Shown here piece after piece: positions 1-53,101 of a DNA stretch of 53,101 bases. The stretch's first letter is position 1. Each line of letters begins with the position of its first letter. The position numbers and the translations under genes were made by a program. The stretch is from an uncultured Acidobacteriota bacterium (GTDB taxonomy: Bacteria > Acidobacteriota > UBA6911 > CAINFC01), in assembly GCA_903847975.1 (NCBI GenBank), contig CAINFC010000056.1, positions 1-53,101 on the forward strand. The letters run 5' to 3'. The notes under the pieces are model-generated. The model ran no database searches, was not told the DNA's origin, and saw only the letters and a list, made by a program, of their open reading frames with translations.

Positions 1-144
1 ACGGCGTGCTCGAACGGCATGAAGCCTTAAACCTGCCGACCTGAATATCCTGCTTTCTGTTTTGTTTATGCATGATTGATTAAATACGTATATTATTTGA
101 CGACCCGGTACAAAGTCCCACATCTTCGAATTTCCGTTGGGGAT

Positions 145-345
145 AGCCCTGAAAGGGCTTCGTAGCACAGCCCGGGGTTGGCGCGCTTCGCGCCTACCGC
201 GGGTAGGGATACCCGTAGGCAACAACCCTGAAAGGGTTATGCAAAACCCAGCCATACCAGGTGTTTGCGCAGCCCTTTCAGGGCTGGGTTTTAATCAAAT
301 CCGCTTACCCGGGGTAGCGCCTATACGGCGCAACCCCGGGCTGTG
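145..345. repeat. large nested inverted repeat with internal palindromes
   Basis: The outer arms are 166-184 (CACAGCCCGGGGTTGGCGC) and 327-345, which is its near-exact reverse complement. Inside lie smaller palindromes: AGCCCTGAAAGGGCT at 145-159, GCGCGCTTCGCGCC at 181-194, AACCCTGAAAGGGTT at 224-238 and AGCCCTTTCAGGGCT at 271-285. A further pair of arms, AAAACCCAGCC at 244-254 and its complement ending near 292, encloses the last of these. The structure could fold as a long cruciform or RNA hairpin. No transposase gene is nearby. Confidence 0.75.
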
Positions 346-350
346 ATCCG

Positions 351-368
351 GAACCCCTTTCGGGGTTC
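351..368. repeat. short perfect palindrome
   Basis: GAACCCCTTTCGGGGTTC is an 18-base perfect palindrome just outside the large inverted repeat. It belongs to the same family of short GC-rich palindromes. It is not followed by a T-tract that would make it a clear terminator. Confidence 0.6.
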
Positions 369-418
369 TGTGACTTTTTGCGAAGCTATCAAAAGAGATG
401 GCTTCGGAAAAAGTTGAT

Positions 419-657
419 ATTTCATTTTGTTCTGCCGTCCCTTACGGGACTTGCGTGTGAGCCACACGGGGCGAAACAGCGGATATCGTTAAGCCATGCT
501 CCGCCATTGCTTTGCAAGGCCCTGCGCAAACCGGAACACGACTGTTATTCCGAGGTAATGTCCCGGCAGGGACGGCAGGATTTAAGCCCTGAAATTTATT
601 GCCGGGCCGGCTCCAGCACGGGGCAAGTCCCATCGGGACGGCAGAGCCGGACGAAAT
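419..657. repeat. second inverted-repeat block, CTGCCGTCCC-N4-GGGAC motif
   Basis: The left arm at about 419-454 reads ATTTC...CTGCCGTCCC-TTAC-GGGACTTGC. The right arm at about 623-657 is its imperfect reverse complement (GCAAGTCCC-ATC-GGGACGGCAG...GAAAT). A third copy of the core lies at 559-578 in the same orientation as the right arm. Each core is itself a GTCCC/GGGAC hairpin. Three copies within 240 bases indicate a dispersed repeat family rather than a gene. Confidence 0.65.
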
Positions 658-759
658 AACAATCTTTTACGGAGCCGGTAAAAGAGGATTTGTATTCGCA
701 GGTCGGGCCTTTGGCCCTTGGTTTTTTCCGGAATTGTGAACTATCCCTGGGGTGGCTCG

Positions 760-2355
760 CTAGCGGACCGGGGTGATGCGCTTACCTCCTATTTCAATAC
801 GGGAAGCCTTCCCCGCCTGACTCAGCTGCTGGACTCCCGTGAACGGAATGCTGGCCGAAGCGGAATCGCCGCTGCCGTTGGTCAGAGTGACGGTAGCCCC
901 GGATATGGCCCCCCAGTCTCCGCTATAAGTAAATCCCTGGATATATTTGAAGGATCCGCCAACAGCCGGCCCGGAATCGCTGAAATAGGTATTGGCCATC
1001 GAAGTCAGGTCGGGCTGCACGCTGGTATCACCCCCCAGCTGATACCCGGCCGCCTGCGAAAAATCGATCCTGGCGCGGCGCAATTCGCGCGTGGTCGTAA
1101 AACCTGTCACCTCGACCGTGAATCCGGTGCGCGTGGAGTTGACCGTTACCTTCCTGTCGGTGATCACCGGCGCCATGAGCGGAACGGCAACCGTGGTCAG
1201 CGGCACAACATTGCCGATGATCGGGGATCCGTTCATGCTGGTCAGTATCGCGGTAATGGTCCCGGCCACATTGCCCTGCTGGAAAGGCTGCGACTGGCTC
1301 CGGGTATCGGCAAAGGAAAAAGTCGCCACCTTGCTGTTGGAGGAGGAAAAAACGACCAGGGGATAAAGAGCGGCATCCCAACGGGTCTGGTTGGCTGAGG
1401 AATGAATGACAAATCTCAACTCCACCGTGCAGTTCAGCGCGGCGGACGCGGTCACCACCAGAGTCGGCTGGGCGGGAGGATTCGCCTGGTTGGCCACCGC
1501 CAGCTGTACCGTGGGTGCGATCGTGCTGGTCGTGGTGCTGGTGGAGGTAGAAGTCGTCGTCCGCGTCGTACTGGTTGACGTGGTCGTGGTGGTGCGGGTA
1601 GTACTGGTGGAAGTAGTGGTCGTGATCTGCGTCGTGCTGGTCGACGTGGTCGTGGTGATGCGGGTGGAACTGGTGGAAGTAGTGGTCGTGATCCGTGTCG
1701 TGCTCGTGCTGATGGTGGTCGTCGTCCGTGTCGTGCTCGTGGAAGTAGTGGTTGTCGTCCGCGTCGTGCTGGTGCTGGTCGTGGTGGAGGAGGTGGTAGT
1801 GGTAGTGTTCTGTTCCGGACAAACTGCCACTATGTTGGAACAATTATAGATGGAGGAAAGGCCTGTGGAGCAGGTGTTGTTCATCCCGATAATCGAGTAG
1901 GAATCCGCGGCAGGAGCTTTGTAGGCCACCGCTTTATAATACATGCAGCGCGGATAAACGCCCAGGAGGAGGGTATTGCTCCCACCGTTCACCTGATTGG
2001 CTATTTGCACCCATTGCCCGGTATCCGGATTATCCGTCTGGTATATTTTGTACGGGGTGGTCAGCCAGGCGGTGGGGAGGCAGGAGCCGTTCAGAAAGAG
2101 CTGAAAATTTGGCTCTTTGGCCGGATTGCTGGAGGGTGGCGCATAGAGCGTGGACGAATAGCACGGCTTGCGCGGATTGAACTGACCGGGAAGGCCATAT
2201 TCGGCGCATAAACCGGTCGACGCAAAATTGCATTGGGCCCGCAGCACGGAGCCCGTGGTCCACAGGAAGCCTGCCATGACCCAAAATGCCAGGACCGCCG
2301 AAGGGCCTCTGCGGGCCAGCCCCGGGACTCCTGTTCTTTCTTTGGCTTTCCTCAT
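760..2355 (-). CDS. secreted Cys-rich protein with Thr-repeat linker and C-terminal Ig-like domain
   Basis: A 531-residue exported protein of unknown function. An N-terminal signal peptide ends near residue 40 (VLRA|Q). Residues 41-183 hold eight cysteines (42, 50, 65, 92, 137, 162, 172, 179), an even number that suggests disulfides outside the cytoplasm. Residues 184 to about 281 are almost pure Thr/Ser in 11-residue repeats of the type TSTSTTRTTTT, which looks like a flexible, probably glycosylated linker. The last 250 residues are a beta-rich, hydroxyl-rich domain, probably Ig-like; similar C-terminal regions occur in acidobacterial secreted proteins (from memory, not checked). The start ATG overlaps the upstream stop (ATGA at 2352-2355), so translation is probably coupled. 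It is the last gene of the operon read from the promoter at 4222-4250. Confidence 0.8.
   Translation of the reverse strand: MRKAKERTGVPGLARRGPSAVLAFWVMAGFLWTTGSVLRAQCNFASTGLCAEYGLPGQFNPRKPCYSSTLYAPPSSNPAKEPNFQLFLNGSCLPTAWLTTPYKIYQTDNPDTGQWVQIANQVNGGSNTLLLGVYPRCMYYKAVAYKAPAADSYSIIGMNNTCSTGLSSIYNCSNIVAVCPEQNTTTTTSSTTTSTSTTRTTTTTSTSTTRTTTTISTSTTRITTTTSTSSTRITTTTSTSTTQITTTTSTSTTRTTTTTSTSTTRTTTSTSTSTTTSTIAPTVQLAVANQANPPAQPTLVVTASAALNCTVELRFVIHSSANQTRWDAALYPLVVFSSSNSKVATFSFADTRSQSQPFQQGNVAGTITAILTSMNGSPIIGNVVPLTTVAVPLMAPVITDRKVTVNSTRTGFTVEVTGFTTTRELRRARIDFSQAAGYQLGGDTSVQPDLTSMANTYFSDSGPAVGGSFKYIQGFTYSGDWGAISGATVTLTNGSGDSASASIPFTGVQQLSQAGKASRIEIGGKRITPVR
1530..1806 (-). repeat. 33-bp tandem repeats encoding a Thr/Ser linker
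   Basis: This part of the secreted protein gene consists of about eight imperfect 33-base units encoding TSTSTTRTTTT variants (R, Q, I and S substitutions). On the plus strand it appears as GTGGTCGTGGTGGT-like runs, which open a spurious Val-rich frame. Copy number may vary between strains by slippage or recombination. Confidence 0.8.
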
Positions 2356-3428
2356 TTCCTCCTCCTGTCGCGCCGGCCTTGCAGCGGCTCATCGGGCCGG
2401 GCCGGAACAAAATAGGCCGCTCCCTTCGATTCGTTGAAAGCAAGTACCCATGCCGGCCTGCCCGGCTCATAGGAAAGCAGATACGTCTGGGACTGCGGCA
2501 GGCGCAGCAGGGTTTTGGGGGCAAAGGGAAGCGACAGGTTTTCCTCTTCCCCGGTGGAAAGCCGGACCAGCCACAATTCCTCCGACAGGGAGCTACCGAG
2601 AATGGCCCTCCCTTCTTCGCCGGCCAGAAAAATCTCCCCGTCAAGATGGATTCGCCCGGAGGAGACAGGGCTGACGGAAGGCAGCCCGGATGCGCTTTCG
2701 ATCCGCAGCAGCCGGTCGCCGCTGCGATCGTAAGCCAGGGCCTCATCGCCGCCGGGTAAAAAAGCCAGGCCGGCGACATCGCCCGGTTGCAGAGGATACA
2801 TCGCCGTGGTACCTCCGCCGGCCGAGTACAGATTCCCATCCCCGCCGACAAACATCAGAAATCCCCGATCGCTGACCGCCAGCAGGCGAATTCCTTCCAG
2901 GTTGCGGTGCCCGGCGATATCCCACAGCAGCACCGGATCCTCCGGCAGACGGCCATAAAGCTGCAGCCGCAATTCCCGCGCGGAGAAAAGCGCCAGGAAG
3001 GAACCGGTCGGACTGAAAGCCAGCCGCGTCGGTTCGAAAAGAGCTTCCGGAAGATCCACGGCCGCCGCTCCGCCCTCGCCGGAAAGCGGCAATAGGCGAA
3101 GCGCATGGGGCCTTTCGATTTCCGCCAGGGCATATCCCTGGCCTGGGGCAAAAAACAGGCCGGCCATGTCTTCCGGCATCTGCCGTCCGTTGTCAAGCAA
3201 TGCGCAGCCAGGAACCCCCACCATGCTCTGCAATTCCATGCGCTCCCGGTCGTAGATAAATCCGAACGCGGGCGCCTGAAGAAGGTTTGCCTCCCCGGAA
3301 GCGCTTTCCGCTCCGCGGCCATTTTCCGGACCAAGCCGGATCCATCCGGCACCCTGCGGGCCGGCGGCTGTCGCACCGGACGAAAGGGCCAGCCAGCCGA
3401 TCACCATGAGGCGCAAAGCTTGTTTCAT
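2352..3428 (-). CDS. exported protein, probable beta-propeller
   Basis: A 358-residue protein with a short signal peptide (about residues 1-22, ending TAA|G). The mature part is a series of beta-strand-like segments such as LLPLSGEGGAAAVDLPEA, FSPTGSFLALFSA and LLAVSDRGFLMFVGGDG. Their spacing resembles propeller blades (FSPTGSFLALFS is WD40/NHL-like), but no family signature is clear enough to name it. It lies 34 bases after the Ig-like gene and overlaps the Thr-repeat gene by four bases, so the three exported proteins are probably made together and may act together at the cell surface. Function unknown. Confidence 0.7.
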   Translation of the reverse strand: MKQALRLMVIGWLALSSGATAAGPQGAGWIRLGPENGRGAESASGEANLLQAPAFGFIYDRERMELQSMVGVPGCALLDNGRQMPEDMAGLFFAPGQGYALAEIERPHALRLLPLSGEGGAAAVDLPEALFEPTRLAFSPTGSFLALFSARELRLQLYGRLPEDPVLLWDIAGHRNLEGIRLLAVSDRGFLMFVGGDGNLYSAGGGTTAMYPLQPGDVAGLAFLPGGDEALAYDRSGDRLLRIESASGLPSVSPVSSGRIHLDGEIFLAGEEGRAILGSSLSEELWLVRLSTGEEENLSLPFAPKTLLRLPQSQTYLLSYEPGRPAWVLAFNESKGAAYFVPARPDEPLQGRRDRRRK

Positions 3429-3462
3429 CGTCGTTCCTCCTTTTCTCCCTCCGGCCGCGAGG

Positions 3463-4104
3463 TCAGGGCTTGGTTACCTGGCCGGGCGTAATAATGCCTA
3501 TGGTTCCGCGCGGGGTGCTCGGCTGGATCACCGTATTCCCCCCTGAATCTTTGCCCCCGCCCAACGCCACCGCAGCGCCGATGCCGGCTGCGGCACCGAT
3601 CCCGGCCAGGATGGCCGCCAGTTTACCGGCACTCATGGCGGAAGCCGACCCCGCCCCGGCACCTGCGGAAGCGGCGGCCGCGGCCGCGTTGGTCTGGGTG
3701 ATAGTAGCGCTGGCGGACATGTTGTTGTAGGAAGCGGTTACTTTGATCTGGAATGTGCCGACCCCTTTCGGAGTGAACAGGCCGGCCTTGGCGGTGCCGT
3801 TCGCATCGGTGATCAGCGTGGCCATCTTCGATCCGCCGGCAAAGCTGCCTCCCGGCCCGCTCATCGGAAGCTGAAACACCACCAGGGCACCGGGCACCGG
3901 GTTGTCGTGCTCGTCGACTACCTTAACCATCGGTTCGCGAACGGTATTGCTGCGGATGATATTGGTAGCCCCGTCCCCCTCCTCCAGAATGATCCTCAAC
4001 CTGGGCGGAGCGCTCTCCTGGGCCAGCACCCAAAGAGGCGCTCGGTGGATCATCATCGCCAGAATCATCGCAACGGAAAACAACGGATAGTATTTCTTCG
4101 GCAT
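3463..4104 (-). CDS. exported Ig-like (invasin Big_1-type) domain protein
   Basis: A 213-residue protein. Residues 1-29 form a signal peptide or anchor (FSVAMILAMMIHRAPLWVLAQ). Residues 45-135 fit a bacterial Ig-like domain of the invasin type, with the hallmarks VVDEHDNPVPGALVVFQLP, TDANGTAKAGLFTP and GTFQIKVTASY. An Ala/Gly-rich stretch (about 137-182) looks like a hydrophobic membrane-associated segment and is followed by a short Gly/Pro-rich tail. AAGGAG lies nine bases before the ATG. It is the first gene of the three-gene exported operon, about 110 bases after the predicted transcription start. Confidence 0.75.
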   Translation of the reverse strand: MPKKYYPLFSVAMILAMMIHRAPLWVLAQESAPPRLRIILEEGDGATNIIRSNTVREPMVKVVDEHDNPVPGALVVFQLPMSGPGGSFAGGSKMATLITDANGTAKAGLFTPKGVGTFQIKVTASYNNMSASATITQTNAAAAAASAGAGAGSASAMSAGKLAAILAGIGAAAGIGAAVALGGGKDSGGNTVIQPSTPRGTIGIITPGQVTKP

Positions 4105-4221
4105 GGAACCCGCTCCTTGCGCTCTTTAAAATTCAAAGGGGGAAAACGCTGCCACTTTATGTTTATGCCCTGGTCGGCACAGCCCACGGCCCACCTGCTT
4201 TGCTGAGAACGATATCCTTCA

Positions 4222-4250
4222 AGTGTAAACCCCGACCCGGAAGGTGTCAA
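4222..4250 (-). promoter_or_regulatory. sigma70-type promoter of the exported-protein operon
   Basis: On the minus strand TTGACA (4250-4245), a 17-base spacer and TACACT (4227-4222) form a near-consensus promoter. Transcription would start near 4215, giving a leader of about 110 bases before the Ig-like gene at 4104. Confidence 0.75.
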
Positions 4251-4287
4251 GCCTTTTGTCTCCGAAGATGGACCTCCCCTTCATCCC

Positions 4288-4316
4288 TTGATTCCGCCTG
4301 GCCGGCACAGTAGAAT
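4288..4316 (+). promoter_or_regulatory. sigma70-type promoter of the EamA gene
   Basis: TTGATT (4288-4293), a 17-base spacer and TAGAAT (4311-4316). The expected transcription start, 4322-4324, coincides with the ATG at 4323. The mRNA may therefore be leaderless, or translation may start at the internal ATG at 4401. Confidence 0.65.
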
Positions 4317-4322
4317 TGCGCC

Positions 4323-5255
4323 ATGCCCGTGAACGATGGGAAGCCTGAGCGGCAGGAATACCGCGCTTGTCCGGTCCGGAGCCCGACCGCATCCCGGCAA
4401 ATGGCCCTGCTGCTGACGGTTCTGGCACTCCTGGCCTTCGCCTCCAATTCCATTTTCGCGCGGCTGGCGCTCGGGAGCCGGCGCATCGATGCCGGGTCCT
4501 TCACTCTGATCCGCCTGGCCAGCGGTGCGATTCTCCTGAACCTCCTGTCCTGGAGGCGCCACCAAAATCCACCCCGGATTTTCCATCCCTGGCTTTCCGC
4601 CCTATCCCTATTTGGCTATGCCGCGCCTTTCTCTTTTGCCTATCTGAAACTGGAAGCCGGAAGCGGAGCCCTGATTCTTTTTGGCGCGGTTCAGGGCACC
4701 ATGATCGGCTGGGATCTTTTCCAGGGAAAGCGATTTCGCTCGCTCGAGTTTGCCGGACTTTGCCTGGCCGTGGGTGGACTGGTCTTCCTGACTCTTCCGG
4801 GTAACCCCCGGGCGCCCGATTTGTCCGGAGTCGCCCTCATGCTACTGGCAGGCGTTTCCTGGGGTATCTATTCTCTGCTGGGCCGCCGGACCCCGGATCC
4901 GCTCCCGACCACGGCGGCCAATTTCCTGACGAGTCTTCTTCCTGCGGCCCCCCTGCTCCTTATGGCCGCTCCGCATGGCTTTGTTTCCGCACAGGGGATC
5001 CTTCTGGCCATCGCATCCGGCGCCTTCGCTTCCGGACTGGGATACACTCTCTGGTACGCAGCCCTGCGCGGCCTGAGCTCAACCCGGGCCGCGCTGGTCC
5101 AGCTTCTGGTCCCGGTACTTGCTGCCTGGGGCGGCGTGCTGTTTCTTGGGGAGAGCCTTTCCTGGAGGCTGGTTTCCTCCGGGGGCATACTTATGGCCGG
5201 GGTTGCCCTGGCTGTGCATTCCAGCCGGGAGCATCCGCAGACATTCCTAAAATAG
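4323..5255 (+). CDS. EamA/DMT-family transporter
   Basis: A 310-residue inner-membrane protein of the drug/metabolite transporter superfamily. After a hydrophilic N-terminus, about ten hydrophobic helices form two EamA repeats. The second half carries the typical GVSWGIYSLLGRR and GLGYTLWYAALRGLSSTRAA stretches, followed by LVPVLAAWGGVLFLGESLSW. Family members export or import small metabolites; the substrate cannot be read from sequence. The frame starts at 4323, exactly where transcription should begin. The first 26 residues are polar and not needed for the fold, so ATG 4401 (MALLLTVLALLAF) is an alternative start. It converges with the UPF0182 gene with a 15-base gap. Confidence 0.85.
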   Translation: MPVNDGKPERQEYRACPVRSPTASRQMALLLTVLALLAFASNSIFARLALGSRRIDAGSFTLIRLASGAILLNLLSWRRHQNPPRIFHPWLSALSLFGYAAPFSFAYLKLEAGSGALILFGAVQGTMIGWDLFQGKRFRSLEFAGLCLAVGGLVFLTLPGNPRAPDLSGVALMLLAGVSWGIYSLLGRRTPDPLPTTAANFLTSLLPAAPLLLMAAPHGFVSAQGILLAIASGAFASGLGYTLWYAALRGLSSTRAALVQLLVPVLAAWGGVLFLGESLSWRLVSSGGILMAGVALAVHSSREHPQTFLK

Positions 5256-5270
5256 AGACCGCTCGCCGGC

Positions 5271-7988
5271 CTATCTGGGCTGCATGCGCCGCAGGATTTC
5301 TTCCAGCTTTTTCAGCTCTTCTCCATAGAGGGCCCAGTTGCCCTGGCGCTGGGCCTCCACGGCCGCCTGATAGTGGCGCAAGGCCTGAGCGGAAAGCTCT
5401 CCGGCCGGAAGGACCTTGCCTCCCGCAGGTTCCGGGAGGGACACCGGAGCGGCGGCCCCCGGCAGAGGCGCTGCGGAATCCGGGCTTAAGCCGGGGAAAA
5501 TCTGCGCCAGGGCCTTTTCCAGGGTTTCCGCCATAGCAATGTTGTTTTCGTAGGCCACCACCACCCGTTTCAGCTCTGGAATTTTCCCTCCCTGGGCGCG
5601 GATGTACAAAGGCCGGACGTAAAGCAGCGATTCCTCCACCGGTATCACCAGCAAGGTCCCGTAATTGACTTCGGAGCCGCGCTGGTCCCAAAGAGTGATT
5701 TCCCGGGAAATGACCGTATCCTGCTGGATGCGGTTTTCAATCTGCTTGGGACCGTAGACCAGCTTTTGCTTGGGGAACCGGTAAACCACCAGCTGCCCGT
5801 AGGCGGCCCCGTCGTTGCGGGCCACCATCCAGGCGGCCAGGTTGTCTCGGCCGCGCGGGGTAAAGGGAATCATCAGCAGGAATTCCTCTTTTTTCTCGGT
5901 CGGCAGCTTCATGATCGTGTAGTAGGGAAGCATCTCCTCCTGGGTGCCGGCGCGGGTGGGAATTTCCCATTGGTCTTCCCGGTTGTAAAAAATCTGGGCC
6001 TGATTCATGTGATAGACCGAGAAGATGCGCATCTGCAGGGAAAAGAGATCCTCCGGATAGCGCAGGTGCTGGCGCAAATCGGCATCCATCTCGCTGAGCG
6101 GGCGGAACAGGCCGGGAAAAATCTTCTCGTAGGTCCGTACCATCGGATCGCCCGGGTCGGCCAGATAGAAGTTCATGGCTCCGTCATAGGCATCAATGGT
6201 GATTTTCACGGAATTGCGGATGTAGTTGATGCCCCCGTCGGCTCTCTGGGCATACGGATACCGGGAGCTGACCGTATAGGCGTCGTATAGCCAGACGAAC
6301 CGCCCCTCGTGGGTCAGCACCAGGTAGGGATCCTGGTCGAAACGCAGGAAGGGGAGTACCAGGCGCACCCGCGCGTGGATATTCCGGTTGTACAGGACCC
6401 GGCTTTCATTGGTAATCAGCGGAGAAGTGAGTATGTTCAGCGACTGAAACTGGATGGCCATGAGCGCCTTGCGCAGCAGGCTCTCCACCGCCACTCCCCC
6501 TTTTCCCTCGTAGCCGGCATACACGTTTTTATCGCCGCTGGGGTAATTGAATTCCGGGTTACGGGTCTGCACGAATGCATAGGAATCGGTCAGCTCCCCG
6601 AAGTAGATTTCCGGCCGCCGAACCGTCAGGTCCGGACTGGAGGAAGCCGGCGGGATATCCTTGACAGTCAACATCGGCAGCCCCTCGGTGGTCACCTGAT
6701 TGACCGGCCCCATGGCCAGTCCGAACCCGTGGGTGAAGGTCAAGTGCTCGTTCAGCCAGTTTCGCTCCGGCAGGTTCCGGGTGTTGAGCTCCCGCGGAGA
6801 CAGCATCAGCTGGCGGCTCTCGCCCTGCAGCGGGTAGCGGTCGTTGTCCACCGAGACAAAGTCGTAATAGGTGCGGATCACCTGGATCTGGGCAAAGGTG
6901 TCCAGCAGGGGGCGGTGATCCCAGAGGCGGATGTTCTTCAGCGTCTTGGCGTTGCTTTCGATCTCCCGCGCGGTGAGCTGCTTGTCGCCGGAAATGTCCC
7001 TCTCCTGCACCCGGTCCAGTCCGTAGCTGCGCTGGGTAGCGGCAATGTTGTGAAGGATGTAGGGGGTTTCCTGCTCCAGCTCATTGGGGGCCACGATCAG
7101 CTTCTGCACCAGCACCGGCAGGGCCTGCACCCCCAGAAAAAGCGTGCCCAGGTACAGAGCGCAGGCGTAGAAAAGGGCGCGGCGCATATTGTAAAAGTAG
7201 TTGACCGCCAGGATCAGCGCCGAAAGGACCGCCGCCGCCACGGCCACCCAAAGCGCCGGGACCACCACATGAATATCGGTATAACAGGCCCCCTGCACCG
7301 GCCCGCGACCGGAATAGAGCAGGTCGAACAGATTCCAGTAGGTCTGAGCCGCCAGCAGCAGAAAGAAGAGAATGCCCAGAAGCGTCAGCTGGCCGCGCAC
7401 CTGGGGAGCCAGGCTCCAGCCGCCGCGGCCCAACTGCAGCAGGTTGCGGGTCCAGGCCAGGACCAGAACGCCGGCCCAGGCCAGCCCGATCAGGAACAGG
7501 CTGAGCAGGGTCAGCCCCTTCCAGACGGGCAGGGTGAAAAAGTAAAAGGACAGATCCTGTCCCCAGATGGGATCCGCCTGCCCGAAGGAGCTATGGTTGA
7601 AAAAAGAGAGCACGGCCATGTAGGACTGGGAGCCGGCCTGGGCGGCCAGAAAGGCCACGACGAACGCCAGCGGCTTGGCCAGCTTCATGGCGTTCTGGCC
7701 GATGTCGATCACCTGAAGGCCCTGGGGGTCCAGGTAAAGAGGCCGGGAGGCCGGCGGCAGCCGTTGTCCGGCCAGCTTCCAGTTCAGAAAGAGCCACAGG
7801 TAGGCAGACACAAAAATCCCGATCCACAAATAAAAGCGGGCCGTCAGGGTACGGGTGAAAACCTGGGTAAAGCCTATTTCCTTAAACCACAGCCACTCGA
7901 AGTAGAAGTTCAGGATCCCGGGCAGCAGAACGGCAAACAGGAAAAAGAACAGAACGGCGGTAACCGCCAGACCAAAACGGAATTTCAT
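5271..7988 (-). CDS. UPF0182 family membrane protein
   Basis: A 905-residue protein that matches UPF0182 (COG1615) in length and character. About seven transmembrane helices lie in the first 310 residues, starting VLFFFLFAVLLPGILNFYFE, with the family-typical FEWLWFKEIGFTQVF. A large extracytoplasmic domain follows (about 310-800), including NIRLWDHRPLLDTFAQIQ and TYYDFVSVDNDRY, which are well conserved in the family. The C-terminal 80 residues are Ala/Pro-rich and then helical. Function is unknown for the whole family. GGAGGG lies seven bases before the ATG. It follows the PlsC gene by 25 bases and is the last gene of the envelope cluster. Confidence 0.9.
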   Translation of the reverse strand: MKFRFGLAVTAVLFFFLFAVLLPGILNFYFEWLWFKEIGFTQVFTRTLTARFYLWIGIFVSAYLWLFLNWKLAGQRLPPASRPLYLDPQGLQVIDIGQNAMKLAKPLAFVVAFLAAQAGSQSYMAVLSFFNHSSFGQADPIWGQDLSFYFFTLPVWKGLTLLSLFLIGLAWAGVLVLAWTRNLLQLGRGGWSLAPQVRGQLTLLGILFFLLLAAQTYWNLFDLLYSGRGPVQGACYTDIHVVVPALWVAVAAAVLSALILAVNYFYNMRRALFYACALYLGTLFLGVQALPVLVQKLIVAPNELEQETPYILHNIAATQRSYGLDRVQERDISGDKQLTAREIESNAKTLKNIRLWDHRPLLDTFAQIQVIRTYYDFVSVDNDRYPLQGESRQLMLSPRELNTRNLPERNWLNEHLTFTHGFGLAMGPVNQVTTEGLPMLTVKDIPPASSSPDLTVRRPEIYFGELTDSYAFVQTRNPEFNYPSGDKNVYAGYEGKGGVAVESLLRKALMAIQFQSLNILTSPLITNESRVLYNRNIHARVRLVLPFLRFDQDPYLVLTHEGRFVWLYDAYTVSSRYPYAQRADGGINYIRNSVKITIDAYDGAMNFYLADPGDPMVRTYEKIFPGLFRPLSEMDADLRQHLRYPEDLFSLQMRIFSVYHMNQAQIFYNREDQWEIPTRAGTQEEMLPYYTIMKLPTEKKEEFLLMIPFTPRGRDNLAAWMVARNDGAAYGQLVVYRFPKQKLVYGPKQIENRIQQDTVISREITLWDQRGSEVNYGTLLVIPVEESLLYVRPLYIRAQGGKIPELKRVVVAYENNIAMAETLEKALAQIFPGLSPDSAAPLPGAAAPVSLPEPAGGKVLPAGELSAQALRHYQAAVEAQRQGNWALYGEELKKLEEILRRMQPR

Positions 7989-8013
7989 GATGACCCTCCA
8001 TCCTGTTACTCTA

Positions 8014-8754
8014 TCATATCGGGCCGGCTTGTGTCTTCTCGTCCGGGGGGAGAGCTCCGGGCAGGCGTGTCAGGAAATTGATTCGCCCGGAGGGCTGGAG
8101 AACCCGGGCCTGAAGCTCCCGGCCGATTTCTCTCAGACGGATTTTATCCTCCACGGGGTTGCGCCCGAAATCCTCCGGCACTTCCAGCGGAGGATGAAAA
8201 ATGACATGGATTTTCCCCGGCCGCGGCAGCTTTCTATGGGGAGGCCAGACATGGTAGCCGCCCAGAATGCTGCACGGAACCAGGGCCGCCCGGAAGGAGA
8301 GGGCCAGGCGAACGGCACCCAGCTTGAATTCCTGGACGGCCCCTTCCCGGGCGCGCTGCCCTTCCGGAAACAGGATCAGGCACTGCCGGTTTACTTCCAG
8401 GACCTCCTGGCACTGCAGGTAGGCACTCTTCTGCGGCCGGCTGCGGTCCACCGGGAAAGCGCCCAGGTAGCGGATGAACGGCCCGAACAGGGGGATCCGG
8501 AAGAGATCCTCCCGCGCCAGAAACCGCACCCGCCGCGGCACGAAAGCCCCGACAAACACGGGATCCAGGAAGGTCTGGTGATTGGGAGCGATCACGCAGG
8601 GGCCCTGTCGGGGTATATGCTCCATGCCGTGGTGCTCGATCCGGTAGAAGAGCCGGCAATAGGCTCTCCCCGTACTTTTTACCAGGGACAGGCCGATGGT
8701 ATCCGTGACCAGCCGCTCCGCGGGGGAAGGAGAAGGGCGCGAGGAAGCATCCAT
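8014..8754 (-). CDS. PlsC-type acyltransferase (1-acylglycerol-3-phosphate acyltransferase family)
   Basis: A 246-residue membrane-associated acyltransferase. The catalytic HX4D motif is at 59-64 (HQTFLD) and the substrate-binding FPEG at 129-132 (FPEGQR); both are diagnostic of the PlsC/LPLAT family, which transfers an acyl chain to lysophosphatidate or a related acceptor. The frame is open further upstream, but the ATG at 8754 gives normal family length and lies just 11 bases after the glycosyltransferase stop with AAGGG before it. Its place behind a Dpm1-like glycosyltransferase and radical SAM gene suggests that it acylates a lipid-linked sugar or glycerol carrier rather than serving bulk phospholipid synthesis; this is inference. 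Confidence 0.88.
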   Translation of the reverse strand: MDASSRPSPSPAERLVTDTIGLSLVKSTGRAYCRLFYRIEHHGMEHIPRQGPCVIAPNHQTFLDPVFVGAFVPRRVRFLAREDLFRIPLFGPFIRYLGAFPVDRSRPQKSAYLQCQEVLEVNRQCLILFPEGQRAREGAVQEFKLGAVRLALSFRAALVPCSILGGYHVWPPHRKLPRPGKIHVIFHPPLEVPEDFGRNPVEDKIRLREIGRELQARVLQPSGRINFLTRLPGALPPDEKTQAGPI

Positions 8755-8765
8755 ACCCTTGGTGT

Positions 8766-9491
8766 TCAATCCTTTTCCGACTGATGCCGCTGCACCGCCT
8801 TGTTTCGGTTCCACCACAGGCGGGCCAGGTTGGCAAACTTGTAAATGCCCTCGTGGACCAGGTTGAACTTGCTGGAGCGGTGGTCCTCGCAATGCACCGG
8901 GACCTGGATCACCCGGCCGCCGTCCCTTTGCACGTAATAGACCATGTCGATCACGTAGGCGGTGCCGTTTTTGATCAGGCTTTCATAATGCATCAGCACC
9001 GGCCGGCGGTAGGCCTTGGCGGCGATGGAATAGTCGGCGTAGTCGATGCCCAGCATCCACTTGGCGCAGTTGACGAAAAGCAGGCTGGCAAAAAGACGCA
9101 GCAGGGAGCGATCCTGCGTACCCATTTTCTTGGAGCCGACGACGATATCGTACTCGTCCAGCAGGCGCAGGGCCTCCCGGACAAAATTCAAATCGATGGA
9201 GAGGTCCATGTCCAGGGAAACCAGGCGGTCGTAGCGGGCCTCGTGAATAAACCGCTGGAACACCTGGCCGACGCCCCGTTCCGGAACGTGGAACATCCGC
9301 ACCGCCGCCTGTTCTTTTTCCAGCTTCCGGCCCAGCTCCACGGTACGATCCGTCGACCCGTTGCTCCCCAGGAGGATCTCAAACGGGACATGAAGAGGCC
9401 GCAGGAATTCGATCAGCCGGTGGGTGTTTTCCACCAGGATCTCCTCCTCGTTGTACACGGGAATGCCCACGGTAAATGGAGTCGGAGTCAT
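8766..9491 (-). CDS. family 2 glycosyltransferase (Dpm1-like)
   Basis: A 241-residue GT-A glycosyltransferase. The nucleotide-sugar fold begins FTVGIPVYNEEEILVENTH, followed by LGSNGSTDRT and the metal-binding DXD motif DMD at 94-96. There is no C-terminal membrane domain, so it resembles single-domain dolichyl- or undecaprenyl-phosphate sugar transferases. Its start overlaps the stop of the radical SAM gene as ATGA (9488-9491), indicating translational coupling. The open frame continues upstream through the radical SAM gene in another frame, but that part is non-coding shadow. It probably charges a lipid carrier with a sugar for the neighbouring 1030-residue membrane protein. Confidence 0.88.
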   Translation of the reverse strand: MTPTPFTVGIPVYNEEEILVENTHRLIEFLRPLHVPFEILLGSNGSTDRTVELGRKLEKEQAAVRMFHVPERGVGQVFQRFIHEARYDRLVSLDMDLSIDLNFVREALRLLDEYDIVVGSKKMGTQDRSLLRLFASLLFVNCAKWMLGIDYADYSIAAKAYRRPVLMHYESLIKNGTAYVIDMVYYVQRDGGRVIQVPVHCEDHRSSKFNLVHEGIYKFANLARLWWNRNKAVQRHQSEKD

Positions 9492-10825
9492 CGCAGAAAA
9501 TTCCAGAAAAGGCGCGCCTGCCGGTACCAGCTGGACGGATTGCCGTGTACCAGCCGGTCCAGAATATATCCGGGGCGCAGGTAAAATTGCTTCAGGGCCC
9601 GCCGGGTGACCTGCCGCAGCTCCTGGCTGGTTCCCACCTGGCGAAAACACTCGGAAAAGGGGAGCCCGGCTTCCTCTTCCTGCAGACGGTGCAGGTGGGT
9701 ACCCGGATAGGGCGCCGCCATATGGAAGGAGGCGTAGGTCGGGTTTAGCTGCCGGGCCACTTCGATCGTCTGCCGGCGATCCCGGTCCGTTTCGCCGGGG
9801 AAGCCGAACATGAAAAAGCAGGCGGTTTCGATCCCCGCCTTGCGGGTCATCTCCATCCCCTCCCGGATCCGGTTCAGGGTGATCCGCTTGTTGATGGATT
9901 CCAGAACGCGCGGAGAGCCGCTCTCCACGCCGTAGTGAATCAGGCCGCAGCCGGCCTTTTTCATTTTTTCCAGCATTTCCGGCTCGACGGTATCCAGGCG
10001 AGTCTGGCAGGTCCAGCGAAAATCGTACCGCTTGCGGATCAGAAAGGCGCACAGCTCCTCCACCAGGGCCCGATGGACGGTAAATTCCAGGTCGATGAAA
10101 TAACCGCTGCGGGCGCCGTGCTTTTCCACAGCGGTTTCCAGGTCCCGCAGAACCAGCCCCGGCTCCCTCTTCCGGTAACAGCGCCCGTACATTTCCAGGA
10201 GGCAGAAGTGGCAGGACCAGGGGCAGCCGCGGGAGCCCTCCAGAAGCACGAAGCGACGGCCCAGAAGTTCGTAGGAGTAACGATTCAGGTCCGCGAGATG
10301 GTAGGCGGGAACCGGCAGCCGGTTCACATCCAGCGGCTCCCGGGCAACCGTCCGGCGCAGTACTCCCTCCTCCAGGAAGGCAATGCCGGATACCTCCGCC
10401 AGGCTCTCCGCCCGGCACAGCTCCTGCACCGTACGCTCCGGCTCGCCAAGCACCACGCATCGGGCCCGGGTTTGCCGCAGGACCGTTTCCGGCAGCAGGG
10501 TGCCGTGGGCCCCGAGAATGTGGGTCCGGTCGGGCGGCAGGCAGCCGACGGTATCCAGAAACGGCTGGAAGTCCAGATTGGGGCATTGCCACCGGTCGAT
10601 GGGGGAGGAGGTGATAAAAACCCGGTCGAAGGATTGAGCCTTTTGGCCCAGGGCCTGTGGGGAAAGCCAGGAAGCGCGGGCATCGATCAGCTCCACCCGG
10701 TGGCCGTCCTCCTCCAGCAATCCGGCGCAGTTAAGCAGGTCCAGCGGGGGCCAGGCGCGGTTGTACCTCCGTCCGTGGCCGCTGACGAGCCCGTCCCAGC
10801 TTGGATTGATCAGCAGGACGCGCAT
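9488..10825 (-). CDS. B12-binding-type radical SAM protein
   Basis: A 445-residue enzyme. Residues 1-180 look like the Rossmann-type cobalamin-binding domain that precedes many radical SAM enzymes, starting MRVLLINPSW, though the DXHXXG cobalamin motif is not clear. The radical SAM core has CX3CX2C at C201-C205-C208 and later GVESGSPRVLESINK and FFMFGFPGETD, both typical of this class (BchE/hopanoid-type). Relatives methylate, cyclise or oxidise lipids and antibiotics. The start at 10825 lies five bases after the upstream stop; an upstream ATG would overlap it and adds only 12 residues. With glycosyltransferase and acyltransferase neighbours, a lipid or glycolipid substrate is plausible. Confidence 0.85.
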   Translation of the reverse strand: MRVLLINPSWDGLVSGHGRRYNRAWPPLDLLNCAGLLEEDGHRVELIDARASWLSPQALGQKAQSFDRVFITSSPIDRWQCPNLDFQPFLDTVGCLPPDRTHILGAHGTLLPETVLRQTRARCVVLGEPERTVQELCRAESLAEVSGIAFLEEGVLRRTVAREPLDVNRLPVPAYHLADLNRYSYELLGRRFVLLEGSRGCPWSCHFCLLEMYGRCYRKREPGLVLRDLETAVEKHGARSGYFIDLEFTVHRALVEELCAFLIRKRYDFRWTCQTRLDTVEPEMLEKMKKAGCGLIHYGVESGSPRVLESINKRITLNRIREGMEMTRKAGIETACFFMFGFPGETDRDRRQTIEVARQLNPTYASFHMAAPYPGTHLHRLQEEEAGLPFSECFRQVGTSQELRQVTRRALKQFYLRPGYILDRLVHGNPSSWYRQARLFWNFLR

Positions 10826-10829
10826 GCCC

Positions 10830-13800
10830 TCATTTCCCCTCCTGGAGCCGGGTGCGGGCAAAGGCCGCCCAGCGGGAATCCGGCGCCAGGCGGATCAGCT
10901 CTTCCAGCTCCGCGCGCCCCTCCCCGGATTTTCCGAGCTGGAACAGGCAAAGCCCGATATGGTAGCGCGCCTCCGGCACCCACGGGCTGCTCTTGTACCG
11001 CTCCGCCATGACCCGGAAATCGGCGGCCGCTTCCGCCCACTTCTGCCTTCGAAACAGGGTAAAGCAGTGATGCATAAAGGCGTCATCGGCCTGATCGTCC
11101 CCCGGACGGGTCTTGAGAAAGGATAGAAAAGCCTGGTCGGCTTCCTCATACCGGTTCTGGTTATAAAGCTGAATGCCAGCCTGAAAAGCGGCCAGGGGAC
11201 CGGGGTCGACCGCCGCCGCGGGAACCGCCGGACCGGCCGGTTGCGGGGCCGCTGCGGTCGGAGGCGGAGGGGAGAGGTAGTTCTGGGAGTGTCCTGCCCA
11301 GGGGGACTGCGGATGCAGACGGATGACTTCGCGGAACTGGGCGTCGGCCTCCGCTTTCTTCCCTTCGTTTTGCAGGCAGAGACCCACATGGTAGAGCGCC
11401 TCGGGAACATAGACGCTGTCCGGGTACTTTTTGACCAGCTGGCGGAAAGACTCCATGGCCGGCTTCCATTCCGACTGCTTGAAGGCACAGATGGCGTGGT
11501 AATAATGAGCGTTGATGGCCGAGGGGCTGTTGGGATTGGCTTCCATGGCGCGGGCAAACAGAGCGGAAGCCAGGGCATACTGCTGCTGGGTGAACAGGTC
11601 CAGGCCCTGGTTGTAGAGAACACTGGAATCGGTTTGCTGCAGCAGCCGGGCAAAGAGCAGGACCGCCACGACCGCCAGGCTCAGCGACAGGGGTGCCAGC
11701 CAGGAGCGCGTCCGGTCCACCCAGCTGCCGGCCGTTTCCAGCATGCGGTCCGCGCGCCGGACGAGGGACCATTCCGCCAGCCCGCGCAGCGCCCCGGAGA
11801 GACGCTCCCTGCGACTCCGCAACAGCGGACAGGCCAGGAGAATTGTCCCCCAGCCGATACAAGTCAGCAGGTATCCGAAATAGACCGAAGGCGTAGCCCC
11901 GAAGGTCAACCGCACCTCGTTGCGGGTGGGGTAAAGGAGCATAAAGGAAGGAGATGCCAGATAGATCTGGTCCGCTCCCTCCACGCGCCACCGCTGGTGA
12001 AACGATACCTTGACGAGCAGGGGATGGCCGATTTTGTTGGTGTGGATACGGATTTCCTGCGGCAATATCTTCTCGGTCACCTCCACTCCGGACGCATCCA
12101 GCTCCTTCTGGGGGATATCCGGCGGCAGGGCGGTCCGGCGGTCCGGAAACCGGCTGCTATCGGCGGAATTCCAGGAGAAGAGGTGCACCAGGTGGGACTG
12201 GCTGGTCCCCGGACGCTTGAACCAGTTATAGAAATCCGTTTTCCAGTCGTCGGTGGCCAGCACCACCGGCTGGTACCGCAGGGGAGTCACGTACCGGTTT
12301 TCATTGTTTCTCACCTGCCAGAGCTCATACGGCGCGAAGGAGCTGGTGTCCAGGGGCGCAAATTCCGGGGACTGGCGGATGGCCTTTTTGACCGCATCGC
12401 TGCGGACGATGAAGTCGCGCACGTTGAACAGGCGCAGGTGCTCCACCCCGCGGGCCAGGTTCAGCGTCGAGCAGTGGTAGTCGGGCAGCGGGCAGGAGGT
12501 GACTTCGGATATTTCCGACTGGGTGTAGAAAATAAAAGGAGAGCTGATCGAGGACTGCATGTAGAGCCCCTCCAGCGTGCTTCGCCCGGAAAAGAGGGGG
12601 ATGGATTCGAAGGCCCGCACGGTCCCGGCGGCATTGTGCTCGGCGGAGTGCTCGTAAACCACCCGCGGATCCTGTTCCGTCCCCTGCAGCGCCTGGTTTA
12701 CGCCGGAGAACGCTTTCCAGAGCGACTTTCCCTCAAAACCGCTGTAGTTCCAGGTGATCCACTGACGGATGAAAGTGACATGACTTTCCGTCCAGTAGAT
12801 CACGGCCACCGCCAGGATCAGGGGAAAAATCCAGTTGGCCCGCAGCCGGGAGGCCGGCAGACCAAGGGCCACCGCGCCCAGAAGGCAGAGCGAAAGCTGC
12901 AGAAAGGGAAGAAAACGAATGTCCACCACATGGATGCGGAAGGCAACCAGATAAAAAAGATAAGCCAGGAGAGTGATGTAGGCGATCAGGCCGATGCGGT
13001 GATCGAACGGCTCTCTCCAGCGGGGAACCAGGCCCCGCACCGATTTGGTGAGGATCAGCGCGGCGGTCAGCACCGCTCCCGGCCAGAGGATCACCGGCAG
13101 AATCTCTCTCCAGGAATTGATCACCCAGATGAAATTGTACCGGGTGGTGAAGGCGGAGAAGGACAACAGGGGCACGATCCAGAAGCCGATCAGGCAAAAG
13201 GCCAGGGAAAAGACCTTGGCCAGATACCAGGCGTTCTTGCGGGTTCCGGGAAGGGCGATCAGGTAGTAGGTGCTGAAGGCCACGGCAAACAGGATGGTGT
13301 AACCGTGGTTGAATCCGACCAGGGCCAGCAGCAGGGCATTGCGCAGCACCCAGCGCTGTTCCACCAGGCCGCGGTAGCAGCTGCCGGCGAAAAGGACCAT
13401 CAGCGCCAGGCCGATCGAATAGGTAAACTCCCCCGCCAGCGTGCTGGGAATATTTCCTCCCCACATGGAATTGGCTTCCATGAACAGGAAAGGCAGGGTA
13501 CAAAGCGCGCCCGCCACCGGCACCGGAAAAGGAAAGCGCAGCAGCCGGAAAGCGAAATAGGCGCAAAGGGGAAGCAGAAAGGTACCCAGGACGGAAACAA
13601 TTTTGAAGGCCACCGGAAGCCCGCAGACATAGGAAAGGGCGACCATCAGCAGGAAGGGGAACGGGAAATAGAACTGGAAAACCGGGAATCCGGCATAGTT
13701 GCCCGGCATCCAGCCCAGAATGCGGCCGCCGGGAAGAAGAACCTCTTTCAGGTACTTGGCCGTGTAGTAGTGGGAGGCGGTATCGCCTCCGGTGGTGGTT

Positions 13801-13922
13801 ACCGGAGTAAGCAGCTGCTGCGGCGTGAAGTAACCGGCGATATAGACGAAAATGGCCAGAAGGACCAGAATATCGGCAAGAGTTTCAATTCTTATTTTTC
13901 GAAAAAGGCGGGTAGGATTCAT
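10830..13922 (-). CDS. large membrane protein (6-pyruvoyl-tetrahydropterin-synthase-related type) with C-terminal TPR repeats
   Basis: A 1030-residue protein. Residues 1-420 carry about ten transmembrane helices with GGDTASHYYTAKYLKEVLLP, MPGNYAGFPVFQFYFPFP and GGNIPSTLAGEFTYSIGLA, typical of polytopic membrane proteins labelled 6-PTPS-related (PF10131). These resemble GT-C glycosyltransferases such as YfhO more than any pterin enzyme. Residues 420-690 are extracytoplasmic. Two further hydrophobic segments near 700 and 765 precede two groups of TPR repeats (about 780-890 and 925-1030), separated by a Pro/Ala linker. The start at 13922 overlaps the upstream stop as ATGA; the longer frame begins inside the previous gene. 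It probably transfers a lipid-linked sugar to an envelope target; the TPRs would bind partners. The fusion is unusual. Confidence 0.75.
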   Translation of the reverse strand: MNPTRLFRKIRIETLADILVLLAIFVYIAGYFTPQQLLTPVTTTGGDTASHYYTAKYLKEVLLPGGRILGWMPGNYAGFPVFQFYFPFPFLLMVALSYVCGLPVAFKIVSVLGTFLLPLCAYFAFRLLRFPFPVPVAGALCTLPFLFMEANSMWGGNIPSTLAGEFTYSIGLALMVLFAGSCYRGLVEQRWVLRNALLLALVGFNHGYTILFAVAFSTYYLIALPGTRKNAWYLAKVFSLAFCLIGFWIVPLLSFSAFTTRYNFIWVINSWREILPVILWPGAVLTAALILTKSVRGLVPRWREPFDHRIGLIAYITLLAYLFYLVAFRIHVVDIRFLPFLQLSLCLLGAVALGLPASRLRANWIFPLILAVAVIYWTESHVTFIRQWITWNYSGFEGKSLWKAFSGVNQALQGTEQDPRVVYEHSAEHNAAGTVRAFESIPLFSGRSTLEGLYMQSSISSPFIFYTQSEISEVTSCPLPDYHCSTLNLARGVEHLRLFNVRDFIVRSDAVKKAIRQSPEFAPLDTSSFAPYELWQVRNNENRYVTPLRYQPVVLATDDWKTDFYNWFKRPGTSQSHLVHLFSWNSADSSRFPDRRTALPPDIPQKELDASGVEVTEKILPQEIRIHTNKIGHPLLVKVSFHQRWRVEGADQIYLASPSFMLLYPTRNEVRLTFGATPSVYFGYLLTCIGWGTILLACPLLRSRRERLSGALRGLAEWSLVRRADRMLETAGSWVDRTRSWLAPLSLSLAVVAVLLFARLLQQTDSSVLYNQGLDLFTQQQYALASALFARAMEANPNSPSAINAHYYHAICAFKQSEWKPAMESFRQLVKKYPDSVYVPEALYHVGLCLQNEGKKAEADAQFREVIRLHPQSPWAGHSQNYLSPPPPTAAAPQPAGPAVPAAAVDPGPLAAFQAGIQLYNQNRYEEADQAFLSFLKTRPGDDQADDAFMHHCFTLFRRQKWAEAAADFRVMAERYKSSPWVPEARYHIGLCLFQLGKSGEGRAELEELIRLAPDSRWAAFARTRLQEGK

Positions 13923-14797
13923 GGCCTGGAATGCAAGGAAGAGCGCCGGCGGGAAACGAAGGAGTAAAGCTGAATACCCACAAAAAGGAGCCCCAGCAGG
14001 GAGCCGGCAACAAGGATCCAAATTTTATACTTCTGGAAAAAGCTACGTGCAGCTACGATTTTAACCGTGCAGGGGATGGGCAGACTGCTGTGCCGGCCTG
14101 CGTCGCTGTACTCCGCCAGCACAAAAACCTGATAGGTGCTGCCCTCCAGGGCGGAAAAGTTGCGCAGCGAGAAAGCGGCGTCGTTTTCCTGCAGGGCCCC
14201 CAGGCCGAGGACCCGCTCCACCGGATCGGCGGAAATTTCCTTGGGCAGAACCAGCCGCAGCTGTGCCTGCAGATCTTTCTTCCCCTGGTTTTTCAGGCGC
14301 AGAGTCAGCGGCTCCGTTCCACCCAGTTCGACGGGTTCCGCCATACCGTGAATCTGGGGTGGAAAGTCCTCTCCCACCACGAATCCGGCGGTGGACAACG
14401 CCGTAAAAGGGTAGCCGTTGGTATCGGTATAGTCGGTCATTACCACCAGCGTGTAGCGGCCCGAGGCAAGACGGTCTCTGGGAATCTGAAAATTTCCCGT
14501 GTAGCTCTGCCCGACCGCCAGAACCGGCATAACCTGCGCCGAAAATCGAGTACCCCGAAACTCCACATGCGCCTGGACGCTGGCCGCCGATTCGTCTCCC
14601 TGGTTGACGATCGATACGGTACAAAGGACCTGCTTTTCCGCCACGGTCGGAGTCGTGCTGATTTGCAGCGTGATGTGGCCCGCCCGGGCCGTCCCGGCCG
14701 AAAGGAGTGCCATAAGGAGAACGAATCCCCAGGCGGCAGGCGGCCGGTGAGGCCGGCCGGATGAAGCACCGTCATGAAGCCGATTGTTTAGGATCAT
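13919..14797 (-). CDS. exported, C-terminally anchored protein with CARDB-like beta domains
   Basis: A 292-residue protein. Residues 17-39 form the signal peptide (WGFVLLMALLSAGTARA|G). Two beta-sandwich-like regions follow; the first carries CTVSIVNQGDESAASVQAHVEF and the second LTLRLKNQGKKDLQAQLRLVLP, both patterns seen in CARDB/NEW3-type domains. A transmembrane helix near 262-282 (IWILVAGSLLGLLFVGIQLYS) is followed by a basic tail, so most of the protein faces the periplasm. It is first in the cluster that continues with the TPR membrane protein, whose start overlaps its stop by four bases. It may be a surface partner or substrate of the cluster. Function unknown. Confidence 0.75.
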   Translation of the reverse strand: MILNNRLHDGASSGRPHRPPAAWGFVLLMALLSAGTARAGHITLQISTTPTVAEKQVLCTVSIVNQGDESAASVQAHVEFRGTRFSAQVMPVLAVGQSYTGNFQIPRDRLASGRYTLVVMTDYTDTNGYPFTALSTAGFVVGEDFPPQIHGMAEPVELGGTEPLTLRLKNQGKKDLQAQLRLVLPKEISADPVERVLGLGALQENDAAFSLRNFSALEGSTYQVFVLAEYSDAGRHSSLPIPCTVKIVAARSFFQKYKIWILVAGSLLGLLFVGIQLYSFVSRRRSSLHSRP

Positions 14798-14983
14798 AAG
14801 CAGTAACCTACCATTTGATTCATTCCAGGCAAAGCCCTATCCCTTTTGTCTCCCACATCCATTCATAAAAGCATAAATATAATCGACATTACCCGAGGAT
14901 TCAATCGGCTATTTTATGCGGAAGGCGGATCCGGCATGAGCGCCACTCGCCGCAGCCCCCGTTCCGCGCATGCTTTGGGGCCC

Positions 14984-16369
14984 CTACAGCTTCCAGGGCT
15001 TGCGCATTTTCCGGGCGGCCAGCAGCCGGTTGGCGGCTTCATCCCGGACAAAGCGCTCCTGGCGCGGATCCCAGGTCAGGGGGCGCCCGGCGCGCAGGGC
15101 CAGGTCGCTCAGATGACAAAGCATGTCCGATTGAAAAGCCTCTTCGATAGGGGCGATCGCCGGCCGGCGGCTGCGCACCGCCTCCAGAAAATTCTGCGCG
15201 TGATAGGCGCTGCGCGGCAGCTTGACCGCATAAGCCTCTGCGTCCTCCTTGACCAGGCCGGCGGGTTCGGAGGCTACGTGCTGGCGGTCGACGTGCACCC
15301 AGCCTTCGCTCCCTTCGAATGCCGTCCCATGGTCGCAGGTGCGCCCGTATTTCTCCTGCCATAGCCTTGCCTTGCCGATGCTGGCGCTGGTGTTGGTGGC
15401 GATCGGCAGCCCGCGGTAATTCAGGGTGACGCCGCTCCCGAAGCGGAAATCGACATTCCATGCGGTGGCCGTATTACAGGCTCCTTCCGTGGGGATCGCG
15501 CCGGTTCCGCGGACCGACAGCGGCGCATGCATCATTTCCGGATACCCCCAGTAGGCAATATCCAGGGGATGCACCCCCCATCCGGCGATGAAGCCCAGAG
15601 CGTAGTCGGTGTGGAACCACCAGGTTTTTCTGGCCCCGTCGGCGGAGCAGAGATCCTCCCGATAAGGCCTGGAGGGCGCCGGACCCAGCCAGCGGTCGTA
15701 GTCGAAACCTTCCGGAACAGGAATCACTTTCGTGGAGCCGCCCGGAACGCTGCCGATACACCAAACGTTGATATTCCGGAGCTCTCCGATCCTTCCGTTG
15801 CGCACGATCTCGCAGGCCCGACGGAAAAATGCGCTGGAGCGCTGCTGGGTGCCGAACTGGAAAATGCGGCCGGTCTTCCTCACCGCGGCGCGCAGCGCCT
15901 GGTCTTCGGCGACACTCAGCCCCATCGGCTTTTCCAGGTAAATATCCTTTCCGGCTCGCACCGCGGCGATGCCCAGCAGCACGTGCCAGTGGTCCGGGGT
16001 AGCGATGATTACGGCATCGATATCCCGCCGCGACAGGATTTCGCGGAAGTCCGCGGTCCCTGCGCAGTCCTGGTTCTGGTAGCGCTGGTTGACCAGGTCG
16101 CGGGCCTGCTGGCGCTGCTCGGGCTTGACATCGCACACCGCCACCACCCGGGCATCGTTCTCGGCCAGAAACCCTTTCATGACCCCCTGGCCCTGCGGCC
16201 CGGCGCCGATCAGCGCCACGGTAATTTTATCGCTGGGAGCCGGGCCGTTTTTTCCTCCCCGCGTCGCCGCGGTCACCAGGCAGGGTGCGGCCAATCCGGC
16301 CAGGGGCGCGGCCACGGACTGCCGCAAAAACTGTCTTCGATCCGCATCGGATCCGGAATCAGGCTTCAT
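14984..16369 (-). CDS. Tat-exported Gfo/Idh/MocA-family oxidoreductase
   Basis: A 461-residue NAD(P)-dependent oxidoreductase of the Gfo/Idh/MocA family. A twin-arginine signal lies at residues 11-30 (RRQFLRQSVAAPLAGLAAP), so it should be exported folded. The Rossmann motif GAGPQG is at 55-60, followed by the family EKP motif at 146-148 (YLEKPMG) and a C-terminal sugar-binding domain with GFIAGWGVHPLDIAYWG. Exported members act on sugars or sugar derivatives; the substrate is unknown. AGGAG precedes the ATG by about seven bases, which rejects the much longer open frame running into queA. It follows queA by 56 bases, an unrelated neighbour. Confidence 0.88.
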   Translation of the reverse strand: MKPDSGSDADRRQFLRQSVAAPLAGLAAPCLVTAATRGGKNGPAPSDKITVALIGAGPQGQGVMKGFLAENDARVVAVCDVKPEQRQQARDLVNQRYQNQDCAGTADFREILSRRDIDAVIIATPDHWHVLLGIAAVRAGKDIYLEKPMGLSVAEDQALRAAVRKTGRIFQFGTQQRSSAFFRRACEIVRNGRIGELRNINVWCIGSVPGGSTKVIPVPEGFDYDRWLGPAPSRPYREDLCSADGARKTWWFHTDYALGFIAGWGVHPLDIAYWGYPEMMHAPLSVRGTGAIPTEGACNTATAWNVDFRFGSGVTLNYRGLPIATNTSASIGKARLWQEKYGRTCDHGTAFEGSEGWVHVDRQHVASEPAGLVKEDAEAYAVKLPRSAYHAQNFLEAVRSRRPAIAPIEEAFQSDMLCHLSDLALRAGRPLTWDPRQERFVRDEAANRLLAARKMRKPWKL

Positions 16370-16425
16370 AATCTTCTCCTTCTTGGGTCCCGGCTTTCGC
16401 CGGAAGGGCAGGTTCAAGCATCGGG

Positions 16426-17472
16426 TCAGAGGATGACCATACCATCTCCATAACTGTAAAAGCGGTATCCGCTTTGCATCGCCTGGCGGTAGCATTCCAG
16501 GATGAACTCGCGTCCGCCGAACGAACAGACCAGGATCAGCAGGGAGCTTCGCGGCAGATGAAAATTGGTGACGAGACCGTCCACCACCCGAAAGCGGTAG
16601 GGCGGATGAATGTAAAGGTCCGCCCAGGCGTCCCCGGCGGTCACTTCCCCGTCGTGGCGGGCCGCCGAGGATTCCAGGGCGCGGGTGGTAGTGGTACCGA
16701 CCGCGATCACCCTCCGCCCCTCCTGCCTGGCTTGCCGGATAGCCCGGGCCGCCGCATCCGGGATGTGCACCTTTTCCGGCGGCAGCAGGTGCTGCTCCAC
16801 CTCTCCGGCCCGCAGCGGCTGGAAGGTGGCCGGGCCGACGTGCAGCGTGAGGCAGCAGGTTTCCACCTGCTTGCGGGCCAGCCTTTCCAGCACCTCGGGG
16901 GTAAAATGAAGGCCGGCGGTCGGCGCGGCAATGGACCCGGGGTGGCGGGCATACACGGTCTGATACCGCTCCCGGTCTTCCGGCTCCTCTTCCGGCTGCA
17001 GGCGCTTGATATAGGGAGGCAGGGGCGTTTCCCCGTGCTGCGCCATCAGGACGCTCACCGGCTCGGAAAAATGCGCCTCCAGAAGGCACAAGCCGTATTC
17101 CCCCTTGGATCGCAGCTCGAACCACCCGGGCGTATCGGGCAGCAGGAGCCGGTTGCCGGTGCGGACCCTCCGGACCGGCCGCAGCAGTGCTTTCCAGGAG
17201 TTTTTTTCTTCCGTTTCGGCAATCAGCAGGATTTCGATCCATCCGCCCCCGGGCTGACGCCGGGCGTGCAGTCGTGCCGGAATCACCCGGGTCTCATTCA
17301 GGACCAGCAGGTCGCCCGGGCCGAGGAAATCCGGAAGATCCCGGAATCGATGGTGGCCGATGGCTCCCTCGCGGCGGCGGACCACCATCAGGCGGGAGGA
17401 GTCCCGGGGATCTACGGGATGCTGGGCAATCAGCCCGGGAGGAAGGAAGTAGTCAAACAGATCCGCCTTCAT
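16426..17472 (-). CDS. queA: S-adenosylmethionine:tRNA ribosyltransferase-isomerase
   Basis: A 348-residue cytosolic enzyme that transfers the ribosyl part of SAM to 7-aminomethyl-7-deazaguanine in tRNA, giving epoxyqueuosine. Length and motifs fit QueA: FDYFLPPGLIAQHPVDPRDSSRLMVV at the start, then LVLNETRVIPARL, SIAAPTAGLHFT, LHVGPATFQP and TNFHLPRSSLLILV. The start at 17472 overlaps the YihY stop as ATGA; the open frame continues upstream for 62 codons but that part lies inside the YihY gene. It is the middle gene of a three-gene operon. No other queuosine gene is in the window. Confidence 0.95.
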   Translation of the reverse strand: MKADLFDYFLPPGLIAQHPVDPRDSSRLMVVRRREGAIGHHRFRDLPDFLGPGDLLVLNETRVIPARLHARRQPGGGWIEILLIAETEEKNSWKALLRPVRRVRTGNRLLLPDTPGWFELRSKGEYGLCLLEAHFSEPVSVLMAQHGETPLPPYIKRLQPEEEPEDRERYQTVYARHPGSIAAPTAGLHFTPEVLERLARKQVETCCLTLHVGPATFQPLRAGEVEQHLLPPEKVHIPDAAARAIRQARQEGRRVIAVGTTTTRALESSAARHDGEVTAGDAWADLYIHPPYRFRVVDGLVTNFHLPRSSLLILVCSFGGREFILECYRQAMQSGYRFYSYGDGMVIL

Positions 17473-18341
17473 GGCGTTTCCCCGGCCGCAGAAGCATCCT
17501 CTTTCCACACCGCGGAATAGTGGATTCCCCAAAGCATGATCATATTGGAAAAATAGACCCAGGACAGCAGCGCCATGATCATCCCGATCGACCCGTAAAT
17601 GCGCGAATAGTCCAGGTAGGGCATCAGCAGAGCGAAAAGATAGTTGGCCAGCTGCCACAGAACGGAGGACAGGACGGCCCCCCGAAACGCGTCCCGAAAG
17701 CGGATGCGCGTGTTGGGAACGGCTTTATAGAGCAGAAAGAAGATCGCCAGAGTGAACAGAAATCCGAAGGAGATCAGCAGAATCCGCGAGAGCGGGAACA
17801 GCCACGGAGAGAGGCGGCTGAACTTCTGCACGTGGCCGGCTTCCTCGGCCAGCTGGGTTACGATCACCGTGGTGCAGGTGGAAAGAAAAAAAAGAATGCT
17901 GACCAGGATAATGATCCAAAGGGACAGCAGCCGGCCGCGCAGGAAAGTTCTTCGTTCCGTGACCTGCCAGGCTCGATTCATGGCGCTCTCCAGGAAATCG
18001 AAAATCCATGTGGCCGACCAGAAAAAAAGGGCGATGCAGGTCAGGAACAGCTCCTTGGAGGGCGGGGTCATCTCCTCCAGGCGCTGCTGCAAAAACAGGC
18101 GCATGCCGGGAAAAAGCTCCATCAGGGTGTGAAAGACGGCATCCCGGGCCCCGAAAATGAACAGAACCTGGTCCGTGGAAGCCAGGATGCACAGCATCAG
18201 GGGAAACAAAGTGAACAGGCTGAAAAAGGAAATCGCCGCTGCGCCCTGGGGCCCCTCGCAGTGCATCAGCCGGTACAGGGACCGGAACAAAAGATGGCCA
18301 AATCCGACGCGCTGCTGGGCTTGGGTTTGACTCCTTTTCAT
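17469..18341 (-). CDS. YihY/UPF0761 family inner-membrane protein
   Basis: A 290-residue membrane protein with about six transmembrane helices. Family hallmarks are GAAAISFFSLFTLFPLMLCIL near residue 35, the SATWIFDFLESAMNRAWQV region, and the C-terminal YGSIGMIMALLSWVYFSNMIMLWG. This family was once mislabelled ribonuclease BN; its function is not settled. The ATG at 18341 was chosen because the promoter at 18352-18380 sits just upstream, so an earlier ATG at 18395 would lie outside the transcript. The leader would be only about four bases, so translation is probably leaderless. The gene ends in an ATGA overlap with queA. Confidence 0.88.
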   Translation of the reverse strand: MKRSQTQAQQRVGFGHLLFRSLYRLMHCEGPQGAAAISFFSLFTLFPLMLCILASTDQVLFIFGARDAVFHTLMELFPGMRLFLQQRLEEMTPPSKELFLTCIALFFWSATWIFDFLESAMNRAWQVTERRTFLRGRLLSLWIIILVSILFFLSTCTTVIVTQLAEEAGHVQKFSRLSPWLFPLSRILLISFGFLFTLAIFFLLYKAVPNTRIRFRDAFRGAVLSSVLWQLANYLFALLMPYLDYSRIYGSIGMIMALLSWVYFSNMIMLWGIHYSAVWKEDASAAGETP

Positions 18342-18351
18342 TGCGGTTTTA

Positions 18352-18380
18352 ATTCTATTGTGAAAAGCGGGGCCTGTAAA
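18352..18380 (-). promoter_or_regulatory. sigma70-type promoter of the YihY-queA-Gfo/Idh operon
   Basis: On the minus strand TTTACA (18380-18375), a 17-base spacer and TAGAAT (18357-18352). Transcription should start near 18345, about four bases before the ATG at 18341, leaving no room for a ribosome binding site. Confidence 0.65.
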
Positions 18381-18501
18381 GCATTCCGATTTCACGGAAA
18401 TGCGGGCCGATCCCGGTGAGAGAAGAACCCCGATGCTTTACAGGGGAAATTCCGCTTTCTCCGCCTCCCCCCTCAGCCAAAGGGATTATGCGGCAAAATA
18501 C

Positions 18502-18529
18502 TTGACGGATCGGAATCCAGTGATACAAT
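18502..18529 (+). promoter_or_regulatory. extended -10 promoter of the response regulator
   Basis: TTGACG (18502-18507), a 16-base spacer and TACAAT (18524-18529), preceded by TG at the extended -10 position (TGATACAAT). Transcription should start near 18536. It is arranged back to back with the YihY promoter. Confidence 0.7.
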
Positions 18530-18567
18530 CCACAATGGATACTGTTTGTTCTCTGAGGACCGGGCCG

Positions 18568-18942
18568 ATGACTGCCGAAACACCTACAGTAATGATTGTG
18601 GATGATGAAGCCGGAGTAAGGCTTCTGGTGCGGCAAATGCTGTTGAAAGCCGGGTACCGCGTAATCGAGGCCGAAGACGGAAAAAAGGCCCATGCCCTGA
18701 TGAAAGCTCACCACGCCGATCTGGTGATCACCGACATGGTCATGCCCGACCGGGAGGGCGTCGAAGTGATTCAATCCTTCCGCAAGGAATTCCCGGGCGT
18801 CCGGATCATCGCCATATCCGGAGCCTTCATGGGCGGGCACTACCTGCAGATCGCCAAGGCCTTGGGGGCCGATGCCGTGCTGCCCAAGCCGTTCAAGGAA
18901 GCGGAAATCGTCGGGCTGGTCCAGCAGTACCTGTCCGTGTAA
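18568..18942 (+). CDS. single-domain response regulator (CheY-like receiver)
   Basis: A 124-residue receiver domain with no output domain. Acidic-pocket residues sit in MIVDDEAG, the phosphoacceptor Asp in LVITDMVMPD, the Thr/Ser switch in IIAISGA, and the conserved Lys in LPKPF. It would take phosphate from a histidine kinase and signal by protein contact. GAGGA lies eight bases before ATG 18568. A second in-frame ATG at 18535 coincides with the predicted transcription start and would add 11 residues by leaderless initiation; the frame is open back to 18400, but that part is upstream of the promoter. No kinase is adjacent. It converges with the LarA homologue with a three-base gap. Confidence 0.88.
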   Translation: MTAETPTVMIVDDEAGVRLLVRQMLLKAGYRVIEAEDGKKAHALMKAHHADLVITDMVMPDREGVEVIQSFRKEFPGVRIIAISGAFMGGHYLQIAKALGADAVLPKPFKEAEIVGLVQQYLSV

Positions 18943-18945
18943 TCC

Positions 18946-20208
18946 TCAGCGAAACGGATCCTTTTTCAGGCGGAAGAGCATTTCGCCCGCTTTGGCGACA
19001 TAGAGAATCCCTTCCTCTTCCCGATTCTGAAATTCCTCGACCCGGATGCTGGCCGGATCGCGGTACCCCAGATTGATTTTGCGGCAGGTTTCGGGCGAAA
19101 TGCCGGTGGCCAGAACGACGTCCACCCGCGCTTTCTCCACTCCGTCTTCAAAAGTGCCCACGCCGCGAACGTGCGTGGAGTGAGCCATCACTCCGCCGGG
19201 AATTCCCTGGAAGCGATCCATCTGCTTCAGGAAATAATCGCGGACATGGTAGCCGATCTTCTCGATGATCGCCCCGTGGGTGACGGATACTTCGGTGATG
19301 TGCGGAGCGTAGATAATCAACTCGCCGCCGTCGGCCACCACCGGCTCCAGCTTGTACATGCACTTCCCCCCGGTCCACAGATCGTCGTACATCCGGGGAG
19401 CGCAGGAAAGGACCTGGCGATAGGGCCGGTCCCTGTACACCACATGCAGACGGTCGCTCAGGTCGGCCGCCGCTTCCCAGGCCTCTTCCGGAGGACCGAT
19501 AAAAAGGCCGGCCAGATCCTCCCCCTTGACCACCAGGCTCATGCACAGCCGCTCCACGGGAATCATCGCCGCGGCCCGGTCGACCACCCGGCGCACCGGG
19601 GTGTGCTTCACGCCGATAATCGCCGGATTGGTGAGCAAGGCCCCCAGCCAGTGGAAAAGATTGATGATTTCCGCGCCGGAAATACCCGGGAAAAGGTATT
19701 TGTTCCCGCCGGAAAAGCCGACTACTTCGTGAGGGAAAGTGGGCCCGATGATCAGAAGGAGGTCGTAGTCGAAAACCATTTTGTTGATGGTGACCTCCAC
19801 CTCCTGCCGCATCCGGCCGCCGGAGATTTCCGATATCTCCTCGGCGGACAGGACGCCGAGGGAGCGCAATTCCCGGGGATCGTTCCAGTGGTGATTGAAG
19901 AACCGGGCTTTGGGATATTGGAGAATGCGCTCTCTGGCATTGATTCCCACCCGGTCGAGAATGGCCTCTTCGCTCATGGGCGGATGGGTGCCCAGCGCGA
20001 TTAGAAAATCAAGGCAGGCCACCCTGGGCGCCGCCAGGGAATAGACCGCACGGAACATTACGTCGATCGGGGCCGTCCGGGAATGGTCGGGAAGAATGAC
20101 CAGCAGGCGCCGGCCGTCGATGGCCTTTCCCCCCAAAGCCTCCGCGCATAAGGCCTGCACCTGCGCTTCATCGAGGAGTTCGTGAGCGGAACCTTTGCCG
20201 ATTACCAT
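18946..20208 (-). CDS. LarA-like nickel-pincer racemase/epimerase family protein
   Basis: A 420-residue LarA homologue (lactate racemase superfamily). Residues equivalent to the LarA active site are visible at matching spacing: R44 in DHSR, H75 in ALGTH, H160 in FPHEVVGFSGG, K170 in GGNK and H186 in LFHWLGA. The intervals 160-170 and 170-186 equal those between the LarA residues H174, K184 and H200. K170 would anchor the nickel-pincer nucleotide. The 2-hydroxyacid substrate cannot be told from sequence. AAGGGAG precedes the ATG. No larB, larC or larE (cofactor synthesis) lies nearby. It follows gnd across a strong palindrome. Confidence 0.82.
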   Translation of the reverse strand: MVIGKGSAHELLDEAQVQALCAEALGGKAIDGRRLLVILPDHSRTAPIDVMFRAVYSLAAPRVACLDFLIALGTHPPMSEEAILDRVGINARERILQYPKARFFNHHWNDPRELRSLGVLSAEEISEISGGRMRQEVEVTINKMVFDYDLLLIIGPTFPHEVVGFSGGNKYLFPGISGAEIINLFHWLGALLTNPAIIGVKHTPVRRVVDRAAAMIPVERLCMSLVVKGEDLAGLFIGPPEEAWEAAADLSDRLHVVYRDRPYRQVLSCAPRMYDDLWTGGKCMYKLEPVVADGGELIIYAPHITEVSVTHGAIIEKIGYHVRDYFLKQMDRFQGIPGGVMAHSTHVRGVGTFEDGVEKARVDVVLATGISPETCRKINLGYRDPASIRVEEFQNREEEGILYVAKAGEMLFRLKKDPFR

Positions 20209-20235
20209 GGGTTTTTCTCCCTTCTTTCCGCAGAA

Positions 20236-20263
20236 GCCGGGGGCTCCGGCCGGAGCCCCCGGC
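20236..20263. repeat. 28-base perfect palindrome between gnd and the LarA homologue
   Basis: GCCGGGGGCTCC and its exact complement flank a GGCC centre, giving a very stable 12-bp stem. It starts about ten bases after the gnd stop on the minus strand. No T-tract follows directly, so it may be a transcript-stabilising hairpin or partial terminator rather than a classic terminator. Confidence 0.7.
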
Positions 20264-20272
20264 AGAAATCCA

Positions 20273-21691
20273 TTACTTCAGCCACTCGGTATGGAAGAAC
20301 TCGCCCCGCGGCGAATCCACGCGCTCGTAGGTGTGGGCCCCGAAATAGTCGCGCTGCGCCTGCAGCAGGTTAGCCGGGAGTTCGGAGCTGCGATAGCCGT
20401 CGTAGTAGGCCAGGGCGCTGCTGAAAGCCGAAACGGGCAGGCCCAGCTCCACCGCTTTGGAAACCACTTTTCGCCAGGCCCCCTGGTTGCCGTGAATCAC
20501 CTTTTTGAAATAGGGATCCAGAAGCAGGTTGGGAAGCGCGGGATCGCGGTCGAAGGCCTCCTTGATGCGTCCCAGGAACTGTGCGCGGATGATGCAGCCG
20601 TTGCGCCACATCAGGGCAATCTCGCCGAATTTAAGATCCCACTTGTGCTCCTGGGCCGCGGCACGCATGATCTGGTAACCCTGCGCATAGGAGCATATTT
20701 TGGAGGCATACAGCGCTTTGCGGATCATTTCCACAAATTTCTTCTTGTCGCCCTTGAAGGTGCTCTTGGGACCACGGAGAAGCTTGGAAGCGTAGATCCG
20801 TTCGTCCTTGATGGCGCTCATGAACCGGGAAAAGACCGCTTCCGCAACGGTGGGAGCCGGTATTCCCAGGTCCAGGGCGGCGGTGCTGGTCCATTTGCCG
20901 GTTCCTTTCTGACCCGCAGTATCGAGAATCACGTGCACCATCGGCTTGCCGGTCGCCGGATCCTTCTTGCCCAGGATATCCCGGGTGATTTCGATCAGGT
21001 AGCTGTCCAGCTCGCCCTGGTTCCATTCGGTGAACACCTGGTGCATCTCGTCCGTAGTCAGCCCCAAAGCCTTTTCCATGATCCAGTAGGCTTCGCAGAT
21101 CATCTGCATGTCGCCGTATTCGATGCCATTATGAACCATCTTGACAAAATGGCCGGCGCCGTCGTTTCCAACCCACTCGCAGCAGGGGGAACCGTCGGGC
21201 ACCTTGGCGGCGATGCCTTGAAAGATCGGTTTGACGTGGGGCCAGGCGGCAAAGGATCCTCCGGGCATGATGGAAGGGCCCTTCAGGGCGCCCTCTTCTC
21301 CACCGGAGACGCCCGTGCCGATAAAAAGAAAGCCTTTTTCCTCCAGGTATCGGGTACGACGGATGCTGTCGGGGAAATGGCTGTTTCCTCCATCGATGAT
21401 GATGTCTCCCTTTTCCAGATGGGGCAGCAGCAGCTCGATGAAATCATCCACGGCGGACCCGGCTTTAACCATTAACATGACCTTGCGCGGGGGCTTCAGA
21501 CTGGCAACCAGTTCCGGAATACTTTTGCAGCCAAGAATGTCCTGGCCGGTTACCCGCTTGGTAATGAAATCGTCGACTTTGCTGACCGTCCGGTTGTAGA
21601 CCGCCACGGAAAAGCCATGATTCGCCATATTCAGGACCAGGTTCTCGCCCATTACGGCAAGCCCGATAAGGCCAATGTCGTACTTTTGCAT
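20273..21691 (-). CDS. gnd: 6-phosphogluconate dehydrogenase, decarboxylating
   Basis: A 472-residue enzyme that oxidises 6-phosphogluconate to ribulose 5-phosphate and CO2 with NADP in the oxidative pentose phosphate pathway. It has the nucleotide-binding start [23 protein letters not shown], then [48 protein letters not shown] and [13 protein letters not shown], all classic family signatures. Normal family length supports ATG 21691; an ATG 15 codons upstream would add an unlikely tail. GGAGAG lies about 12 bases before the start. It is separated from the prmA operon by 110 bases. Confidence 0.97.
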
Positions 21692-21800
21692 CGTTGTTGC
21701 TCTCCTTATGGTTTGATGGTAAAGAGTAATGCTCAAAAAACGGCTAATTATTACACTTTCAAGCCTTTTATGGAAGGTATAACGCTCGGGTCCGGCTTTT

Positions 21801-22706
21801 TCAGGTCCTCTGCAGCACCAGCAGAGCCCAGCCCTGGCGCTTTCGTACTTTGACCTTCCGGAAACCGCCCCGACGGTAGTGGTCCAGTACCGAAAAGATA
21901 TCCCGTACCTCCAGTCCGGCCAGAAGGAGAAGGCTGCCTGCCCGCGACAGCCTCCGCATGTCGGAAGATAAGTGGATCAGATCCAGCGCGGTAAGGTTGG
22001 CTACAATCAGAGAAGAGGGGGCAGAGCGGAAGTCTTCCAGGCTCTGGCCCCAAAACCGGATACGGCCCCCGACCCGGTTTCGTCTTGCATTTTTACGGGC
22101 AGTGGCCACTGCGTCCAAATCCGGCTCGATCGCCCGGATCCGGCGGCTGGCATCCGGGGAAAGACCTGCCTTTTCTTCGCGCAGAGCGGCGGCAATCGCC
22201 AGGACGCCGGATCCGCATCCGATGTCCAGAACCGTTTCCCCGCAGCGGTGGAATTCCTCGATGCCCATAAGGCATAGCTGGGTGGAAGCGTGCGTCCCGC
22301 TGCCGAAAGCATTCCCCGGATCCATGAGAACGACGGTGCGCTTTTCTGCCGGAGACACCGGCAGCCAGGAAGGCTGTACCAGGATTGTTTTTCCGACCGG
22401 AATCGGCCGGTAGTCCTTGCGCCATTCCGTGGTCCAATCCTGAGGCGGCACAGCGGCAACAGACAGACCGCTCCAGGCGCTTCGCTTTTTCCCGCCGTAT
22501 TGTTCCTTCCAGCTTCCGCAGAGCTGCTTTTTCATTCGGTCGGAGGAGGATTCCAGAAAAAAATAGCCAGCCAGGACGGTTCTTTCGGAAGACTCCTCCC
22601 GAACGTGGACCCCTTCGGCTCCCTGCTCAAAAAGGAAGCAGGAGAGAATTTCCCCCCAATCGGGGGAAACCTCCACCTGAACCTCCCACCACGATTTTTC
22701 CGGCAC
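21801..22706 (-). CDS. prmA: ribosomal protein L11 methyltransferase
   Basis: A SAM-dependent methyltransferase of about 301 residues that trimethylates ribosomal protein L11. Diagnostic motifs are [19 protein letters not shown], the SAM-binding [15 protein letters not shown], and the catalytic-site ANLTALDLI (NALA/NPPY-like position). The N-terminal substrate domain starts [14 protein letters not shown]. The GTG at 22706 gives the usual family start; the frame stays open to an ATG at 22802 that would overlap dnaJ by 56 bases with a misplaced GGAGG, so the start is uncertain. It is last in the hrcA-grpE-dnaK-dnaJ-prmA operon, the same order as in Bacillus. Confidence 0.88.
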
Positions 22707-22746
22707 CCTTCGGTTAATCCTGGCTTTTTCCGGCGAGGGGGCAGGT

Positions 22747-23865
22747 TCAGTTGAACATGTCTTTGACTTTGTCAAAGAAATTTTTCTCCTCGGCAGGTAC
22801 ATCCTCCTTGCTCATCTCCGCCAGTTCTTCATATAGCCGCCGCTCTTCCTTGGAGATCTTCCGGGGAACCCGAACCGCCACGGAAATCAGCTGGTCGCCC
22901 CTTCCGTGGCCGTTGATGCTGGGAATTCCCTTGCCGCGCAGCCGAAAAACCGCACCGGGTTGGGTTCCCTCGGGGATCACCAGCTTTTCCTCCCCTTCCA
23001 GCGTGGGGACTTTCACTTCGCCGCCCAGAACCGCCTTGGTGATGCTGATCGGGATCTCGCAAAAGATATTCTCGTCTTCCCGCCGGAAAAAGGGGTGTTC
23101 TTCCACGCTGATAATAACATACAGATCCCCCGCGGGGCCCCCGTTGTTCCCGGCTTCGCCTTCTCCCTGCACCCGGAGGCGGGTCCCGTTGTCCACTCCG
23201 GCCGGAATTCGCACCTCCAGGGTCTTTTCTTTCTGTATCCTGCCGTTCCCCATGCAGTCGGTACACGGGTCGCGAACCACCTTACCGGCACCCCGGCAGT
23301 GCGAGCAGGTCCGGCTTACGGCAAAAAATCCCTGCTGGAAGCGCACCTGGCCATAGCCGCCGCATGTGGGGCAGTTGACCGGCCCCGAACCCTTGGCGGC
23401 CCCGCTTCCTCCGCAGGTGGCACAGGGTTCCATCCGGGGGATTTTCAGCTTGGTGCGCATTCCCATCGCCGCCTCCAGGAAAGTGATCTGCAGGTCATAG
23501 CGCAGATCGCTCCCTTTGTGGGTCCGCGAACCGCGGCGGCGCGAAGTGCCGAAAATATCGCCAAAGCCGAAAAAATCGCCGAGGATGTCTCCGAAATCGC
23601 CAAAGATATCCGGATCGAATCCGGAAAAGCCACCCCCCTGGACTCCCTGGTGGCCGTACTGGTCATACCGGGCGCGCTTACCGGAATCGCTGAGCACGCT
23701 GTAGGCTTCGGCCGCCTCTTTGAATTTTTCCTCCGCCTCTTTGTTGCCAGGATTTTTATCCGGGTGAAAGGCAATCGCCAGTTTGCGGTAGGCGCTTTTG
23801 ATTTCCGCGTCGGTGGCGCTGCGGGAAAGCCCCAGCACTTCGTAATAATCTCTCTTGTTTTTCAT
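22747..23865 (-). CDS. dnaJ: chaperone protein DnaJ
   Basis: A 372-residue type I J-protein. The J domain holds the HPD motif ([16 protein letters not shown]), which stimulates ATP hydrolysis by DnaK. A Gly/Phe-rich segment follows ([19 protein letters not shown]). Four CXXCXGXG-type zinc motifs come next: [24 protein letters not shown] and CTDCMGNG. The C-terminal peptide-binding domain carries [14 protein letters not shown] and [13 protein letters not shown]. Length is normal. It lies 64 bases behind dnaK and its end overlaps or adjoins prmA. Confidence 0.97.
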
Positions 23866-23929
23866 TTTCTACATCAATCGCCGGTAAGAATCCTTGGAAC
23901 ATCGGATGGTGAAATCAGCCCGCCCCGCT

Positions 23930-25828
23930 TCAGCTGTCTTTCGAGGGCTCCTCTTTGCCGCCTCCGGCCGGTCCGGGCTGTACTCCGTGGGAAAGCCCTT
24001 TCATCCCCTCATCGGCCAGCCCGTAAAGAGACTGCTGCAGCAGTGTCGCTTCCTCAACCAGTGACTTCAGCAATTTCTGGTATTTCTCCAGATCGGAGTG
24101 CGAATCCATTCCGCCCTTGATCCGGTTGGCCAGCGCCAGATCCCTCTTGATGCGGGCCTGATCGTCCGGATTCAGCACCCATGCAAATTCGTTATAAGAT
24201 TTGCCGATGGAAGAAGCAAGCTCCATGATCCGGTTTCGGGTCTGGGTCAGCTCCTTTTGGGCCCGGTCGGTTTCCTGGAACTCCTGCGACTCGCGGATCA
24301 TCAGATCGATTTCTTCTTTGGTCAAACCGCTGGAAGGAGTAATTCGTACGGTATGCTCCTGTTTGGACTGTTTGTCGATGGCGGATACATGAAGAATGCC
24401 GTTCACGTCAATGTCAAACGTCACCTCAATCTGGGGAGCCCCTTTGGGAGCCGCGGCAATCCCGGTCAGATCGAAATGGGCCAGCGAACGGTTGAACCGG
24501 GCCACATCGCGCTCTCCCTGCAGCACGTGAATGGTAACCGCGGACTGATTGTCCAGCACCGTGGTGAAAACCGAGGTTTCCCGCAAGGGAATCGTCGAAT
24601 TGCGGGGAATCAGTTTGGTAAACAGGCCGCCCTGGGTCTCCACCCCCAGGGACAGCGGAGTTACGTCCAGGAGAACGATATCCTTGACATCCCCTTTCAG
24701 TACGCCTCCCTGGATGGCAGCCCCGATGGCCACAACCTCGTCGGGATTGATTTCGGAGCTGGGAACGCAACCGAAAATCTTTTCAACCCAGCGGACTACC
24801 AGGGGCATGCGGGTCTGCCCCCCCACCAGGATGACCTTGTCCACCTGGTCCACCTTCAGATTGGCGCACTCCAGGGCGTTCATGCAGGGGCCGATCGTTT
24901 TTTCAATGATCGGTGTGGCCAACTCCTCCAGGAACTCGCGGGTTATCTTGCGATCGAAGTGCCGGGCTTCTCCCTTTTCCATAACCAGGAATGGAAGGGA
25001 AATCTGGGTTTCCTTCACCTGCGACAGGTCGCATTTCGCCCTTTCCGCAGCCTCTTTCAGCCGCTGCAGGGCCACCAGGTCCCCCTTGAGGTCGATGCCG
25101 GTCTCTTCGCGAAAACAGGATACCATCCACTCCATGATCCTCTGGTCGATGTCTTCCCCGCCGAGAAAAGTATCTCCGTCGGTGGCCAGAACCTCATAGA
25201 CACCGTTGTTCAGCTCCAGAATGGAAACATCGAAGGTACCTCCGCCCAGGTCATAAATCACCACTTTTTCCGCCTGGTTCTTGCCGAAACCGTAGGCCAG
25301 GGCCGCGGCGGTGGGCTCGTTGATAATCCGCCGGACTTCCAGGCCGGCGATGTACCCGGCATCCTTGGTGGCCTGCCGCTGGGCATCATCAAAGTAAGCC
25401 GGAACGGTGATGATGGCCTCCTTGACTTCTTCCCCCAGGTATTCCTCCGCCGCGTTTTTAATGTATTGGAGGATCAGGGCGGAAATCTCGGGCGGGCTGT
25501 AGCGGCGGTTTTCAATGCTGACCCGGATATCCCCGCGATCGGAAGGCTCCAGCCGGTAAGGGAGAAAGGAAGCCGCCTGCATGGCCTCCTGGCTTTCGAA
25601 TTTTCTTCCCATGAGCCGCTTGACCGCATAGACGGTATTCCCGGCATTGGTGACCATCTGGTGCTTGGCCAGCTGCCCGACCAGCCGCTCCCCCTTGGTG
25701 GTAAACGCTACCATGGACGGAGTCGTTCGCCCCCCCATCTTGTTGGGAATGATTTCGATGGAGCCACCTTCCATGACCGCGGCGCAGGAATTCGTCGTGC
25801 CCAGATCGATGCCGATGATGCGTCCCAT
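23930..25828 (-). CDS. dnaK: molecular chaperone DnaK (Hsp70)
   Basis: A 632-residue Hsp70. The ATPase domain starts [20 protein letters not shown] and continues with [50 protein letters not shown] and [12 protein letters not shown]. The substrate-binding domain has the linker [17 protein letters not shown] short helical lid ends in a Gly/Lys-rich tail ([11 protein letters not shown]). It folds nascent and stress-damaged proteins with DnaJ and GrpE encoded on either side. The gap to grpE is 28 bases. Confidence 0.98.
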
Positions 25829-25856
25829 AATGTCCTCTTTCCCGGAATGAATTGTT

Positions 25857-26495
25857 CTAGGACGAAGCGCCTGGAGAGGGATGAACTGCGACCCTCACCT
25901 GGGCCGGCCGAAGGAGCCGCCCGTCCAGCTGATACCCCTTCTGGAATTCTTCCAGGACCTGGTGGTCGGGATACTCGTCCGTCTCCGCTCTCATGATCGC
26001 CTCGTGCAGGTGCGGATTGAAGGGCTGGCCGACACTGACAATGGGCACCACCCGGAACTTGGCCAGGCTGTCCTGAATTTTCCGGTAGATGAGCTCCAGT
26101 CCGGCGCGAAAAGCCTTGGGCAGCAGGGTGTTCTCTTCGACTGCCGAAAGACTTCCCAGGGCCCGTTCGCAGGCATCGGCGACCGGGAGCAGCTCTATCA
26201 ACACTTCGGAGCGGGCAAAGGAGGAGGTGTCCTGCTTTTCCTTCTCGTAGCGTTTACGCATGTTTTCCATTTCGGCCTGCTTCCGGAGAAGCCGATCCTG
26301 CTGCTCTTCACACTGCTTTTTAAGCTGGTCTATCTGGCGCAGCAGTTCCGCCTGGGCATCCTCTGCCTTGCTTTCCACCGGTTCGATCGACTTGCTGGCC
26401 TCCAGGCATTCGGCCGAAGGGCTCCAGGTATCTGCAGGCGTCGGCGCCTGGGACGCTTCCTTGGGAGCGGCCTTGTATCCATGTTGAGATTTCAT
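25857..26495 (-). CDS. grpE: nucleotide exchange factor GrpE
   Basis: A 212-residue GrpE, which releases ADP from DnaK. A disordered acidic N-terminus is followed by a long coiled coil (about 45-115, LLRQIDQLKKQCEEQQDRLLRKQAEMENMRKRYEKE) and the C-terminal beta domain with VVPIVSVGQPFNPHLHEAIM. Its place between hrcA (36 bases upstream) and dnaK (28 bases downstream) is the classic order. The final residues are Pro/Ser-rich and longer than usual. Confidence 0.95.
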   Translation of the reverse strand: MKSQHGYKAAPKEASQAPTPADTWSPSAECLEASKSIEPVESKAEDAQAELLRQIDQLKKQCEEQQDRLLRKQAEMENMRKRYEKEKQDTSSFARSEVLIELLPVADACERALGSLSAVEENTLLPKAFRAGLELIYRKIQDSLAKFRVVPIVSVGQPFNPHLHEAIMRAETDEYPDHQVLEEFQKGYQLDGRLLRPAQVRVAVHPSPGASS

Positions 26496-26531
26496 AAGTT
26501 CCTTGGGAAACGGTTACTCCAGGAAAAAAAT

Positions 26532-27590
26532 TTATGACTGTCGTAAAAAAGTACCGAAAAGCCGGGCAATGTAGTCCACGAGAGGTACCGTCTTCCCATA
26601 CTCAATCCGGGAAGGGGCGAGGATCCCGAGGGAGCCGGCGATATGATTGTCAAAAACATAAGGGGAAGTGATCAAGGCGCAGCCGGGCATCCCAGCCAGA
26701 CCTGTCTCCCGGCCGATCAGGATCCGGACCCCGGATGTTTCGTCCCGAATGCATTCGGAGAGGATGCGCAGCAGCTCTTTGCGATGCTCGAAGGTTTCGA
26801 AAAGGGCCCGCACCCGGCTGATCTCACAGAATTCCGGCCGTGCCAGCATCCGGGTCGCCCCTTCGAGGTAGACGTCCTGCGGGCCGTCTTCCTGGAAGCT
26901 CTGGGCGCAGAGAGCCGGCAGTTTTTTCCACCAGGGATCGAAAAAAGACCGGTCCTCCTTCAGAAGCGTGTCCAGCTCCGCCCGTATTCCCTTCAGCGTT
27001 TTACCGCTGAATTCACGAGTCAGAAATTGTCCGGCCCGCTCCAGCTCCTCCTGGGAGATCTCCTCTTCGACGCGGACCAGCCTGTTCTGAACCACTCCCG
27101 ACTTTCCGATGATAATCGCCAGAACCCGGCTCTCTCCCATTTTCAGGAAATGAATGTGCTGGAGGACCGTTTTGGACAAGGTCGGCGCCAGGACAATGCC
27201 TACGCTATCCGACAGATCGGCCAGCAGGCGCGTGGTACCCTCCATCAGGTTCTCCAGGCCTTCTCCGGACTCCTTTTCCATGCTGGCCTGGATGTGCTCC
27301 TTCTCGGAAGCGGAGAGGCGCCGCTTCTCCATCAGAGAATCCACGTAAAAGCGATACCCTTTGTCGGTAGGCAGGCGGCCGGCAGAATTATGCGGCTGCT
27401 GGAGAAAGCCTTCCGCTTCCAGGTCGGACATGATGTTTCGGATGGTTGCGGCACTGAGCATCGTTTTGCCGCGTTTGGACAGAAAGCGCGATCCTACCGG
27501 CCGGCCCGTTTCAATGTAGGCCTGGATCGTTTCCTTCAGCAGCTCCCGACTCCGCAGAGACAGGGTTGATGATCCTACCGTTCTTGGCAT
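26532..27590 (-). CDS. hrcA: heat-inducible transcription repressor HrcA
   Basis: A 352-residue repressor. The winged-helix N-terminus has the family sequence RSRELLKETIQAYIETGRPVGSRFLSKR followed by LSAATIRNIMSDLEAEGFLQQPHNSAGRLPTDKGYRFYVD. The GAF-like and dimerisation region ends GSLGILAPSRIEYGKTVPLVDYIARL. HrcA normally represses its own operon by binding CIRCE (TTAGCACTC-N9-GAGTGCTAA). No CIRCE is visible upstream here; instead the leader holds an AGAAAAGC-N23-GCTTTTCT inverted repeat near the transcription start. It is the first gene of the operon. Confidence 0.95.
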   Translation of the reverse strand: MPRTVGSSTLSLRSRELLKETIQAYIETGRPVGSRFLSKRGKTMLSAATIRNIMSDLEAEGFLQQPHNSAGRLPTDKGYRFYVDSLMEKRRLSASEKEHIQASMEKESGEGLENLMEGTTRLLADLSDSVGIVLAPTLSKTVLQHIHFLKMGESRVLAIIIGKSGVVQNRLVRVEEEISQEELERAGQFLTREFSGKTLKGIRAELDTLLKEDRSFFDPWWKKLPALCAQSFQEDGPQDVYLEGATRMLARPEFCEISRVRALFETFEHRKELLRILSECIRDETSGVRILIGRETGLAGMPGCALITSPYVFDNHIAGSLGILAPSRIEYGKTVPLVDYIARLFGTFLRQS

Positions 27591-27654
27591 CTATAATCGA
27601 ACTATCTTTGAATCCAATACCGGCCGGCCCGCTGTTTTGCAGTCCGCGGCAGGT

Positions 27655-27693
27655 AGAAAAGCGATTGAAGACAAGGACTTAACCAGCTTTTCT
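27655..27693. promoter_or_regulatory. inverted repeat at the start of the hrcA transcript (candidate operator)
   Basis: AGAAAAGC (27655-27662) and GCTTTTCT (27686-27693) are perfect 8-base inverted arms separated by 23 bases. One arm touches the predicted transcription start (about 27695). It could be an operator or a leader hairpin. It does not resemble CIRCE. Confidence 0.35.
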
Positions 27694-27701
27694 CCATAAG
27701 G

Positions 27702-27730
27702 ATTCTGCCATTCCGGGCTGCAAAAGTCAA
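27702..27730 (-). promoter_or_regulatory. promoter of the heat-shock operon
   Basis: On the minus strand TTGACT (27730-27725), a 17-base spacer and CAGAAT (27707-27702). Transcription would start near 27695, leaving a leader of about 105 bases before hrcA. It looks like a housekeeping rather than a sigma32-type promoter. Confidence 0.6.
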
Positions 27731-27772
27731 TCCGAAAGGCAATGGGAAAAGGGATTCGTTCCGCCTTGGAAT

Positions 27773-28525
27773 CTACGGCAGGTGGGGCACGCGGGCCAGG
27801 GTCAGAACGTCGACTCCTGCCGCGCCGGAAGCCAGCAGCACTCTGGCGCAGGCATTTAATGTCGCGCCGGTCGTCAGGATGTCGTCCACCAGAAGGATTT
27901 GCCGCCCCTGGACCGGGAGGCCGGAGCCGATCTCGAAGGCCGCCTGAACATTTTCCATCCTCTGGCGGTCGGTCAGACCGGATTGAGGAAGCGTCTCCCT
28001 TTTCCGTTTCAACCCGTCGGGATATAACGGAAAGCGTAAAACCCGGGCCGCAGACCGGGCCAGCAGCTCCGACTGATTGTATCCTCGCTGGCGCTGCCGG
28101 CGGCGGTGCAAGGGAACCGGGATCACCATCGGGGGCTGCCCGGACGGTGAACCCGGATCAAAGACTGTCGCCATACGGATTCCCAGAGGTTTAGCCAGGT
28201 CCTCCCTGCCGCGGAATTTGAGAAGATGAATCAGTTCCCGAAGCTCCTGCTGATATAAGCCGAAAGCCCTGGCTGTGGAAAAAGAGGGTGGCTGGGTCGT
28301 GCAGCTCCCGCAGTTGGAACTGCCATGGCCCGGAAGGGGAAGTCCGCAGCGCCGGCAGAAGGGCTGCGGAACCTGGGGAATTCTGGCCCAGCAGGACGGG
28401 CAGATGCTTCGATCCCTGTTTCTGGGGACAAAAGCCCGGCAAAGAGCGCAGTGAGAGGGAAAAACCGCCGAAAGGATGGCGTCCAGCCAGTGGCTGGGTT
28501 GGTCCCGGCTTTCCCGCTGCCGCAT
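27773..28525 (-). CDS. ComF family phosphoribosyltransferase-like protein
   Basis: A 250-residue ComF/GntX-family protein. The N-terminal zinc-finger region has four CXXC pairs (C26/C29, C42/C45, C57/C60, C72/C75). The C-terminal part is a phosphoribosyltransferase fold with the PRPP-binding loop VDDILTTGATLNACA and PVPLHRRRQRQRGYNQSELLAR. Relatives take part in DNA uptake or in unknown nucleotide chemistry. The ATG at 28525 gives normal length; the frame continues upstream but overlaps the DUF4416 gene. It is last in the M16-LOG-DUF4416-ComF operon, 14 bases after the previous stop. Confidence 0.88.
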   Translation of the reverse strand: MRQRESRDQPSHWLDAILSAVFPSHCALCRAFVPRNRDRSICPSCWARIPQVPQPFCRRCGLPLPGHGSSNCGSCTTQPPSFSTARAFGLYQQELRELIHLLKFRGREDLAKPLGIRMATVFDPGSPSGQPPMVIPVPLHRRRQRQRGYNQSELLARSAARVLRFPLYPDGLKRKRETLPQSGLTDRQRMENVQAAFEIGSGLPVQGRQILLVDDILTTGATLNACARVLLASGAAGVDVLTLARVPHLP

Positions 28526-28539
28526 CTTTTTTGCCCGGG

Positions 28540-29106
28540 TCAGAGTGACCTGCTCCTGCCGCCCAGGAGGCCTCCATCCAGAAGCTGGGCATGGTACCGG
28601 TCCCGTACCTTCTGAAAAAAGCCGTGGTATTCCTGGGAACGATAATCGGGATAAGTCCATTCCAGACCCTGGAATTTTTTTCCCCGATAAACGAGCGTTA
28701 CCTCCGCGTAGATTCCTTCGCCCAGGTAGATGCGGTGGCTGTGATTTTTCGTGCTGGCCAGCACCAGCTTGCCCATCTCCATATAGCCCGGGTCCAGGTT
28801 GACGGGTCGCATGACCGGAAACTCCCCGGAGGAATACTCCACCTCCAGGCGGTTGCACAGATTTTTTATGCCGGCCAAGTCATTGGGGTGGATGAGCCGG
28901 TCAAAGGAGAAGAAAGTCCGCCGCAGCGCCGGTCCCATCTGCTCCCGGTAGTAGTCGGTGTAGCTGAATTCCAAAACCGGAGAAAGGAGGTCGACAGGAC
29001 CGAAGCGGCAAGCCAGATCTTCGGCAATCCGGCCTTCCAGCTCGGGAAAGCCCGTCAGGTTGCCGATAAGCAGCTTCACCGGCAGGACCGGCTGGATGGC
29101 ACCCAT
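28540..29106 (-). CDS. DUF4416 family protein
   Basis: A 188-residue cytosolic protein that fits DUF4416. Family-type stretches are PVKLLIGNLTGFPELEG, EFSYTDYYREQMGPALRRTFFSF, IHPNDLAGIKNLCNRLE, RPVNLDPGYMEMGKLVLASTK and GIYAEVTLVYRGKKFQGLEWTYPDYRS. The dense aromatic and charged conservation suggests an enzyme, but no function is known for the family. It sits between the LOG-type gene (9-base gap) and ComF (14-base gap), so the three are probably transcribed together. Confidence 0.82.
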   Translation of the reverse strand: MGAIQPVLPVKLLIGNLTGFPELEGRIAEDLACRFGPVDLLSPVLEFSYTDYYREQMGPALRRTFFSFDRLIHPNDLAGIKNLCNRLEVEYSSGEFPVMRPVNLDPGYMEMGKLVLASTKNHSHRIYLGEGIYAEVTLVYRGKKFQGLEWTYPDYRSQEYHGFFQKVRDRYHAQLLDGGLLGGRSRSL

Positions 29107-29115
29107 CTTGCGCGG

Positions 29116-29784
29116 TCAGCTTTCCGGCGGATAGTAGCTCAGGATGATCCGCATGGCCTCTTCCGGCGTTTCCACTACCTGGATAAAGTCGAACTCCGCC
29201 GGGTCGATCATTCCCTGTTTCACCATGACACTTTTCATCCAGTCCAGCAGCCCCCCCCAATATTGGCGGGAGAGCAGAATGACCGGAAAAGGCCGTATTT
29301 TTCGGGTCATGATCAGCGTCAGGCACTCGAACAGCTCATCCATGGTGCCGTATCCGCCGGGCACGCCGATAAAAGCCCGCGCATAGCGGACAAACATGAC
29401 CTTGCGGACGAAGAAATGGCGGAAGATCAGCTGCGTGGTCAAGTAGGCGTTGGTGGTCTGTTCCCTGGGCAGCTCAATACACAGCCCGACCGAATGCCCC
29501 TTGGCTTCAAACGCACCGCGATTGGCAGCCTCCATAATACCGGGCCCGCCTCCGGTGATCACCGAATACCCGTTACGGACAATCAGCTGCCCCAGCTGTA
29601 CTGCCAGCTGGTACATCGGATCTTCCGGCCTGGTACGGGCGGAGCCGAAGACCGAGACGCCGGGGGGAATCTGGGACATCTCCTCGATGGCTTCCACAAA
29701 TTCGGCCATAATCCGGAAAATGCGCCATGGTTCACTGGTAGACAGGGAATTCACGATATAGGAATGGTTGGACTCGGAAAACAT
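29116..29784 (-). CDS. LOG family protein (TIGR00730-type nucleoside 5'-monophosphate phosphoribohydrolase)
   Basis: A 222-residue Rossmann-fold protein. The signature PGGYGTMDEL (PGGXGTXXE) is present, with VSVFGSARTRPEDPMYQ at the start and ITGGGPGIMEAANRGAFEAKG before it. Characterised members hydrolyse cytokinin-type or purine nucleoside monophosphates to base and ribose 5-phosphate; many bacterial members are misnamed lysine decarboxylases. The substrate here is not determinable. It follows the M16 gene by 14 bases. Confidence 0.9.
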   Translation of the reverse strand: MFSESNHSYIVNSLSTSEPWRIFRIMAEFVEAIEEMSQIPPGVSVFGSARTRPEDPMYQLAVQLGQLIVRNGYSVITGGGPGIMEAANRGAFEAKGHSVGLCIELPREQTTNAYLTTQLIFRHFFVRKVMFVRYARAFIGVPGGYGTMDELFECLTLIMTRKIRPFPVILLSRQYWGGLLDWMKSVMVKQGMIDPAEFDFIQVVETPEEAMRIILSYYPPES

Positions 29785-29798
29785 GCTTGCTCCTCCCG

Positions 29799-31220
29799 TC
29801 AGGGCTTGGAAACCGGGACCGGCATCTCCGGAGGGACCACCGCCCAGCCCTGTTTTCGGAGTTCCTCCTTGTCCGGTTCGCTCAACGGGCCGGAAACGAC
29901 AGCCAGAATCTGATCGGGGGTGAGGTGCTTCTGGGCGGTCAGCCGCAGGTCCGCGGGTGAAATTCTGGGCAGGGTGCTTTTAAGACGCTCGAAGAAATTG
30001 AATCCCAGCTGGTAGGCATCCGCCAGGCAAAGCATTCGCGCCAGCACGGAGGAGGACCGGGCTTTTTCCTGGAGTGTGCTCAGGTACCGGCTTACGGCAG
30101 AGGAACACTCATCCGCAGAAGGGCCCGTTTGCGCCAGCTGAGCCCAACGCTGGCGGATCTCTCCCAGAGCCTTTCCAACGGCCAGCCCCTGCTTCTGAAC
30201 GATAAAGCGCAGGCTGCCTTTCAGCTTTCGGGCCGTCAGTTCTCCGGAGACCCTGGCATCCGGAAAGGATTCCCAGCGCGTCGACTGCAGGATATCGGCG
30301 AGCAGCTCCACGGCTACAAAATCGCTCGATCCGCGCGGCACCATGAGCTGCCCTACTATCAGCACGGTTTCAGCGGAATCCGGAGCATCGAGCGAGGCCA
30401 CCTGGAGCGCCTTGGGGGGTACGGCCGGTGTGAAGGTATACGGGAAAGCGCGGTCCATAATCCAGATCCCCAGGTAGCGTCCGGCCAGGCTGCGCAGTTC
30501 ATCCGCCTGCACCGGTCCAACGACCGACAGGAAAGAAACATTGGGCAGGTGGTACTTTCTTTGAAACCCGACCGTATCGCCGAAGACGATATTCTTCAGG
30601 GTATCCGCCGTACCTTTCAGCGGCCGGGCATAAGGATTGCCCCGAAACAGGATACGGTCAAAATTTTTCTCGGCCGAAAGCCGCGGGGAAGGTTTTTCTT
30701 CTGCGGCCGCCTTCATGAAATCGCTCCGGACCTTTTCGAAGCGAACCGGAGAAAGCGTCGTGTACCTTACGAACCGGGTCAACGCCTGCAGGTATATGCT
30801 GATTTCGTCGGGCGCGCATTCTGCAAAAAGATGGGTGGTATCCCATTCAACCTCGTATCGGAAATTCCTGCCCGCTTCCACGACCCGGGTGATTACCTGC
30901 GGGTCCCCTTGCCAGTCCGGAACGCTCTGAATCAGGGTTGCCATGGTCAGCTCCGCCATCCCGGCTTTTCCCACCGGATCCAGCGCCGAACCGGCCCCGA
31001 TCAGCAGGTGAAGGGAGACCCGGGGAGCCTGCGGCATGCTCAGGATTTCAATGCGCAGTCCGTTCAGCAGGGTACGCGTGTCCGTGGCCTGAATCAGCGC
31101 GGGTGGCGACGCGGCGGCCTGGTAGGGAACCGGTTCCCCGGAAAATACGGGAAGGGAAAAAAGTCCCGTAACTGTGAATACCATCCCTAAAAAATTGAGC
31201 CGTTTCTTCATCTTCTTCAT
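29799..31220 (-). CDS. M16 (insulinase-like) family protein lacking the zinc motif
   Basis: A 473-residue exported protein. Residues 1-28 form a signal peptide (FLGMVFTVTGLFSLPVFSG). The fold is clearly M16: NGLRIEILSMPQAPRVSLHLLI at the start of the first domain, and the second-domain start FSLP-like strand LPNVSFLSVVGPVQADELRSLAG. At the position of the zinc-binding HXXEH the sequence is AGMAELTMATL, with no histidine, so it should be the non-catalytic subunit of an M16 pair such as processing-peptidase alpha. A catalytic partner would be expected next to it but is absent from this window. It has its own strong promoter and leads a four-gene operon. Confidence 0.82.
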   Translation of the reverse strand: MKKMKKRLNFLGMVFTVTGLFSLPVFSGEPVPYQAAASPPALIQATDTRTLLNGLRIEILSMPQAPRVSLHLLIGAGSALDPVGKAGMAELTMATLIQSVPDWQGDPQVITRVVEAGRNFRYEVEWDTTHLFAECAPDEISIYLQALTRFVRYTTLSPVRFEKVRSDFMKAAAEEKPSPRLSAEKNFDRILFRGNPYARPLKGTADTLKNIVFGDTVGFQRKYHLPNVSFLSVVGPVQADELRSLAGRYLGIWIMDRAFPYTFTPAVPPKALQVASLDAPDSAETVLIVGQLMVPRGSSDFVAVELLADILQSTRWESFPDARVSGELTARKLKGSLRFIVQKQGLAVGKALGEIRQRWAQLAQTGPSADECSSAVSRYLSTLQEKARSSSVLARMLCLADAYQLGFNFFERLKSTLPRISPADLRLTAQKHLTPDQILAVVSGPLSEPDKEELRKQGWAVVPPEMPVPVSKP

Positions 31221-31314
31221 TTGCCGATGTATGCTCTCAGGATTAAAATGAATTCCTGGAAGGAAAAACGAGATCCTTCCGCTAATAATTGATTCTCCGC
31301 TCTTGGCACGTTAA

Positions 31315-31342
31315 ATTATAAAGTATACGAAGAACAAATCAA
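31315..31342 (-). promoter_or_regulatory. promoter of the M16-LOG-DUF4416-ComF operon
   Basis: On the minus strand TTGATT (31342-31337), a 16-base spacer and a perfect TATAAT (31320-31315). Transcription would start near 31308, about 88 bases before the M16 start at 31220. Confidence 0.75.
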
Positions 31343-31355
31343 CCAAGTTATCCCG

Positions 31356-31937
31356 ATGGTGTCAATTCCCATGGAATCAGAAAACATTTTCGATAAGCGC
31401 CTGCCGCAGAAAAGAAAAGCGTTCCCGGTGCTCTGGGTCGTTTTGATTATCCTCTTTCTGATCTCTTCGGCCGGAATCTGGTATTACCTGCAGGTCACTC
31501 CGGCACGTCCCATCGTCGCCCTGGGGGAGGAGATTTACGAAGAGACGCCCGGGCTGCTGCGCCGCGGCAATCCGGAGTTTGACGAGTATTGGCAGTATTT
31601 CCGCATTTCCGACGTGAAGGCCAAGCTGGCCATCAATTTCGCCGGAGACCGCATGGTCTTTGTGCATGGCCTGCTGGAAAACATGGGAGAGAGGGAGGTG
31701 GATGCCGCGGAAATCAAGATTACCTTCTTCGATCCCCAGGGCAAGATTCTGCGGGAGCGGATCAGTGCCCCGCTGCGCCCGGAAACCGGCCTGAAAAAAC
31801 CGATCGGCTCCCTGCAAAGCCGCGATTTCAGCGTACGCTTCGAAAACTGGCCGGAAAAAATGGAGGTGGGCCAGCTGGAAGTCCTGCTCACCGGCATGCG
31901 CCTGGTGCCGCGCAAGAAGGCTCCGGCCACCCAATAA
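31356..31937 (+). CDS. single-pass membrane protein with FxLYD/DUF3426-like domain
   Basis: A 193-residue protein. A transmembrane helix lies at about residues 23-45 (FPVLWVVLIILFLISSAGIWYYL), after a basic cytoplasmic N-terminus, so the rest faces the periplasm. The soluble part has FAGDRMVFVHGLLENMGEREVDAAEIKITFFD, the pattern of FxLYD/DUF3426-type beta domains. Function unknown. ATG 31371, five codons downstream, is an alternative start. It is divergent from the M16 operon; a -10-like TATACG is near 31324 but no confident plus-strand promoter was seen. Confidence 0.75.
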   Translation: MVSIPMESENIFDKRLPQKRKAFPVLWVVLIILFLISSAGIWYYLQVTPARPIVALGEEIYEETPGLLRRGNPEFDEYWQYFRISDVKAKLAINFAGDRMVFVHGLLENMGEREVDAAEIKITFFDPQGKILRERISAPLRPETGLKKPIGSLQSRDFSVRFENWPEKMEVGQLEVLLTGMRLVPRKKAPATQ

Positions 31938-32067
31938 CCCCTTTCCTGCTCTCCCTGTCTTCCCGGGATGCCTGATTTTTCACAGGAAGAAGGAAAGATC
32001 CGGAAGGAAGGAGGAAGGGAGCAGGGCATTCTATCCGCACGGCTGCCTGGCCGCTGCAGCCGAAGGC

Positions 32068-32104
32068 AAAAAAAACACCCCTCCGGAACCGGTCCGAAGG
32101 GGTG
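32068..32104 (-). terminator. intrinsic terminator of the Tes homologue
   Basis: Read on the minus strand, CACCCCTTCGGA-CCGGT-TCCGGAGGGGTG forms a 12-base stem with one mismatch and is followed directly by eight T (32075-32068). It lies about 32 bases after the stop at 32137. Confidence 0.9.
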
Positions 32105-32136
32105 CGGAATATGCGAATACCCTGTAGGCTGAACGG

Positions 32137-33798
32137 CTAGCTGGACTGGCCGCAACCGGCAAAATCCATCTGACATCCGCTGTGCTTTTCGAAGGGGACC
32201 GAATAGTGCTTTTCTATTCTTTCCCGAAAGGTGGGACCGGCGTTATAGGTGCAGAAGGGATAAAGCAGCCCGTTCGGGGCGGCATAATGCACCAGGCAGC
32301 GCTTGACCCTCTCCACATCGAAATTATATCCGTCCATGAAGTGCATGCCGGCCACCATGAGAGTTTTATAGGTGTACTGGCCGTCCATGGCGCCCCGTCC
32401 GTAGTTCTTGTCGGTCATCCCCTGCAGCGTCTGCAGGAAGCGGTTGAACGTCAGGCCGCTGGGAGCTTTATCTTCGTGGAAATGCTTGCGGAGCGTGTTC
32501 CAGACCTGCACCTTGGTGAAAAGCTTGATCCTGGCCGCGCTGGTTTTCTTGGCCAGGCGGTCGATCTCCGTAAGCATGCCGCCGATATTGATAAAACGGG
32601 ATGCCGGCACCGCTTCACCGGTGGTCGGATTAACGAAAAAGTAAGTCCCCATGGCGCACTGCGGGTGGCAGGTAAAGTGGATGGTCGGATCGCCGCGAAG
32701 GGCGCTGATCAGCTTGCTGAAGGGAACCGTGCATGCCAGCGGGAACCAGTCTTCCAGGGCATTGATCAGGCCGGTCTGGCTTTCCACGGAATAGGCTAAA
32801 TCCGAAAGGGTATAGCGCTTGGCATCCCGCTCATGCTTGGCAATCCGGCCGGTAAAGGCCACCGGCTGGAAGCTGATGCCGCTGACGACGTCAATGTTGG
32901 CGATGGCCAGGCGAACAATGTCGCCTACCTGGTGATCGTTCAGACCTTTCACGATGGTCGGAACAAAGACGATCTTGAGATCGGCCTTGCGGCAGGAGCG
33001 AATCGCTTCCAGCTTCTTCTCGGCCAGGTCCTCGCCGCGTGTCTTCCGATATACGTCGTCGGTCACACCATCGAGCTGCAGGTACAGGGTGTGCAGGCCG
33101 GCTTGCTTGGCCTTCAAGGCAAACTCCGGATCGCAGAACATCAACCCGTTGGTAGCCGCCTGGATATGGCTGAATCCCATTTCCCTCGCCATGGAAAGAA
33201 TTTCCATGAAATTGGGATGAATGGTCGGCTCTCCACCGGAAAACTGAACCACTCTGCCGGCGACCGGTTTTTCGTCGCGCAGGGCTTTCAGCATCTTGCG
33301 AATCTTCTCCAGATCCGGCTCATACAGGTACCCGGAATGGTTGGCATTTGCGAAACAGACCGGACAATTCAAATTGCATCGGTTGGTTACATCGACATTG
33401 GCCAGACCCGTGTGACTGCTGTGCATATTGCAAAGGCCGCATTGATCCGGACATACTTTGGCGTTCGGAATAGCGGGATTCGTCAACCCCTGGCCATCCC
33501 CGAAGGTCCATTTGTCCATTTTCAGGTAAAGATCAATATCCGAAGAGAGGCGATCCCGGAATTCCCCATGTTCCGGACACGTCTTGTCCATGAAAACATG
33601 GCCATTATCCGCAACGATCTTGGCATCGATCACCTTCAGGCATTCCGGACAGATCGATTGGGTATGCTTGGGCAAACCCTTGGGTACTGGTTTGATGGCA
33701 GCTCCGGTATAGGTAGTCTTTGGCTGGTCGATGGGATGAGAAGAGACTACATCGAAACGACCTTCTTCCATTACTGGCGCAGCAGACGAAACCGTCAT
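32137..33798 (-). CDS. radical SAM protein, tetraether lipid synthase (Tes)-like
   Basis: A 553-residue homologue of archaeal Tes (MJ0619 type), which couples two lipid tails by C-C bonds to make membrane-spanning lipids. Cysteines C50/C53/C74 fit the N-terminal metal site (CPECLK...CPEHGEF). C116, C120 and C123 lie in VCPDQCGLCNMHSSHTGL. The radical SAM core has C141-X3-C145-X2-C148 (RCNLNCPVCF) and GGE at 188-190 (FSGGEPTIHPNFMEI). The C-terminus adds CLVHY, FCTYN, GCQMDFAGCG. In Acidobacteria, homologues are proposed to make iso-diabolic acid or branched tetraether lipids; that role is inferred here. AAGGAG precedes the ATG by about nine bases. It appears to be a single-gene unit with its own terminator and AT-rich upstream region. 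Confidence 0.85.
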   Translation of the reverse strand: MTVSSAAPVMEEGRFDVVSSHPIDQPKTTYTGAAIKPVPKGLPKHTQSICPECLKVIDAKIVADNGHVFMDKTCPEHGEFRDRLSSDIDLYLKMDKWTFGDGQGLTNPAIPNAKVCPDQCGLCNMHSSHTGLANVDVTNRCNLNCPVCFANANHSGYLYEPDLEKIRKMLKALRDEKPVAGRVVQFSGGEPTIHPNFMEILSMAREMGFSHIQAATNGLMFCDPEFALKAKQAGLHTLYLQLDGVTDDVYRKTRGEDLAEKKLEAIRSCRKADLKIVFVPTIVKGLNDHQVGDIVRLAIANIDVVSGISFQPVAFTGRIAKHERDAKRYTLSDLAYSVESQTGLINALEDWFPLACTVPFSKLISALRGDPTIHFTCHPQCAMGTYFFVNPTTGEAVPASRFINIGGMLTEIDRLAKKTSAARIKLFTKVQVWNTLRKHFHEDKAPSGLTFNRFLQTLQGMTDKNYGRGAMDGQYTYKTLMVAGMHFMDGYNFDVERVKRCLVHYAAPNGLLYPFCTYNAGPTFRERIEKHYSVPFEKHSGCQMDFAGCGQSS

Positions 33799-34078
33799 AT
33801 TTTGAATCTCCTTATAATTATTTTTCTATTTTTTCAGCCACCTGGCGTAAGCAAATCAAGGTCCAAATTTTGTATTTTTCGAAATATAATTTTATAAAAA
33901 CCAATAAAATATTTAATTACAAACACATAGAGGATAAATAGCCAAAAAATCCAAATTCGTTTTCCATACGGAAAAAGAACAGGCTACCAAACAAATGTTT
34001 CCAAATGACACACAAAAAATAATAAGTAGTCCATTTGTTGAAAAAAAGACACAAGCAGAGAAGATCCAAGAGGAAAAT

Positions 34079-34095
34079 TGTGTCATAAAGACACA
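34079..34095. repeat. TGTGTC-ATAAA-GACACA hairpin
   Basis: A perfect 6-bp inverted repeat with a five-base loop, upstream of the Tes homologue. Its right arm is the third of three phased GACACA copies. It may be an operator or a short RNA hairpin. Confidence 0.5.
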
Positions 34096-34184
34096 TTCCA
34101 TCTTTGGGAGAGAAACAGAGGTTAACAACCGTTCCGCAGGGAACGGCACCTGACCGCAATTCGAGGAAGGTTTTGGAGAAAAGT

Positions 34185-34218
34185 AAAAAGCCCTTTTTAT
34201 GGGAAAAGGGCTCTTTTT
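34185..34218. terminator. bidirectional intrinsic terminator
   Basis: AGCCCTTTT (34189-34197) pairs with AAAAGGGCT (34204-34212) around a six-base loop. A run of T follows on the plus strand (34214-34218) and of A precedes it (34185-34188, T on the minus strand). On the minus strand it ends the small protein gene at 34264; on the plus strand it could end a small RNA. Confidence 0.8.
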
Positions 34219-34263
34219 ACATAATCATCGAGTATTCTTCGGAATCTGCTGGTTCCTTTGGTA

Positions 34264-34512
34264 TTACTCTCTTTTCTTTAACAGGGAGTCATTTTCCTGA
34301 ATGAACGAATGAATTTCATCCTGCTTGGCAAGCAGCTTTTCCCACTGTTCCTTGTAAAGAGTTACGGGAAACCGGCCTAAACCGTATACGGATACTGCCC
34401 CTTTTGAACTGACCTTGAAACTGATGGTTGGTGCGATGCGCTGAATTTCGGTTTTCAATCTTTCGTTCTCGCTTTTCAGACGTTCCAGCTCCTGAGCTAC
34501 ATTTTCTTCCAT
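34264..34512 (-). CDS. small conserved-looking coiled-coil protein
   Basis: An 82-residue cytosolic protein. Residues 5-27 form a short coiled coil (VAQELERLKSENERLKTEIQRI). A compact beta region follows with the sequence SKGAVSVYGLGRFPVTLYKEQWEKLL, which looks like a conserved core, and a helical end. No function is known to me. Gene status is well supported: AGGAGG lies eight bases before the ATG, a near-consensus promoter lies at 34566-34594, and a terminator lies behind it. The first helix resembles the SlyX-type or leucine-zipper tether that often mediates dimerisation. Confidence 0.8.
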   Translation of the reverse strand: MEENVAQELERLKSENERLKTEIQRIAPTISFKVSSKGAVSVYGLGRFPVTLYKEQWEKLLAKQDEIHSFIQENDSLLKKRE

Positions 34513-34565
34513 GCCTAAGCCTCCTAATTAGATAGATTTCGAGTTAGAACCTTACTCGGTAGGAT

Positions 34566-34594
34566 ATGATACGGCAATATCGTCGGCAAATCAA
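34566..34594 (-). promoter_or_regulatory. promoter of the small coiled-coil protein
   Basis: On the minus strand TTGATT (34594-34589), a 17-base spacer and TATCAT (34571-34566). Transcription should start near 34559, giving a leader of about 47 bases with AGGAGG before the ATG. Confidence 0.75.
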
Positions 34595-34635
34595 GGTTAG
34601 ATTATAGCGGGGGTACCCGCCGCCCGGATCCTTCA

Positions 34636-34658
34636 ACCGGAGCGGCAGCCGCTCCGGT
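34636..34658. repeat. palindrome at the end of the VWA operon
   Basis: ACCGGAGCGGC-A-GCCGCTCCGGT is a perfect 11-bp inverted repeat. It begins at the last base of the stop codon of the VWA gene on the minus strand. It could stall or stop transcription, though no T-tract follows. Confidence 0.6.
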
Positions 34659-35782
34659 CAGCCGGCTTGTTTGGCCGGTGCCTTCTTCTTGGCAAAGTAG
34701 CCGGATCGAGTCCGGACCCGGTAGTTTTTGGTGGTCGAACCGGTCAGCGACATCTGTATCGCCCGCCAGGTTCCATCCAGCGCCGCATTGGTCGGTATGT
34801 AGCCGATATGGTACTGGTTGCGGAGCTCATGGGCAATGCTCTGCATAATAGTCGGAAGCTGGGAGATATCTTTGGGGAAAACGGCCTTGGCTCCCGTTTC
34901 CGCAGCAATCTTCTGCAGGGCGCCCCTGGCCTTTTCCTGAGGATTCTTGGAGAACACGTCAAAAAGCCCCTGCTCGGGTTCCGGGGTAAGAAATCCGACG
35001 ACATACGCCTGTACATTGGACTCCTGGATAATGCGCAAGACCTCCTCCAGGCGATAGTAGCTGTCCCGGTCCTCTCCGTCGGAAATAATCAGCAGGGCGT
35101 GCTTCTGCCGGGAACCCTTCTGGGCTTTCTGCGTTGCCAGGAGGATCGCGTCATACAGGGCCGTACCGCCGGTGACCATCATGTTGTCCAGGGCGTCGCG
35201 GATGGTATCCAGGTCGTCCGTAAAATCCTCAACCAGGTTTACCTCGTGGTTGAAGGAAACGAGGAAGGTTTCATCTTCCGGATTGCTCAGCTTGAGGAAC
35301 TGCACGGCAGCCTGGTTTACCAGGGGGAGCTTGGTGCGCATACTGCCGCTGGTATCGATGACCAGACCGATGGAAATCGGCATGTCGATCTGACCGAAGT
35401 AGGTGATCGGCTGCTGTACCTTGTTTTCGAAAACGGCGAACTCCTCCTGCTTCAATCCGCTTACAAAATTGCCCTCCTTGTCCACGACGCTGGTGGGTAA
35501 AACCACCAGGTCCACCTCCACCCCGAACCGGAAGGGCTTCCCTTCCTGCTCCTTGTCATCCCGGTCCCTGGCGTCCGGATCCGAGCGGTACTCCAGGTTG
35601 GGCGGCTCTTTTCTGCGGCGCTCGCCCTCCCTGGATTCCCTGCCGGAAGAAGCGGAAGGTTTCTGGGCTGCCAATCCGTCCCTCGAAACCGAGGCGAGGC
35701 AGAGTGCCAGAAAGACGAAAAGAAAAAGGATGGCGTGGCGTTTCACGGAATGGATCGGCTCGCCCTCAGGATTTTGGAGCAT
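34658..35782 (-). CDS. exported VWFA-domain protein of acidobacterial type
   Basis: A 374-residue protein with a signal peptide (about residues 14-39, AILFLFVFLALCLASVSRDGLAA) and a charged Arg/Lys/Asp-rich linker. The von Willebrand A domain has the MIDAS motif DTSGS at 143-147 (IGLVIDTSGSMRTKL), the Thr-containing TGGTALYDAILLA and LLIISDGEDRDS. The preceding region, FGVEVDLVVLPTSVVDKEGNFVSGLKQEEFAVFENK, and the late YHIGYIPTN fit the VWFA-related acidobacterial family (TIGR03436). It probably binds metal-dependent ligands in the periplasm or on the surface. GAAGG precedes the ATG, and a GTG at 35746 is an alternative. It overlaps its paralogue by 17 bases. Confidence 0.85.
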   Translation of the reverse strand: MLQNPEGEPIHSVKRHAILFLFVFLALCLASVSRDGLAAQKPSASSGRESREGERRRKEPPNLEYRSDPDARDRDDKEQEGKPFRFGVEVDLVVLPTSVVDKEGNFVSGLKQEEFAVFENKVQQPITYFGQIDMPISIGLVIDTSGSMRTKLPLVNQAAVQFLKLSNPEDETFLVSFNHEVNLVEDFTDDLDTIRDALDNMMVTGGTALYDAILLATQKAQKGSRQKHALLIISDGEDRDSYYRLEEVLRIIQESNVQAYVVGFLTPEPEQGLFDVFSKNPQEKARGALQKIAAETGAKAVFPKDISQLPTIMQSIAHELRNQYHIGYIPTNAALDGTWRAIQMSLTGSTTKNYRVRTRSGYFAKKKAPAKQAG

Positions 35783-36713
35783 AGTAACCTTCTTTAGTCC
35801 GGACCATCAGCTTCGGCAGTCCTTCCGGGGGGTTCAGCTTGACCTTGAGCTTTCTCCATTTACCGTCGCGCACTTTATTGGTGGACGAGAAACCGAGCAC
35901 GTACTGCTTCCGAAGCTCCGCATGGATGAGATCGCAGTAGTAATCCAGCTCGCTGAAGCTCATCGGGAAGAAGGACCGTCCCCCGGTGATACTGACCAGG
36001 TCCTGGATGATGGAGGTCCCGTAACCCAGCTTGCCCCGCTCGCCAATGGCATAAATCTGGACATCCAGCTCCTTGGAAAAGTCGCGCACCTCGCTGAAGC
36101 TGTAGCGGCTGCTGTTGTCTTCCCCATCGGTGATGACAATCAGGGCCTTTTTTTCGTGCGTCGCCTGATTCATTTTTTCCAGGCCAAGGTAAACCGCGTC
36201 ATACAGGGCGGTTCTTCCCCCGGCACTCCGGAAGGCAACCTGGTTCTGGACATTGGTGGCATCCCGGGTAAAATCCTGAATTAAAGCCGTCTGGTGGTTG
36301 AAGGCCACCAGGAAAAACTCGTCCTCCCTGTTGCCGTTTTGCAGGAAATGCATCACCGAGTTTTTCGCGCTGCCGATATGCTCCTTCATGCTCCCGCTGC
36401 TGTCGAAAACCACCCCCAGGCTGACCGGAGCGTTTTCCTGCGTGAAGTGAGTGATTTTTTGTTCTACGCGATCTTCGTAGAGTGTGAAATGCTCCGGGCT
36501 GAGGCCGGTCACATAACGGTTCAAAGGATCGGTGACCGTAACCTTGACCACCACCAGATCCACATCGACCCGGATCACCGGAGGCCGCTTTTTCTCCTCT
36601 GCCGGGGCATTCTGCGCCGCACCCATCCAGGCCGCCAGTGGCACCGCGCTGATAAGAAGAAGAAACAGCAGTAAATAGAGGTTTATTTTTTGTAAAGAAG
36701 TTTGCTTAGTCAT
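35766..36713 (-). CDS. exported VWFA-domain protein, paralogue of the next gene
   Basis: A 315-residue protein organised like its downstream neighbour: signal peptide (about 10-32, INLYLLLFLLLISAVPLAAW), the family start VDVDLVVVKVTVTDPLNRYVTGLSPEHFTLYEDRVEQKITHF, and a VWA domain with MIDAS DSSGS at 104-108, GGRTALYDAVYLG and LIVITDGEDNSS. Two tandem copies suggest local duplication followed by divergence. Function unknown; this family is strongly expanded in Acidobacteria. It is the first gene of the pair, about 60 bases behind its predicted transcription start. Confidence 0.87.
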   Translation of the reverse strand: MTKQTSLQKINLYLLLFLLLISAVPLAAWMGAAQNAPAEEKKRPPVIRVDVDLVVVKVTVTDPLNRYVTGLSPEHFTLYEDRVEQKITHFTQENAPVSLGVVFDSSGSMKEHIGSAKNSVMHFLQNGNREDEFFLVAFNHQTALIQDFTRDATNVQNQVAFRSAGGRTALYDAVYLGLEKMNQATHEKKALIVITDGEDNSSRYSFSEVRDFSKELDVQIYAIGERGKLGYGTSIIQDLVSITGGRSFFPMSFSELDYYCDLIHAELRKQYVLGFSSTNKVRDGKWRKLKVKLNPPEGLPKLMVRTKEGYYAPKS

Positions 36714-36781
36714 TCGTCTTTGCTCCCTTCGCCCTTCCCAACGAGGGATTTCAGGATGAGGGATATTTTCCTTATACTGAC

Positions 36782-36810
36782 ATTGTAGGAAGAGGAAGGG
36801 TTCAAGTCAA
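36782..36810 (-). promoter_or_regulatory. promoter of the VWA pair
   Basis: On the minus strand TTGACT (36810-36805), a 17-base spacer and TACAAT (36787-36782). Transcription should start near 36775. It shows that the VWA genes are transcribed separately from ftsK, which ends at 36865. Confidence 0.75.
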
Positions 36811-36864
36811 TAGAAGCGGACGAAAAGACAAAAGAATGCGCAACCGCCCGGACCGGGGCAGAAG

Positions 36865-39225
36865 CTACAGCCTCTGATCGATTTCCCGGAAATAATCGGG
36901 GGGACGCAGAACTTCTCTCGCTTTGCTGCCGTTGGGCGGGCCGACAATGCCGTCCCTCTCCATCATGTCGAGCAGCCGCGCAGCCCGGCCGTAGCCGACT
37001 TTCAGCCTGCGCTGCAGGGACGAAGTGGCCGCCTGTCCCTGCTCCACCACCACGCGAACTGCCTCCTCGTAAAGGGGATCATCCTCGTCCATTTCCTCCG
37101 GTCCATCGGAAACCGTGGTGCTCTGGCAATGTTTTTCGATGGACTCGTCATAGAGCGGGGCAGCCTGTTTTTTCAGGAAATCGGCGATTTTCTGCGTCTC
37201 CTTTTCGCTGATATAAGCCCCATGGATCCGCCAGAGGCGGGAGGTGCCCGGAGGCAGGAATAACATGTCGCCGTGCACCAGGAGTTTTTCGGCCCCGTTG
37301 GTGTCGATGATGGTTCGGGAATCGATCTTTTGCGAAACGCGGTAGGACAGCCGGCAGGGAAAATTGGCCTTGATCAGACCGGTAATCACATCCACTGAAG
37401 GCCGCTGGGTGGCCAGAATAAGGTGAATGCCTACCGCTCTGGCCATCTGGGCCAGGCGGGTGATGGCCTCCTCGACTTCCCGCCCGGTGGTCATCATCAG
37501 ATCGGCGAGCTCATCGATGATCAGCACGATGAAGGGGAGAGGCTGGTCCGATTCATCTCCGGCAAAAACCGAATCCTTCTGCGCGGATTTCACCAGGTGA
37601 TTGAACTGTTCGATATTGCGCACCCCGTAATTGGCCAGGCGTTTGTAGCGGTTCTCCATCTCCCGGACAGTCCAGTCCAGCACGCTGGCGGCCCTCTTGG
37701 GATCGGTGACAATCGGGGTCAGCAGGTGGGGAATATCCGCATACATGCCCAGCTCGAGCCGCTTGGGATCGACCAGGATAAACTTGACCTCTTCCGGGCT
37801 GGCTTTGTAGAGAATCGAGGTGATCATGGCGTTGATGCCGACGCTTTTTCCGGCCCCGGTGGCTCCGGCAACCAGCAGGTGGGGCATCCTGGCCAGGTCC
37901 GTAATGTATGGCTCCCCGTGAATGGTCTTCCCCAGGGCCAGGGTCAGCTTGGATTTCGATTCCCTGAATTTTTCCGACTCGATGATTTCGCGAAGGAATA
38001 TGGTATCGCGGATCGGATTGGGCACCTCGATGCCCACGGTGGATTTCCCGGGAATCCGGTCGATCCGTATCGATTCCGCCTGCAGACCCAGGCACAAGTC
38101 GTCTACCAGGCTGACCACCCGGGAGTACTTGATCCCGGAGTCCGGCTTGAACTCAAATGTGGTGACGATGGGCCCGGGGTGGATCTGGGTTACATTTCCC
38201 AGCACCCCGAACTCGGCACACTTTTCCTGGAGCCGGCGGGCAATCTCCATCAATACTCCCTCATTGATGCCGCTTTTTTCCGGCGCCTTTTCCAGAACCG
38301 CTGTGGAAGGGAGAAGGATCTTCTCCAGCCGGATCCCTTCCGGCTTGACAGAAGCTTTTCCGGCAGGCCTGGCTGCCTCCGAGGTAAAGGCGGTTTCGGC
38401 AATGAGCGGCTGGGCGCTGGTGCTGACCGGGGTGACCGGCGCCGGCTTGGGCTTCTCCTCCGGAGACGGCGGAGAAAGGGGAATGACCGGAATGCTTTTC
38501 TCCGCTGTTTTTGTCGCTGCGGTCGCTTTGGCCGAAGCCGGCCTGGTTTCGCTCTCCGGCTGTTTTTCTGCCGCGGGAGCCTTGGCTCTGGCCGGCGAGG
38601 GCGACGGGGGAGCCGCAGGCTTCTGCGCACCGGGCGCGCTGCGCCGGCTCCACAGGGACCGCATAAGGCTCCCGGGAAGGGAGACCGCCCAGACAATCAG
38701 GCGGGATAAAGAAAGGTTGGTGGAAAGGACCAAAGACAGAGCAGCCAGGGTAGTCAGCAGGATTATGCTGCCCTGCTGGTTGAAGTTATCGATCAGAAAC
38801 CGGCTGAAAATGAATCCGAGCACGCCTCCGCTTCTGAAATTGGCTTCTGCCGCCGGAAACAACGGGACGATTTCCAGAAACGGATTCAGGGCAACCAGAA
38901 AAAGCGCGAAACCCAGAAGCTTCAGCAGCAGCGATTGATCGAAACGCCCCTGCCAGCTGCTCCAGCCCAGGAGGCAGAGAGGAAAAACCAGGAGGAACGC
39001 GGAAAAGCCGAAGATCTGCAGGAGCAGGTCGGCGCAATAGGCGCCAAAGCGACCGATATAGTTGTGATAGGCCGGACTCTGGCCGTTGCGTATCTCGACA
39101 TTGAACGAAGGATCCCAGGCATCATAGGACGCCAAACAAAGGACCAGCAGGGCGGCAAACGCAAAGAACAGCAGGCCGAGCATTTCCGTGCCCTTGTTTC
39201 GGTGATGCACAACGGTTGGGTTCAT
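36865..39225 (-). CDS. ftsK: DNA translocase FtsK/SpoIIIE
   Basis: A 786-residue septal DNA pump that clears chromosome ends from the closing division septum. Four to five transmembrane helices lie in residues 14-185. A Pro/Ala-rich linker follows (about 197-300). The motor has Walker A AGATGAGKS at 453-461 and Walker B FIVLIIDE at 565-572. The DNA-reading gamma winged helix is the last 70 residues (VVVEQGQAATSSLQRRLKVGYGRAARLLDMMERDGIVG). Length is near the family average. The start could also be M15. It follows the RNase J gene by 61 bases. Confidence 0.95.
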   Translation of the reverse strand: MNPTVVHHRNKGTEMLGLLFFAFAALLVLCLASYDAWDPSFNVEIRNGQSPAYHNYIGRFGAYCADLLLQIFGFSAFLLVFPLCLLGWSSWQGRFDQSLLLKLLGFALFLVALNPFLEIVPLFPAAEANFRSGGVLGFIFSRFLIDNFNQQGSIILLTTLAALSLVLSTNLSLSRLIVWAVSLPGSLMRSLWSRRSAPGAQKPAAPPSPSPARAKAPAAEKQPESETRPASAKATAATKTAEKSIPVIPLSPPSPEEKPKPAPVTPVSTSAQPLIAETAFTSEAARPAGKASVKPEGIRLEKILLPSTAVLEKAPEKSGINEGVLMEIARRLQEKCAEFGVLGNVTQIHPGPIVTTFEFKPDSGIKYSRVVSLVDDLCLGLQAESIRIDRIPGKSTVGIEVPNPIRDTIFLREIIESEKFRESKSKLTLALGKTIHGEPYITDLARMPHLLVAGATGAGKSVGINAMITSILYKASPEEVKFILVDPKRLELGMYADIPHLLTPIVTDPKRAASVLDWTVREMENRYKRLANYGVRNIEQFNHLVKSAQKDSVFAGDESDQPLPFIVLIIDELADLMMTTGREVEEAITRLAQMARAVGIHLILATQRPSVDVITGLIKANFPCRLSYRVSQKIDSRTIIDTNGAEKLLVHGDMLFLPPGTSRLWRIHGAYISEKETQKIADFLKKQAAPLYDESIEKHCQSTTVSDGPEEMDEDDPLYEEAVRVVVEQGQAATSSLQRRLKVGYGRAARLLDMMERDGIVGPPNGSKAREVLRPPDYFREIDQRL

Positions 39226-39286
39226 GGTCTCTCCGACTCCGGGTCAATTGTTTATGCAGCGTGTGCTTTCCGATTCGCCTGGCCCC

Positions 39287-40951
39287 TCAGATCTCCACCA
39301 CAACCGGGACAATCATCGGTTTTTTCTGGTGCTTTTTAAACAGAAAGCGCTTCAGGCATTTTCGAATCTTGTCTTTCAGAATCGCTAAATCCATCAGCTC
39401 CTCTTCCGGAGCCTGCTCCAGCTCGTCGATGATAATCTGGACCAGCTCCTCGCGCACCAGTTCAAAGTGCTCGTCCAGCAGATAGCCACGGGCAACCACT
39501 TCCGGAGCTCCCTCCAGGCACCGGGATGTTTTGCCGATCGCCACTACCGCCAGAACGAAGCCGTCCTCGGACAGGTGCCGGCGCTCGCGTACCACCGCCC
39601 GGTCCACTTCCCCGTAGTAATCCTCGTCGATATATCGGCGCCCCACCTGGACCGGCTCGGAGAGCGAAGCCCCGTCTTCGCGCAACTCCAGCACGTCGCC
39701 GCTCTGAAGCAGGAACACATGGGAGCCGGGAATGCCGACTTCCTCCGCCAGCTCCGCCAGCCGCCTCAGCTGGCTGATCTCCCCGTGGATGGGGGCCATA
39801 AACCGCGGCCGGGTCAGGTTGATCATCAGTTTCAGGTCCTCCTCGGAGCCGTGACCCGAGACATGGATGTTCGGCTCGGCATCGGTGTAGACCCGGGCTC
39901 CGTGCCAGGCCAGGTGGTTGACCATGCTGCCGATCAGCTTCTCATTCCCGGGGATGTTGCGGGCGGACAGGATGACCGTGTCACCCGGCTGAATCTGCAG
40001 GTTCTTGAATTCGCCGAGCGCGATCCGGGGAAGCACGGCACGCGGCTCCCCCTGGCTGCCGGTCACCAGGATCGCCAGTTTATCCGGCGAATAAAGACGG
40101 CAGGATTCTTCATTGATCAGCACATCGGGAGGAATCCGCAGAAGCCCCAATCGGTCGGCCACCGCCAGATTGCTGCACATGCTGCGCCCCAGGACCGCCA
40201 GGCGGCGCCCGAAGCGGTGGGCACAGTCGATGGCCAGCTGCATACGGTAGGTATTGGAAGCGAAACAGCAGAAATAAACCACGCCGCGGGCCTCGCGAAA
40301 GATGCGCTCCACCGTGTTGTGAATGCTGGTTTCCGGCGGAGTGTAGCCATGCCTTTCGGAGTTGGTGCTATCGGAAAAAAGAGCCAGCACGCCCTCCTCT
40401 CCATAGGCGGCCAGCCGGGCGTAGTCCGTCTTCTGACCGTCGACGGGCGTGTGGTCGAATTTGAAATCTCCGGTGCAGACGACGACGCCGGCCGGTGTTC
40501 GGATCGCCAGGCAGGCGGAATCCGGAATACTGTGCGTAACCGCAAGAAACTCCACCGTAAACGGATCGGCCTCCACCACCTGTCGCGGAAGCACTTCATT
40601 CAGCACGGTTTTATCGAACAGCCGGTGCTCTTTCAGTCGCGACTGGATCAGCGAAAGGGTAAAGCGGGTGGCATACACCGGCGCCGGACAGCTCGGGAGC
40701 ACATAGGGCAGCGCACCGATATGGTCCTCGTGACCGTGGGTAATGAAATACCCGACGATTTCCTCCTTGTGGTCTTCGAGATACGTGATATCGGGAACGA
40801 CCAGGTCGACACCCAAAAGGTCGTCTTCCGGAAACATCAAACCCGCATCGATCACCGCAATTTTTTCTCGGCAGCGCAAAGCCAGCATGTTGAGGCCGAA
40901 TTCACCCAGGCCTCCCAGCGGAATGGCTTGTATGGATTCGAGGGAATTCAT
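39287..40951 (-). CDS. rnj: ribonuclease J
   Basis: A 554-residue metallo-beta-lactamase-fold ribonuclease with 5'-exonuclease and endonuclease activity in RNA turnover. The metal-binding motif HGHEDHIGAL is at 72-81, preceded by IDAGLMFPEDDLLGVDLVVPDITYL. The beta-CASP domain carries LFSDSTNSERHGYTPPE and VTGSQGEPRAVLPRIALGE. The C-terminal part has VSGHGSEEDLKLMINLTRPRFMAPIHGE. It lies upstream of ftsK on the same strand and is divergent from the octaheme cytochrome gene. Confidence 0.95.
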   Translation of the reverse strand: MNSLESIQAIPLGGLGEFGLNMLALRCREKIAVIDAGLMFPEDDLLGVDLVVPDITYLEDHKEEIVGYFITHGHEDHIGALPYVLPSCPAPVYATRFTLSLIQSRLKEHRLFDKTVLNEVLPRQVVEADPFTVEFLAVTHSIPDSACLAIRTPAGVVVCTGDFKFDHTPVDGQKTDYARLAAYGEEGVLALFSDSTNSERHGYTPPETSIHNTVERIFREARGVVYFCCFASNTYRMQLAIDCAHRFGRRLAVLGRSMCSNLAVADRLGLLRIPPDVLINEESCRLYSPDKLAILVTGSQGEPRAVLPRIALGEFKNLQIQPGDTVILSARNIPGNEKLIGSMVNHLAWHGARVYTDAEPNIHVSGHGSEEDLKLMINLTRPRFMAPIHGEISQLRRLAELAEEVGIPGSHVFLLQSGDVLELREDGASLSEPVQVGRRYIDEDYYGEVDRAVVRERRHLSEDGFVLAVVAIGKTSRCLEGAPEVVARGYLLDEHFELVREELVQIIIDELEQAPEEELMDLAILKDKIRKCLKRFLFKKHQKKPMIVPVVVEI

Positions 40952-41002
40952 AATGTGCAGATAATAAACCTATTGTTAATGGATAATTAAAGCCAATATT
41001 CT

Positions 41003-41032
41003 ATTCTAATACATTAAGAAGAAGAAATCCAA
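41003..41032 (-). promoter_or_regulatory. candidate promoter of rnj-ftsK
   Basis: On the minus strand TTGGAT (41032-41027), an 18-base spacer and TAGAAT (41008-41003). The region is AT-rich, so the match is less telling than elsewhere. Confidence 0.4.
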
Positions 41033-41067
41033 GGTTTTTTCTTGGGAAAGTCAATAAAGAAATGCTC

Positions 41068-41097
41068 TTGACAGCAGACATTCAGGCTCGCTATGAT
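41068..41097 (+). promoter_or_regulatory. promoter of the octaheme cytochrome gene
   Basis: A consensus TTGACA (41068-41073), an 18-base spacer and TATGAT (41092-41097). Transcription should start near 41104, giving a leader of about 114 bases. The position rules out the upstream in-frame ATG at 41062 as the start. Confidence 0.65.
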
Positions 41098-41217
41098 TTT
41101 TTCATCTTTCATCCGGGGTTCCCGGGGTGCCGGTTCCATTGGCAGCATTTGGCTTGGAACAGCTGTTTCTCGCCGTACCGGCCCGACTGGAAATCCTTTA
41201 TCGGCTCAGGAGGTTCT

Positions 41218-42804
41218 ATGATCAGGAAAAAAGAATGCCCTGTTTACGTCGGGAACGCGGTAGTATTGTGCTTGCTGTTTTTTCCTTTTCTGTGGGCCCA
41301 GAGCCAGCCGCAGACCCGGAGCAAAGATGCGATTTCCGATGCGTCCAAAGCCTGCCTGGAATGCCATCAGGAATCTCACCCGGGAATCGTCGCCCAGTGG
41401 CGCGGCAGCAGCCATTTCAAAGCCGGCATAGGATGCTTCGAATGCCATCGGGCTGAAAAAGGAGAAGCCGATTCCTTCGAGCACAACGATCGAACCATCG
41501 CCCTTCTGGTAACTCCGCGGGACTGCGCGCGCTGCCATTCGGCCGAAGACAAGGAATTCGAGGCCAGTCACCATGCCAAAGCGGGCAACATTCTTGCCTC
41601 CCTCGACAACTACCTGGCAGAAATCGTGGAGGGCTCCCGCGTTCCGTTTCCGGCCCATTCTCCAACCGCCGGGAAAGAGAATCCGACGGCCCCGGTCAAC
41701 GGCATGGCCAGCGTGCAGAGCGGATGCATGCAGTGCCATGGGGCCAAGGTCAGCCTGGTGGCGACCTCCGGGGGAGCCATCAGTGTGGACGACCTGAAGC
41801 CCGGACCCGACGGCAAGCCCCTGCAGGCGGAGGTCCTGAAACGCATCGCCCGCGACGACGATGGAAAACCGGTTTTTACCTCCGGGTCCTGGCCCAACAC
41901 CGGCATCGGGCGCCTCAACCTCGACGGCTCCAAGGGTTCCTGCTCGGCCTGCCACAGCCGACACGACTTTTCCGCACGACGCGCCCGCCAGCCGGAAAAC
42001 TGCGGCAAGTGCCATCTGGGACCGGACCATCCCCAGAAGGAGGTTTACGAGGAATCCAAGCACGGGATTGCCTATCGGGATCTGCGCGACAAGCTGAACC
42101 TGGATTCCAAAAGCTGGGTCCTCGGCAAAGACTACACCGCCGCCCCCACCTGCGCCACCTGCCATTTGTCGGCCACCGCTTCCGGTTTGAAGATCACCCA
42201 CGATCCGGGAGAGCGCATTTCCTGGACCAACCGGCCGACCATTTCCCAGGTTATGGATACGGACGCGGAGCACCGGGTCATCACCGAGACCGACCCCCAG
42301 AAACGCAAGGCGCTCACCGCAGATTCCTGGAGCCAGAAACGGAACCGCATGCAGAAAGTCTGCACCAGCTGCCACAGCTCCAACTACGTCGAGGCTTTCT
42401 ACCGGCAATACGACGACCTGGTCCGGCTGTACAACGAGAAATTCGCCAAGCCCGGCGCCGAACTGATGAAAGAGCTGGCCGCCCAGAAGCTGATCACCCC
42501 CAAGCAGTTTGACGAGCGGATCGAATGGGACTGGTACTTCCTCTGGCACCATGAAGGGCGACGCGCCCGGCACGGCGCCTCGATGATGGCGCCCGATTAC
42601 ACTCATTGGCACGGAATGTACGAAGTGGCCGACCGCTTCTACATGTCCTTCGTTCCCGAAGTGCGCGAGATCGTGCGCAAGGCGGAGGAAAGTGGGAAAA
42701 AGGAGCAGGCCGCTAAAATTTCGGCGCTGCTCGACGCCATCCTGTCCCGGCCGGAGCACGCCTGGTTTCTATCCCCGGACACCCCGAAGGAGAAAGCCAG
42801 ATAA
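41218..42804 (+). CDS. octaheme c-type cytochrome, hydroxylamine oxidoreductase-like
   Basis: A 528-residue exported cytochrome. A signal peptide or anchor covers residues 8-28 (PVYVGNAVVLCLLFFPFLWAQ). Eight CXXCH heme-binding motifs begin at C46, C73, C103, C170, C242, C262, C312 and C382. The spacing and the C-terminal MMAPDYTHWHGMYEVADRFY fit the octaheme HAO family. That family oxidises hydroxylamine (with a Tyr-crosslinked P460 heme) or, in relatives lacking the Tyr, reduces nitrite. Whether Y461 is the crosslink residue must be checked by alignment. AGGAGG (41208-41213) precedes the ATG. No electron-transfer partner such as a NapC/NrfH or tetraheme gene lies nearby. Confidence 0.9.
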   Translation: MIRKKECPVYVGNAVVLCLLFFPFLWAQSQPQTRSKDAISDASKACLECHQESHPGIVAQWRGSSHFKAGIGCFECHRAEKGEADSFEHNDRTIALLVTPRDCARCHSAEDKEFEASHHAKAGNILASLDNYLAEIVEGSRVPFPAHSPTAGKENPTAPVNGMASVQSGCMQCHGAKVSLVATSGGAISVDDLKPGPDGKPLQAEVLKRIARDDDGKPVFTSGSWPNTGIGRLNLDGSKGSCSACHSRHDFSARRARQPENCGKCHLGPDHPQKEVYEESKHGIAYRDLRDKLNLDSKSWVLGKDYTAAPTCATCHLSATASGLKITHDPGERISWTNRPTISQVMDTDAEHRVITETDPQKRKALTADSWSQKRNRMQKVCTSCHSSNYVEAFYRQYDDLVRLYNEKFAKPGAELMKELAAQKLITPKQFDERIEWDWYFLWHHEGRRARHGASMMAPDYTHWHGMYEVADRFYMSFVPEVREIVRKAEESGKKEQAAKISALLDAILSRPEHAWFLSPDTPKEKAR

Positions 42805-42824
42805 AGACCGGATAAAGATCAAGG

Positions 42825-44102
42825 TCAGCGCGCGTAATCCCGGCCCGTAAGGCGCCCCGTTTCGTATCGGCGGCTCGTGGAGTAAACCCTCACCTGGTGA
42901 GCGGCAAGACGGGCCACGAGCTCGCCATGCTCCACCCTCTCCTCATGGGGAGAGTAAAGTTCGTAGAGCACCTTTCCGTCCAGCGAGGAAAGCCCGCCGA
43001 CTTCCACACCCATGTGGTCCCGGTCGTCTTCATTGGCCAGAACGATAAGCCAGTCCGCTCCCGCACGCCGGGCCAGGAAGCTCACTCCGCGGTCTCCGGC
43101 CTGGCCGCGGCCTTCGGACTCAATGAGCCTCACCTGCACGGCCGGCCTCCCGACCGCGACCAGAAAGGGCTGCAGCGCGGAGAGCTCGCGAGCCATGGCC
43201 AGGATCGATTCCCGGAAGCGGGTTTCCTGCGGCGGAAGATACGCCGAGCCCCAGTAGAGAATGGCCCCGGCGCCGTGGGTCAGGGATAAATAGGCCATCA
43301 GCCGGGTTTCCTGAAACGTCGGATACGTTGGAACCTCCGGAGTAAACCCCTGCAGATTCCCCCAGGCGAAAGCCTGCAGCACCATCCAGACGGGGCGGTC
43401 CCGCCCCGCGGCCCGGTACCGGTCGGTGTAATCGGCAATAACTTCCGGGGTTTTTTCCTTTTCGTGAATCGGATAGGAATCGCAGCCGGTGATGTCGATA
43501 GAGTCGACGTACTGCCGAATGTAAGCCAGGTCGCTCCTGGCGGCCTCGTTGATCCAGAGCGGATGCCGCCCGCCGTCCAGGGTGCGGATCAACTGCGCCC
43601 CGGCGCGCAGCTTCGGCATGATCTGCGCCGCCTGCTTTTCGGCATGGCTCAAGGCATTCGGCGTCTGCAGCCACCACTCTCCTTTCACCTTGTGGATCCC
43701 CTCGCGGAAGAGGTTGCTGAGCGCGGTAAAGCCCCAGACCACCTCGTCCGGCCCTTCCCAGACAGCCAGCGCCGGGTGGTCCTTGACCGCTTCGACCGCC
43801 TTCCGCAATGTCCCCTGGGGGTCGTCCCCCAGCTGCATGGGCACAGGGACCCACCCGAGCATTCCCGCGGCGGCAGCGCGGTCCAGGTCGGCGCTGTTCC
43901 GGCAATGCACCAGGTTGATGCCCGCCTCGGCCATGGCTTTCAGGTCGGCATCGCTCCTGGGCATTTCATAGCTGCCGATCGGGAAGACCGCCTGGCCCCG
44001 CAGGACGAGCAGATCGCCGGCCGGCATCCGGGAAGGCATGCAGAAAAAAGAGAAAAGAAACACGGAAACGAGACAGCTCCACCAACCCTGTTTGAACGGC
44101 AT
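42825..44102 (-). CDS. exported TIM-barrel glycoside hydrolase-like protein
   Basis: A 425-residue protein. A signal peptide lies at residues 8-28. The mature part looks like a (beta/alpha)8 barrel: AGINLVHCRNSADLDRAAAAG, then HPALAVWEGPDEVVWG (a candidate acid residue, E116 or E120), DSIDITGCDSYPIHEKEK, PVWMVLQAFAWGN and LSLTHGAGAILYWGSAYLPP. A small C-terminal beta domain follows. No CAZy family can be assigned by eye. It sits directly downstream of the FAD oxidoreductase, so both are likely made together. AAGGA lies very close to the ATG. It converges with the octaheme cytochrome gene. Confidence 0.72.
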   Translation of the reverse strand: MPFKQGWWSCLVSVFLFSFFCMPSRMPAGDLLVLRGQAVFPIGSYEMPRSDADLKAMAEAGINLVHCRNSADLDRAAAAGMLGWVPVPMQLGDDPQGTLRKAVEAVKDHPALAVWEGPDEVVWGFTALSNLFREGIHKVKGEWWLQTPNALSHAEKQAAQIMPKLRAGAQLIRTLDGGRHPLWINEAARSDLAYIRQYVDSIDITGCDSYPIHEKEKTPEVIADYTDRYRAAGRDRPVWMVLQAFAWGNLQGFTPEVPTYPTFQETRLMAYLSLTHGAGAILYWGSAYLPPQETRFRESILAMARELSALQPFLVAVGRPAVQVRLIESEGRGQAGDRGVSFLARRAGADWLIVLANEDDRDHMGVEVGGLSSLDGKVLYELYSPHEERVEHGELVARLAAHQVRVYSTSRRYETGRLTGRDYAR

Positions 44103-44124
44103 CCTTTTTTCCTTGATCGGAAGT

Positions 44125-44143
44125 GACCGCGGTATCCGCGGTC
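44125..44143. repeat. palindrome before the TIM-barrel hydrolase gene
   Basis: GACCGCGG-TAT-CCGCGGTC is a perfect 8-bp inverted repeat with a three-base loop, between the FAD oxidoreductase stop and the hydrolase start. It could be an operator or a hairpin controlling the downstream gene. Confidence 0.6.
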
Positions 44144-44189
44144 GGGTTATCCAAATTCGAATCCGCCGAAGTTATCCGGGGACGGCCTT

Positions 44190-45866
44190 TCATTTGAGCC
44201 GGGAAGCCGGCAGGGCCCAGGGATAGGGCTCCTTTCGCGGGGGCGGCGCATAGCGCTTGCGGATTGCTTCCAGGGCCTTGGCTTGGTATTCGCATCCGTA
44301 CTCGAACACCGCGCCCTCGGCGAGCAGCTTCTTCTGCAGTTCGGGAACGGGGATATCCTGCACGGCCGTTTTCCCCCGGATGGCCAGCGATGCGGCCACT
44401 CCGGCGGCATGTCCCAGAATCATGTACTGCGGCTCCATGCGCAGCGACGAGTACGCCACATGGCTGGCCGAAAAGCAGACCGGGACCAGGAGGTTTTCCG
44501 CTTCCTTGCTGTGGGGCAACATCAGCCGGTACGGAATCTGGTAGGGCTGCACCGGCACCTGTACGTCCCCTTCGTTCTCCACGAATCCCTTCTCGTTGAC
44601 GATGCGCTGCAGGTTATGCGAATCGCTGGCATAGCTGCCCATGCCGATCACGTCGGACTTCACCCGGTCCGTCTGCAGATCCTTCTGGGTAGCCACAAAG
44701 GGACCCACCATGCGGCGCGCCTCCCGTATGTAAAGCTGGTGGGGCCAGTGACCGGTATCCGTAAACTCGTCCTTGGCCAGGCCGTACTGGTTGACCTCCT
44801 CCTGCAGCGGCTTGGGAACCCGGGGATCGGTCGAAAGGAAATAATAAAAGCCCTGCTGGTACTCGATATGCTCCTTCCAGATCTTTTCCCGGACGGCATA
44901 GGACCCGTCGGGGTATTCGTAGTTTTTCCCGATGTAGTCGGTGGAAAATCCGCCGCGGTTGTTCAGGTCCACCTTGCCGTTGGGAATCACCCGCAGCAGG
45001 CTGACCTCGTTGAAATTCAGCGGCCGGCCCATGTAGGGCGTCATAGCGGTCAGATAGCGCGCCAGCAGTTCGAAGCGGCGCGGATCGTAGCCGGGAGGCC
45101 TGGCCCAGGGCAGGCGGTTTTCCGGCACGTTGCTGGCAATGACCCGGAAGTTGTAGGCCTGGATGCGCCGGTCGGCCGAACCGGGCTCCCCGCGGGGGGC
45201 ATCGGAAATTTCCGGCAGCAGCTTTCCGCTTTCGTCCCGAGCGGGAATTTCGACGGCGAACTGGTGGCTCGGCGTCACCGCCCGGACCCCGGCCAGCGAT
45301 TCCCCGTATTGCTGAGTGCTTTCCCGGCCGAGTGTATAGCGGACCTTGGCCTGCGCCATCAGGTCCCCTTCATAGGAGGAGTCCACAAAAACGGCGGAGC
45401 GGAAGCGGGCCCCGTTTTCCATGACGATTTCCACAATCCGCGACCCGTCTTTGACCACGCCCCCCTTTTCGCGCAGCCGATGCCGCTCGAGCAGCTCCGC
45501 GCCGCTTTCGGCGAGCAGGTCGCGGAAAATCTTTTCGGCGACTCCCGGCTCCGGCATCCAGGCGATCTCCTGCAGGTGCCGGTTCAGGCCGTAGTGACGG
45601 CCCGCCCGCCAGTAGTACTCCAGGGCAAGCCCGCCGATGACTTCCGCTTTGCCCGTGTCGGTTCCGGACAGTCCGCCGCTGACCATGCCCCCCACGTGGG
45701 TTCCCGGATGAAGCAGCAGGGTGCGAAGCCCCTGCCGCGCCCCGGACACCGCGGCCATCACGCCGCCCGCCGTGCCGCCATAAACCACCAGATCGTAGCC
45801 CGCCTGGGCATCCACTTTGGTTGCCGCCCAAAGAATCATGAGCCCCATGGAAATAATCGTTTTCAT
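44190..45866 (-). CDS. exported FAD-dependent oxidoreductase
   Basis: A 558-residue protein of the FAD_oxidored type (PF12831-like). A signal peptide covers residues 1-20 (MKTIISMGLMILWAATKVDA). The dinucleotide-binding motif follows at once (YDLVVYGGTAGGVMAAVSGARQG). Later motifs are VFVDSSYEGDLMAQAKVRYTLGRES and the C-terminal YMILGHAAGVAASLAIRG. Members are common near polysaccharide-use genes and may oxidise sugars; the substrate is unknown. The ATG at 45866 has AGGAGG about seven bases upstream, favouring it over an upstream ATG. It has its own promoter and is divergent from the rhamnosidase gene. Confidence 0.85.
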   Translation of the reverse strand: MKTIISMGLMILWAATKVDAQAGYDLVVYGGTAGGVMAAVSGARQGLRTLLLHPGTHVGGMVSGGLSGTDTGKAEVIGGLALEYYWRAGRHYGLNRHLQEIAWMPEPGVAEKIFRDLLAESGAELLERHRLREKGGVVKDGSRIVEIVMENGARFRSAVFVDSSYEGDLMAQAKVRYTLGRESTQQYGESLAGVRAVTPSHQFAVEIPARDESGKLLPEISDAPRGEPGSADRRIQAYNFRVIASNVPENRLPWARPPGYDPRRFELLARYLTAMTPYMGRPLNFNEVSLLRVIPNGKVDLNNRGGFSTDYIGKNYEYPDGSYAVREKIWKEHIEYQQGFYYFLSTDPRVPKPLQEEVNQYGLAKDEFTDTGHWPHQLYIREARRMVGPFVATQKDLQTDRVKSDVIGMGSYASDSHNLQRIVNEKGFVENEGDVQVPVQPYQIPYRLMLPHSKEAENLLVPVCFSASHVAYSSLRMEPQYMILGHAAGVAASLAIRGKTAVQDIPVPELQKKLLAEGAVFEYGCEYQAKALEAIRKRYAPPPRKEPYPWALPASRLK

Positions 45867-45895
45867 TGGAAACCTCCTGTTCCCTATATGGCGCA

Positions 45896-45924
45896 ATTGT
45901 ACAGTGCCCGTTCCGGACGATCAA
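45896..45924 (-). promoter_or_regulatory. promoter of the FAD oxidoreductase-hydrolase operon
   Basis: On the minus strand TTGATC (45924-45919), a 17-base spacer and TACAAT (45901-45896). Transcription should start near 45889, leaving a 23-base leader with AGGAGG before ATG 45866. Confidence 0.7.
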
Positions 45925-45996
45925 GGCAGGAGGAGTGCCACGCCGGTAAAAGACCGCATCGGGATGAATGCCCGCAACAGCAAAGGAACAAAGGGA

Positions 45997-46002
45997 TATA
46001 AT
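45997..46002 (+). promoter_or_regulatory. -10 box candidate for the rhamnosidase-sulfatase operon
   Basis: A perfect TATAAT lies about 60 bases before the GH106 start, but the -35 position (GCAACA at 45974) is poor. A GCCGT...ACGGC hairpin follows in the leader at about 46004-46032, so expression may need an activator. Confidence 0.35.
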
Positions 46003-46062
46003 TGCCGTCGGCCGGGAAATATTCCGGACGGCCGGAACCGGACCGAATAAATAAGGATTCAC

Positions 46063-49000
46063 ATGAACGCCAGATCACATCGCCGTCCTATGCCGGGTGC
46101 ACGGAGCTTCCGGTTCTTCTGTTTGCTTCTGCTGCCCTTCCTGCTCGGAGCACAAAAGGGAGAAACAGCGGAGCCGGTTTCCCTCGAGGAGGCATTCCGG
46201 AATCCCCCGGCGGCCACCAGACCCTTCGTTTACTGGTACTGGGTGAACAACGACATTTCCCGGGAAGGGATCATCAAGGATCTCCAGACCATGGCGGCAG
46301 TCGGCATCGGCGGAGTGAATCTGGCGCACATCGAGTACAAGGATAATCCTTACGGCGGAGAGCAGATGTTCGGCGAGGAATGGTGGGAATGCATGATCCT
46401 GGCGCTGGAAGAGGCCGCCCGGCTGGGGATCGAGGTCAATCTTTTCAACTCTCCGGGGTGGAGCGGCATCGGCGGCGCCTGGGTGAGCCCGGAACAGGCC
46501 ATGCGCTTCCTGAATCTTCATGAATACCGGGTAAAAGGACCGCAGACCCTCCTCATGCGTCTCCCCGCTTACGAATCCAAAGAGCGCGTTCCCCAGTCCT
46601 CTCTTTCCTTTCAGTACGAAATTGACAAATCGAAATTCCAATTTCAGCCGGTGGCCGTTCAAGCCCTTCCTCTCCCCAAAGGGAGCGACGACCGCATCTC
46701 GATGAAGCACATCTCCCTCAGCACTTCGCCGGGAGTTCAAAATGCACAGGCCCTTTTTGACGGGCAGGAGGCCACCGCGGCATCGTTTTCCGCCCTGCCC
46801 GTCGTCCTGGAAATCGAGACCGATGCGGCTTTCACCTTGCGGTCGCTGGAAGCGATTCCCGCCGGTTCCGCCTGCAAGGCCTGGATCCGGCTGGACTACC
46901 GGAACGAAAAAGGAGAATGGACCGCCATCGCCTCCCGCCCGATCCAACGCAACGAGCCCCGGATCATCGCCGGAGGATTCATGCCCTTCGCCCCGGTGGT
47001 GTCTTCCTTCCCGGCCGTTACCGCCAAGCGGTTCCGGCTCATCCTGGGAGAAAACGAAGCGGAAACCGGGCTTTCGGAAGCGGCCCGGGCCGACGGGCCG
47101 ACGGAAAAATTCCGGCTGGCGGAAATCAAGCTCTGCGCCGCCGCCCGGATCACCGACTATGTCGAAAAGCAGCTGGGCCACAAGGCCGCCTTCACCCGGG
47201 CCGGTCTTCCCGCTCCGGAGGCCGGCTTCGCGGTGCCGAAGGACCGGGTCATCAACCTCACTCCGCACATAAACATCGACGGGGTGCTTACCTGGGATGT
47301 CCCCGAAGGAGATTGGATCCTGCACCACGCCGGGATGCTCCAGACCGGGGTTCAGACCCACCCCGTGCCGGTCGGCCCGGCAAGAGGCTTTGCCGCCGAC
47401 GTTCTGAGCCGGGAGGCGGTGAGGGAAAGCTATGATGCCTATATCGGCCGGATCCTGCGGCGGATTCCGCCGGAAAACCGCAGGTCCCTGAAGCGGATCG
47501 TCCTGGACAGCTACGAGCAGGGCACGGCCAACTGGACCGACGGAATGGCCGATCGCTTTCAGGAGGCCTACGGCTACGATCCGATGCCGTTCCTCCCCGT
47601 GCTTAAGGGGCACGTCATCGAATCGGCGGAACAATCCGAACGGTTTTTATGGGACCTGCGCCGGCTGGTCGCCGATCTGCTGCCGGAGAGCTATCCCGGA
47701 ATCCTGCATCAGAAGAGCATTGCCGACGGATTGACTTTGTGGCACGAGCCGTACGGTGGCCACGGATTTCCCGGCGAGTTTCTGCAGTACGGGAAGTACG
47801 CCGACATGCCGGCCGGGGAGTTCTGGATGGCGGAAACGCCCGGAAGGGATTTCGGCTCCTGCCGGGCCGCATCTTCCGCGGCCCGCGTTTACGATCGCGC
47901 CATCGTTTCCGTCGAGGCGTTCACCTCCGCGGGCGGCTTTCTGTATAAATCCGCGCCGCGCAACCTGAAGGTCCCCGGCGACTGGGCCATGGCGCAGGGA
48001 ATCAACCATTTTACGCTGCACGTTTCCGTGCACCAGCCCGGGGAGGGCAAGCCGGGGATCAACACCTGGTACGGAACCGAATTCAACCGCCAGAACAACT
48101 GGTTTCCGCAGTCCAAAAGCTTTGTCGATTACCTGCGGCGCAGCTGCGCGCTGCTGCAGCGCGGGCAGCGCCTGGCCGATATCGCTTTCTACATTGGCGA
48201 CGAGCTGCCCTGCGACAAGCCCGCTCTTCCGTACCCCCTGCCTCCCGGGTTCGACCTGGATTTTCTGAACTACGATGCCCTGATGAGCGCAGCCCTCCCG
48301 GAAAACGGCCGTCTGACGCTGGCCTCCGGGGCATCCTACCGGCACCTGGTTCTGCCTCCGGGGCAGACCATGCGTCCCGAAATGCTGCAGAGGCTTGCGG
48401 AGTTCGTGCGCACCGGGGGGCTGCTCTACGGGCCCCGCCCGCAGCGGTCCCCCAGCCGGAAGGGATACCCGGCATGCGATGAAACGGTACGGCAGCTTGC
48501 CGACGGCCTCTGGGGCGCCATCGACGGAACAACGGTCCGCTCGAATGCCTATGGGCAAGGCAAGGTTTTTTTCGGAACGAGCCTTTCCGAATTCCTGGAG
48601 CAGACCGGCCTGGAGCCGGACGTCCGGCTGCCCGAGGAATTTGTTTTTACCCATCGCCGGGAAAAGGGGGCCGACCTCTATTTCGTCGCCAACCAAAGAA
48701 GCGAACCCCGCAGCGCGGAGCTCTCTTTCCGCATCCATGGGCGGCAGCCGGAGCTGTGGGATCCCCTCACCGGGGAAACCCGCCTGCTCCCGCGCTTCGC
48801 TTTCCAGGCCGGAAGAACTTCGGTCCCTCTGGAATTTTCCTCCGCCGGGTCCTGTTTCATCGTATTCCGCAAAGAGACCGGACCGCCGGATCCCGACGGA
48901 ACCAACCATCCGCCCCATGCCGTCGTAAAAACCCTGTCCGGCCCCTGGAACGTGCTCTTTGCCGATGAAATCCATCCTCCCTTTACCCGGGTCATGAACG

Positions 49001-49404
49001 CGCTTGCCGACTGGACCACCTTCCCCGATCCCCAGGTCCGCTATTTTTCCGGCAAAGCGACCTATTCGGCCCGCTTTTCCTTCTCCGGAAAGCTGCCCGG
49101 CTCCTGGTTTCTCAACCTGGGCCGCGTGGAGTCGCTGGCCGCGGTCCGGCTGAACGGAAAAGATGCAGGAACAGCGTGGTGCTACCCGTACCGGATCCGT
49201 ATTTCGGATTCCCTGGTCTGGGGGGAGAACCAGCTGGAAATCGACCTGTTCAATCCCTGGTGGAACCGGCTGGTCGGGGACGAGCAGCCCGGGGCGGTGC
49301 GCCAAACGGCGGTTTCCGCCCGTCTGTTCTGGAAGGCGGGGGATCCGCTCCTTCCCGCAGGACTGCTCGGTCCCGTGCAGCTGGAGGCCGGCCCGGAGAA
49401 CTAA
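46063..49404 (+). CDS. GH106-type alpha-L-rhamnosidase
   Basis: A 1113-residue exported enzyme (signal peptide about residues 14-36) that should release terminal L-rhamnose from glycans. The GH106 barrel starts with ATRPFVYWYWVNNDISREGI followed by MAAVGIGGVNLAHIEY and NLFNSPGWSGIGGAW. Further typical parts are LDSYEQGTANWTD, FQEAYGYDPMPFLPVL and the late GH2-like sugar-binding domain ending AVRLNGKDAGTAWCYPYRI and DLFNPWWNRLVGDEQ. Length fits the family. AAGGA precedes the ATG. It is followed 58 bases later by a sulfatase gene, so the two probably act on the same sulfated glycan. Confidence 0.87.
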   Translation: MNARSHRRPMPGARSFRFFCLLLLPFLLGAQKGETAEPVSLEEAFRNPPAATRPFVYWYWVNNDISREGIIKDLQTMAAVGIGGVNLAHIEYKDNPYGGEQMFGEEWWECMILALEEAARLGIEVNLFNSPGWSGIGGAWVSPEQAMRFLNLHEYRVKGPQTLLMRLPAYESKERVPQSSLSFQYEIDKSKFQFQPVAVQALPLPKGSDDRISMKHISLSTSPGVQNAQALFDGQEATAASFSALPVVLEIETDAAFTLRSLEAIPAGSACKAWIRLDYRNEKGEWTAIASRPIQRNEPRIIAGGFMPFAPVVSSFPAVTAKRFRLILGENEAETGLSEAARADGPTEKFRLAEIKLCAAARITDYVEKQLGHKAAFTRAGLPAPEAGFAVPKDRVINLTPHINIDGVLTWDVPEGDWILHHAGMLQTGVQTHPVPVGPARGFAADVLSREAVRESYDAYIGRILRRIPPENRRSLKRIVLDSYEQGTANWTDGMADRFQEAYGYDPMPFLPVLKGHVIESAEQSERFLWDLRRLVADLLPESYPGILHQKSIADGLTLWHEPYGGHGFPGEFLQYGKYADMPAGEFWMAETPGRDFGSCRAASSAARVYDRAIVSVEAFTSAGGFLYKSAPRNLKVPGDWAMAQGINHFTLHVSVHQPGEGKPGINTWYGTEFNRQNNWFPQSKSFVDYLRRSCALLQRGQRLADIAFYIGDELPCDKPALPYPLPPGFDLDFLNYDALMSAALPENGRLTLASGASYRHLVLPPGQTMRPEMLQRLAEFVRTGGLLYGPRPQRSPSRKGYPACDETVRQLADGLWGAIDGTTVRSNAYGQGKVFFGTSLSEFLEQTGLEPDVRLPEEFVFTHRREKGADLYFVANQRSEPRSAELSFRIHGRQPELWDPLTGETRLLPRFAFQAGRTSVPLEFSSAGSCFIVFRKETGPPDPDGTNHPPHAVVKTLSGPWNVLFADEIHPPFTRVMNALADWTTFPDPQVRYFSGKATYSARFSFSGKLPGSWFLNLGRVESLAAVRLNGKDAGTAWCYPYRIRISDSLVWGENQLEIDLFNPWWNRLVGDEQPGAVRQTAVSARLFWKAGDPLLPAGLLGPVQLEAGPEN

Positions 49405-49462
49405 GCCGCCGGATGCAATAACAAACAATGGATGATTCATTCTCTTCTACGCAAAGGAAGCC

Positions 49463-50974
49463 ATGAGTAAGATTCTTCTCCTTGTTTCGCTTCTGTGTTC
49501 TTTTTTCACCCCTCTTTCGGCCGCCGCTCCCGCCGGATCGCCGCCCAACATTATCCTGCTCATGGGAGACGATCACGGCTGGGAGGAGACCGGGTACAAC
49601 GGCCATCCGCACGTCAAGACGCCGGTGCTCGATGAAATGGCCCGCAGCGGACTGCGTTTCGACAACTTCTATGCCGCGCACCCCAACTGCTCGCCGACGC
49701 GCGCCAGCATTCTCACCGGACGCCATCCCAACCGCATGGGCACCTTCGCACCCGGCTGGTCGATGCGTCCCGAGGAGATCACCATCGCCCACCTCCTCGG
49801 GCAATCGGGGTACCGCTGCGGCCACTTCGGCAAGTGGCACGTCGGGGCCGTCAAGGCCGGCTCGCCCGTCAATCCCGGAGCGATGGGATTCCACGAATGG
49901 GTCTCTCACGATAACTTTTTCGAACTGAATCCGTCGCTCTCCCGCAATGGCGGACCGCCCGAGATCATCCCGGGAGAAAGCTCCGAGGTGGTGGTCCGGG
50001 AAGCCATCCGATTCATCGAAAGCACCCGGAAGGCAGGCAAGCCCTTTTTTGCCGTGGTCTGGTTCGGCTCGCCGCACGAGCCTTACAGCGGTCTGCCCGC
50101 CGATCTGGCGCTCTACGACCACCTGCCCGCAAAGGTCCCCGATAAGAAAGTAAGCCTGACCTCGAACCAGACCGGCGAACAGGTCACCCGCCCGCAGGGC
50201 GAAGTCCTGCGCGAACGCTACGCCGAGATCACCGCCATGGACCGGGCCATCGGGTTGCTGAGAAAGCACCTTGCGGCCCGAGGCTTGCGACAGAACACGC
50301 TGCTTTTCTATTGCGGGGACAACGGCACTTCGGCCGATGCCTCCCTCGCTTCTCCGCATCGCGGCGTAAAAAGTCAGGTCTACGATGGCGGAATCCGTGT
50401 CCCCGGCATTCTCGAGTGGCCGGCCCGCATCCCGCAGCCGCGCTCTACCGACATCCGCGCCGTCACCAGCGATCTGCTGCCCACTCTCTGCGCTCTCACC
50501 GGCCGGCCGCTTCCCGCCCGCCCGATCGACGGGGTGGACCTCTCGCCGGCGCTCGACGGGACCATGACCGAGCGGACCAGGCCGATCTGCTTCTGGGACT
50601 TCCACATCGCCCGCCTGCAAAAATCAAAACCCGAACCCTATCTCGCTCCGGAACTGCAGCAGGGAACCACGCCGCTGGTGAAGCTGATGAACGGTAAAGC
50701 CACCCGCGACTTTGTCAACTATCGCCATCCGCCCGTCACCGATGCCGACTATCTCGGTCCCCGCGCCATTCTCGACGGCCGCTTCAAGCTGGTCCTCCAC
50801 GAGTCGCCGAACGGCGCGCCGCGGCAGGAGCTCTTCGACCTGCAGGCCGATCCCGCGGAGAAAACCAACCTCTTCCCGCAACAGCCGGCCGTCGCCGGGA
50901 AGCTGCTTGCCGAGCTCCGCCAGTGGCAGCAGTCCGTGCTGCAGAGCCTGGGCGGCGCGGACTACCGCAAGTGA
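49463..50974 (+). CDS. secreted formylglycine-dependent sulfatase
   Basis: A 503-residue enzyme of the arylsulfatase family. A signal peptide covers residues 1-21. Metal-binding Asp residues are in IILLMGDDHGWEETGYNGHP (D36, D37). The C76-S-P-T-R80 motif (NCSPTRASILTGRHPNRMG) marks the cysteine converted to formylglycine; family GKWHVG and YCGDNGTSADAS follow. It should cut sulfate esters from a polysaccharide, in the periplasm. No formylglycine-generating (anSME/FGE) gene is in the window, so maturation must come from elsewhere. It converges with the TonB receptor with a 24-base gap. Confidence 0.92.
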   Translation: MSKILLLVSLLCSFFTPLSAAAPAGSPPNIILLMGDDHGWEETGYNGHPHVKTPVLDEMARSGLRFDNFYAAHPNCSPTRASILTGRHPNRMGTFAPGWSMRPEEITIAHLLGQSGYRCGHFGKWHVGAVKAGSPVNPGAMGFHEWVSHDNFFELNPSLSRNGGPPEIIPGESSEVVVREAIRFIESTRKAGKPFFAVVWFGSPHEPYSGLPADLALYDHLPAKVPDKKVSLTSNQTGEQVTRPQGEVLRERYAEITAMDRAIGLLRKHLAARGLRQNTLLFYCGDNGTSADASLASPHRGVKSQVYDGGIRVPGILEWPARIPQPRSTDIRAVTSDLLPTLCALTGRPLPARPIDGVDLSPALDGTMTERTRPICFWDFHIARLQKSKPEPYLAPELQQGTTPLVKLMNGKATRDFVNYRHPPVTDADYLGPRAILDGRFKLVLHESPNGAPRQELFDLQADPAEKTNLFPQQPAVAGKLLAELRQWQQSVLQSLGGADYRK

Positions 50975-50998
50975 TCCATTCCGGAAACAGGAGAGCCG

Positions 50999-53101
50999 TC
51001 AGAAAAGCAGGTGCACCGAAAACTGCATCACGCGTCCGTCGTTGAGCGTATTGGTGATTTTCCCGAAAGCCGAGGAGGTCAGCGTGTAGTTCGGGGCATC
51101 GAACTGGGCATGGTTGGTCAGATTATAGGCCTCCGCGCGGAACCGCAGCGCCATCGGGGACCGCCGGCCCCAGCTCCATTGCCGGCTGATGGCGGCGTTG
51201 ATGTTCCGGATGCCCTGCTTGCGGAAAACATTGAGCCCGATGTTTCCCCGCTCCTCGCCCGGCGTCAGGTAGGCGAACCGGCTGCGGCTCAGAATCTGCT
51301 GGGACTTGTCCGGGTGGGAAACGGTGGCTCCGAGCACCGACGGATCGAGCACGTTGGGGCGCTCGCCTCCTTCGCCGTCCACATTGCCGAATCCCGGCGC
51401 ATCCGAGCCGACCGAGATGTAGAACGGGGTTCCGGTGCGGTTCATCATGGCGCCCGAAATCTGCCAGCCCCGGGTTATTTTCGCCAGAATCCGGCTGTGC
51501 CGGGCAGAAACTCCGGGAAGCTCGTAGTGGAAGGTAATCAGCAGCGCATGCGGCGAATCGAAGTCGCTCCACGACTTTTTGTCCTGGTAATTGAGCGACT
51601 GCCCTTGAGAACGGCGGTCCAGGTCCTTGTTGGCCGCCACGTTGACGTAGCTGCTGCCCTCGTCGATCGCTTTGGAAAAGGTATACACCGCGCTGGCCGT
51701 AAGCCCTTTCCAGTAAGGAATATCGACGGAAGCCTGGGCGGCATCAAAATAGGCGATCCCGCCGTTCTGCGCTCGCTTGACCGTGTAGTATCGCGGATCG
51801 GCCCTTCTCTGGTTCACGGTAGCGGTGGTCAGCGGGATACCGGGAACCGGCGTGGCCCGGTTCAGCATGAATCCGCTGAGCATCTGGAAGGACCGGCTTC
51901 CCTGGTACCCGAGCTGCACCTCGAGGAACGAAGCGATTTTCCTTTCGAACCGCAGGCCGTACTGGTGCGAATAGGGCGAAACCAGGTTCTCCGAAATCAG
52001 AAACGGCGAGGTCCGGGCGCCGGGATCGATCGGCACTCCCTTCAGGGGATCGGCCAGATTGGGGTTCGGAACCGACACGTAAATAGCGGCCGGTGCGTTA
52101 TAGCGCACCTGGGAATAGGTGACTGGCAGAATCCGGCCGTAGGAAATCATGTAGGAAGCGCGCGTCACCCACTGGCCTGGCCCCCGGTAGGCAACCGATA
52201 CGCGCGGGCCGAAATTGTTCCCGTCTGTCCGGTAGGGGAGCGTGTTGCGCCGGTTGACCTCCGTGGGAACGGTTTCCAGGTTGTGGCGCAATCCGAAATA
52301 GAGCTGCAGCCGGGTGCTGATTTTCCACTGATCTGCGAAGAAGCCGTTATACGCCCAGTTGCGGAATCCGCGCATCATGTCCCCGAGGCTCACCTCATAG
52401 GTCGACGGAGTGCCCCAGAGCAGGTTCTGAATCCCGGTCCGCCCGAAGTTGTTGTTGAAGGTGAAAACCCCGCGCTGGTTGTTGGTCTGGATCCCGTTCA
52501 CCTGCGTCCGGCTCAGGTCGGCGCCATAGGTCAGAGTGTGTTTTCCGCCCGGGAGGCGGGAATAACCGACGCCTCCGTAGCGGTAGACATTCTGAACCCG
52601 CTGGATGGGATATTGGCTGTCGGGGCCGAGCTCCTCGAGGGCGTTCCCGAAGCGCACCCGCGGGCCGACGGCGTTGGGCTCCGGGAGCACATCGGAAGCC
52701 GCCCGGCTGAATCCGGCCAGCAGCGAGACTTCCGTGCTCTCCGACACAGACCGCCGATAGGCGATCTTCACGTTGTGGGAGTGGATGGCGGTGTCCGGAT
52801 TCTGTCCGGCCACCAGCTGAAAGGCATCGATAAACTGGCGACTTAAGGAATAAGCCAGCGACAACTGGTCGCAGGAGGTAAAGTTTCTGTCCAATTTCCC
52901 TTCCAGGTCGGTCTGGTGGATGATTTGCGAAGCATTGGTATTCAGGGCGCGGGGATCGTAGTCCTGCCGGTTGGGAGGCGTATTGGGGTAAGCAGCCAGA
53001 AACCGGCTGACGATCGGCCGCAGGGCCGGGTCCTGCGTCAGGGGCGTGCGCTCGGAAGGCAGGGGAACGAGCACGTTGCCGTTGACTGCGCCGCCGACCT
53101 G
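50999..53101 (-). CDS. TonB-dependent receptor, Oar-like, C-terminal part (5' end beyond the window)
   Basis: The frame is open across the right edge, so only the last 700 residues are present; the missing N-terminus should hold the signal peptide, a carboxypeptidase-like Ig domain and the plug. The visible part is a beta-barrel with many amphipathic strands such as HTLTYGADLSRTQVNGIQTNNQRG and AFQLVAGQNPDTAIHSHNVKIAYRRS, typical of the large Oar/OmpA-related receptors of Acidobacteria. It ends MQFSVHLLF, with the C-terminal aromatic residue required for outer-membrane insertion. It would take up oligosaccharides released by the neighbouring hydrolases; this is inferred from position. A GTG-like start near 53074 is inside the gene and should not be used. 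Confidence 0.85.
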   Translation of the reverse strand, partial: QVGGAVNGNVLVPLPSERTPLTQDPALRPIVSRFLAAYPNTPPNRQDYDPRALNTNASQIIHQTDLEGKLDRNFTSCDQLSLAYSLSRQFIDAFQLVAGQNPDTAIHSHNVKIAYRRSVSESTEVSLLAGFSRAASDVLPEPNAVGPRVRFGNALEELGPDSQYPIQRVQNVYRYGGVGYSRLPGGKHTLTYGADLSRTQVNGIQTNNQRGVFTFNNNFGRTGIQNLLWGTPSTYEVSLGDMMRGFRNWAYNGFFADQWKISTRLQLYFGLRHNLETVPTEVNRRNTLPYRTDGNNFGPRVSVAYRGPGQWVTRASYMISYGRILPVTYSQVRYNAPAAIYVSVPNPNLADPLKGVPIDPGARTSPFLISENLVSPYSHQYGLRFERKIASFLEVQLGYQGSRSFQMLSGFMLNRATPVPGIPLTTATVNQRRADPRYYTVKRAQNGGIAYFDAAQASVDIPYWKGLTASAVYTFSKAIDEGSSYVNVAANKDLDRRSQGQSLNYQDKKSWSDFDSPHALLITFHYELPGVSARHSRILAKITRGWQISGAMMNRTGTPFYISVGSDAPGFGNVDGEGGERPNVLDPSVLGATVSHPDKSQQILSRSRFAYLTPGEERGNIGLNVFRKQGIRNINAAISRQWSWGRRSPMALRFRAEAYNLTNHAQFDAPNYTLTSSAFGKITNTLNDGRVMQFSVHLLF

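Follow-up and report, generated by a model that had tools for sequence, protein, structure and literature searches.

The open reading frame at positions 32137–33798 on the minus strand of the analysed window, a stretch of 53,101 nucleotides from an uncultured acidobacterium, encodes a full-length homologue of Tes, the tetraether or membrane-spanning lipid synthase family of radical SAM enzymes; sequence and predicted structure leave this assignment as firm as such evidence can make it. Archaeal Tes fuses a pair of lipid tails and so produces a lipid that spans the membrane. By analogy, the acidobacterial protein probably couples lipid tails in its bacterial host and is a strong candidate for the synthesis of those soil lipids from which past climate is reconstructed. 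These branched GDGTs (brGDGTs) are a main palaeothermometer on land, and the identity of their makers and of the enzymes involved is unsettled. Acidobacterial Tes homologues and the brGDGT hypothesis have been in print since 2022, and the presence of the family in bacteria is not new; the useful addition made here is the linkage of Tes to a Ger-type ester reductase.

The tes frame starts with ATG and runs for 553 residues without an internal stop. The initial annotation had described its product as a Tes-like radical SAM enzyme in a bacterium, and this description is borne out by all comparisons. The NCBIfam model NF045702 ('tetraether lipid synthase Tes'), which has an equivalog cut-off of 450 bits, matches with 567.5 bits (E 2.1e-170) over model positions 2–485 of 486. 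Pfam detects a radical SAM core and an N-terminal zinc-ribbon-like domain named after the Tes family. Among proteins of solved structure, the nearest by sequence is MJ0619/GDGT-MAS of M. jannaschii (PDB-ID 7TOL, E 2.6e-128, residues 37–538). The AlphaFold model (pLDDT 86.9) can be superimposed on the related entry 7TOM over 485 residues with a Z-score of 46.0, an rmsd of 2.2 and 41% identity, and the runner-up in the fold search, the MoaA family, reaches a Z-score of 20 over the barrel alone. A different radical SAM family was rejected as the identity of the protein, since the TrsS model NF045646 remains below its cut-off of 490 bits (353.3 bits) and MoaA and others lie far lower. The remaining family models shown all score below 75 bits, with the exception of an intein-containing form of Tes; the TrsS-like class relatives contain an in-frame TGA. 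Family models, fold search and phylogenetic tree all place the protein within Tes.

The metal ligands were mapped in an 82-row alignment containing MJ0619, archaeal rows and two further groups, termed class A (window-type Tes, at least 600 bits) and class B. In the crystal structure of MJ0619, the rubredoxin-like iron is bound by C9/C12/C33/H36, and the auxiliary cluster [Fe4S4]N by C73/C77/C80 together with a conserved histidine (PMC9433317). Both sites are intact in the window protein. The rubredoxin-like motif C-x2-C-x20-C-x2-H (C50/C53/C74/H77) aligns with the first set of ligands and is located in an N-terminal domain spanning residues 43–85 (33544–33672, minus strand; PF23545 Zn_ribbon_HMPTM, 74.7 bits), and C116/C120/C123/H126, within residues 116–126 (33421–33453, minus strand), align with C73/C77/C80/H83. 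The radical SAM core (residues 137–298; 32905–33390, minus strand; PF04055, 99.1 bits) carries its CX3CX2C motif at C141/C145/C148, corresponding to C98/C102/C105 of MJ0619. All cysteines of these three sets, which had been pointed out beforehand as C50/C53/C74, C116/C120/C123 and the CX3CX2C motif at 141–148, are present and coincide with crystallographic ligands of MJ0619, and the alignment reveals no missing cluster-ligand cysteine. Two histidines (H77 and H126) and one methionine (M485) extend the set of ligands beyond these cysteines.

The methionine belongs to the region of the second auxiliary cluster, [Fe4S4]C, at residues 381–516 (32251–32658, minus strand). In MJ0619 this cluster has the labile ligand M439, which is conserved in archaea together with Y459 (PMC9433317). 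M485 and Y505 of the window protein align with these two residues, and C381/C501/C516 with C338/C455/C470. The three cysteines and the methionine do not vary in any row of class A, class B or the archaea, and C381, C501 and C516 are the evident ligands of [Fe4S4]C, assigned by invariance rather than from coordinates. Concerning the 'extra C-terminal cysteines' of the initial annotation, the expectation holds for these three residues, which match cysteines of MJ0619, but not for C542 and C549; these belong to a disordered C-terminal segment (pLDDT <50) and are not ligands of [Fe4S4]C. The SAM-contacting serine S271 of MJ0619 is replaced by alanine in the window protein, as it is in 23 of the 38 class A rows.

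That the enzyme is active in the host, how the reaction proceeds, what it acts on and what it yields are inferred, the mechanism by transfer from the archaeal enzyme. SAM would be cleaved on the CX3CX2C cluster, and the resulting 5'-deoxyadenosyl radical would remove a hydrogen atom from a lipid tail at its methyl end. The tail radical so formed would be held on a sulfur atom of [Fe4S4]C until turnover of another SAM molecule generates a radical on the second tail; linkage of the two sp3 carbons would then give a membrane-spanning chain. The most probable tails in this host are those of fatty acids, possibly iso-branched, on glycerol-3-phosphate lipids. Their ethers would presumably be formed, wholly or partly, by a Ger-type reductase pair whose genes lie on another contig of the genome. 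The end product would most likely be a branched GDGT-type or a mixed ether/ester membrane-spanning lipid.

The host genome (8.1 Mb, 99% complete) belongs to the Acidobacteriota, so that the acidobacterial origin guessed earlier was right at the level of the phylum; its class-mates include Acidobacteria MAGs. It contains a single Tes copy, the sole match to NF045702 above cut-off, and no class B copy was found in it. PcrB/GGGP synthase was not found in this 99% complete genome either, and hence there is no sign of archaeal-type substrate synthesis. Production of archaeal-type isoprenoid tetraethers, which the family shared with archaeal Tes might suggest, is for this reason highly improbable, the more so as the bacterial Tes rows form a well-supported branch of their own, apart from the archaeal ones. 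Coupling of fatty-acid-derived tails is the preferred reading.

In its immediate surroundings, tes stands alone, as had been noted before; likely partner genes are nevertheless present in the same genome, on another contig. The neighbouring genes are hrcA, dnaK, a LOG family gene, an M16 peptidase gene, ftsK and RNase J together with two VWA proteins, and no lipid operon was found around tes within the window. The terminator ascribed to the gene is real in form, with an intrinsic-terminator-like hairpin located 3' of tes at 32075–32105 (minus strand), consisting of a stem of 13 pairs, 8 of them G-C, and a T-run. Upstream of tes lies an AT-rich intergenic region of about 860 bp (33799–34657, about 41% GC), presumably the promoter region; it is devoid of Rfam matches, and promoter-like matches in it are no commoner than chance. 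A hairpin at 34185–34216 within this gap is terminator-like on both strands. The adjacent segment 34658–36713 (minus strand) encodes the two VWA-domain proteins in tandem with an overlap of 17 bp, and a second radical SAM domain, unrelated to Tes, is found at 9761–10234 (minus strand; 99 bits, open frame of 468 residues).

Ger is a glycerol ester reductase, and alkyl ethers were made upon its expression in E. coli (PMC13274423, PMC11150832). The alkyl-ether-forming type possesses two PF01869 activation domains (PMC13274423), and the enzyme of D. alkenivorans has a mass of 159 kDa (PMC13274423, PMC11150832). On a separate contig of the host genome (C309, locus L105), unlinked to tes, a Ger-like protein of 1021 residues is encoded at 3057–6122 (plus strand), which is the only PF09989 match of the genome. 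It displays the architecture reported for Ger, two PF01869 domains and a DUF2229 (PF09989) reductase part. A second gene follows 26 bp downstream (6149–7423, plus strand; 424 residues), and the pair is homologous to pairs found next to tes in other genomes. Since the combined size of both products is about that of D. alkenivorans Ger, the two genes look like a split Ger, a predicted ester reductase.

Physical linkage is observed in G019, G033 and PMZR01000078, where tes, plsN and plsC are consecutive on one strand with tes in first position, and where the two reductase genes overlap. Co-occurrence was analysed in 396 Acidobacteriota genomes, 25 of which encode class A Tes. PF09989, a domain family of Ger/PlsA-type proteins which also takes in proteins other than Ger, is present in 24 of these 25 genomes versus 61 of the 371 others (Fisher P 1e-16, not fully corrected for phylogeny). 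The split-type protein, recognised by a score of 1100 bits or more or by a fragment of 63% identity, occurs in 14/25 versus 4/371 (P 6e-16, likewise not fully corrected for phylogeny). At the level of families, the overlap is seven, with totals of 10 and 9 (P 9e-7 by a hypergeometric test on 84 families). POR (PF01558), used as an anaerobe-marker control, occurs in 363 of the 396 genomes and in all 25 with class A (P 0.11) and is too common to discriminate.

A similar picture emerges beyond the phylum. Among genomes reached via named Tes loci, the reductase is present in 11 of 12 bacterial but in none of eight archaeal ones (P 7e-5). The bacterial set is titled Nitrospinota, Acidobacteria, Planctomycetes, Deltaproteobacteria and, in one case, unclassified bacterium, and identity of the reductase across the 11 genomes is 44–58% in ten and 30% in one. 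This division fits the pattern expected if bacterial Tes uses fatty-acid lipids that need reduction to ethers, an ester-to-ether step which archaea do not need. The co-occurrence of Tes and Ger as a whole fits coupling of the tails of fatty-acid ether/ester lipids into brGDGT-type lipids. No description of the linkage between tes and the reductase, or of co-occurrence statistics, was found in the literature searched, which consisted mostly of papers outside subscription.

It is quite conceivable that tes instead couples ester-bound fatty acids into iso-diabolic acid tetraesters, not ethers, with other lipids as the separate target of the Ger-type reductase. Koribacter has a Tes homologue (PMC8941075) and makes iso-diabolic tetraesters (PMC13274423), and in the host genome tes and the reductase pair are unlinked. 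However, operon linkage in three genomes and the strong co-occurrence suggest a joint product, and S. usitatus produces ethers and tetraethers, whereas iso-diabolic acid was not detected in it (PMC10087280).

In addition to the reductase pair, a CDP-alcohol phosphatidyltransferase gene is located directly upstream of tes in two genomes, G043 and G057 (L104 5208–5789 and L075 731–1399), pointing to a connection with phospholipids. Besides these genes and the class B copy described below, recurrent neighbours at other tes loci were weak only. Genes for B12-binding radical SAM proteins are found near tes at two loci (L053 1847–3340 and L056 2600–4147), with best scores for HpnJ, HpnR and BchE-like models; their products are possible lipid-modifying partners in methylation or cyclisation.

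These neighbourhoods also bear on the question of whether the protein might be a radical SAM enzyme for another substrate, for instance a cofactor methylase or peptide modifier, in which the Tes fold has simply been kept. MJ0619 was itself formerly annotated as a methyltransferase, TrsS represents a related but different family, and catalysis by bacterial Tes is deduced by analogy; a Black Sea study states that Tes activity in bacteria is unconfirmed (PMC11868695). Nevertheless, such a role is unlikely: the protein scores above the Tes cut-off and below that of TrsS, all four metal centres are kept along with the cluster methionine and the tyrosine, and relatives link tes to a lipid ester reductase and to the CDP-alcohol phosphatidyltransferase. 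Tail coupling thus remains the favoured function.

Class A has to be distinguished from class B, which is much commoner in Acidobacteriota, shares about 36% identity and comprises about 630–720 residues. Class B falls below the Tes cut-off, with 325 bits for the one protein tested. The [Fe4S4]N ligands, conserved in class A and archaea, are entirely lacking in all 21 aligned class B rows (L029–L045, L097–L100). In the numbering of MJ0619, C73 is variable, C77 is replaced by histidine, C80 by serine and H83 mostly by lysine. A description of this loss was not found in the literature searched, again mostly papers outside subscription, and published counts of 'Tes homologues' probably mix both forms. 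Smaller groups of homologues exist at 40–46% identity. In two genomes of family f18, a class B paralogue is encoded no more than a few kb from the class A gene (L101 1256–3415 in G138 and L071 3447–4574 in G262), hinting that both forms may act together.

In a quick IQ-TREE phylogeny with SH-aLRT support, in which long branches render deep placements unsure, bacterial Tes including class B forms a branch apart from archaeal Tes (support 99), save for L090 and L091. These two loci, from the Acidobacteriota genomes G261 and G288, encode Tes that groups with Nitrososphaeria/Bathyarchaeota (99), reflecting either transfer or misbinned contigs. The window protein groups with copies from three families of its phylum, f18, f16 and f43 (91), and not with its class-mates in f5. 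Because its nearest relatives are found outside the class of the host (64% versus 55%), the sequence comparison suggests differential loss or a transfer of older date. A recent foreign origin and misbinning of the contig were both rejected, as the GC3 of tes (0.69) resembles that of its neighbours (0.66–0.80) and these are housekeeping genes.

Taken together, we tentatively propose that class A Tes and the two-gene Ger may constitute one dedicated and horizontally mobile tetraether pathway (tes-gerA-gerB) in Acidobacteriota and other phyla, and the real genetic marker of full brGDGT producers; class B paralogues, common but devoid of [Fe4S4]N ligands, would be set apart from it. The brGDGT producer E. 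aggregans is reported to have a single, more distant Tes homologue with 32% identity (PMC8941075), which implies that the Tes subfamily of the window is not needed for brGDGTs everywhere. Together, tes and the two reductase genes provide a compact set for joint expression, and in metagenomes their combination would be a more specific marker of brGDGT producers than any Tes homologue. The division of bacterial Tes into forms that possess the N-terminal cluster and forms that lack it would explain why counts of 'Tes homologues' mix different enzymes.

Comparison with known systems shows the closest similarity to MJ0619/GDGT-MAS, with which the window protein shares the order of domains, all metal ligands and the fold. 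Differences include an N-terminal extension of about 40 residues, the exchange of S271 for alanine and a bacterial host without GGGP synthase, in which fatty-acid-derived tails are expected. With TrsS (NF045646), the N-terminal and radical SAM regions are in common, but the score remains below the TrsS cut-off. In bacteria, 456 Tes homologues, including some from Acidobacteria, were reported by Zeng et al., who proposed a role in brGDGT synthesis (PMC8941075), and for S. usitatus Halamka et al. proposed the use of homologues of Tes and PlsAR (PMC10087280). The proteins of Koribacter versatilis, Solibacter usitatus and Edaphobacter aggregans belong to the same phylum and family, with a brGDGT role already proposed (PMC8941075, PMC10087280). 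They represent other lineages, however, and the host of the window has the class A form only. Mss and Ger of Thermotoga and Bacillota, a competing or parallel proposal to Tes (PMC13274423), correspond by description in tail coupling and in ester-to-ether reduction by a Ger with two activation domains, but the host of the window has two separate genes for its Ger-type protein.
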